A stretch of DNA of 38,097 nt from Asaia bogorensis. Its GTDB lineage: Bacteria; Pseudomonadota; Alphaproteobacteria; Acetobacterales; Acetobacteraceae. This document shows, piece by piece, positions 1 through 38,097 of the stretch. Position 1 is the first letter of the stretch, and the number at the start of each line of letters is the position of its first letter. The stretch lies in contig CAMCDA010000019.1 of NCBI GenBank assembly GCA_945873195.1, positions 1 to 38,097 of the forward strand, in the 5' to 3' direction. The translations under genes and the position numbers were made by a program. The notes under the pieces were generated by a model. The model was not told the origin of the DNA, searched no databases, and was given only the letters and a program-made list of their open reading frames with translations.

Positions 1-2
1 TC

Positions 3-147
3 CACCGCCCGGAAACAAGGTTGGAATCTTCTCACGGCCCTCTCGACCACGCCGGCTTCACTCATCCTCGCTTTATCCGGATAACGCTGGCCCCGCCGTA
101 CCTCCACGAGCGCCTTTCTTGCTCACGGTGGGGGGCTTGGGAGTTAC
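3..147 (+). repeat. Left copy of 145-bp terminal inverted repeat
   Basis: This stretch is the exact reverse complement of the last 145 bases of the window (37953-38097). Identity stops abruptly at position 147, where the sequence changes to MBOAT coding sequence. The inner tip reads GGGGGGCTTGGGAGTTAC on the + strand. A sharp edge abutting a truncated gene is what an insertion sequence or other multicopy element looks like at a contig end. No transposase is visible because only the tip lies inside the window. Confidence 0.9.
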
Positions 148-1463
148 CCCTCGCGAACCACCGGACGGCGCGGCAACTGCTGATCGTCGCCGCCTCCATG
201 GGATTCTACGGCTGGTGGGACATGCGGTTCGTCCCCCTGCTCGCCAGCCTGACCATCGCCAACTGGCTGGTCGCGCTGTGGTTCGGCCGCACCGGCGCGC
301 GCTGGATTCCGATCCTGGGAGTCATCGGCAACCTCGCCGTGCTCGGCCTGTTCAAATACGTCGACTTCCTGCGCGGCACGATCTTCGACCTCACCAGCCA
401 ACCCTGGCAGCCCTGGTCGCTGATCCTGCCGCTCGGCATCTCCTTCTTTGTCTTCCAGAAGATTTCCTACCTGATCGACCTCCGCCGCGGCGACAAGCAC
501 ATCTACGGTTTCCTCGACTTCTGCATGTTCGTGGGCTTCTTCCCCCAGCTCATCGCCGGCCCCCTGGTCCGCCACAACGAGATCATCCACCAGTTCCAGG
601 CCAATCCCCGCGGCCCCGCGATGTGGGAGAACCTGGCGCGCGGCTTCACCCTGTTCGTCATCGGCGTCACCAAGAAAGTCGCCATCGCCGACACGCTGGC
701 AATGTCCATCGACCCGCTGTTTACCAAGGCCCTCACCACCACCCTGAGCGCCGCCGAGGCCTGGACCGCGGCGGGCGGCTACACGCTCCAGATCTACTTC
801 GATTTCTCCGGCTACTCCGACATGGCGCTGGGCCTGGCGCTGATGTTCGGGCTGCGCCTGCCGGTCAACTTCGACGCCCCCTACCGCGCCGTCTCCATCC
901 GAGACTTCTGGCGGCGCTGGCACATGACGCTCAGCCGCTTCCTGCGCGACTACCTTTATATCCCCCTCGGCGGCAGCCATTGCGGCCCCGCGCGCCAGGC
1001 CGCCAACGTCGTCGTCACCATGCTGCTGGGCGGCCTGTGGCACGGTGCCGCCTGGACCTTCGTGGTGTGGGGAGGCCTCCACGGCGCCGCCCTCGCGCTG
1101 TCGCATCTGTGGGAGAAAGCCGGTCTCCGCATGCCCGCGATCCTGGGCTGGCTGCTGACCCTGCTGTTCGTCATGGCCTGCTGGGTCCTGTTCCGCGCGC
1201 CCGACTTCGCGACCGCCGGCGACATCCTGGGCGCCATGGCCGGCCTCAACGGCGTTGGTTCGGCGGTCATCAGCCAGGAAGCCTGGGCCGCCCTGTTGAT
1301 CGGCGCCGCCATCGCCCTGATTGGCCCCACCAGCCAGCGGGCGGCGCTGGAACTGCTGCGTCCCTCCCCGTGGATCGCGGTGCCGATCGGGCTGGGACTG
1401 ACCTATCTAATCATCACGATCGGCGGCCGGTTGCCCAATGTCTTCATCTACTTCCAGTTCTGA
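21..1463 (+). CDS. MBOAT family O-acyltransferase (AlgI-like), 5'-truncated
   Basis: This is a multi-pass inner-membrane acyltransferase of the AlgI/MBOAT type, which moves acetyl groups across the membrane for O-acetylation of an exported polysaccharide. The family core is intact: RDFWRRWHMTLSRFLRDYLY begins near residue 294, and the catalytic-type histidine is His341 in GGLWHGAAW. Hydrophobic segments run throughout and the usual FIYFQF-like end is present. The frame is open from an ATG at 21, but residues 1-42 are encoded by the 145-bp terminal repeat and do not look like MBOAT. Family-like sequence begins at about residue 43, so the native N-terminus, including the first membrane helix, is missing. 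The next gene overlaps its 3' end by 26 bp, and the pair forms an acetylation module. Family assignment is firm; the polymer is unknown. Confidence 0.88.
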   Translation: MESSHGPLDHAGFTHPRFIRITLAPPYLHERLSCSRWGAWELPLANHRTARQLLIVAASMGFYGWWDMRFVPLLASLTIANWLVALWFGRTGARWIPILGVIGNLAVLGLFKYVDFLRGTIFDLTSQPWQPWSLILPLGISFFVFQKISYLIDLRRGDKHIYGFLDFCMFVGFFPQLIAGPLVRHNEIIHQFQANPRGPAMWENLARGFTLFVIGVTKKVAIADTLAMSIDPLFTKALTTTLSAAEAWTAAGGYTLQIYFDFSGYSDMALGLALMFGLRLPVNFDAPYRAVSIRDFWRRWHMTLSRFLRDYLYIPLGGSHCGPARQAANVVVTMLLGGLWHGAAWTFVVWGGLHGAALALSHLWEKAGLRMPAILGWLLTLLFVMACWVLFRAPDFATAGDILGAMAGLNGVGSAVISQEAWAALLIGAAIALIGPTSQRAALELLRPSPWIAVPIGLGLTYLIITIGGRLPNVFIYFQF

Positions 1464-2484
1464 CCCCGGCGCCTGGAGGCGCTTTTTCCGCCTGTCCGCC
1501 GGCACCGCGGCGGTGGCGGTGGCGATCGTCTATGCGTTCATCGTGATCGTCGATCCGTTCGACACGCTGCCGCTTTCCCCGCCGTTCGATCGCTCGCCCG
1601 TGGCCTCCAACGCCCGGTTTGCCTTCCCGGCGCTCGCGCGGTCGGACCGGTTCGACAGCGCGCTGTTCGGCACCTCCACCAGCCGTCTGCTGCGCCCGGC
1701 CACGCTGGACCCCTTGTTCGGCACGCGCATGGCCAACCTGTCGATGAACGACGCGACGGTGCATGAGCAACTGCGCCTGATGCGCGTCTTCCTGCGCGCC
1801 CATCCCCACCCGCGCGTCATCATGCTGGGGATGGATGTCCGCTGGTGCGTCACCGGCCCGGACTACCAGATCTATACGCCCAGGCCGATGCCGGAATGGA
1901 TGTATGAGGACAATGCCTGGACCGGCTACCGGGAGATGCTGAACCTCTACGCGATCGAGACCGCGGGCCAGTTGTTCGGCATCCCGACCGGCCTGAAGGC
2001 CGAGACGTATGGGCGCGACGGCTATACGCGCTTTGTCCCCCCCGATGAGGCGTATGACCGGGAAAAGGTCGCCCGCAACCTGCGCGCCGCCGGCCCTCTG
2101 GTGCCGCCCGGCGTGCGTGCCGGCCCGCCCGAGACCTGGCAGTTTCCGGCCCTGGACGATCTGCGCGCGCTGCTGGCGGATGTGCCGGGGGAGACAAGGG
2201 TGGTGCTGTTCTTCGTGCCGTATCACCGCGTCTTGCAGGTGCCCGCAGAGCAGGAGGGCGCCGCGGTGTGGGCCGAGTGCAAGCGGCGGGCGGCGGATTT
2301 GGCGGGGTCTCTGCCTCGGGGGGTCGCGGTGGATTTCATGCGGCCGAGCGGGATTACGACGGAGGATGATCACTATTGGGACGCGCTGCATTTCACGACC
2401 GGGATCGCGGATCGGCTGGCGGTGGGGCTGGCTGGGGCGGTTCGGGGGGAACGGTCGGGGGATTATGTGGTTTTGGGGGAGTAG
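1438..2484 (+). CDS. SGNH/AlgX-like acyltransferase-associated protein
   Basis: The 348-aa protein starts inside the end of the MBOAT gene (26-bp overlap), indicating translational coupling. Residues 20-38 form one hydrophobic signal-anchor, and the rest would be periplasmic. Residues 78-83 (GTSTSR) resemble the nucleophile block of SGNH-fold proteins, and a late D-x-x-H block (Asp315, His318 in DALHF) matches the family's second catalytic block. Such proteins are common partners of MBOAT acyltransferases and transfer or edit acetyl groups on an exported glycan. The pairing is well supported. Enzymatic activity is inferred from motifs, and overall similarity to named AlgX/AlgJ proteins is only moderate. 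Confidence 0.75.
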   Translation: MSSSTSSSDPGAWRRFFRLSAGTAAVAVAIVYAFIVIVDPFDTLPLSPPFDRSPVASNARFAFPALARSDRFDSALFGTSTSRLLRPATLDPLFGTRMANLSMNDATVHEQLRLMRVFLRAHPHPRVIMLGMDVRWCVTGPDYQIYTPRPMPEWMYEDNAWTGYREMLNLYAIETAGQLFGIPTGLKAETYGRDGYTRFVPPDEAYDREKVARNLRAAGPLVPPGVRAGPPETWQFPALDDLRALLADVPGETRVVLFFVPYHRVLQVPAEQEGAAVWAECKRRAADLAGSLPRGVAVDFMRPSGITTEDDHYWDALHFTTGIADRLAVGLAGAVRGERSGDYVVLGE

Positions 2485-2554
2485 GGGGCTCTCGAGGTGG
2501 GCAGCACTGGCCTTGCCCTCGCGTCGTGGTGGCCGCCGACATCGCCCCCCGTCA

Positions 2555-2574
2555 TGGCGGCCGCAGGGCCGCCA
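2555..2574. terminator. GC-rich hairpin after the acyltransferase module
   Basis: A perfect 8-bp stem (TGGCGGCC / GGCCGCCA) with a 4-base loop lies between the convergent SGNH-like and HTH genes. It is followed on the + strand by CTTTTCC, only a weak T-run. It could terminate transcription in either direction. Confidence 0.45.
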
Positions 2575-2605
2575 CCCACGTCTTTTCCGGCTGTGCCGTG
2601 TGGGA

Positions 2606-2911
2606 TCAGAAATCGTACTCGTCGGACAGTGCGGTCAGGTTGGCCAGGGCTTTACGCTGCTCCAGCGCGTGGGCCGCCTGATAGGCCAGGACGTCGGCGC
2701 GGGAAAGCTTGTTACGGGAGGCGACCTTACGGGGGCAGAGAAAGCCCATCTTTATCAGACGCATGACAGAGGGGCGGGACACCTGGAGGATCTTGGCTGC
2801 CTCTCGGGGTGTGATTGCATCAACGACCGCGGACGCGTGAACGGCTTCACTGCGGTACTGGGTCTCGGATTTGGACATCGCTAACGTATCGACCTCGATC
2901 CTGCTTTTCAT
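2606..2911 (-). CDS. Excisionase/MerR-like HTH protein, antitoxin type, orphan
   Basis: This is a small DNA-binding protein. The segment ITPREAAKILQVSRPSVMRL is a winged helix-turn-helix of the excisionase type. It is followed by a DVLAYQ block and a charged tail ending LTALSDEYDF. This layout matches antitoxins that pair with PIN-domain toxins, where the tail binds the toxin. The toxin is normally immediately downstream, but here the 120 bp downstream hold no such gene. I chose the ATG at 2911; the frame is open upstream to 2986, and an ATG at 2878 would also keep the HTH. Base composition is lower in GC than in the flanks. Function as a self-repressing antitoxin is inferred. It could also be a free-standing regulator. 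Confidence 0.65.
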   Translation of the reverse strand: MKSRIEVDTLAMSKSETQYRSEAVHASAVVDAITPREAAKILQVSRPSVMRLIKMGFLCPRKVASRNKLSRADVLAYQAAHALEQRKALANLTALSDEYDF

Positions 2912-3052
2912 GACTTCATACCGCCGCAGACTACGCAGAAAGAATCGTAGATAATCCGACAGAATGCAATCTGTGGGCCCCTGCATGGGTGGTGGCTCTG
3001 TCGAGCTCGGGCGCAGCCTGCAGCAATCGCCGGGTGATTCTGGCGATCTCTC

Positions 3053-3080
3053 TCATGACGCTACTACTGCCGCGTCATGA
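3053..3080. promoter_or_regulatory. 9-bp perfect inverted repeat between PIN and HTH genes
   Basis: TCATGACGC and GCGTCATGA are separated by 10 bases, immediately after the stop codon of the broken PIN gene and upstream of the HTH antitoxin-like gene on the same strand. Spacing and position would suit an operator for that HTH protein. A T-less terminator for the PIN gene is the alternative. Confidence 0.35.
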
Positions 3081-3619
3081 AGTTACCGACGCATGAGTTC
3101 AGGCAACACGTCCCGGACGACCAATTCTGAGTTCTCCTCTCGAATTCTAAGCTTTACGGGAATTTTCTTTTCGACGGGTTGTCGTAAGTTACGGCCATGC
3201 ACCCTGACCGTGATACATCCGCCGTTACGAGGCAACGAATCAAGCCAAGCAACAACCGGTATTCGCCAGATCTCTGGACCTATACGGTGCCGCAGAACAG
3301 AGCATTCAAAAGCCCAAACTTTCGAATGGGAGGTCGCCGGACGTCCCTTCCAATAAAAAGCTTCTGGATCGTGCCTGGGGATCTCCGGCAATTGCGATAG
3401 TAGCGGCAAAAATGGTGAAGGATTCGACATGTCCCTCGGCAGACCGCTCCAAGTGGGATCTGCAAAATTTATCCCATATGAATCTGTGTAATTCTTAATA
3501 GAATCAATATGGGGGCCGATTATACCTCTTAATTTTTCTTCAGTTGCCATCATGGCTCTGATACCAGCGTGCTGTGCCAACGTATCCGCCGGTAATGCCA
3601 TTCGGAAAGTGTTGGCATT

Positions 3620-3744
3620 ATGCAAAGAACCTAGTGGATAGAACCTGACGCTTGGTTCCGGCCTGTAGACTGCCAGAACGGCCGGATTCCGCCATTCTCA
3701 TGGGACTCTTCCGTTTGATTTTATCCACTAGTCCAAAGCCTTTT
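3620..3744. mobile_element. MITE-like insertion B (about 125 bp) in PIN gene
   Basis: The segment lies between direct copies of GCATT (3615-3619 and 3745-3749). It contains the inverted repeat CTAGTGGATA (3631-3640) / TATCCACTAG (3722-3731) and an inner GGTTCCGGCC / GGCCGGATTCC palindrome, so it could fold on itself. The outer ends also share ATGCAAA in inverted orientation, so the exact boundary is ambiguous by a few bases. Deleting 130 bp joins DTLRNA to NTFRMALP in one frame. It differs in sequence from insertion A. Confidence 0.7.
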
Positions 3745-4069
3745 GCATTGCGCAGCGTATCTAGTGGTGACGCATCGCTTGAACTCTGCCGTCGGTAAAT
3801 TTTCTTCCATCTCGGAGCGATCGGAGGGACGCCAAGAACCGGGCGTTGCCCCGTGGTTTTTGTCCCACGCTGGTTGTGGTCTTGATTGCTGTCGTCTACG
3901 CGGCGCGTATTCTTGAAGGCCAAGCCGTCGCTAACCTCGAACGTTACCCACACACTTTCAGCGGGCGCAGTGCCCTCATTCGATAGTGCCAATTCAAATC
4001 TGGCTTCGAACGCGGGCTCCTGTTTCACAGCCGGCTGGGTCCGCATCAGATCTCGAGCCCTCTCGACCC

Positions 4070-4279
4070 TCATGACTCCCCTCATTTTTGATTCCCGCAT
4101 TACTATGTCCATGCAGGCCGCGACTCTCCTGGACACCGCTTTTTGTATCAGGCTGGGTTACGTGACTCGGGGTGTGACCCGTTCAGCTGGCCCAGCTTCC
4201 CGTTGCAGGTGGCGGGACGACTTGGCATACCAACCTACTACCTTGGAATCACAGAATAAAAAATGAGGGGATGGCTGAG
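4070..4279. mobile_element. MITE-like insertion A (210 bp) in PIN gene
   Basis: This non-coding 210-bp segment is flanked by direct copies of CTCTCGACCC (4060-4069 and 4280-4289), which looks like a 10-bp target duplication. Near its ends are perfect 12-bp inverted repeats, CCCCTCATTTTT at 4078-4089 and AAAAATGAGGGG at 4259-4270. It contains no plausible protein. Removing it with one repeat copy rejoins GEWVE to RARDLM in frame. A non-autonomous element mobilised by an unseen transposase is the simplest reading. Confidence 0.78.
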
Positions 4280-5133
4280 CTCTCGACCCACTCTCCATAG
4301 GCTGTGCGATAGGTTGTGATCTGCTTTTCCGTTGGACCGACCCAGTCGAACGGTTCAGCAAGGTCTGCCAAATCAAATGGACGGGGAGATCGTATGGACG
4401 GATTCGTCTTGCTGTCCTCGTCCGGACGCGGGAACTCGATCACGCAGGGGTAAGCCGTTGTTAACTCCTCAACGAGCATCGCGATTTTTTCGGTGGTCAA
4501 GTCGGGATATTTGGAAACCTCGATGATGATCTCTTTGACCACCTGAGTCCCGATCTTCGCTGTTAGCGTAACCTCAGGGCCACGCTTGCGCTCCTTCGCC
4601 AACTCCTCCTCTAATCGCTTTATAGTCCTCGCCCGCGAGTCTGGCTCCTCAGGCAGACCCCAATCATCTTTTATGCGAACCGAAGTCAGGCCATGCCGCT
4701 TAGCTTTCAACAACGGCCCAGTGTCCGCTGTTAAGATAGCACATTGCTGACCGTTGGCTGTAGACTTATAAGCGAGTACATCTGCTATGTACTTGTCATC
4801 ACCCAGATTGTGCGACTCAAGGTCGTTCGGAGGTATCCATCCGAGCGGGCGCTCAACCTGCAGATCGACTATAACCTTCGGGCCAGTTGCACGCAAAATT
4901 TTCGGGCCTCCGGTGTCGACGATCTCCCCTAAAATCGATGCCCACTTGCGTGCCCTGTCCTGCGCTCGACCACGGAGCTCGAACTTCTTCTTGTCCAACT
5001 CACGCGCGGTGTTGTCACATATCAGAAGGATGACGGTATCGTCTGACGTCACAGTCGCCCAGGGTATCTCGGGCGGATCCCTAAAGTGCAGGAAAAAATT
5101 TGTGTCGGGAAAGAAGATCATTGCGAGCGCCAA

Positions 5134-5340
5134 ACTCCCATCCTGGTTCGCTGATATGAGATAGGCAGTTTCCGATCGGGCAAATCTCCAGGATCAGTGA
5201 CAGCCTACCTTTGCGCCTAAACCGTCAACGAATCGAACAGCCTTACGACGCATAGTGATTGAAAGATCAATCAGAAAGCAACCAACAAGTCTATCCCAAA
5301 AAAGATGTACTTTGATAGGCCAAGCTAAATTGGCAGTTCA
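5134..5340. other. Low-GC spacer at island edge
   Basis: This 207-bp stretch between the PIN gene and the HTH gene is visibly richer in A and T than its right-hand neighbours. I see no ORF, hairpin or repeat in it. It probably contains the promoter of the PIN gene and marks the edge of the low-GC island. Confidence 0.5.
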
Positions 5341-5847
5341 TCACCCCACCGACAAAATCTCCTCCACATAATCCGGATCCCGCTCGATCACGCGCAGCAA
5401 GCTCCGAGCCATCGGGTCAGGCGCCCGCCGCCGACTCTCCCAATTCCGCAGCGCGTCAGGATCAATCCGGAACCGCAGTGCGAACTGTTCCTGCGTCAGC
5501 CCCAACCGCTCCCGGATCGCTTTCACATCCACGGTGTCCGGCGGCGCGGCGACGCTTGCCACGACCCCCATCCCGCGCAGGGTCTCGATCAACCCGGCGA
5601 CGTCCTCCACCACCGGCAGCCGCACATAGGCCCTGCCGCTATCCAGCATTTCCTCCAGCGTCCGCTTGGCCCGCAACAGCGGGATACCACGCCGGGCAAG
5701 TTCAATCGCCGCCGACACGGTCTTAAGCTGCGCGCGATCCGCCACCGGAACCAGAAGCAGGCTTGCGGGTGAACCGGAGACGACCCGGTCGATGCCCCGG
5801 ACGGGCCCCAGTCGTTCGAACCGCTCCCTCAATGACAAGCTGGTCAT
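5341..5847 (-). CDS. HTH (XRE-type C-terminal domain) regulator, antitoxin-like
   Basis: The 168-aa protein has a C-terminal Cro/C1-type helix-turn-helix at about residues 108-155 (IRERLGLTQEQFALRF followed by DALRNWESRRRAPD). The first 100 residues form a separate mixed alpha/beta region. The tail ARSLLRVIERDP is typical of HigA/MqsA-like antitoxins, in which this HTH binds the operator. The start is supported by AGGAG nine bases before the ATG. The start lies 125 nt inside the preceding gene in another frame, so the two are translationally coupled. The partner is not a recognisable RelE/HigB toxin, so a toxin-antitoxin role is only a possibility. Confidence 0.8.
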   Translation of the reverse strand: MTSLSLRERFERLGPVRGIDRVVSGSPASLLLVPVADRAQLKTVSAAIELARRGIPLLRAKRTLEEMLDSGRAYVRLPVVEDVAGLIETLRGMGVVASVAAPPDTVDVKAIRERLGLTQEQFALRFRIDPDALRNWESRRRAPDPMARSLLRVIERDPDYVEEILSVG

Positions 5848-6103
5848 AATCCATCTCCTGCAAGATCAGCTGGGCAAGGATACGCAGGTTGCCCGCCCCG
5901 ACCGTATTCGGCCCCAGGCCTTCGCCGTGCATGTGCAAGCCGCTGGCGATCAGCGTGGTGCCGTTCTGCGTCACGTCGGCCATCACCAACAGCACCCCAT
6001 CCGGCGTAATCACGCGTAACGTCATCACCGGGTCGTCGATGCTGTCGTCCTGAGGCTCGAACCGGATCGTGTCGGGGTCCCACACGGGATAGCAGTACGC
6101 CAC
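5723..6103 (-). CDS. Conserved hypothetical protein upstream of HTH gene
   Basis: The 126-aa protein has no assignable function. The C-terminal half contains a block that I recognise only as recurring in alphaproteobacterial hypothetical proteins: LVIEGAVRTTGARPGHRPG followed by RLRFTRKP. The N-terminal part is predicted beta-rich with no signal peptide or membrane segment. It starts with GTG at 6103; no convincing ribosome site is close, and other starts are possible. Its last 125 nt overlap the HTH gene in a different frame. Both frames look conserved there: the RTTG block lies before or at the overlap, and FERLGPVR lies in the HTH frame. Co-transcription is nearly certain. Confidence 0.65.
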   Translation of the reverse strand: MAYCYPVWDPDTIRFEPQDDSIDDPVMTLRVITPDGVLLVMADVTQNGTTLIASGLHMHGEGLGPNTVGAGNLRILAQLILQEMDYDQLVIEGAVRTTGARPGHRPGRLRFTRKPASGSGGGSRAA

Positions 6104-6243
6104 TGGCGCGGTAAAAGCAATTCCTGTTTTGGCTTCGGCGGGAACTCATGGCCGGCCATGACGGAGGGGACGGAGGGGATGAAAACGACCGAAATCGTAG
6201 CACCAACCCCAACCCACACGCCACCCACAACCCAACCCCTACC

Positions 6244-6275
6244 TTGACATTTTTCCTATTTCTGCCATCCTACAG
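6244..6275 (+). promoter_or_regulatory. Possible sigma70-type promoter for HGGXSTG gene
   Basis: A consensus TTGACA at 6244-6249 lies 50 bp before the ATG at 6299. The -10 region about 18-19 bases later (CCTACA) is a poor match. The intergenic DNA just upstream also holds a tandem GACGGAGGGG-type direct repeat (about 6159-6179). Confidence 0.3.
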
Positions 6276-6298
6276 CCCCCCTCCAAGCACTGACCCAC

Positions 6299-7567
6299 AT
6301 GCCCGCCCCCACCCTCTCCGACCACCTCGACCGCTTCGCCGCCAACGCCTACCCCGACCAGGACCTGCCGGAACCAGACTGCGTCGCGGCCACCAACCGG
6401 ATCATGGAATCCCTGCTCGCCGTCCAGGCGCCGGAACCGCCCCAGGCCATCCTGGCCGCCCGGATCACCGCGGCGCACCTCGCGATGCTGGAATGCCTGC
6501 GCCGAGCGATGCGGGATGGCGTGGGGGAAGGGGTGCGGGCGGAGCTGCGGACCAAGGCCGCGCTCATGCCCCAGGTGATCAAAAGCTTCATGCTGTCGGC
6601 CCAGCCCGAAAAGGGCCCGGTCCCCTACCTCGACGACATCCTGGCCTGGGACCCGCGCGCCGGCACCCCGTCACCGCTGGACCTGCCGGACGATCCGGAT
6701 TTTTTCCTGGGATGCGACCCCATGCCCGGTGAGGATGCCGAGCATGAGGGGGTGGGCGGGGGTTCCCGGGGCCCGCGGCAGGGGCTGGGGGGTGGCTCCC
6801 CCTCACCCCGGCCCTCTCCCGCGAGGGGAGAGGGGGAAGGATTTTTCCCCCAGCACGACCCCATGCCCGGTGAGAACCGGGCGGGAAAGCAGCCCGGCCT
6901 GCTCCGCAACGGTAACCCCCGGCGGGACCTGCGGACCCTGCCCTGCTGTGGCGCTCGCACCCGGGCCGGCCTGGCCTGCCGTCAGCCTCGCATGGCCAAT
7001 GGCCGCTGCCGCATGCATGGCGGCGCCAGCACCGGCGCGCGCACCGACGCCGGCCGCCTGGTCCTGGCCGCCAAGGCGACCAGACACGGCTTCCACACGC
7101 CGCAAGGCCACCTCTTCCTCACCCTCATATCCACGCTGCAAAAAACCGCTCGGCTTTTGAACCAGGCCAGGCGCCTGCCGGAAGCCAAGCTCAACAGGAT
7201 GGAGGCCGATCTGAGCCTCCGCCCCGACACCAAGGACATGGTCACGCGCATCAAGGTCGATGCCCTGCGCGCGCTACGCGGCGGCCCGCCGGCGCATGGC
7301 GTCCGCATCGGCGACTGGCGCAAGCCCCAGCCCGACTACACGACGCCGGAGCCAGACTACGGCTTCATGAATCCCACCATGCGCTCCACCTCCGCGACGA
7401 TGGGATCGGCGATGGCGGCGGCGCGCTGCGCGCCATCCCGCAGCACCGCATCGACGGTCGCCGGGTCCCCCAGCAGTCGTTTCGTTTCAAGCGAGATCGG
7501 CGACAGCTTGGCCACGACCATCTCGGTCAGGGATTCCTTGAACGCGCCAAACCCCTTGCCGCCGTGA
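6299..7567 (+). CDS. HGGXSTG-motif protein with 3' read-through into trpS
   Basis: The 422-codon frame has an alpha-helical N-terminal region (about 1-130), a low-complexity middle, and a cysteine-rich block (Cys216, 217, 227, 237) leading to HGGAST at 240-245. This is the signature of the HGGXSTG family, whose role is unknown; a metal-binding fold is inferred from the Cys/His pattern. Two oddities stand out. Residues 135-145 and 182-192 are near-copies (FFxxxDPMPGE) 47 codons apart, and the segment between them holds the [14 protein letters not shown] repeat type. From about residue 354 on, the frame runs antisense through the end of trpS, where it looks like non-native sequence. The original stop was probably near 7350 and has been lost. 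Confidence 0.7.
6805..6840. repeat. Palindromic CCCTCTCCC repeat inside coding sequence
   Basis: CCCTCTCCC (6812-6820) and GGGAGAGGG (6826-6834) form a perfect 9-bp stem. This and the flanking CCCTCACCCCGG match a repeat type I recognise from many proteobacterial genomes, translating as [14 protein letters not shown]. Here it lies in frame in the HGGXSTG gene, within a 141-bp segment bounded by duplicated host sequence (6716 and 6857 are equivalent bases). Confidence 0.75.
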
Positions 7568-8355
7568 TCGCGCAGCACGTCCGCGGGGCTCATGTCATTC
7601 AGCGCGGCGTAGATACCGATCAGGTTACGCGCCTCGGGGCGTTCCGCCAGGCCCGCCTCCTCCGAGGGCAAAGGCTCCGGATCCGTCTTCGCTCGGCGGA
7701 TCTTCTGGGCGATGGTGTCGGGATCATCGTTCAGGTTGATGCGGCTTTGGTCTGACGGGTCGGACTTCGACATCTTCTTCGTGCCGTCCCGCAGGCTCAT
7801 GACCCGGGCGGCGGTGCCCATGATGAAGGGCTCGATGTTGGGGAAGAACTCCGTGCCGTAGTCGTGGTTGAACTTCTGGGCGATGTCGTTGGCCAGTTCC
7901 AGATGCTGGCGCTGGTCCTCACCCACCGGGACGCGGGTCGCCTTGTAGGCCAGGATGTCGGCGGCCATGAGGTTCGGATAGACGTATAGGCCGGTGGAGG
8001 CATGTTCGCGGTTCTTGCCGGCCTTGTCCTTGAACTGGGTCATGCGGTTGAGCCAGCCGATCCGGGCCACGCAGTTGAAGATCCAGGCCAATTGGGCGTG
8101 GGCGCGGACGTTGGATTGCAGGAACAGGATGTGCTTCCGCGCATCGATCCCGCAGGCGAGCAGGACGGCCGCCATTTCCCGGGTCTGCTGCGCGAAGGTC
8201 TGGGGGTCCTGCCACTCGGTGATGGCATGGAGGTCGACGACGCAATAGATGCACTCATGCCCGTCCTGCAGGGCGACCCAGTTGCGGACCGCGCCCAGGT
8301 AATTGCCAAGGGTGGCGACGCCGGAAGGCTGGATGCCAGAGAAGATGCGCTGCAT
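7357..8355 (-). CDS. trpS: Tryptophan--tRNA ligase
   Basis: This class I aminoacyl-tRNA synthetase charges tRNA-Trp in the cytoplasm. The adenylate-binding motif is [10 protein letters not shown] (residues 10-19), and the KMSKS loop is exact at 194-198. The length of 332 aa is normal for bacterial TrpRS. The frame is open upstream to 8514, but the ATG at 8355 ([12 protein letters not shown]) matches the family start, and the extra 53 residues are proline-rich and not TrpRS-like. Its stop lies 211 bp inside the convergent HGGXSTG frame. It is divergent from the VOC gene across 115 bp. As a housekeeping gene, it argues that this is chromosomal DNA. Confidence 0.97.
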
Positions 8356-8470
8356 GGGAGGGGTCTCGATGCCTGGAAAGGGCCGGAGGAATGACCGATC
8401 CGGCGGCGGCTGGCAAGGAGATGGGGGCTTGGGTAGCGTGGGGGCGCCAGAACGATAGGGACCCTCCGCC

Positions 8471-9397
8471 ATGCCGCCCACGCCCGGCTTCCACCACCTG
8501 CACCTGCGGTCCACCGATCCGGCGGCCGCGATCGGCTTCTATATCCGCCAGTTCCCGAGTTCGGCGCGGGGCGAATGGGCGGGGTTCCCGGCGCTGCGGT
8601 GCCCGAACGGGGTGATGGTGCTGTTTGAGAAAACGGAGGCGCCGCCGGTCTCCGAGCCGCAAAGCGCCATCTGGCACTTCGGCTGGCACGTGACGGATGT
8701 GCGGGCCGCGGCGGCGCGGTTCGCGGCGACGAAGGAGGTGGCCGTGGCCCCGCTGTATACCGGGGTCGGGGAGGGTTGGGTGACGGTCAGCAGCGACACC
8801 TGGTTCCGGACCGGGGACCTGCTGGGGGTGACGCCAGCTCAGATCGCGGCCTTCCAGGCGGCGGGCACGCCACCGCCGGGCGGGCCGGGCTTCGCGTATT
8901 TCACGGCGCCGGATGGGGCATTGTTCGAGATCGCGGGGGACTATCCGGCCGAACGGTTCAACCACGTCCACATGTGGCAGGAGGACCCGTTATGCGCCCA
9001 GCTTTGGTATCAGCGGGTCCTGGGCGCTCCGGCGCGGGCGAGCTTCGGGGCGGTGGGGGTGACCGAGGCCGATTGCCGCGTGCCCAGGACCAAGGACCGG
9101 ACATTCCCGGCCCTGCGGCGGGAGGGGATGTTCCGCGCGCCGCGGGGTGGGGTGACGTTCGGGGACGTGGACGTGATCTGGTACGCGAACCAGGGGGAGA
9201 CGCCGTTGGCCTCGTCCCTGGGCCAGTTCCAGGACCACTTGGCCTTGTCGGTGCAGGACCTGGATGCCTGGGTGGCGCATTGCCGGAGCGAAGGGGTGAC
9301 CTTCCTGTCCGACATCTACCGACTGGGGGACACGCGGGCGATCATGCTCGAGGGGCCGAGCCGGGAGGGGTTGGAGTTGGTGGAGGTTGGGGGGTGA
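8471..9397 (+). CDS. Two-domain VOC (glyoxalase/dioxygenase superfamily) protein
   Basis: The 308-aa protein contains repeated vicinal-oxygen-chelate modules. [18 protein letters not shown] at residues 7-24 gives the first metal-type histidines. A second module begins at RFNHVHMW, about residue 165. QDHLALSV and the final LELVEV supply the usual last His and Glu positions. Such proteins use a divalent metal to act on an oxygen-rich substrate (dioxygenase, glyoxalase or epimerase). The exact reaction is not evident. It starts 115 bp from trpS in divergent orientation, and the next gene follows on the same strand after 91 bp. Family confident, substrate unknown. Confidence 0.85.
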
Positions 9398-9488
9398 GGA
9401 TACGCGGCTGGCGGCGGTTGACACTCCCCGGGCGGCCTTGCACGGTCCAGGGCGTGACTTTCCACCCCGGCAACCCTGGATCCTGGCC

Positions 9489-10655
9489 ATGAAACCATCA
9501 GACGTTGCGTGGCAACAGTTGATCTCCACCCTCCACGCCTCCGGCCCCAAGGCCGCGCTGGCGATCACCGGCGGCGGGAGCGGCGCGATCGGGGAACTGC
9601 TGCGGGTCCCTGGCGGGTCCCGGCTGCTGATCGAGGCGCAGGTCCCCTATGATGAGGGGGCGTTGGAGATGTTCCTCGGCTTCGCGCCGGCCCAGGCCAG
9701 CAGCGCCGCCACGGCGATCGCGATGGCGCACGCTGCCCGCGCCCGCGCCCTTCGCCTGGTGCCGGGGCACGGCGACCTCGTGGGCCTGGGCGCGACCGCG
9801 GCCTTGGTGAGCGACCGTCTGCGCCGGGGGGAGCATCGGTTCCACATCGCCTGCGCCAGTGCGGCGCGCGTCACCCACTGCACGGCGGTCCTGGCCAAGG
9901 GCCGGCGGGATCGGTCGGGTGAGGAAGACCTGGTGGCACGGGCGATCGTCCTGTGGCTGGCCCACGCCTGCGGCGTCGCCGCGCCCTCGCCGCGGAGCCT
10001 GCTGGATGCGGATGAGCTGTTCGAGGAAACGATGGTCGCGTCCGTGGACTCCATCGACCAGTTGGTGGCTGGCGGGGTTGCCCGGGTCACCGCACTGCCC
10101 GATGGCCAGTTGATGCTGTCGGCGCCGCAGCCGTCTGTCGTGATGCCGGGGTCGTTCAACCCGGTGCATGACGGGCACCTTCTGCTGGCCCGCGTGGCGG
10201 AGGAAATTGCTCGACAGCCCTTGGCTTTCGAGATCTCCGTCACGAATGTCGACAAGCCGCCGTTGGAGGGCAGCGCGATCCGGCAGCGGATCACGCAGTT
10301 CGCCTGGAAATCGCCTGTGGAACTGACGCGGGCGCCCACGTTCCTGGAGAAGTCGCGGCTGTTCCCCAAGGCAACGTTCGTGATTGGCGCGGACACGGCC
10401 GAACGCTTGGTTGCCCCGAAATACTACGGAGAAGACGAAGACCGCATGCACAGCGCGCTGGAGGAAATCGGCAACGCCGGAGGCAGCTTCCTGGTCGCCG
10501 TCCGCGTCGACGCCGCCGCCCGCGTGCGCACATTGAACGATATCGCCGTGCCCGGCCGCTACACTGATCTGTTCCGGGCAATTCCAGAGGATCGTTTCCG
10601 CATGGACACATCCTCTTCCGAGATCCGTGCCCGGACCACACCAGCCGGAGGATGA
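9489..10655 (+). CDS. CinA-C-like domain fused to nucleotidyltransferase-like domain
   Basis: The 388-aa protein has two parts. Residues 1-165 resemble the CinA C-terminal (NMN deamidase-like) fold: ITGGGSGAIGELL near 26-38 and a Ser/Ala-rich helix near 70-85. Residues 215-388 resemble a cytidylyltransferase/NMN adenylyltransferase: GSFNPVHDGH at 221-230 is the nucleotide-binding HxGH-type motif, and SSSEIRAR near 375 matches the family's SST-x-IR end. The combination suggests pyridine-nucleotide metabolism, but that is inference. I chose the ATG at 9489 because the 34 extra upstream codons look unrelated. It converges with the ATPase gene at 10712. Confidence 0.8.
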   Translation: MKPSDVAWQQLISTLHASGPKAALAITGGGSGAIGELLRVPGGSRLLIEAQVPYDEGALEMFLGFAPAQASSAATAIAMAHAARARALRLVPGHGDLVGLGATAALVSDRLRRGEHRFHIACASAARVTHCTAVLAKGRRDRSGEEDLVARAIVLWLAHACGVAAPSPRSLLDADELFEETMVASVDSIDQLVAGGVARVTALPDGQLMLSAPQPSVVMPGSFNPVHDGHLLLARVAEEIARQPLAFEISVTNVDKPPLEGSAIRQRITQFAWKSPVELTRAPTFLEKSRLFPKATFVIGADTAERLVAPKYYGEDEDRMHSALEEIGNAGGSFLVAVRVDAAARVRTLNDIAVPGRYTDLFRAIPEDRFRMDTSSSEIRARTTPAGG

Positions 10656-10711
10656 TGCCAGCGTCTGAGGTCGCGCCAGACCCCGCCTTTATCAGTCGGG
10701 CCGACGCATGA

Positions 10712-13700
10712 CTATCCGTTCGGCGGCGGCATCGCCCAGACCCGCACCCCCGCCTGCCGTCCCGCCAGGGCTGCGATATGGTCGTGGTGGGTGAACAGGA
10801 TGACCTGCGTTGACCGCCCAAGCTCGGCCAGCAGCCCGATCGCGGCCGAGGCGCGGGCGTCGTCGAAGTTCACCAGCAGGTCGTCAGCTATGAACGGCAG
10901 GGGCTCGGATTGTTCGGCATGGGCACCGATCGCCGCGACCCGCAGGGCCAGGAACAACTGGTCGCGGGTCCCCTCGCTCAACGCCTCCACCGGGCATTCC
11001 ACGTCGGTGTCCCGGATCGCCATGAGGACGGCCTTGCCGGCGGTGTCCTCGTCCACGATCAGCCGGCGGTAGCGCCCGCCTGTCAGTTGCGCGAAATGCG
11101 CCCCGGCGGCGCGGAGCATGGGGCCCTGCTGTTCCTTCCGGAACCGCTCCACCCCCGCGCGCAGCAGGACCCGCGCGACATGGACCTTGGCATAGCGTTC
11201 GGCGGCGGCCCGCGCGTCGGCCAGGGCATTTGCGGCCTCCTGCGCCATCATCGCGGCGTCCCGGCCCTCCCGCATCGCCTGAAGCTCGGCGGCGGCGCGG
11301 GTGCGCTGGGCGCTCAGGTCCTCCCGGAGGCCACCGAGCCTTTGCAGTTCCGCATCGACCTCGGTCAGGCGGCCAGCGGCGGCATCGGGGTCGATGCCGG
11401 CCGCTTCCTCCCGCAGGGCCGGTTCCGCCAACCCGTCACCCTGCGCCAGCAGGGCCTGCTCGCGTTGCGCCACGGCGGCGGTCAGCACATCGCGGCGGCG
11501 GGACCGCTCGATCGCGCGCTGCAAGCCCGCATCATCGTCGGCCCCGGCGAGCAGCCGCAGCGCCTGGAGTTCCTGCTCCGCCGCCGTCCGGCGCTGGATG
11601 GCCTGGGCGTGTTCGCCCTCATGCGCCGCGATCCGCAGCGACAGGTCCTTGGCATCGGCGGCGGCCTTGCGCGCCTCGGCCAGCCGCCGGACCAGCCTGG
11701 CCGCGAGAATCGGGGTGAGCTCGTCCGTGTCCGGTTCGCCAGTTCCCGCCCGCGCGGCCCCCACCTCGGCGGCGAAGGCGGCGATGCTGGCGGTCATGGC
11801 GGCGATGCGGTTTTCATCGGTGCGCCAGACCGGCACGGTCTCCGCAATCCGGACCCAGGCGGCCACGGCGGCTTCCGCGGCCTCGATCCCCGCATCACCG
11901 GGCAGGCCGAGCGGGGCGACGGCGGGGGTCCATTCGCGGCGCCAAGCGGCGAGGGCGGTTTCAGCGTCCAACGCGGCCTGGCGCAATTCGGGCAACCGCG
12001 CCTCGGCATCGGCCAGAGCCTTACGGCGGGCGCGATGGTCCTCGGCCCGGGCCTCGGCCGCCGAACAGGCGGTTTCGGCCCGCAGCAGCAGGGCGGTCAG
12101 GGTCTCTCGGGCGGGTTCCGGTACCGCGTCCACAGCCAGCGCGCCGGTCAGCAGGGCATGGGCGCGGGCGAAGCGTTCGGCCAGGCCGTCACGGGTGGCC
12201 CGGGCCGCCGCCGCCGCATCGGCCAGCCGGAGCACGTCGTCCCGGATCCGCCGCCATTCCGCCATCGCGGCAGGCGCCAGGGGGGTCAGACCGGCCGGAG
12301 CCCACAACGTCCGCCAAGCCGCCTCGGCCCGTTCGGCTTCCGACTCGGCCAGGGACAGGGCGGTCCGCGCGGCGGCCAGCCTGGTCCGCAGCGTGTCCAG
12401 CCGCGCCGTCGCCGCGACCACGTCCGCCACCCGTTGCGCCTCATCGGCGCGCCGGTCCGACAGCCGGTCGGCCTCGTCGCGCAAAGCCTCGAACGCGTCC
12501 GGCAGCGGACCCTCGGGGGGATCATCCTCGGCCGCGGGAGGCGGGCCGCCGTCCAGGACCCGGCGGACCAGCCGCCACACGCGGTCCCGCCGCAACCGGG
12601 CAGCCTCGACGACGGGGCGGGTGGGCACCGTCTCTCCCCCGGTCAGGGCAACGAGGCTGTCGGTCTGTTCGGCGATCTCCGCTTCCAGGCCGGTGACGCC
12701 ATCCCGAGCCTGGGTCAGGGCGACGCCTGCCTTGTCCAACACGGCGGCGGCCTTTTCGGTTTCCGTTGGCAAGGGCAGCGGACAGGCGATCAGGCCGGCC
12801 AGATCGCCGGACCAGAGAGGCAAGCCATCCAGCGCGGCCCGCGCGGCGGCCTCGGCCGAGGCCAGGGCCAGCCCGGCGCGGGACAGATCGGTCTCCAGCG
12901 GTCCCTCCCCGCGCACTGTATCGATCGTCCGTCGCAACAAGACGGGGGATGCGGGCTCCGGTTCCGCCGCCAAAGCTTGTTCGGCCTGGACGCGACGGCG
13001 TTCACCGGCGGCCAGATCCCGGGCGGCGGCATTCGCGGCGGTCGCGCAGGCGGCGTGCTGGCTGATCAGTCGCGTCACAACCCGACGGGCAGCGGCGGAG
13101 GGCAGGGCGTCGCGCGCGGCCTCGGGTGCCAAAGACAGACCCAGGTCGCCGATCGCCTCCACTACCGTGGCCCTTCGAGCCGCCGCGCTGGCCTGGAGAT
13201 CGGGGAGGTCCCGCATCGCCTGGCGGACCACGCCGCGCTGGCCATCGAGCGCATCGATCGCGTCCTGCGCCGCCAGGGCGACATCGTCCAGCGCCAGGGT
13301 CGCACGCTCGGCGACCAAGCGAGCGGCGGCGCGTCCCTCCCGTTCCGCGTCGCGTTCGGCATCGGCGTGCTGGGCGACCAGGTGCGTAAAGCGGCTTTCG
13401 GCGTCCGCGGGCAGATGCGGGGCGTCGGCAAGTTCGGCGCGTTCCTGGCGCAGTTCGGTCAGTTCGGCGAGCAACGGCTTCACGCGGCGGACGCGGTGCA
13501 GCCGGTTGGCCTCCTCGGAGAGAGCGCGAATGCTGGTCTGGATGTCGCCGAGGGCAGCCTCCGCCTGGTCGTGTTCGGCGGTGGCGTCCTTCCAGGCCTG
13601 GGGCGCGACGGCGCGTTCCTCGCTCTCCCGCTGCGCTTTGCGCCAGCTATCAACCGCTTCGGAGACGCGCCGTTTGCCGCGACCGTCGCCGACCAGGCTT

Positions 13701-14203
13701 CTGGCTTCCTCGTCCAGCTTGGCCAGGGCAACGCGCAGATTGGTCAGGCCGGCGCCGGCAAGGAGGCTTTCCCCGGCCTCCCCACCGGAACGCAGCAACT
13801 CCTGGCCACCCTGGCGCAGGCGTTCACCGTCCAGGCCGAAGTCGCGCTCGAACAGCTCGCGGCCAGCCCCGCCGATGAAGCGGCGCAGCGCATCCTCGGG
13901 TACAGTTTCACCGGTGGCATCACGCAGCGTGGCACCGCGTCCCTTGCGGCGCACAAAGCTCATTTCGGCGCCGTCGCGCGCGGCGACGGTGAAACCGATG
14001 CGCAATTGCGGACCGCCGTGCAGGAAGTCGAAATCGGTGCGATGGCCAAAGCCGAACAGCGCATCCGCGATGGCGGCCAGGGCGGTGGACTTCCCGGCCT
14101 CGTTCACCCCCAGCACGACGTGCAGCCGAACGTCGTCAGGGAAGTCGAGGGTGACGTTGGCCAAATGGCCGTAGCGGAGAAGGTCGAGCCGGCGGAACCT
14201 CAT
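10712..14203 (-). CDS. YhaN-like SMC-family AAA ATPase
   Basis: The 1163-aa RecN/SbcC-type ATPase is likely involved in DNA end or damage processing with the upstream nuclease. The Walker A motif is GVNEAGKST (residues 32-40) close to the N-terminus. A very long Ala/Arg/Glu-rich coiled-coil region spans about 170-1020. The C-terminal lobe holds an ABC-type signature (LSEGTRDQLFLAL, about 1075-1087), a Walker B-like PFIADDLLVNFDD near 1103-1115 and an H-loop THHDH. Its ATG overlaps the stop of the metallophosphoesterase by 4 bp, so they are translationally coupled. The arrangement parallels yhaN/yhaO of Bacillus and sbcCD in general. A 1292-codon antisense frame across it is a GC artefact. Confidence 0.9.
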   Translation of the reverse strand: MRFRRLDLLRYGHLANVTLDFPDDVRLHVVLGVNEAGKSTALAAIADALFGFGHRTDFDFLHGGPQLRIGFTVAARDGAEMSFVRRKGRGATLRDATGETVPEDALRRFIGGAGRELFERDFGLDGERLRQGGQELLRSGGEAGESLLAGAGLTNLRVALAKLDEEARSLVGDGRGKRRVSEAVDSWRKAQRESEERAVAPQAWKDATAEHDQAEAALGDIQTSIRALSEEANRLHRVRRVKPLLAELTELRQERAELADAPHLPADAESRFTHLVAQHADAERDAEREGRAAARLVAERATLALDDVALAAQDAIDALDGQRGVVRQAMRDLPDLQASAAARRATVVEAIGDLGLSLAPEAARDALPSAAARRVVTRLISQHAACATAANAAARDLAAGERRRVQAEQALAAEPEPASPVLLRRTIDTVRGEGPLETDLSRAGLALASAEAAARAALDGLPLWSGDLAGLIACPLPLPTETEKAAAVLDKAGVALTQARDGVTGLEAEIAEQTDSLVALTGGETVPTRPVVEAARLRRDRVWRLVRRVLDGGPPPAAEDDPPEGPLPDAFEALRDEADRLSDRRADEAQRVADVVAATARLDTLRTRLAAARTALSLAESEAERAEAAWRTLWAPAGLTPLAPAAMAEWRRIRDDVLRLADAAAAARATRDGLAERFARAHALLTGALAVDAVPEPARETLTALLLRAETACSAAEARAEDHRARRKALADAEARLPELRQAALDAETALAAWRREWTPAVAPLGLPGDAGIEAAEAAVAAWVRIAETVPVWRTDENRIAAMTASIAAFAAEVGAARAGTGEPDTDELTPILAARLVRRLAEARKAAADAKDLSLRIAAHEGEHAQAIQRRTAAEQELQALRLLAGADDDAGLQRAIERSRRRDVLTAAVAQREQALLAQGDGLAEPALREEAAGIDPDAAAGRLTEVDAELQRLGGLREDLSAQRTRAAAELQAMREGRDAAMMAQEAANALADARAAAERYAKVHVARVLLRAGVERFRKEQQGPMLRAAGAHFAQLTGGRYRRLIVDEDTAGKAVLMAIRDTDVECPVEALSEGTRDQLFLALRVAAIGAHAEQSEPLPFIADDLLVNFDDARASAAIGLLAELGRSTQVILFTHHDHIAALAGRQAGVRVWAMPPPNG

Positions 14204-15423
14204 GATGGCTCCGATTCAGCCAACGCGTCGACCGCGATCTGCCAGGCGTCATCGGTCAGGGCGTGCAGCGCCGCCTTATCGTCCGGGATCTCGATGCCGT
14301 CCCGCGCAACGGAGGGTAGTTTCTGCCGCAACGACACAAATTCCTGGATCAACGCGGCGACCAGTTCGGAATCGTCCAGCCCGGCGACAAAGGCGGTGCG
14401 CAGCGGGGCAAGCGTCCCGGTGGCGTCGCGCGCGACGGGGCGTGTGCGGACGCGCACGGTCTCGACCCAGAGCATGCCCCCCGTCTCGATTGCCGCGTTC
14501 CGACATTCGGCGGCAAGCTGGTCGGTGTCGCCGAGCAGCGTGCCGTGCAGATCGGTGGCGCCGGTCAGGGTGACGCGGGCGAGCAAGGGCCGACCGTCGG
14601 CGTTGTCGAGCGCGGACCGCACCGAGGCGGCGATGCGCCCGGTCAGCAGCGCGACATCCGTGCCGGTGGCGTCCACATCCACCGCGGCCCAGCGCAGGAC
14701 ATCGACCGAACGATGCTCCACGGCGACGATGGCGTTGTCCTCGACCGTGACCAGGGAGCAGCCTTTCGGGCCGGTTTCCTTGGGATGACGGCCCTGGAGG
14801 TTGCCGGGGAAAACAATCCACGGGCGTTCCGAAAGCACGCGCCGCATGTGGATGTGTCCCAAAGCCCAGTAATCATATCCCTTCAGCTTGAGGGAGGCGA
14901 CGTTGCAGGGGGCATAGACCTCATGATCGCCCGGATCGTCGGCGGAGGTATGCAGGACGCCGATGTTCAGCAGGCCGGCGATCGGATGGGGATAGCCGGC
15001 CGAAAGGTCCTCGGGCACCGCGCGCTGGGGGAAGGAATGCCCGTGCAGCGCCACCCCGAGATCGGGACGCTCGAAGGTGGTGCAGGTGCGGGAGGAGAAC
15101 TCGAAGACATTGTCGGGGGATGTCAGGTTGCGGGTGATGACGGACCGGGCGTCGTGGTTCCCCCGCAGCAGGAAGCAGGGGCGGCCGAGGCGGCGCATCT
15201 GTTCGGCGAAGAACAGCCCGACGGAATAATCCCGCCAGTCCCCGTCCCAAAGATCGCCGGCGATGACGACGAAGGCCACGTCCTCGGCGATCGCCAGATC
15301 GATCATCGCGGCGAAGGCGCGCCGGGTGCAGTGGCGAATAAGGTCGGGCGGCAGGTCGGCACGGTCGCGCAGCCCGGCGAGCGGGCTGTCGAGATGGATG
15401 TCGGCGGCGTGGAGAAACTTCAT
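14200..15423 (-). CDS. YhaO/SbcD-like metallophosphoesterase (DNA repair exonuclease)
   Basis: The 407-aa calcineurin-like phosphoesterase is the probable nuclease partner of the SMC ATPase. Metal-binding motifs are in order: ADIHLDSP (Asp8, His10), GDLWDGD (Asp57), RGNHDAR (Asn89-His90-Asp91), then GHSFP and GHIHMR histidines. The C-terminal 130 residues form the capping domain typical of this family. It is the first gene of the pair and overlaps the ATPase start by 4 bp. The start at 15423 is the family start (MKFLHAADIHLD); the ribosome site upstream is weak. Function in processing double-strand-break ends is known for SbcCD and is inferred here. Confidence 0.93.
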   Translation of the reverse strand: MKFLHAADIHLDSPLAGLRDRADLPPDLIRHCTRRAFAAMIDLAIAEDVAFVVIAGDLWDGDWRDYSVGLFFAEQMRRLGRPCFLLRGNHDARSVITRNLTSPDNVFEFSSRTCTTFERPDLGVALHGHSFPQRAVPEDLSAGYPHPIAGLLNIGVLHTSADDPGDHEVYAPCNVASLKLKGYDYWALGHIHMRRVLSERPWIVFPGNLQGRHPKETGPKGCSLVTVEDNAIVAVEHRSVDVLRWAAVDVDATGTDVALLTGRIAASVRSALDNADGRPLLARVTLTGATDLHGTLLGDTDQLAAECRNAAIETGGMLWVETVRVRTRPVARDATGTLAPLRTAFVAGLDDSELVAALIQEFVSLRQKLPSVARDGIEIPDDKAALHALTDDAWQIAVDALAESEPS

Positions 15424-15500
15424 GGGAACCGTGTTCCGTGCCAGCGCCGATCATGGCGTCAACCGCCCGGAAAACAAAGCCGAGCGGCGGAACCGACGGA

Positions 15501-16238
15501 TCAGTCGTTCGGGCGGCTGGTCTCGAACAGCCGCCCCCATCCCTTGACGCGGGCGGTATCGACCCCGGTGGCGGACAGGCAATCCCACAGCGTCACGGCC
15601 ACGGAATCCAACACCGGGACGCCGAGTTCCCGCTCCATCCGCGCGCTGACCGCCGCGCCGTTCAGGTTGGTGCAGAACACGGCCACGGCGTCACACCCCT
15701 CGGCCACGACCGCGCGGATCATCCCCTCGATGGTGTCCGGCGCGACCTGGGAGAACGAGAAATTGTCCGAAATCGAAAGATGCCGTTCCGAGCGGCAGCC
15801 GAAGCCCGCCGCGCCCCAGTTTGCCTGAATCCGCGCCTGGACATCCGTGGTGTAGGGCGTCACCAGGGCAACCCGATCATGGCCGGCGCGCTGGAATATT
15901 GCACGGTAGGCCAGCACCGTCGTTCGGGCGGGCAACCCTGTCGCGCCGGTGATACGTTCGCACAGCCGCTCATCGGCCTCGAACCCCAGCCAGCCAGCCG
16001 ATGTGCCGTTCCACGCAATCACATCAACCTTGGCATGGGCCAGCAATTCCGCGGCCCGCAGGATGTTGGAATCATCGAATTGCCCCAGGGCGGCGGCGGA
16101 CAGGGCGATTTCGGTGACCGGAAAACGGCCGAAATGCGCGGTCACATCTGGCACGCCGGTCAACATTGCATAGGTGACAGGCTCCAGCACAGTGTTGGAG
16201 GACGGGGTCAGCATTCCGAGGCGTGTGACGGTGGACAT
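15501..16238 (-). CDS. Arylmalonate decarboxylase/maleate isomerase-like protein
   Basis: The 245-aa member of the Asp/Glu racemase superfamily has the family opening LGMLTPSSNTVLEP at residues 7-20. A catalytic-type cysteine is present at 189 (AVFCTNLNG). The position where two-cysteine racemases carry their first cysteine reads WNGTSAG (76-82), without cysteine, as in arylmalonate decarboxylase-type members. A one-cysteine decarboxylase or isomerase acting on a small dicarboxylate is therefore more likely than a racemase. The ATG at 16238 has AGGGA nine bases upstream; the frame continues six codons further. It is divergent from the monooxygenase gene across 258 bp, so the two may be regulated together. 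Confidence 0.82.
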   Translation of the reverse strand: MSTVTRLGMLTPSSNTVLEPVTYAMLTGVPDVTAHFGRFPVTEIALSAAALGQFDDSNILRAAELLAHAKVDVIAWNGTSAGWLGFEADERLCERITGATGLPARTTVLAYRAIFQRAGHDRVALVTPYTTDVQARIQANWGAAGFGCRSERHLSISDNFSFSQVAPDTIEGMIRAVVAEGCDAVAVFCTNLNGAAVSARMERELGVPVLDSVAVTLWDCLSATGVDTARVKGWGRLFETSRPND

Positions 16239-16373
16239 TCGAATTTCCCTGAACAACGGTTACAGGACCTGTCTGCAAAATCCGGACCAGCGCCGTGACC
16301 GCGTCAGGCCCGGAGGCACACTTGGCTTTGATCACGAATCCGAACCGGTTTCCGCCGCTCGGCCGGCTCGTCG

Positions 16374-16403
16374 TTGCCCTATGTGCCAATCGGCGGCTAT
16401 CCT
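16374..16403 (+). promoter_or_regulatory. Candidate promoter upstream of first monooxygenase
   Basis: TTGCCC (16374-16379) and TATCCT (16398-16403) are separated by 18 bases in the 258-bp divergent spacer. The last 93 bases before the ATG would form the leader. Both boxes are partial matches. Confidence 0.28.
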
Positions 16404-16496
16404 GTCATCCGACCGGCCGGGCAGACCAATAGAGCGTTTCGACCTGAACCTCCCCGGCACAAACCGCCCCGGCTCAAACCGTAAGAGTTACCAGAC

Positions 16497-18365
16497 ATGA
16501 CCGCATCAATCCGAATCGACGACAAGACGGGCCTGAAGATTTTCAATACCCGCGCCGCCAAGGCAAGCGAGAAGATCGCCGGCAAGGGCTATTCCCCGAT
16601 CGCGGACGAAGCGCTGATCACGCTGCCGCCGCCTCCGCCCGGCGCGGTGTTCAACGCCGAGGAGCAGGCCAAGTACCGCGAGTACAAGGAATCCCGGAAG
16701 GGTGCCGCCGACTACATCACCATGGAAGGTGAGTTTTCGAAGTACCTGGAAGACGTCTACTCCGCCCCGCCGATCGAGCGCGACGCCCTGACCGACGATT
16801 GTGAGATCGTTATCATCGGCGCGGGCTTCGCCGCGCTGATCCTGTGGTACAAGCTGCGCGACGCCGGCTTCAAGGATGTGCGCGTCTGCGAGAAGGGCGG
16901 CGACGTAGGCGGCACCTGGTACTGGAACCGCTACCCCGGCATCGCCTGCGACGTTGAATCCTACAGCTATTTCCCGCTGCTGGAGGAGATGGGCTACTTC
17001 CCAACCATGAAGTTCGCCTCCGGCTTCGAAATCCTCGAATACTGCCAGCTGATGGCCGAAAAGCTCGATTTCTACGATCGCTGCCTGTTCCACACGACGG
17101 TCGAGCGCACCGAATGGGACCAGGAAGCCGGCCGCTGGACCGTGTCCACCAACCGCGGCGACAAAATGCGCGCGCGCTATGTCGTGCTGGCCAACGGATC
17201 CCTCACCACGCCGAAGCTCGCCCGGATCGAGGGCATGGAGACCTTCAAGGGGGAAGCCTTCCATACCTCCCGCTGGAACTACCATGTTGATCTGGCCGGC
17301 AAGCGCGTCGGCATCATCGGCACCGGCGCCAGCGCCGTGCAGGTGGTCCCGGAAATCGCCAAGGTGGTGAAGGAACTCTATGTGTTCCAGCGCACCCCCT
17401 CCACGATCGACGTGCGCGACCAGCGCGTGACCACACAGGAAGAAATCGAAACTTGGTCCAAGGAGCCCAACTGGGCGAAGCAGCGGCGGGAACGCCTGGC
17501 CCAGATTTCCTCCGGCCGCACCGCGCTGAAGGGCAACGACGACTACCTGTCGGGCAAAGTCACCGCCGTCCGCGAAAAGCGGGTGTTCGATCGTGAATTG
17601 TCGCCCGACGAACTGATGGAGCGGCAGCTCAACACCAACTTCCGCATCATGGAACAGATCCGCGCCCGCGTGGATGCGATCGTCAAGGATCCGAAGACCG
17701 CCGCCGCGCTCAAGCCCTACTACGCCTATGGCTGCAAGCGGCCGACCTTCCATGATGAGTATCTGCCGTCCTTCAACCTGCCGCATGTTCACCTGATCGA
17801 CACCGCCCCCGTGGGCGTCAGCCGAATCAACGAACGCGGCGTGGTGCATGACGGCGTGGAGTACCCGGTCGACGTGCTGATCTACGCGACCGGCTTCCAG
17901 TGGATGGGCGCGGGTTCGTTCAACATGATCGTCGGGCGCGACGGCCGCACGCTGCGCGGGAAATGGGCCGATGAAGGCGTCAAGACCTTCCTGGGCCTGC
18001 ACAGCCACGGCTTCCCCAACCTGTTCATCATGTCCGGCCCGCAGAGCGGCGGCGGCCAGTTCAACTTCACCCGCACGATGGAAGGCCAGACCGACTACGT
18101 GGCCTGGCTGCTGAAGACCTCACGCGACCGTGGCAACAGCATCATCGACGTCGATAAGGACGCCGAGGTCGCCTACGCGGAACATTGCGCCGAAGCCGAC
18201 ATCCGGACCCGGCCGTTCCGCGACTGCCTGTCCTACTACAATGGTGACGGAAACGCGCAGCCAGGCAGCCTCGCCTATTACGGCGGGCCGCAGAAGTGGC
18301 ACGAGATCCGTATGAAGGCGCAGGAAACCCTGGAACCCTACGTGTTCGAGGAAGCCCGGGCCTAG
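16497..18365 (+). CDS. Flavin-containing monooxygenase, Baeyer-Villiger type
   Basis: The 622-aa FAD/NADPH enzyme would insert oxygen next to a ketone or oxidise a heteroatom. An N-terminal extension (1-100) precedes the FAD site VIIGAGFAAL (105-114), followed by GGDVGGTWYWNRYPG. The BVMO fingerprint is present as F250-x-G252-x3-H256-x3-W260, but the usual following proline is Asn261. The NADPH Rossmann motif is GIIGTGASAVQ, and a late ATGF block is present. A paralogue of similar length lies 8 kb downstream (26120). It is probably first in an operon with the enoyl-CoA hydratase and citryl-CoA-lyase-like genes. The substrate is not predictable. Confidence 0.9.
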   Translation: MTASIRIDDKTGLKIFNTRAAKASEKIAGKGYSPIADEALITLPPPPPGAVFNAEEQAKYREYKESRKGAADYITMEGEFSKYLEDVYSAPPIERDALTDDCEIVIIGAGFAALILWYKLRDAGFKDVRVCEKGGDVGGTWYWNRYPGIACDVESYSYFPLLEEMGYFPTMKFASGFEILEYCQLMAEKLDFYDRCLFHTTVERTEWDQEAGRWTVSTNRGDKMRARYVVLANGSLTTPKLARIEGMETFKGEAFHTSRWNYHVDLAGKRVGIIGTGASAVQVVPEIAKVVKELYVFQRTPSTIDVRDQRVTTQEEIETWSKEPNWAKQRRERLAQISSGRTALKGNDDYLSGKVTAVREKRVFDRELSPDELMERQLNTNFRIMEQIRARVDAIVKDPKTAAALKPYYAYGCKRPTFHDEYLPSFNLPHVHLIDTAPVGVSRINERGVVHDGVEYPVDVLIYATGFQWMGAGSFNMIVGRDGRTLRGKWADEGVKTFLGLHSHGFPNLFIMSGPQSGGGQFNFTRTMEGQTDYVAWLLKTSRDRGNSIIDVDKDAEVAYAEHCAEADIRTRPFRDCLSYYNGDGNAQPGSLAYYGGPQKWHEIRMKAQETLEPYVFEEARA

Positions 18366-18372
18366 GACATCC

Positions 18373-18396
18373 GGCGGCGGCCGGAAGGCCGCCGCC
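18373..18396. terminator. GGCGGCGGCC hairpin between monooxygenase and hydratase
   Basis: A perfect 10-bp stem with a GGAA loop lies in the 56-bp gap between the two genes. There is no T-run. Partial attenuation or mRNA-end stabilisation is likelier than full termination because the next gene follows on the same strand. Confidence 0.5.
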
Positions 18397-18421
18397 ATCC
18401 CAACGCAAGAGAATCAGGCCA

Positions 18422-19198
18422 ATGTCCACGGATCACCGCGTCGACTATGCGGTCACGGACCGCGTCGCGGTGATCGCTATGAACCGCGCACCCGTCAACG
18501 CCATCGATCACAAGATGATCGACGCCATTCACGCGGCGCTCCGCCAGGCGGACGCCGATACCAACGTGCGCGCCGTGATACTGACCAGCGCCCTGCCCGG
18601 CATGTTCTGCGGCGGCATGGACCTGCGCATGGTGGCGCAAGGCGACGCGCAGGACCTGCGGGCCTTCGTGCACAAATTCTACATCGAAACGATGAACATC
18701 CAGTACGTCATGAAAAAGCCGACGATCGCCGCGATCAACGGTCCCGCGCGTGGCGCCGGCATGACCCTGTCGATCACCAGCGACATGATCTTCGCCGCCG
18801 ACGACATCGATCTTGGCTATCCCGAAATCGACGTCGGCGTCATTCCCGCCATCCATTATGTCCATCTGCCGCGGCAGATCAGCCGCCACAAGGCATTCGA
18901 GTTGCTCTTCTCCGGCAAGCCGATCGGCGCCCAGGAAGCCGCAACGCTCGGGATTATCAACCGTGCGGTGCCGCGGGACGAACTGATGCCGACCGCCCTC
19001 GCCATGGCCCACGAGTTCGCCGCCAAATCACCAACCATCATGGCGCTCGGCCGCCAATCCTTCATGCGTGCGAACGACCTGGACTACCGGCGCAACGTCG
19101 AAAACCAGATCGAGACCCTGTGCAACATTTTCAGCACGCCCGACGGTCAGGAAGGGCTGCGCGCCTTCATCGAAAAGCGCAAACCGAATTGGGTCTGA
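18422..19198 (+). CDS. Enoyl-CoA hydratase/isomerase family protein
   Basis: The 258-aa crotonase-fold protein acts on an acyl-CoA. The oxyanion-hole segments are PGMFCGGMDL near residues 59-68 and NGPARGAGM near 106-114. The PEIDVGVIP block follows, where hydratases carry catalytic acids. The equivalent of the second glutamate region reads IPAIHYVHL, not the canonical GAGGTQRL, so isomerase or another crotonase activity is possible. The ATG at 18422 follows AAGAGA by 10 bases; longer in-frame starts reach back into the monooxygenase gene and are unlikely. It follows the first BVMO and precedes the lyase-like gene, an arrangement of a catabolic operon. Confidence 0.9.
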   Translation: MSTDHRVDYAVTDRVAVIAMNRAPVNAIDHKMIDAIHAALRQADADTNVRAVILTSALPGMFCGGMDLRMVAQGDAQDLRAFVHKFYIETMNIQYVMKKPTIAAINGPARGAGMTLSITSDMIFAADDIDLGYPEIDVGVIPAIHYVHLPRQISRHKAFELLFSGKPIGAQEAATLGIINRAVPRDELMPTALAMAHEFAAKSPTIMALGRQSFMRANDLDYRRNVENQIETLCNIFSTPDGQEGLRAFIEKRKPNWV

Positions 19199-19239
19199 CC
19201 GGCTGACCCAGCCCCCTTTTCCGCAGCGGAGACGCCCCC

Positions 19240-20022
19240 ATGAAACCCTATCGCACCGATATCGCCTGGAGCTCTCCCGACTCCATCACCGTCTTCGGCC
19301 GCAGCCTGCCGGACGAAATCCTGGGTCATCTGAGCTTCGGCGACATGGCGTTCCTGGAGCTGACCGCCCGCACGCCCACCGCCAATGAATCCCGCATGTT
19401 CAACGCCATGCTCGTAACGCTGGTGGAACACGGCCTGACCCCCAGCACGATGGTTGCGCGCCTGACCTATCTGGGCGCGCCGGAAGCCATGCAGGCCGCC
19501 GTGGCCGCGGGGCTGAGCGGCCTGGGCACGGTCTTCGTCGGCAGCGTCGAGGGCAGCGCGAAAATGCTGTCCGAGGCGATGCCCAAGCCCGATGCCGCCT
19601 TGGACATGGACGTGATCGCCCGCGCCATCGTCGCCGACTTCGCCGCCCGCAAGGCGATCATCCCGGGCATCGGCCATCCGTTCCATAAACCGATCGATCC
19701 GCGCACGCCGCGCCTGATCCAGATCGCCCAGGAAACCGGGTTCGATGGCCCCTATGTCGCCCTGATCCAGAAGGTCGCGACGGAAGCCGGCCTCGCCCGC
19801 AAGCGCGACCTGCCCTGCAACGCCACCGGCATCCTGGGCGCGCTGGCCTGCGAGATGGGCTTCGACTGGCGCATCTGCCGGGGCCTCGGCGTCATGGCCC
19901 GCGCGGTCGGAATCGTCGGCCATATCCTGGAGGAAAGCCGCAATCCCATCGCCGCCGACCTCTGGCTGCGGACCGAGGAAGAAGCCACCCGCCACTTCCG
20001 CGACCCACAGCCAAAGGACTGA
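19240..20022 (+). CDS. Citryl-CoA lyase-like protein (citrate synthase fold)
   Basis: The 260-aa protein corresponds to the small citrate-synthase-fold lyases that cleave or form a 3-hydroxy-3-carboxyacyl-CoA. Conserved positions include His64 (VEHGLTPST) and GIGHPFH with His146, followed by DPRTPRL, equivalent to the GFGH-x-DPR block of citrate synthase. The position of the catalytic Asp reads NATG (194-197), with Thr196 in place of Asp. It is much shorter than citrate synthase, as expected for this subgroup. It lies 41 bp after the hydratase and ends 3 bp before the convergent hydrolase. A role in carbon-carbon bond cleavage at the end of the pathway is inferred. Confidence 0.8.
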   Translation: MKPYRTDIAWSSPDSITVFGRSLPDEILGHLSFGDMAFLELTARTPTANESRMFNAMLVTLVEHGLTPSTMVARLTYLGAPEAMQAAVAAGLSGLGTVFVGSVEGSAKMLSEAMPKPDAALDMDVIARAIVADFAARKAIIPGIGHPFHKPIDPRTPRLIQIAQETGFDGPYVALIQKVATEAGLARKRDLPCNATGILGALACEMGFDWRICRGLGVMARAVGIVGHILEESRNPIAADLWLRTEEEATRHFRDPQPKD

Positions 20023-20025
20023 TCG

Positions 20026-20778
20026 CTACGCCGCGGGCAGGTTCGACCGCAGGAACGACCGCACGTGGCGCACCGCGAGCGGCACCAGGTCCTTGGGGTC
20101 CTTCCAGGGATACAGCGTGGCCTGTGCGTTCGGCGCCAGGCGCGCTGACTCCATCGCCACGGCATAGGGGTGCGCCGTGACGTCGTCGGGCATGATCAGG
20201 ACCGGGGTCTGGCAGGCCCGCACGAAATCGCGCGACACCGTGAAGACGAAATCCGGGTTCGCGCGATACATCTTGCTCAGGAACGCATCGATCATCGTCA
20301 TCGTGACGTCCGGCCGGCGCGCGCACAGCGGCGGCCCCCAGCCCGTGATGTTATTCTGGTAGAACAGGTCCGGCGTCTCCGGCCGGAACCCGCTTGGCTG
20401 TGACAGCACACCCGCGACGATACGATCCGGCACGCGTCGCAACAGGTTCCAGATGAAAGGACCGCCGATGCAGAACCCCATCACCATGAACCGGTCGATG
20501 CCAAGGTGATCCATGAGGCCGAGCTGGTCATCGGCATAGGAGTCCCAGGGGCGATCGACCTCGACTGGCCCCGACGACTGGCCGCCATTGGCATTCCGCA
20601 GATCCATCGAGATGCAGCGGTAGGAATCCTTCAGCTCCTCCATCGGGTTGAACGGCGCGCTGCCGGTGAAGAACCCCATGGTCGCGTTCAATCCCCCGCC
20701 CGGCAGGATCAGCAACGGGAAGCCCGAGCCGGCCTCCTGGTAATGGATACGGACGTCGCCCTTTTCGTAAAACGGCAT
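20026..20778 (-). CDS. Alpha/beta-fold hydrolase with cysteine nucleophile
   Basis: The 250-aa alpha/beta hydrolase has an early oxyanion block LLILPGGGLNATM. The nucleophile elbow is GFCIGG, giving Cys103 where most relatives have Ser. Later, MPDDVTAHPY supplies an Asp and His region near 195-205. Cysteine nucleophiles are known in dienelactone-hydrolase-type enzymes, so a lactone or thioester substrate is plausible; a BVMO product would be a lactone or ester. It converges with the lyase gene (3-bp gap) and is divergent from the CoA-transferase pair. The ATG at 20778 is preceded by CAGGAGAAAC, a good ribosome site. Confidence 0.85.
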   Translation of the reverse strand: MPFYEKGDVRIHYQEAGSGFPLLILPGGGLNATMGFFTGSAPFNPMEELKDSYRCISMDLRNANGGQSSGPVEVDRPWDSYADDQLGLMDHLGIDRFMVMGFCIGGPFIWNLLRRVPDRIVAGVLSQPSGFRPETPDLFYQNNITGWGPPLCARRPDVTMTMIDAFLSKMYRANPDFVFTVSRDFVRACQTPVLIMPDDVTAHPYAVAMESARLAPNAQATLYPWKDPKDLVPLAVRHVRSFLRSNLPAA

Positions 20779-20993
20779 GATCGTTTCTCCTGCCCCGATG
20801 CGGTGTCACGCCCACGCGTCTGAATACGCCGCCTGCGCGCCCTGGGTTCCAAGGCGCAACCCTTAGCCCAATTTCGACCGGTGCCAACCCCCGCCACCGA
20901 ACCCCTGGCCCGTCCGGGCCAACTTGGCTAACGTTGCCGCGATACCAGGGCGTCTCGCCCCAACACGCAAACGACCGCCAGGAGAACAACGCC

Positions 20994-22319
20994 ATGTCCC
21001 GACCGCGCGCGCTTGAAAACATCCGCGTCGTGGATTTCAGTTGGGTCCGGGCGGGTCCATGGGCCACGCGCTGGCTGGGGGCGCTGGGCGCCGAGATCAT
21101 CAAGATCGAATGGCCTGAATCCGAACGCGGCCGGCTGCCGAGTTCCACGACGCCGCAGGGGATGGAGGTCAACCTCAATACCTCGGGCAATTTCAACGAC
21201 ACGAACGTCAACAAGAAGAGCCTCAGCCTGAACGTGCGCAGCCCCAAGGGGCTGGAGATCGTCAAGCGCCTGATCGGCATGTCCGACATCGTGATCGAGA
21301 ACTTCAGTTCCCGCGTCCTGCAGAAATGGGGCCTGGGTTATCCGGAGCTGTGCAAGATCAAGCCCGACATCGTCTATGTCTCAATGTCTGGCTATGGTCA
21401 TACCGGTCGTAACCATACCTACACGACCTTCGGCCCGGTCGCGCAGGCGGCGTCCGGCCTGACGCATCTGTCCGGCCTGCCGGGCAAGCCGCCGGCGGGA
21501 TGGGGCTGGTCCTACATGGACGACACCGGCGGCATGTATGGGGCGATGTGCGCGCTGACCGGCCTCTATCACCGCAACATGACCGGCAAGGGCCAGCATA
21601 TCGACCAGGCGCAGATGGTCTCCAGCGTGCCGCTGAATGGGCCGTCCCTGCTGGATTTCACCGTGAACGGCCGCGGGTCGCGCCGCCCCGGTTTCCCGCC
21701 GGGCAACCGGGCGCATTGGCCTGGCACGCCACTGGTCAACAATTATCGCGGCCCGACCGTCGCCCCGCACAACGCCTATCGCACCCATCCCGGCGGCTAC
21801 AATGATTGGTGCGTGATCGTCTGCCACGCGGACGAGGAATGGCGGGCGCTGACCCAGGTGATGGGCAGCCCCTCCTGGGCCGCCAACCCGAAATTCGCCA
21901 CCGTCGCCGGCCGCCTGGAACACCAGGAGGAACTCGACGCGCATATCGAAACCTGGAGCACCACGCTGGGGAAATACGAACTCACGGAACGTTGCCAGGC
22001 CGCCGGCGTGCGCGCCCTTCCGGTGCAAAGCGCGGAAGACCGGGTGGACCATGACCCCCAGTTGCGCCACCGCGGCATGTACCAGCCCATGGAACATCCC
22101 GCCCTCGGCACGCACAAGGTGCAGAACGCCCCCTTCACGCTGTCGGAAACCCCGGCCTTCAACCACCGGCCAAGCCCCCTCATCGGGGAACACACGCGCG
22201 AGATCATTGAAGGACTTCTCGGCTACACCCACGACGACCTGCGCGCCGGTTTCGATGACGGTACGTTCTGGCCGGAGAAGCGTGCGCGGTTTGCCTATCA
22301 GGAGGAGATGCTGCGATGA
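20994..22319 (+). CDS. CaiB/BaiF (class III) CoA-transferase, catalytic-type subunit
   Basis: The 441-aa protein moves CoA between carboxylic acids. The N-terminal block (VRAGPWATRWLGALGAEIIK) and the MTGKGQHIDQAQ segment are class III landmarks. Asp176 in MDDTGG, four residues before Gly180, aligns with the catalytic aspartate that forms the aspartyl-CoA intermediate. The start at 20994 has CCAGGAG upstream; the frame is open 60 bases further. Its stop overlaps the start of a second class III gene by 4 bp (ATGA), so the two are probably made in equal amounts and may form one heteromeric enzyme. Confidence 0.92.
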   Translation: MSRPRALENIRVVDFSWVRAGPWATRWLGALGAEIIKIEWPESERGRLPSSTTPQGMEVNLNTSGNFNDTNVNKKSLSLNVRSPKGLEIVKRLIGMSDIVIENFSSRVLQKWGLGYPELCKIKPDIVYVSMSGYGHTGRNHTYTTFGPVAQAASGLTHLSGLPGKPPAGWGWSYMDDTGGMYGAMCALTGLYHRNMTGKGQHIDQAQMVSSVPLNGPSLLDFTVNGRGSRRPGFPPGNRAHWPGTPLVNNYRGPTVAPHNAYRTHPGGYNDWCVIVCHADEEWRALTQVMGSPSWAANPKFATVAGRLEHQEELDAHIETWSTTLGKYELTERCQAAGVRALPVQSAEDRVDHDPQLRHRGMYQPMEHPALGTHKVQNAPFTLSETPAFNHRPSPLIGEHTREIIEGLLGYTHDDLRAGFDDGTFWPEKRARFAYQEEMLR

Positions 22320-23569
22320 CCGATGCGCAAGGGCCATTGGCCGGACTGCGGATTCTGGAACTGACCGATGAAAAGGGCCAGTTCTGCGGCAAGCTGCTGG
22401 GCGACCTCGGCGCCGATGTCATCAAGATCGAGCCGCCCGGCGGCGAGCGGAACCGCCATGTCGGCCCGTTCCTGGACGACATGCCCGATCCGAACCGCAG
22501 CCTGTCGTTCTGGTACTACAACACATCCAAGCGCGGCATCACGCTGGACCTGACAACCGCCGATGGCGCCGAACTGTTTCGCCGGCTCGCCGCGACGGCG
22601 GATGTCGTCCTGGAAACGTTCCGGCCCGGCTACCTGGCGTCGCTCGGCCTTGGCTATGAAACCCTGAGCGCCGACAACCCGGCGCTGATCGTCTGTTCGC
22701 TGACACCGTTCGGGCAGACCGGGCCGTGGCGGGATTACCTGTCCTCCGACCTGCTGCACATGGCGGCCGGCGGCGAAATGGCGTCCTGTGGCTATGACGA
22801 AGTGGACGCCCCGAACGCCCCGCCCATCGCGCCGGGCGGCGGCAACGCGTGGCACATGGGCTGTCACTACGCCTATATGGCCATCATGGCCGCGCTCGTG
22901 TTCCGCACCATGTCGGGACAGGGACAATACATCGACACCTCGATCCACGAGGCCTGCGCATTGACCACGGAATCCGCCATCGCCAACTATGTCTATCGCG
23001 GAGAGGTTTTGCAGCGGCAGACCGGACGCCACCATGCGCCGGGGCCCACGCCACGCACACAGTTCCTCGCCAAGGACGGCGTCTATGTGACGGCGCTGAT
23101 TTCCGGCGGGCTGAACCCCCGGAACGTCAAGAACCTGGCGGAGCTGATGGACAGCTATGGCATGGCCGGCGACCTGAAGGACCCGAAATACCAGGACCCG
23201 GCGGTGATCGCGGCGAACACCTCGCACATCATCGACGGCCTGCTCGCCGCCTTCATCGCCGCCGTGCCGGCCGAGGACGTCTACCACGCCGCCCAGGCCC
23301 GAGGTTTCACCTGGGGCGCGGTGCGCGCGCCGGAAGCCTTGCTCGAGGACGGTCATCTGCAGGACCGCGGCTTTTGGAAGCAGGTGGAACATCCCGAACT
23401 GGGCCGCAGCTTCACCTATCCGGGGGAAGCCGCGATCTACAACGGCACGCCCTGGGGCATTTCCCGCCGAGCGCCGTTGATCGGAGAGCACAACAGGGAA
23501 GTGCTGCACGAAGAACTTGGGTTGTCCCTGGGCACCCTTTCCGTCCTCGCGGAGAACCGCGTGATCTGA
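22316..23569 (+). CDS. CaiB/BaiF CoA-transferase paralogue lacking catalytic Asp
   Basis: The 417-aa class III CoA-transferase family protein overlaps the preceding one by 4 bp. Family landmarks are clear: GKLLGDLGADVIKIEPPGGE near residues 25-44, ETFRPGYLASLGLGYE near 100-115 and MSGQGQYIDTSIHEA near 199-213. At the position of the catalytic aspartate (four residues before the glycine, here Gly182), it has Ala178 within GGNAWHMG. If the alignment is right, this subunit cannot form the aspartyl-CoA intermediate. It would be structural or substrate-binding, with the upstream protein supplying catalysis. Confidence 0.9.
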   Translation: MTDAQGPLAGLRILELTDEKGQFCGKLLGDLGADVIKIEPPGGERNRHVGPFLDDMPDPNRSLSFWYYNTSKRGITLDLTTADGAELFRRLAATADVVLETFRPGYLASLGLGYETLSADNPALIVCSLTPFGQTGPWRDYLSSDLLHMAAGGEMASCGYDEVDAPNAPPIAPGGGNAWHMGCHYAYMAIMAALVFRTMSGQGQYIDTSIHEACALTTESAIANYVYRGEVLQRQTGRHHAPGPTPRTQFLAKDGVYVTALISGGLNPRNVKNLAELMDSYGMAGDLKDPKYQDPAVIAANTSHIIDGLLAAFIAAVPAEDVYHAAQARGFTWGAVRAPEALLEDGHLQDRGFWKQVEHPELGRSFTYPGEAAIYNGTPWGISRRAPLIGEHNREVLHEELGLSLGTLSVLAENRVI

Positions 23570-23647
23570 CCCGGGATCGTCTTTTGCAGCCAGCCCCGGC
23601 ATCGCCTATGGTCGGCAGACGAATTCCAATCCGAAGGAGGAACCAAC

Positions 23648-24166
23648 ATGGCTTATTCCCTATATGACACGGCCGTCACCCCTTGCATCCAACAGCTCGG
23701 CGCGCTGGTCGGCATCATCGACAAGGCCGCCGCGCATTGCGCCGCCAACAAGATCGACGAATCCGCCCTGCTGCTGGATCGCCTGTATCCGGACATGTTC
23801 TGCCTCGCGCGCCAGCTGCGCCAGTCGGCGGATTTCGCCATGAACACCGGCGGCCGCCTGGCCGGTGTCACCCCGCCCGCGATGCCGGCCGTCGATGACA
23901 CCAGCTTCGCCGATGCCAAGAAGCGCGTGGAGACGGCGCTGGCCTTCGTGAAGTCCCTGACCCCCGCGCAGGTCAATGGCGCCGAGGACAAGATCATCGC
24001 CTGGACCGCCGGCGGCAACGACCGGAAAATGAAGGGCAACGATTACCTGCAACAATTCGCCCTGCCGAATTTCTTCTTCTTCGTCACGACGGCCTACGGC
24101 ATCCTGCGCCATCGCGGCGTGCCGGTCGGCAAGCGTGACTTCCTCGGCCCGGTCAACTGGCTCTGA
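23648..24166 (+). CDS. DUF1993 domain-containing protein
   Basis: The 172-aa soluble helical protein resembles the DUF1993 family, which is related to the DinB-type four-helix fold. Visible features are the opening SLYDTAVTPCIQQLGAL, a mid ARQLRQSADFA helix, and a late NFFFFVTTAYGILRHRGVPVGK segment with the family's His/Arg pair. No metal site can be assigned with certainty. The ribosome site AAGGAGG lies 7 bases before the ATG. It follows the CoA-transferase pair by 78 bp and is followed by a strong hairpin terminator, so the CaiB pair and this gene probably end one transcript. Function unknown. Confidence 0.85.
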   Translation: MAYSLYDTAVTPCIQQLGALVGIIDKAAAHCAANKIDESALLLDRLYPDMFCLARQLRQSADFAMNTGGRLAGVTPPAMPAVDDTSFADAKKRVETALAFVKSLTPAQVNGAEDKIIAWTAGGNDRKMKGNDYLQQFALPNFFFFVTTAYGILRHRGVPVGKRDFLGPVNWL

Positions 24167-24175
24167 CAAACCGGC

Positions 24176-24202
24176 CCCGGCGGCGCTTTCCGCGCCGCCG
24201 GG
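24176..24202. terminator. Strong hairpin after DUF1993 gene
   Basis: A perfect 11-bp stem (CCCGGCGGCGC / GCGCCGCCGGG) with a TTTCC loop starts 10 bases after the stop codon. No long T-run follows, as is common in high-GC genomes. Confidence 0.7.
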
Positions 24203-24275
24203 ATCATCTATTGACGTTTCCAAGTTCGGCGAACCATGCTGGCCCCCGTCCTAATACGAAACGGGAGAAACCGTC

Positions 24276-25244
24276 ATGCGCCGCCGCGACTTACTGAAAA
24301 CCGCCGCCGCCACCACCGCCCTGACCATCGCCGGCCGCTCCGCCGCCCAGGCCCAGTCCTGGCCGACCAGGCCCGTCCGGTTGATCGTGTCCTTCCCCGC
24401 CGGTGGCGCCACTGATCTTGTCGCCCGCCCCTGGGCCGCCGCGCTGAGCAAGGCATTCGGCCAGCAGTTCATCGTCGAAAACCGCAGCGGCGCTTCGGGC
24501 ATGATCGGCAACGAAGCCGCCTTCCGCGCCGCCCCCGATGGCTACACGTTTCTGTTCACGGGCAATACCGGCACTGTCTCGGTCCCCCTCCTCTACAAGC
24601 TGAACTACGACGCGCGCCAGTTCGTGGTGGTCGCCCATCTCGGCACCGGCGTATCCGGCTTTACGGTTCATCCCAGTATCGGCGTGAAGACCTTCGCGGA
24701 GTTCCTGGACTACGCCAAGAAGAATCCCGGCAAGCTGAATTTCGGCTCCTCCGGCCTGGGGACGCAGCCGCATCTGCGCTACGAGATGCTGAAGTACAAA
24801 ACCGGCGTCGACATCGCGCATATTCCCTACAAGGGCGGCGCGGAAAGCCTGCAGGACCTGCTCGCCGGCAATATCCAGATCATGAATGAGGCTTCGACCC
24901 TGCCGCACGTCAAGGCCGGCAAGCTGATCATGCTGAACGTCAACACGCCCGTCCGCTTCGTGGAATTCCCCGACATTCCGACGCTGACGGAATGCGGCGT
25001 GAAGGATGCCGATATGGGAAGCTGGTTCGGCCTGTACGGCCCCCCGGGCACGCCCAAGGAAATCGTTGCGACCCTGAACGCCAAGATCAACGAAATCTCG
25101 GCGACCGACGAATGGAAGGCCGTGATGCAGCGCGTCGCCAACCTGCCGGTGGTCGCGAGCGTGGCCGAAACCCAGAAAATCTGGGACGAGGACTACAAGA
25201 ACACCGCCGAGGTCATCAAATCGGCCGGCATCAAACTCGAATAG
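24276..25244 (+). CDS. Bug/TctC-family tripartite tricarboxylate transporter binding protein
   Basis: The 322-aa periplasmic solute-binding protein has a twin-arginine-style signal (MRRRDLLKTAAATTALTIAG) ending near the AQA/QS site at about residue 27. The mature part opens with WPTRPVRLIVSFPAGGATDL, the Bug-family ligand-binding segment, and continues with the expected IVENRSGASGMIG. It binds a carboxylate-type solute. The membrane subunits TctA and TctB are absent from the window, which is common for orphan Bug proteins. The ligand may be the substrate of this gene cluster. ACGGGAG lies 11 bases before the ATG. Confidence 0.93.
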   Translation: MRRRDLLKTAAATTALTIAGRSAAQAQSWPTRPVRLIVSFPAGGATDLVARPWAAALSKAFGQQFIVENRSGASGMIGNEAAFRAAPDGYTFLFTGNTGTVSVPLLYKLNYDARQFVVVAHLGTGVSGFTVHPSIGVKTFAEFLDYAKKNPGKLNFGSSGLGTQPHLRYEMLKYKTGVDIAHIPYKGGAESLQDLLAGNIQIMNEASTLPHVKAGKLIMLNVNTPVRFVEFPDIPTLTECGVKDADMGSWFGLYGPPGTPKEIVATLNAKINEISATDEWKAVMQRVANLPVVASVAETQKIWDEDYKNTAEVIKSAGIKLE

Positions 25245-25289
25245 GCACCGCACGCTCAACCGGACGGTTCCACTTGCAAGGGAAAACTC

Positions 25290-26042
25290 ATGGATCTCAA
25301 GGGCGCGGTCGCGCTGGTGACCGGCGGCAATGGCGGATTGGGCCAGCGCATCTGTCATGCCTTGGCGGCGGAGGGCGCGCATATCGCGGTTGTGTATGCG
25401 CAAAGCCGTGACCAGGCCGAGGGCGTCGCGCGCGACCTGACGTCACGCTATCAGATCAACGCCGCCGCCTTCGGCTGCGACATCACCGATGCCACGGCCG
25501 TGGCGGCGCTGGTCGATGACGTGACCCGGCGCTTCGGCCGCCTGGATATCCTGGTCAACGACGCGGCCTACAACAAGGCGATCCGCTTCAACGATCTGGA
25601 TAACCTGACGCTTGAGGTCTGGGAGAAGATCATGGCGGTCAACCTGACCGGGCCGATGCAGCTCATCAAGGCGGTCGCGCCCGTGATGAAGGCGCAAGGA
25701 CAGGGGCGGATCGTCAACATCTCCTCGGTCGCGGGCCTGCATCCGACCGGATCATCGATCGCCTATGCGGTGTCGAAGGCGGGGCTGATCCATCTGACGC
25801 GCTGCATGGCGGTGGGCCTGGCGCCGGAGACGCTGGTGAACTGCGTGGCGCCCGGGTTGCTGGAGGGCACGCGCGCCACATCCAACCTGCTGCCCGAACA
25901 TATCGAGCGTTCGGCGGCCGGCTCGGTGCTGAAGAAGGCCGCCGACAAGGATGACTGCGCCGACATGGTGGTGACGATGTGCCGCACGGACACGATGACC
26001 GGGCAAACGGTTGTCATTGATTCCGGGCGTGTTTTTCACTGA
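25290..26042 (+). CDS. Short-chain dehydrogenase/reductase (SDR)
   Basis: The 250-aa classical SDR oxidises or reduces a carbonyl/alcohol with NAD(P). The cofactor motif is TGGNGGLG (11-18). The catalytic set is Asn118, Ser146, Tyr159 and Lys163 (YAVSK). The NNAG motif reads NDAA (90-93), a mild deviation. It lies 45 bp after the Bug protein gene and 77 bp before the second BVMO, so it could supply the ketone that the monooxygenase oxidises; this is inference from context. AAGGGAAAACTC lies before the ATG. Confidence 0.92.
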   Translation: MDLKGAVALVTGGNGGLGQRICHALAAEGAHIAVVYAQSRDQAEGVARDLTSRYQINAAAFGCDITDATAVAALVDDVTRRFGRLDILVNDAAYNKAIRFNDLDNLTLEVWEKIMAVNLTGPMQLIKAVAPVMKAQGQGRIVNISSVAGLHPTGSSIAYAVSKAGLIHLTRCMAVGLAPETLVNCVAPGLLEGTRATSNLLPEHIERSAAGSVLKKAADKDDCADMVVTMCRTDTMTGQTVVIDSGRVFH

Positions 26043-26119
26043 ACCACGGCCGAGTTGAGGTTGGCGCGGGAAGGCGATAACCTTGGCGCCAGCACGCTAT
26101 AGAGGGTACGAAAAATACT

Positions 26120-27913
26120 ATGTCCGAGACCAAGGAAAAAGCATCACCCGGAAGGGTCCAGAACCCGAACGCCGCCGCGGTGCGCGTGGCGTTCGACCCG
26201 CTGCGGCCGACCGACAAGCCGCAGGAATTCTATGAGGATATCAAGCAGAAATTCGCGGAAGCGCGCGATCTGCGGCTCAGCTACCGGCCGGACGGACGGG
26301 CGCAATATACCTCGGAACTGACGGGCGATCTGGCGAAGTACGAGGTTGATCCCTGGGTTGAGGAAATCATCCAGCGTGATCCGATCAACGACACGGTCGA
26401 ATGCCTGTTCATCGGCGGCGGCTTTTCCGCCCTGCTGACGGCGGCGCGCCTGCGTGAAAAGGGTGTCGAGAGCATCCGCATCGTGGAACGCGGCGGCGAT
26501 GTCGGCGGAACCTGGTACTGGAACCGCTATCCCGGCGCCGCCTGCGACGTGTCGGCCTATGACTACCTGCCGCTGCTGGATGAGCTGAACTACGTCCCCG
26601 GCAGCTTCTTCGCCAAGGGGCCGGAAATCTTCGCGCATTGCCAGGCGATCGCGCGCAAGTACAACCTTTACGAGTTGGCGGTGTTCCAGACCACGGTGAC
26701 CTCCACCGTGTGGGACGAGGCGGCGAAGCTGTGGCGCGTCAGCACCGATCGCGGCGACGTCCTGTCCGCCCGTTTCGTGATCTGCGCCAACGGCACCCTG
26801 TCCAAGCCCAAGCTGTCGAAGATCGACGGCATGGAATCGTTCAAGGGCCATTCGTTCCATACCTCGCGCTTCGACTATGCCTATACGGGGTCGGATCTTT
26901 CCAACCTCAAGGACGCGGTCGTCGGCATCATCGGCACCGGCGCATCGGCCGTGCAGATCATTCCGCGCCTGGGACGGGCGTCAAAGGAACTGTATGTGTT
27001 CCAGCGCACGCCGTCGGCGATCGACATCCGTGACGACATCCCGACCGATCCCAACTGGGCGGCGGCGTTGAAGCCCGGCTGGCAGAAGGAACGGCTGCAA
27101 CGCCACATGCAGGGTCCGCAACTGACCGAACAGCAGAAGGCCGATCTGGCCGCCCTGCCGCGGGATGTGAAGATCCAGCGCCAGGAAAACCAGAACATCG
27201 AGCATCAGATGCGCATCCACGCGCGCGTCGATGAGATCGTGAAGGACAAGGCCACGGCCGAGGCGCTGAAGCCCTGGTACATGCATCGCTGCAAGCGCCC
27301 CTGCTACGACGACGAGTACCTCCCGGCGTTCAACCTGCCGAACGTCCACCTGGTGGACACCAACGGCAAGGGCGTGACCGAGATCAACGAGCGCGGCGTC
27401 GTGTTCGAGGGGACGGAATATCCCGTCGACGTGCTGATCTATGCCACCGGCTTCGAAGTGCAGGTGACCGGGATCTACAACGACATCCGTGGCGAGAACG
27501 GCCTGGAACTGAACGAGAAGTATGCCGATGGCATGCGGACCGTGCTGGGCATCCACTCGGCCGGCTACCCGAACCTGTTCATCATGGGCGGGTATCAGGC
27601 GTCGTTCCAGTTCAACCTGACGTTCATGCTGCAGACACAGGGCCAGCACATCGCCGAATGCGTCAAGTATGTCCGTGATCACGGCTTCACGACGATCGAC
27701 GCCAAGCCGGACACGGAGCAGTGGTGGGTGGATGAAGTGATCCGCCACCGCGGCAAGACGAACCGGAACAAGGAATGCACCCCCGGCTACTATAACTTCG
27801 AGGGTGAGTCGAACCGGCGTCAGGACGGCAACTACAACGGCGGCTTCCTGCAGTACTACACGCACATGCAGGCGCTGGAGAAGGAAATGGCACAGCACTT
27901 CGTCTTCAGCTGA
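26120..27913 (+). CDS. Second Baeyer-Villiger-type flavin monooxygenase
   Basis: The 597-aa protein is paralogous to the one at 16497. Shared segments include GGTWYWNRYPG, SFHTSR, GIIGTGASAVQ, LYVFQRTPS, HRCKRP and PVDVLIYATGF. The FAD motif is FIGGGFSALL (97-106), with Gly99/Gly101 kept and Ala in place of the third glycine. The BVMO fingerprint reads F241-K-G243-x3-H247-x3-F251, so the usual Trp is Phe and no Pro follows. It may be a substrate-specific variant or act on heteroatoms. It stands last in the Bug-SDR-BVMO run and is followed by a strong hairpin. Confidence 0.9.
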   Translation: MSETKEKASPGRVQNPNAAAVRVAFDPLRPTDKPQEFYEDIKQKFAEARDLRLSYRPDGRAQYTSELTGDLAKYEVDPWVEEIIQRDPINDTVECLFIGGGFSALLTAARLREKGVESIRIVERGGDVGGTWYWNRYPGAACDVSAYDYLPLLDELNYVPGSFFAKGPEIFAHCQAIARKYNLYELAVFQTTVTSTVWDEAAKLWRVSTDRGDVLSARFVICANGTLSKPKLSKIDGMESFKGHSFHTSRFDYAYTGSDLSNLKDAVVGIIGTGASAVQIIPRLGRASKELYVFQRTPSAIDIRDDIPTDPNWAAALKPGWQKERLQRHMQGPQLTEQQKADLAALPRDVKIQRQENQNIEHQMRIHARVDEIVKDKATAEALKPWYMHRCKRPCYDDEYLPAFNLPNVHLVDTNGKGVTEINERGVVFEGTEYPVDVLIYATGFEVQVTGIYNDIRGENGLELNEKYADGMRTVLGIHSAGYPNLFIMGGYQASFQFNLTFMLQTQGQHIAECVKYVRDHGFTTIDAKPDTEQWWVDEVIRHRGKTNRNKECTPGYYNFEGESNRRQDGNYNGGFLQYYTHMQALEKEMAQHFVFS

Positions 27914-27926
27914 GCCACTGACGACA

Positions 27927-27956
27927 CCGTCCGGGGGCGATACCGCCCCCGGACGG
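27927..27956. terminator. 13-bp-stem hairpin after second BVMO gene
   Basis: The perfect stem CCGTCCGGGGGCG / CGCCCCCGGACGG with loop ATAC begins 13 bases after the BVMO stop. It separates that transcript from mazEF. Confidence 0.8.
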
Positions 27957-27978
27957 ACGCAGCTATGTATCGACAATG

Positions 27979-28007
27979 TTGACACGCCGACCAGCTGAGC
28001 CCATAAG
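27979..28007 (+). promoter_or_regulatory. Predicted mazEF promoter, near-leaderless
   Basis: A consensus TTGACA (27979-27984) and CATAAG (28002-28007) are separated by 17 bases. The -10 box ends 3 bases before the first ATG (28011), and a second ATG follows at 28014. Transcription would start at or next to the start codon, giving a leaderless mRNA. Confidence 0.45.
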
Positions 28008-28010
28008 GGC

Positions 28011-28256
28011 ATGATGAAGGTCGTCGTGAAGAAATGGGGCAACAGTGCCTCGGTCCGTATCCCCGCATCGGTGATGACAGCGGCATCCTTGTCGCTCGAT
28101 CAGGCCGTCGATGTGCGCGAAGAAGCTGGCCGCATTATCATCGAACCGATACGGGAGGAATCGCCCGATCTCGCGGACCTCATCGCCGGCATTACGGACG
28201 AAAACACCCATGCCGCGATCGATTTCGGTGCCCCGGTCGGCCGAGAGACCTGGTGA
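28011..28256 (+). CDS. mazE: MazE/AbrB-type antitoxin
   Basis: The 81-aa protein has a SpoVT/AbrB swapped-hairpin DNA-binding domain: KVVVKKWGNSASVRIPASVM (residues 3-22), then a DVREEAGRIIIEPI strand pair. The C-terminal tail is acidic (SPDLADLIAGITDENTH), as expected for the part that wraps the MazF toxin. The start may be the ATG at 28011 or at 28014. It overlaps mazF by 3 bases (GTGA). The promoter above it is predicted to be near-leaderless, and MazE-MazF would be expected to repress it. Confidence 0.9.
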   Translation: MMKVVVKKWGNSASVRIPASVMTAASLSLDQAVDVREEAGRIIIEPIREESPDLADLIAGITDENTHAAIDFGAPVGRETW

Positions 28257-28588
28257 CACGCCCCGCCGCCGTTCCGGATGCGGGGGATGTCGTCTGGCTC
28301 CAATTTGATCCTCAGGCCGGCCACGAACAGGCGGGGCACCGTCCCGCCGTTGTCCTCAGCTCCGCGAGCTACAACGGCAAGACCGGGTTGATGGTGTGCT
28401 GCCCATTGACCACGCGGATCAAGGGCTACCCGTTTGAAGTGCCGATCGCCGGCACGCCAGCCGCCGTGGTTCTCTCCGATCAGGTCAAGAACCTCGACTG
28501 GCGCGCCCACAAGGCGGTCCGAAAGGGGCGGGTATCGGACCTGGAACTTGCCCAGGTCCGCGCGAAGCTACGCGCCCTGATCGGCTGA
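28253..28588 (+). CDS. mazF: MazF-family endoribonuclease toxin
   Basis: The 111-aa protein of the PemK/MazF fold cleaves mRNA at short sequences when free of MazE. Family segments are GDVVWLQFDPQAGHEQAGHRP at the start, AVVLSSASYN, the CCPLTTRIKGYPFEV core with the catalytic-type Thr/Arg region, and VVLSDQVKNLDWR. I chose the GTG at 28253, which overlaps the mazE stop (GTGA), giving a protein of normal length. An open frame upstream to 28034 is only the alternative frame of mazE. The module is complete and plausibly functional. Confidence 0.92.
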   Translation: MTRPAAVPDAGDVVWLQFDPQAGHEQAGHRPAVVLSSASYNGKTGLMVCCPLTTRIKGYPFEVPIAGTPAAVVLSDQVKNLDWRAHKAVRKGRVSDLELAQVRAKLRALIG

Positions 28589-28598
28589 CCCGCGCCCT

Positions 28599-29813
28599 TC
28601 AGTAAGCGGCTTCCAACAACCGCACCGCATCCTCGATCTGATCCGAGGCCGACCGCACGCCGGCATTAGCATTGAAATTCTTCACGGTTTCATTGGCGAT
28701 ATTCCGCAAATCATCACGCGGAATCTGCAATTGCCGCAGCCGCGTCGGCACGCCGATCCGCGCGTACAGCCCTTCCAGCATATCCGCCACCGCCAGCGCG
28801 GCTTCCGGCCCGTTCATCCCGTCCCGCCAGACCTCCAGCGCCTCGGCGACCTGCCGCGCGGTGGGGAGGTCCACGGCCTGGGCCAGGCGGATTTTCGGGG
28901 CATGCACGACCGACGTCGACTCACCCTGCCCAACATGCGGATAGCGCACATGCAACGCGGTCGAGACGGCATAGTTGCCCGAGAAAACACCGCCGCGAAA
29001 CCGGCTGATCCCATCATCCTCAGCCCGGTTCTGCAAAAAGGCGGCAATGCAAAGAGCCGTCCGCAATGACGGGTTGTCGAGCTCATCCATCAACCGCGGA
29101 TACGCGCGATAGGCCAGCCGGAACGCGTGGTTCCGATCGCCCTCGGCCAACGGATTGATATCGATCTGCGCCATCGCGCTGACGACGCTGGCGAACACCG
29201 TTGTGGCCGTGGAACGGATCACGTCAGGTGGCGCGCTGAGCAGCGTGTCGTTATCGAGGAAGATCGCCCGCGGCCGGGTCTTCGGATCGAAATACTCCAT
29301 CCGATGATCAAGGTCCGGGTTCTTCAGCCCCGTGCCGGCGCGGTTCATGGCGCTGGTCGGCGTGGTCGGGATGTTGATGATCGGCGGCTTCGGCGCCATC
29401 AGCCGGGGGCTGTAGGCCGGCGCGCCGTCGGGATACTGCGTCATGATCTCGAACGGATCGCCGGGTTCGGCCAGGAAGATCGCCACCGCCCGCGTCGCCA
29501 CGATCACACTGCCGCCGCCCACCGCGATCAGCAGATCCGCCCCCGCTTCCCGCGCCGCGTCCGTGGCGCCGCGGACCGAGGCATAAGTCGAATCCTTCTC
29601 GATCCCGTCATAAACGCCAGCGTAACGGTCACCCAGCGCGGCGGCGATCCGCTGGACGGTATCAGTGCGCCGGTTGACGGAAGGTGAGCAGACGACGAAG
29701 CCGCGCTTCGCCCCGGCCCGCGCCACCGCGTCCTTCAGGCTGTCCTCGATGACGCGTGCCCCGCAATGCAGGCGCCAGTCATGGCCGGCGGCGCGGAATG
29801 TCTGTTCGCTCAT
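28599..29813 (-). CDS. Fe-ADH-family protein lacking the metal ligands
   Basis: The 404-aa protein has the dehydroquinate synthase-like/iron-containing alcohol dehydrogenase fold. The NAD(P) site is AVGGGSVI (97-104), with a following IPTTPTSAMNR segment. Where active members carry the Asp and the His residues that hold the metal, this protein has Thr205, Ser209, Tyr281, Thr285 and Gln296. In place of the canonical His pattern it reads NYAVSTALH and HVGQGES. This is an alignment by eye, but the pattern fails at every ligand. It could be a metal-independent relative such as a maleylacetate-reductase type. It is the last gene of an operon behind the DUF35 and thiolase-like genes (30-bp gap). 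Confidence 0.82.
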   Translation of the reverse strand: MSEQTFRAAGHDWRLHCGARVIEDSLKDAVARAGAKRGFVVCSPSVNRRTDTVQRIAAALGDRYAGVYDGIEKDSTYASVRGATDAAREAGADLLIAVGGGSVIVATRAVAIFLAEPGDPFEIMTQYPDGAPAYSPRLMAPKPPIINIPTTPTSAMNRAGTGLKNPDLDHRMEYFDPKTRPRAIFLDNDTLLSAPPDVIRSTATTVFASVVSAMAQIDINPLAEGDRNHAFRLAYRAYPRLMDELDNPSLRTALCIAAFLQNRAEDDGISRFRGGVFSGNYAVSTALHVRYPHVGQGESTSVVHAPKIRLAQAVDLPTARQVAEALEVWRDGMNGPEAALAVADMLEGLYARIGVPTRLRQLQIPRDDLRNIANETVKNFNANAGVRSASDQIEDAVRLLEAAY

Positions 29814-29843
29814 GGTATTCGCCGTTCGTTATGGTTTATAAAA

Positions 29844-31028
29844 TCAGTAGGGGTCGCGCACGAAGATGAAGGTCGTTCCGGTAACGATTGGCGCGCTCGC
29901 CCCCACGAACGACACATTCGCATCCTTCACCTGGCGTGACCCCGCTCGGCCTGACGCTTGCAACGCGCCCTCGATGATGTGCCACAACCCGTGGATACGC
30001 CCGGTGCCCAGGCTGCCGCCGAAGGTGTTCAACGGCAGTTCGCCATCCAGCTCGATGCGCCCGTCCTGGATGAAGTCCAGCGCCTCCCCTTCCTTGCAGA
30101 AGCCATAGGATTCCAGGCCATAGATCACGGATGCGGAGAACCCATCATAGATCTGAGCGACATCAACATCCTTCGGGGTGAACCCGGACCGTTCCCAGGT
30201 CAGCTTCGCCGAACTGCTGCCACCTTCCATATAGCTGGAGAGGCTTCCGATGCGGCCGGCCGTTTCAAAGTGCAGCCGCTGGCCATAGCCGGCGATGTAG
30301 GCGGGCGTGGGCTTCAGATCGCGCGCCCGATCAGCCGTGGTCAGCACGACGGCGACCGCGCCCTGCACCGGAATGTCGCAATCGAACAGACAGAATGGAT
30401 ACGCAACCATGCGGGAGTCGAAATAGTCTTCCCGCGTCAGCGGCGTGCCGTAGAACCAGGCATGCGGATTGTGCTGCGTGTGCTTGCGCTGAGTCACCGC
30501 CAGTGTCGCCATCTTGTCCCGGCTCTGGCCATGCCGTTCCAGCCAGCGTGTATAGGCAACCGCCATGCCCTGCCCCGGCCCGCCAAATCCATAGGGCGCC
30601 GTGAACTGGGCCGCGCCGGCCGCCTGCGCGCCGGGCAGGTTCTGATAGGTGCCGCGCGGATTATGCATCGCCCGCCAGACAACCGCGTATTTGCACACGC
30701 CCGCCAGCAACGCGTTCACCGCCTGCTGCACCGCGCCGCCGATGTTCGTTGTCCCGACCTGGATGTGCCATGTCAGGTTCGGCAGCTTCAGCATCGCCAT
30801 CATGCAATTGACGGACACGACCGAAATGCCATCCACCTCCGCATGCCCGGTCGCCGGCAATTCGGGATAGGTGGCCAGGCCGTCGATGTCCGACATTTCC
30901 AGCCCCGAATCCGCGACCGCGCCGCGCACCGCTTCCAGCGCATGCGCCGCGAGCGGGATATCGGCCGACCGTGTGACCTTGGAGTAGCCGACGCCGCTGA
31001 TGGCGATCTTGCAACGGTTTTCCCACAT
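29844..31028 (-). CDS. Thiolase-like protein (SCP2/Ltp2-type aldolase candidate)
   Basis: The 394-aa protein has the non-decarboxylating thiolase fold. The opening is AISGVGYSK, and the C-terminal half shows the SCP2-thiolase landmarks GFTPKDVDV, YDGFS, GEALDFI and LNTFGGSLGTGRIHG. The usual nucleophilic cysteine block reads VGTTNIGGAV (91-100) with no cysteine. Tyr294 stands where thiolases have the active His of the HDCFS block. This combination, plus the DUF35 gene 13 bp upstream, resembles the Ltp2-ChsH2 retro-aldolase pair of steroid side-chain degradation. An aldolase, not a thiolase, is therefore my preferred reading. Confidence 0.83.
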   Translation of the reverse strand: MWENRCKIAISGVGYSKVTRSADIPLAAHALEAVRGAVADSGLEMSDIDGLATYPELPATGHAEVDGISVVSVNCMMAMLKLPNLTWHIQVGTTNIGGAVQQAVNALLAGVCKYAVVWRAMHNPRGTYQNLPGAQAAGAAQFTAPYGFGGPGQGMAVAYTRWLERHGQSRDKMATLAVTQRKHTQHNPHAWFYGTPLTREDYFDSRMVAYPFCLFDCDIPVQGAVAVVLTTADRARDLKPTPAYIAGYGQRLHFETAGRIGSLSSYMEGGSSSAKLTWERSGFTPKDVDVAQIYDGFSASVIYGLESYGFCKEGEALDFIQDGRIELDGELPLNTFGGSLGTGRIHGLWHIIEGALQASGRAGSRQVKDANVSFVGASAPIVTGTTFIFVRDPY

Positions 31029-31041
31029 GGGATTTTCCCCC

Positions 31042-31470
31042 TTAATCGCCAGCGAGCCGAAACTGCGGCAGCGTGATCTCGTCGTTCAGCTTCTCGAAGA
31101 TGACTTCCACCCGCCGCCCGACCTTGGCCTCGGTGTAGGGAACACCAAGCAGATTCCCTGCCATCAGCGCGCCCGGCGCGTCATCGAGTTCCACGACGAT
31201 GCTGGCGTAGGGCACGACCGAGGCAAAGCGCTTGTCGCCGGTGTGATACATGATCGTGTAGGCGTAGATCGTTCCGACACCGCGCACGGGCTCGAACTTC
31301 AGGTCGATGCCCATGCATTGGACGCAGGTCGGATAGGGCGGGTGCTGGATATTCCCGCACGCCTGACAGCGTTGCAGTTCCAGCGCGCCCTTCCTGGCCG
31401 CATCCCAGAACGGCCGGGTCCACTCGTTCGGAACGGGGATCGGCCGGGTCACCTTGCTCCAGTCACTCAT
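31042..31470 (-). CDS. DUF35/ChsH2-like Zn-ribbon OB-fold protein
   Basis: The 142-aa protein is built of an N-terminal helix, a zinc ribbon with Cys35, Cys38, Cys49 and Cys52 (CQACG ... CVQC), and an OB-fold domain (YAYTIMYHTG ... YASIVVELDD). Such proteins bind acyl-CoA and act as subunits of thiolase-like aldolases or dehydratases. The downstream thiolase-like gene begins 13 bp later, the standard arrangement. I chose the ATG at 31470 after AAGGCGAATGGA; the open frame extends 29 codons upstream without family similarity. It is divergent from an LLM oxidoreductase gene. Confidence 0.9.
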   Translation of the reverse strand: MSDWSKVTRPIPVPNEWTRPFWDAARKGALELQRCQACGNIQHPPYPTCVQCMGIDLKFEPVRGVGTIYAYTIMYHTGDKRFASVVPYASIVVELDDAPGALMAGNLLGVPYTEAKVGRRVEVIFEKLNDEITLPQFRLAGD

Positions 31471-31598
31471 TCCATTCGCCTTGTGTGTCCGGTTCGCCAA
31501 GAAGTCTAAAGGCCCGCCCCGATCGGGGATAGGCCCTCTCGCGGGCGCCTGTCCCATGTGGGATACTGCGCGCGCGAACGATCAGAACCGAGGCGACG

Positions 31599-32675
31599 AT
31601 GAAGATTGGCATCCTTTATACATCCCACCCCGACCCGGCGACGGAGCCGCATCCGTACCACGCCGTGCATTCCCGCACGACGCGGGAAGTGCTGGAGGCA
31701 GAGGCGCTGGGCTTCGACAGCATCTGGATCGCCGAACACCATTTCTCCGACAAGTACGGCATCATGCCGGACCCGTTCAGCTATCTGTGCTACCTCGCCG
31801 CGCTGACCAAGCGGATCAAGCTGTGCGCCGGCGTGATGGTCGTGCCGCTGCACCATCCGATGCGGATCGTGGAAAACGCCGCCTTCATCGACATCCTCAG
31901 CAATGGCCGGTTCCAGCTTGGCCTCGGCTCCGGCTACCGCCCCTATGAGTTCGAGGGGCTGGGCGTCGAGTACGAAACCCGCCGCGACATGCAGGAGGAA
32001 GCGATCCCGCTGATCCTGAAGGGCTTCCACGAAAAGCGCATGAAGGCGGAGGGGAAATACTACAATTTCGACATCCCCGCGCCGTATGAGATCTACCCGG
32101 TGCCGGTCCAATTGCCGCATCCGCCGATCTTCATGGGCGCCGGCACGGATCGCTCCATGAGCCAGGCGGCCCGCTGGGGCTTTGGCCTGATGCAATCCAC
32201 CCTGCCCGACCTCGCGACGATCGCCGCGCATATCGAGACCTATCGCTCCCACATGAAGGAAGCGGTCGCGCCGTACAACGCCAACCCGGCCTTCGGGGAA
32301 GTGGACGTCACGCGGCTGGTCTATGTCGCGCCCACCGACGCGCAGGCCAAGGCGGAAAGCGCCGAGGGCGTGGTCCGCCATGTCCGCAGCTTCGTCAGCG
32401 GCGGCACCGGACGCTATTTCGGGGAAGTCACCGCCGAACGGGACGACAACGCGCTGAACTACGACAACCTGGTCGAGAACACGATCCTGCACGGCTCCCC
32501 GGACACCGTGATCCGCAAGATCGAGGAACTGCGGAAGGTCGGCGCCACGTCGATCATGTTGCACTACCCGCCCTATTACGGGCCGGAGCGGACCACGCAG
32601 ATGCTGCGTCTGTTCGCCCGTGAGGTGCTGCCGCATGTGCAGGCGATGGAAGCGCCGCGGCTCGCCGCGGAATAA
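31599..32675 (+). CDS. LLM-class (luciferase-like) flavin-dependent oxidoreductase A
   Basis: The 358-aa protein has the bacterial-luciferase-type TIM barrel using FMN or F420. Family landmarks are LGFDSIWIAEHHF (37-49), MVVPLHHPMRIVENA, and the GRFQLGLGSGYRPYEF block near residue 107. It could oxygenate or reduce a carbonyl substrate. It is divergent from the DUF35-thiolase operon (128 bp apart), and it ends at a perfect hairpin facing the convergent second LLM gene. The substrate is unknown; the cofactor cannot be decided from sequence alone. Confidence 0.9.
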   Translation: MKIGILYTSHPDPATEPHPYHAVHSRTTREVLEAEALGFDSIWIAEHHFSDKYGIMPDPFSYLCYLAALTKRIKLCAGVMVVPLHHPMRIVENAAFIDILSNGRFQLGLGSGYRPYEFEGLGVEYETRRDMQEEAIPLILKGFHEKRMKAEGKYYNFDIPAPYEIYPVPVQLPHPPIFMGAGTDRSMSQAARWGFGLMQSTLPDLATIAAHIETYRSHMKEAVAPYNANPAFGEVDVTRLVYVAPTDAQAKAESAEGVVRHVRSFVSGGTGRYFGEVTAERDDNALNYDNLVENTILHGSPDTVIRKIEELRKVGATSIMLHYPPYYGPERTTQMLRLFAREVLPHVQAMEAPRLAAE

Positions 32676-32686
32676 CGGCAACGATT

Positions 32687-32713
32687 GTCCAGGCGGCGAT
32701 AAGCCGCCTGGAC
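32687..32713. terminator. Bidirectional hairpin between convergent LLM genes
   Basis: The perfect 11-bp stem GTCCAGGCGGC / GCCGCCTGGAC with a GATAA loop lies in the 46-bp gap between two convergent genes. It can serve both strands. Confidence 0.78.
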
Positions 32714-32721
32714 GATCGGCC

Positions 32722-33744
32722 CTACAGCCCCTGGCGGACGCGGGGGAAGACTTCCTTCGCGATCATTTCGATCGTTTCGGTGGCCAGACTTTCCGCCATG
32801 CCGGCCCATTCCGTGCTCATGACGATGTGATTGACGCCGAGGCGGCGATGCAGCGCGATCATCTGTTCCGCGACCTCATCGGGGGAGCCGATCAGGAAAC
32901 GATCCGTGATCAGGCTCTCAAACGATTGCCCCAGGCCGCGGTCATCGGACGGCATGTCCTGACCCCAGGAGTGATAGGCCGCGTATTTCGCCCCAAGATA
33001 GGGCGCACATAGCCGGATTGCCTCCGCCCGGTTCTTCGCCACGAAGACCTCTCGCCGCATCGGCAGTTCTGTCGGGAACGGCTTCCCCGCGCTGTCCAGC
33101 GCCCGCCGGTAAAGCTCCATCTGCCGCTCCAGCGCGGGGATTTCCACGGCCGGTCCTATGTACCAGCAGTCGCCAAGCCGAGCGGCGCGCTCGATGGCGG
33201 GATCGGCGTTGGCGCCGACCCAGATGGGGGGATGCGGCTGCTGCAGAGGCTTGGGCATGCAGGACGCGTCGTCGAGTTCAAAATACGGCGTCTTCATGCG
33301 GACCTTTTCCTCGGTCCAAAGCCGCTTGATCGCGATCAGGTTGGCCTCGAAACGACGGGCGCGCTGGGCGCGGGGCACGCCGAAGGCCTTGAACTCGACA
33401 TCGCGATAGCCGAGGCCGACGCCCAGGATGATCTTGCCGCCTGTGATCACGTCGAGGGTGGCGAATTCCTCGGCCACGTGCAGCGGCGACATCAGCGGCA
33501 GCAACAGCACGCCGGCGTTCAGCCGCATGTTCGGCGCCTCGGCCGCGAAGCGCGCCAGCATCGGCACCAGTTGCAGCATCTGGAACGGATGCGCGCTGTA
33601 ATGCGCGGTCTTGGTCACGGAATCAAAGCCAAGCCGGGCGGCGAGGCGGACGAAAGCCAGGGTTTCCTGAAAGCGGCGGGAAATATCCTCCCCGCCTTCC
33701 GCCTGGCCGCGAACCACCAGCCCAAACTGGAATTGCGCCGTCAT
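32722..33744 (-). CDS. LLM-class flavin-dependent oxidoreductase B
   Basis: The 340-aa luciferase-like protein has the landmarks ARLGFDSVTKTAHYSAH, VLLLPLMSPLHVAEEFATLD, GGKIILGVGLGYRDVEF and HPPIWVGANADPAIERAARL. The start at 33744 is set by GGAGG nine bases upstream; the frame is open for 43 more codons that do not resemble the family. It is related to, but clearly distinct from, oxidoreductase A and the broken copy at 35872. It converges with A and is divergent from the lipocalin-like gene. Confidence 0.9.
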   Translation of the reverse strand: MTAQFQFGLVVRGQAEGGEDISRRFQETLAFVRLAARLGFDSVTKTAHYSAHPFQMLQLVPMLARFAAEAPNMRLNAGVLLLPLMSPLHVAEEFATLDVITGGKIILGVGLGYRDVEFKAFGVPRAQRARRFEANLIAIKRLWTEEKVRMKTPYFELDDASCMPKPLQQPHPPIWVGANADPAIERAARLGDCWYIGPAVEIPALERQMELYRRALDSAGKPFPTELPMRREVFVAKNRAEAIRLCAPYLGAKYAAYHSWGQDMPSDDRGLGQSFESLITDRFLIGSPDEVAEQMIALHRRLGVNHIVMSTEWAGMAESLATETIEMIAKEVFPRVRQGL

Positions 33745-33890
33745 GGTGTTCCTCCGTTCATGACCGAGGGTAAGCCGCTCGGGTTGCGCCCATAAAGACG
33801 GGACAATCCGGCGGGACGTCAACCGGGGTGCCGCTTGACCCGGCCCGCAAACCCGCCACTGTGCGGACATCAAATAAGGGGAAACAGTCC

Positions 33891-34283
33891 ATGCAAAATA
33901 TCGTCGGAACCTGGCGGCTGGTGCGCGCGGTGGCGCGGGATCCCAACGGCAACGCCCTGCCCGCGCCTTATGACGGCCAGGGCCTCGGCCGCATCGTCTT
34001 TAGCGCCGATGGCCGCATGGCCGTGATGATGATTGACGCCCGCAAGGACATCCCGGCCGGCGAGAAGCGCGAATACAGCGGTTATTGCGGCGCCTATACC
34101 TATGACGGCACGCAGCTGGTCACCCATGTCGATTGCGCGCCGGACGCCAGCCGCATCGGCTCCGACCAGCCGCGGGGCGTGCGGTTCGAGGATGGGCTGA
34201 TGATCCTGCGTCCGCCGCCGCGCAACCTGGGCGGAACGATCGAACAGCGCGAACTGACTTGGGAGAAGATCTCCGACGTCTAA
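33891..34283 (+). CDS. Lipocalin-like domain protein
   Basis: The 130-aa protein begins with the lipocalin-like hallmark IVGTWRLVRA at residues 4-13, followed by a beta-strand series ending in GTIEQRELTWEKI. There is no signal peptide, so it is probably cytoplasmic. It would bind a small hydrophobic ligand; no enzymatic residues are evident. The ATG at 33891 follows AAGGGGAAACAG, a good ribosome site. Its neighbours are LLM and hydrolase genes, so a role in handling pathway intermediates is possible but unproven. Confidence 0.8.
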   Translation: MQNIVGTWRLVRAVARDPNGNALPAPYDGQGLGRIVFSADGRMAVMMIDARKDIPAGEKREYSGYCGAYTYDGTQLVTHVDCAPDASRIGSDQPRGVRFEDGLMILRPPPRNLGGTIEQRELTWEKISDV

Positions 34284-34346
34284 TCCTGTCCTTGCACGCG
34301 GTGGCGGGAACCGACAAGCTCGGGATGATCGGCGACGGAGGATAAA

Positions 34347-34940
34347 ATGTCTGGCAGCACATCCATTGCATCCAAGTGGCACTGGTTTCTGATACTGGGG
34401 CTCGTTTCGATCGCGGCGGGTGCTTTCGCGGTCGGGCATCCGTTGATGGTGACCCTGGCCGGCGTCATCTTCATCGGCGCGGCCCTGCTGGTTGGCGGCA
34501 TCTTCCAGGTCCTGCAATCCTTCATGACCAAGGAATGGACCGGCTTTGCCCTCGGCCTGGCCGGCGGCCTGCTGTCGATCATCGGCGGCCTGCTGATCAT
34601 GCAGGAACCCGTCACCGGGTCCGCCGTGATCACGCTGTTTCTGCTCGCGGCGTTGGTGGTCGGTGGCGCGACCCGCATCGTGATCGCGCTCCAGCATCGT
34701 GACCTGCCGCTGTGGTGGGTGCTGGCGGTCGGCGGCGTGGTCAGCGTCATTGTCGGCGTCGCGCTTTACGCCGCAATGCCGTGGTCGAGCCTTTGGATCC
34801 TCGGCACGCTGATCGGTGTGGAACTGATTTTCCAGGGCGTGGGTTGGGCCAGTTTCAGCTTCGATCTTCGCAAACGCCACAACGCGGCCGTTGCGGGCGG
34901 CCAGACTCCGCTTGCCGGCGGGGCGGCTTCCGGCGATTAA
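34347..34940 (+). CDS. HdeD-family (DUF308) membrane protein
   Basis: The 197-aa integral membrane protein has about six hydrophobic helices: WFLILGLVSIAAGAFAV, LAGVIFIGAALLVGGIF, LGLAGGLLSIIGGLLIM, VITLFLLAALVVGGATRI, VLAVGGVVSVIVGVAL and LWILGTLIGVELIFQGV. The helical DUF308 repeats resemble E. coli HdeD, which is linked to acid resistance. The start is set by CGGAGG eight bases upstream. The molecular function of the family is not established. Confidence 0.9.
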   Translation: MSGSTSIASKWHWFLILGLVSIAAGAFAVGHPLMVTLAGVIFIGAALLVGGIFQVLQSFMTKEWTGFALGLAGGLLSIIGGLLIMQEPVTGSAVITLFLLAALVVGGATRIVIALQHRDLPLWWVLAVGGVVSVIVGVALYAAMPWSSLWILGTLIGVELIFQGVGWASFSFDLRKRHNAAVAGGQTPLAGGAASGD

Positions 34941-34967
34941 GCCGGCCGCAAGACGCAGGACCCGTCC

Positions 34968-35846
34968 ATGGACATCATGCCAGGCTTCACGGTCGCGGAT
35001 ATCGAAACCAGCGGCGCGCGCATCCGCCTGCGCCACGGCGGCAGCGGGCCGCCGCTGTTGCTGCTGCATGGCAATCCGCTGACCCATGTCGCCTGGCACG
35101 CCGTGGCGCCCCGGCTCGCGGAACGGTTTCATGTCATCGCCGCCGACTTGCGCGGCTATGGCGACAGCTCCGCCCCGACGGAGGAGCCAGACAGTTCCAA
35201 CTACTCGTTCCGCGCCATGGCGCAGGACCAGGTCGAGGTGATGAAGGCCCTCGGCTATGACCGGTTCTTCGTCGCCGGTCATGATCGCGGCGGGCGGACC
35301 ACGCATCGCATGTGCCTGGATCATCCCGACAAGGTGATGAAGGCGGCGATCATCGACATCGTGCCGACGCTGGACATGTGGGCGGCAATGGACAAGGAAG
35401 GCGCGATCGGCGGCTGGCACTGGCCCTTCATGGCGCAGCCCCAGGGCTTCCCCGAGATGTTCTTCAACGCCGTCGATCCCGACTGGTTCATGCGGAAGAA
35501 GCTGCTGAAGCTGACCGACAACCTGAACCACATCCCGCCGGCCATCTGGGCGGAGTATGTCCGCTGCTTCAACGAAAAGACCATCCGCGGGTCCTGCGGC
35601 GACTATCGGGCTGCGGCGACGGTTGATTGCGCGCTCGACACAGCGGACCTGGGCCGCAAGCTGGACATGCCGATCCTGGTGCTGTGGGGCGCCAACAGCA
35701 GCGTAGGCAAGCGCTTCACCGACCCGGTCGCGATCTGGCGGGAGCGCGCCCACGATGTGCGCGGGGAAGCGCTCCCCGCCGGCCATTATGTCAACGAGGA
35801 AGCGCCGGAACAGGTGCTGGACTGGTTCCTGCGCTTCTTCGGCTGA
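34968..35846 (+). CDS. Haloacetate dehalogenase-like alpha/beta hydrolase
   Basis: The 292-aa protein has the fluoroacetate-dehalogenase pattern. The oxyanion block is LLLLHGNPLTH (30-40). The nucleophile elbow is GHDRGGR, with Asp106 as nucleophile and Arg107/Arg110 as the carboxylate-binding pair. GGWHWPF carries the halide-site Trp, and LPAGHYVNEEAP gives the late histidine His273. An Asp nucleophile means dehalogenase or epoxide hydrolase, not esterase; the paired arginines favour haloacids. It converges with the broken LLM gene over a hairpin. Substrate to be determined. Confidence 0.86.
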   Translation: MDIMPGFTVADIETSGARIRLRHGGSGPPLLLLHGNPLTHVAWHAVAPRLAERFHVIAADLRGYGDSSAPTEEPDSSNYSFRAMAQDQVEVMKALGYDRFFVAGHDRGGRTTHRMCLDHPDKVMKAAIIDIVPTLDMWAAMDKEGAIGGWHWPFMAQPQGFPEMFFNAVDPDWFMRKKLLKLTDNLNHIPPAIWAEYVRCFNEKTIRGSCGDYRAAATVDCALDTADLGRKLDMPILVLWGANSSVGKRFTDPVAIWRERAHDVRGEALPAGHYVNEEAPEQVLDWFLRFFG

Positions 35847-35861
35847 CGCCTCGCTGAGCCT

Positions 35862-35882
35862 TGGTGGGAGTCTACCCCACCA
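35862..35882. terminator. Hairpin between convergent hydrolase and LLM genes
   Basis: The perfect 7-bp stem TGGTGGG / CCCACCA with a 7-base loop overlaps the stop codon of the minus-strand LLM gene (35872-35874). It follows the + strand stop by 15 bases. Confidence 0.55.
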
Positions 35883-36692
35883 GGGCGCCGGCACCCTCGG
35901 TCACCGCATCCCAATCGTCCACGTTGCGATCTTGTGGCGCGATCAGCAGATGGCCGACCCCGACCGCCGCGTAGCTGTCGACCAGCGCCCGCAGCACGCC
36001 CCGATCCTTGCCATCCCACTGCACGCGCATCGAGATCTCGAAATCGGCCCCCGGCCTGGCTTCGCGCAGGCGCGCGACGATCGGGGCGGCGGCCTCGGCG
36101 GTATGGCCGCTGCCGTGCCAGCCGTCACCGATGCGGATCGTGCGCCGCAACGCCGCCTCCGAGCTGCCACCGAACCAGAGCGGGGGATCGGGCTGGCCGG
36201 AAGCGGGGTCATGCTCATGCCCTCGATTACCGCGGGGATATAACGGCTTTGGAACGTCACAGGGTCCTCGGTCCAGACCGCCCGCATCATGGCCAGGCCT
36301 TCATCCAGCCGCCGCCCACGTTCGTTGAAGGGCACACCCAAGGCCGCGAATTCGGGCTCAAGCCAGCCGGAGCCGGCGCCGAGGATCAGCCGTCCCTCGG
36401 AGAAATGATGCAGCGTCGCCAGTTCCTTGGCCAAGGGCAGCGGATGGCGCATCGGCAGCACCAGGACGCTTGTTCCCAGCCGCACGCGCTTCGTCACCGC
36501 CGCCGCCCAGGTCAGGCTGAGCACGGGATCGAAGAACAACGGAGAGCGGGGAAATTTGTCACGCGGAACGATGATGTGTTCGCTGACCCAGAGATCTTCC
36601 AGACCCAAATCCTCGGCGCGTTCGGCGTGGCGGCGGATCAGTGCTGGCGTCGCCTGCTCCCCCGCGTGGGGCAAATGGATGCCGTATTTCAT
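35872..36692 (-). pseudogene. LLM-class oxidoreductase C, frameshifted
   Basis: A third luciferase-like gene starts with ATG at 36692 after AGGGAGAG. The first part reads MKYGIHLPHAGEQ, LEDLWVSEHI, VLVLPMRHPLPLAKELATLH and GRLILGAGSGWLEPEF, clearly LLM. After PLPASP (near 36190), that frame turns into Arg/Ala-rich nonsense, while the next frame picks up PPLWFGGSSEAALRRT and RIGDGWHGSGHTAE and runs to the stop at 35872. Adding one base in the run around 36181-36193 would give 273 aa, the normal length of the family. The lesion is a one-base deletion, either real or a sequencing error next to a G/C run. Confidence 0.85.
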
Positions 36693-36759
36693 GGTTCTCT
36701 CCCTGCTGCGGAGGACAGCATAGGAGCCATCGGGCGCGATGCCTATTTCTGGCGACGGA

Positions 36760-37788
36760 TCAGAAGCGGACGGACGCCGCGATTGATCCGAACTGAAACC
36801 ATCCGTTCGGCTGGCCGTGGAACGACCGGGTCTGCGCGACATGGGTATAGGACAGGCGCACGCCGCGATAGATCACGGCCAAGCCGGCCTCGACCTCTCC
36901 GATGAAGACCTCCCGCGACACGTGCGGGCCGGAGCGGAACGGGTTGCCGTCCAGCGTCGCATCCCACGCCACCGCGCGCCCGTTGCCGCCGATGAAGGCA
37001 TACCAAACGACATCACGCGTGGGCGTATAGGCGTCGAGGACGCTCAACCCCGGACGGATACGCGCGACGCCGAAGTCTGAATCCAACCCCTGCCCGATGC
37101 GCAACTGGAACCCGGCCTGGGCAAAATTGCGCAGCGTGCCAACACTGGCGGCGACCGCGGGCAGGACATCGATGTCGATCCCGGTGCCGGGATTGGGAGT
37201 CAGGCCGTACCGCCAGGTCCGACCGACCAGGACCTCCACGATCGGCATGTCCTTGATCTGATAGGGCCAGCCGTTGCTGATGTCCTCTCCGATCAGCTCA
37301 TGCCAGCCGTTCTGAATATCCGACGACCGGGCCGAGGGGCCGAGCACACCGACGCTGAGGCCGATGACGCTGCGGGATGTGGTGGTGTCATGCAGCAGGG
37401 AGGCACTGGCGAGCAGCACGCCGGCATACGGGCGGTCCCGCGGGTCGGGGATGAAGGCCGCCGTGTCCTTGGGCGTGAAGATGGCGTTGGAGAAGTCGAT
37501 CGACAGCCGTTGCCGCCCTTCGCCCCACACCGCGCGACTGAAATCCGTCAGCAGGTTGGGCAAATAGTCGCCGCCCTTCGCGTCCACGCTGGGCGATGTC
37601 CAGCCAAGCCTGATTCCCGCCGTATAGTTTCGATCGGTATGAGCGATCCAGTCATTCTCGGTCCTGATCGTCAGGATGTGGGCTGGATCGGCGGGCGGCA
37701 ATTCCGCGCGAGCCTGTCCTGGCATGATCAGGCAGCCAACCGCGATCAGCAATCCGGCCCAGGCAAGCCGGAGGCCCCACCTGAACAT
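36760..37788 (-). CDS. LpxR-like outer-membrane lipid A deacylase
   Basis: The 342-aa protein of the LpxR/DUF2219 beta-barrel family removes 3'-acyloxyacyl chains from lipid A at the cell surface. The signal peptide is LAWAGLLIAVGCLIMPGQARA (about 8-28). The mature N-terminus carries TENDW (Asn45, Asp46) and TDRNYTAGIRLGW, and NGWHELIGED supplies His163 and the nearby Glu, which match LpxR active-site positions. The C-terminus ends in alternating hydrophobic residues with a terminal Phe (SVRF), typical of outer-membrane barrels. The ATG at 37788 is chosen for the signal peptide; GTG at 37872 is also in frame, and no clear ribosome site decides it. Confidence 0.86.
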   Translation of the reverse strand: MFRWGLRLAWAGLLIAVGCLIMPGQARAELPPADPAHILTIRTENDWIAHTDRNYTAGIRLGWTSPSVDAKGGDYLPNLLTDFSRAVWGEGRQRLSIDFSNAIFTPKDTAAFIPDPRDRPYAGVLLASASLLHDTTTSRSVIGLSVGVLGPSARSSDIQNGWHELIGEDISNGWPYQIKDMPIVEVLVGRTWRYGLTPNPGTGIDIDVLPAVAASVGTLRNFAQAGFQLRIGQGLDSDFGVARIRPGLSVLDAYTPTRDVVWYAFIGGNGRAVAWDATLDGNPFRSGPHVSREVFIGEVEAGLAVIYRGVRLSYTHVAQTRSFHGQPNGWFQFGSIAASVRF

Positions 37789-37952
37789 TACAAATTCAGA
37801 TACAATGGCGGAATAGCCGCGGATGGACAGAGGGATCACTCGTGCGATTTTACCATACTCCAGGCAGGTCACGGCTGTAGCGCCCGGGCATGGGCGGCGC
37901 CAGTTTCGGAAAATACTCAGTTCCGTCTACCGTATTAAAACACAGTAAATTC

Positions 37953-38097
37953 GTAACTCCCAAGCCCCCCACCGTGAGCAAGAAAGGCGCTCGTGGAGGT
38001 ACGGCGGGGCCAGCGTTATCCGGATAAAGCGAGGATGAGTGAAGCCGGCGTGGTCGAGAGGGCCGTGAGAAGATTCCAACCTTGTTTCCGGGCGGTG
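37953..38097 (-). repeat. Right copy of 145-bp terminal inverted repeat
   Basis: This is the perfect inverted copy of positions 3-147. The inner edge is at 37953 (GTAACTCCCAAG inward to outward), and the match runs to the last base of the window, so the element probably continues outside. The two copies present the same tip inward. That implies two oppositely oriented copies of one element, not the short terminal repeats of a single insertion sequence. Confidence 0.9.

Follow-up and report, generated by a model that had tools for sequence, protein, structure and literature searches.

Insertion sequences and MITEs of the IS4 family have terminal inverted repeats and are bordered by a constant 9-bp duplication. 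Elements of the IS630/Tc1-mariner group, together with the MITEs derived from them, show a TA within CTAG at both ends, and Tenzen and Ohtsubo are said to have described, in 1991, a preference for TA in CTAG. Duplication of TA is a trait of the IS630 family according to PMC2170065. A bacterial MITE of comparable kind is MITEAba12 of the Moraxellaceae, which is presented (PMC6382973) as non-autonomous, IS-derived and spread within one bacterial group. Of the two elements described below, one has the IS4-family traits and the other those of the IS630 group; both resemble MITEAba12 by description, although their host belongs to another group. A search of titles and abstracts found no publication on either element; since subscription papers lie mostly outside such a search, this absence is unproven.

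The window, that is, the whole stretch of 38,097 nucleotides analysed here, is contig C19 of an Asaia bogorensis genome of 5.45 Mb in 400 contigs. We consider it very probable that a gene in this window, encoding a PIN_4-domain protein of ~570 aa and probably acquired horizontally, was broken by two independent insertions, one of an IS4-type MITE (element 1) and one of an IS630-type MITE (element 2) (Table 1). Two unrelated mobile insertions in one gene had been proposed in an initial annotation made from the sequence alone, and this view is borne out by further copies of the elements, by target duplications and by an intact homologue. The event is ordinary gene decay through mobile DNA, and the locus offers a clean case of an accessory gene decayed through two MITE families.

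Table 1. Features of the interrupted gene and of the two elements (positions in the window)
Feature	Position	Strand	Remarks
Interrupted gene for a putative PIN_4-domain protein	3083–5121	−	Frames, domain match, 558-aa homologues in three Roseomonas-group genomes
Putative PIN_4 domain, complete	4675–5109	−	Residues 9–153 of the 294-aa frame 4249–5133; upstream of both insertions
Gene, 5′ part (PIN domain and linker)	4289–5121	−	Frames and homologue alignment
Target duplication of element 1, copy beside the 5′ part	4280–4288		9 bp, CTCTCGACC
Element 1, MITE without transposase	4069–4279		211 bp; IS4-type ends CTCA...TCCCCTCATTTTT
Target duplication of element 1, second copy	4060–4068		9 bp, CTCTCGACC
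Gene, middle part, between the elements	3732–4059	−	Frames and homologue alignment
CTAG at one end of element 2	3728–3731		Duplicated TA at 3729–3730
Element 2, MITE	3634–3728		95 bp; IS630-type ends GTGGATA...TATCCAC
CTAG at the other end of element 2	3631–3634		Duplicated TA at 3632–3633; G is the first element base
Gene, 3′ part	3083–3630	−	Frames and homologue alignment

The interrupted gene and its homologues

The three minus-strand frames running from 5121 to 3083 had been read as one gene, and they do encode a single protein in order, from its N-terminal through its middle to its C-terminal part, since an uninterrupted homologue of 558 aa (L035) covers all three pieces of the window, each aligned separately. 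There are three such full-length homologues (L035–L037 in G012, G130 and G194; L053–L055 as named records), near-identical to one another and of the same length across junction 1, where element 1 sits. Their hosts were identified by a scan of named genomes with the homologue as query as Roseomonas sp. KE0001, Pseudoroseomonas aestuarii and P. rhizosphaerae; the scan with the N-terminal piece of the window as query found no relative in the named genomes. NCBI taxonomy places Roseomonas in the Roseomonadaceae and Pseudoroseomonas in the Acetobacteraceae, both in the Acetobacterales, so that kinship with the genome of the window is claimed at the rank of order.

The distribution of the gene is patchy. 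At a threshold of 1e-10 the N-terminal piece has matches in 6 of 299 genomes of the order, its own genome counted; three belong to a single genus and show 49% identity over residues 1–282, inside the uninterrupted frame, while two are distant, at 28%. Matches to the C-terminal piece occur in 6 of 397 genomes of the family, again counting its own. The three genomes of that single genus give 44%, and two others give weak, partial matches, which are all that these 397 genomes add to the known three homologues for judging junction 2. The conserved region of the 3′ part, residues 73–174 of a 180-aa frame, shares 44% identity with the homologue. Two Robbsia plasmids also carry relatives, at 27% over residues 2–325 of the homologue. 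Across the genus the gene was matched in only 2 of 33 genomes, its own and the congener G313, the latter over a stretch of 63 residues. These are the first 63 residues of a related PIN protein, matched at 46% identity in a 147-aa frame (L121; G313:C191, 1246–1689, minus strand), and perhaps mark a truncated remnant.

The homologue contains neither inserted segment and continues past the position of 4249, where a natural end of the protein might have been suspected. Around junction 1, from a conserved tryptophan to a PEF/PAF motif, the homologue and the window pieces are gapless and occupy the same columns. The uninterrupted alignment expected of the spliced protein was thus obtained over junction 1 but not over junction 2, which falls in an unconserved stretch that cannot be aligned with the homologue. 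From a KIYR motif to an EDFYW/EAFYW motif the homologue has 98 residues; the same interval in the window comes to 114 after subtraction of 97 bp for element 2, or to 103 after subtraction of 130 bp. Because junction 2 is unalignable and the spacing of these anchors lies nearer the length first proposed, the homologue leaves undecided where element 2 begins and ends; this is settled by the other copies of the element. Further copies were found in the genome for each of the two segments, a check suggested in the initial annotation. No empty-site allele of the PIN_4 gene was found among the 33 genomes of the genus. Evidence of the empty-site type comes instead from another locus for element 2, a homogentisate dioxygenase gene, and from target duplications for element 1.

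With 220 and 97 bp discounted, the undisturbed frame would by length alone encode 573 aa, not 562 as first calculated. Each element shifts the reading by a single base, and a stop follows about nine codons into the sequence brought by element 1; a truncated protein with the PIN domain, upstream of both elements, could still be made. The order and age of the insertions, as well as the loss of function, are inferred. Apart from both insertions, the gene pieces contain no other stop or frameshift, so that the decay looks recent.

Assignment to the PIN_4 family is weak, since the match of the first frame to PF13638 in a Pfam profile search (24.0 bits) is near the cut-off of 21.9 and homologue L035 has no Pfam match at E 0.001. 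The PIN protein was recognized neither by an NCBIfam model nor by a toxin model at the respective cut-off, nor by PADLOC models at E 0.01; a PDB sequence search with the homologue gave no match at E up to 0.1. A VapC-type toxin is a short protein of about 130 aa made up of a PIN domain, unlike the homologue, with its 558 aa and conserved C-terminal region.

Limits, copies and relatives of the two elements

Element 1 had been described as 210 bp bracketed by a 10-bp repeat. The insertion is real and the net length of 220 bp is retained, but the true limits are 211 bp with a 9-bp duplication. The genome contains 31 matches to the element, 27 of which reach a contig end, most after 145–155 bp, as expected where an assembly breaks at a repeat; element 1 explains part of the fragmentation into 400 pieces. 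Fifteen left and 16 right flanks, from 30 loci, could be read. The base directly before TCATGAC is C in all 15 left flanks, and the element therefore starts at 4069. Exact 9-bp duplications are shared by seven left/right flank pairs, none with one mismatch, as compared with a mean of 0.001 matches per trial for shuffled flanks. The tenth base of the proposed repeat is a chance match, none of the seven pairs reaching 10 bp. As the flanks hold 24 distinct 9-mers, between 16 and 24 sites have been sampled. Eight left and nine right flanks are unpaired, which could be explained by contigs missing from the assembly or, alternatively, by rearrangement. In one degenerate copy (L004) the alignment begins only after the first 21 bases of the element.

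Elsewhere in the genus, where 3 of 33 genomes including its own contain element 1, G301 has it in nine places (85–99%) and G311 in two (72–73%). Three of the G301 copies have an identical 9-bp duplication and similar flanks, and may therefore go back to a single insertion that was multiplied along with a larger repeat; of the two G311 copies, only one is bordered by a 9-bp duplication. A plasmid search with element 1 gave no match at E 0.01.

A candidate source of the transposition activity is an IS4-family element of ~1.27 kb in the same genome (G000:C334), with a transposase gene between ends that match those of element 1 (95% over 19 bp and 90% over 20 bp). Its open frame of 387 aa matches the IS4 transposase model NF033591 with 230.5 bits (cut-off 152); a PDB sequence search with this transposase gave no match at E up to 1. 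Element 1, by contrast, has 211 bp and no transposase, and only the outer 19–20 bases agree. It was probably moved by this IS4 transposase or a similar one, which would have inserted it through a 9-bp staggered cut. The ends of element 1 presumably resemble those of IS10.

Four of the six other paired element 1 sites also split genes in continuous phase. In an AMP-binding enzyme the match to the profile reaches position 193 on one side and resumes at 202 on the other, and both sides of a GMC oxidoreductase match the C-terminal model. An MmgE/PrpD gene is above the cut-off with the C-terminal model and below it with the N-terminal one. Only the left piece of a sulfatase gene finds a match, its 48-residue right piece matching nothing. 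The remaining two sites have no such split gene.

Element 2 is likewise a real insertion, and the CTAGTGGATA inverted repeats noticed initially are its ends, but the proposed 125 bp with a 5-bp repeat were wrong. The genome has three copies (C19, C258 and C316), which do not differ at any of the 101 bp between and including the two CTAG (3631–3731 here) and have unrelated flanks. The gene has thus gained a net 97 bp instead of 130. Restoration of the frame on removal of 130 bp had been taken as support for the larger figure; this test was passed with a wrong length, being blind between the two values because both are 1 mod 3. Both ends read CTAG, and from what is typical of the family the duplication would be the 2-bp TA rather than 4 bp. 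The C258 copy (4460–4560; L032/L179) sits in the homogentisate dioxygenase gene. Its flanks, joined so that a single CTAG remains, are gapless across the site when compared with PDB 3zds and 1ey2, which again gives a net insertion of 97 bp. This dioxygenase gene also bears a separate nonsense codon.

Element 2 occurs in 6 of 33 genomes of the genus, including its own. Its relatives in G301, G303, G311 and G317 are 71–95% identical over at least 99 of the 101 bp, and G312 has a partial match of 53 nt; a full-length relative (76%) lies on a Rhodovastum atsumiense plasmid. CTAG is present at both ends in all three own-genome copies and in the relatives L084 and L085, while L086 has CTGG at one end, L087 has ATAG at both and L088 is partial.

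The congener G304 contains, on contig C99, a 1145-bp element whose ends match those of element 2 and whose transposase part matches the IS630 model NF033545 (164.4 bits, cut-off 100); the transposase frame is interrupted and one outer CTAG has decayed. A relative with matching ends, its sequence containing undetermined bases, is found in G304:C114. No IS630 with element 2 ends was found in the own genome, where one of four DDE_3 loci is 26% identical to the G304 transposase and three have no match. Element 2 differs from IS630 elements in its 95 bp and lack of a transposase, and was probably moved by an IS630 (Tc1/mariner-group) transposase, which would have inserted it at the TA of CTAG. Palindromic units of ~46 bp with the TAGTGGATA ends of element 2 (L093, L128, L130 and L133–L136, in G302 and G311) suggest a wider family of miniature IS630 derivatives.

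Alternative explanations of the interrupted gene

The earlier delimitation of element 2, as 125 bp with a 5-bp duplication of AATGC (3615–3619 and 3745–3749), has in its favour that this motif is found on both sides, that the frame is preserved and that the spacing between anchors comes closer to that of the homologue. It is nevertheless very unlikely to be correct: the three copies share their end bases, stopping at CTAG, in unrelated flanks, and the copy in the dioxygenase gene nets 97 bp. The AATGC repeat is attributable to chance, since among 5000 pairs of 30-bp stretches drawn at random from the window 56% had a 5-mer in common; the flanks of one other element 2 copy share no 5-mer and those of the second share three others. 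It is harder still to maintain that the two segments are functional features of the gene, such as a programmed frameshift, an intron or a recoding signal. They do have inverted-repeat ends, and long stems are predicted in both by folding without a shuffled control, but the homologue dispenses with either segment, copies lie elsewhere in unrelated genes, and no Rfam match at gathering score was obtained between 2500 and 5500. We regard this last reading as next to impossible.

Two MITE insertions in one gene could also have been kept because the intact PIN protein was costly, for instance as a toxin having lost its antitoxin. PIN domains are found in toxins of toxin–antitoxin systems, the G313 relative matches over its first 63 residues only, and HTH genes flank the locus on both sides, one of them MqsA/NadS-like though below model cut-offs. 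Yet the PIN domain itself was left whole, neither NCBIfam nor PADLOC models recognize the protein at the thresholds given above, and element 2 is also found inside the homogentisate dioxygenase gene. Since element 1 moreover splits the sulfatase, AMP-binding enzyme, GMC oxidoreductase and MmgE/PrpD genes, four unrelated enzyme genes, the PIN_4 gene is no special target. Of the two options offered by the initial annotation, selection against the intact protein consequently finds no support and appears improbable. The other, relaxed selection, is favoured by the patchy distribution and low GC of the gene and by the position of both elements in DNA that is poorer in GC than the genome sample.

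Base composition, target supply and neighbouring sequences

The gene segments have 48.9–56.7% GC as compared with 65.2% for the window. At third positions GC amounts to 61.7% in the first part of the gene and 47.2% in the last, while two other genes in the window reach 86.3% and 90.0%. The flanks of element 2 are lower in GC than 1,082 genome windows of 500 bp (P = 4e-5), a comparison of six non-independent flanks of three sites, one of them 144 bp long; for element 1 the mean GC over 31 flanks is 61.8% versus 66.1% (P = 5e-7). Low GC around both elements fits insertion or survival in dispensable DNA.

The density of CTAG targets may help to explain why element 2 landed in the PIN_4 gene. In 581,155 bases (38 stretches of the genome plus the window, with long contigs overrepresented) there are 112 CTAG sites, where base composition would lead one to expect 1,827 and trinucleotide counts 382; the motif is ~16 times rarer in this sample than base composition predicts. 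When counted by 1-kb window, in a sample that includes the window bearing the PIN_4 gene, 15 sites fall in 22 windows below 60% GC and 94 in the 554 others (P = 9e-6), a fourfold higher density in the low-GC DNA. Four CTAG sites are present in the 38,097-nt window: two are the ends of element 2, one is at 3761 in the PIN_4 gene and one at 18362. If the duplicate made by element 2 itself is excluded, two of three lie in the PIN_4 gene. One may speculate that CTAG scarcity steers the IS630-type element into newly acquired low-GC genes first, making it an unintended genome cleaner; if this held across genomes, target choice by transposons would act as a passive filter against foreign genes. We think this rather doubtful. 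The idea rests on three own-genome insertions of element 2, for which target supply and survival of the insertion are inseparable. There is no CTAG among the seven paired targets of element 1, and the same low-GC tendency of this element counts against steering; survival alone may suffice.

The neighbourhood of the gene includes an excisionase-type HTH protein (2606–2986, minus strand; PF12728, 33.4 bits, cut-off 27) and, on the other side, an HTH protein resembling the NadS/MqsA antitoxins, below model cut-offs (5341–5847, minus strand). The latter frame is overlapped by another, 5723–6103, which has no Pfam match. The contig ends at 3–147 and 37953–38097 are inverted copies of one 145-bp sequence, which means that the assembly is interrupted at this contig by a further repeat. 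The right flank of three element 1 copies in G301 (L057, L060 and L062) resembles the inner end, CTTGGGAGTTAC, of this 145-bp repeat.
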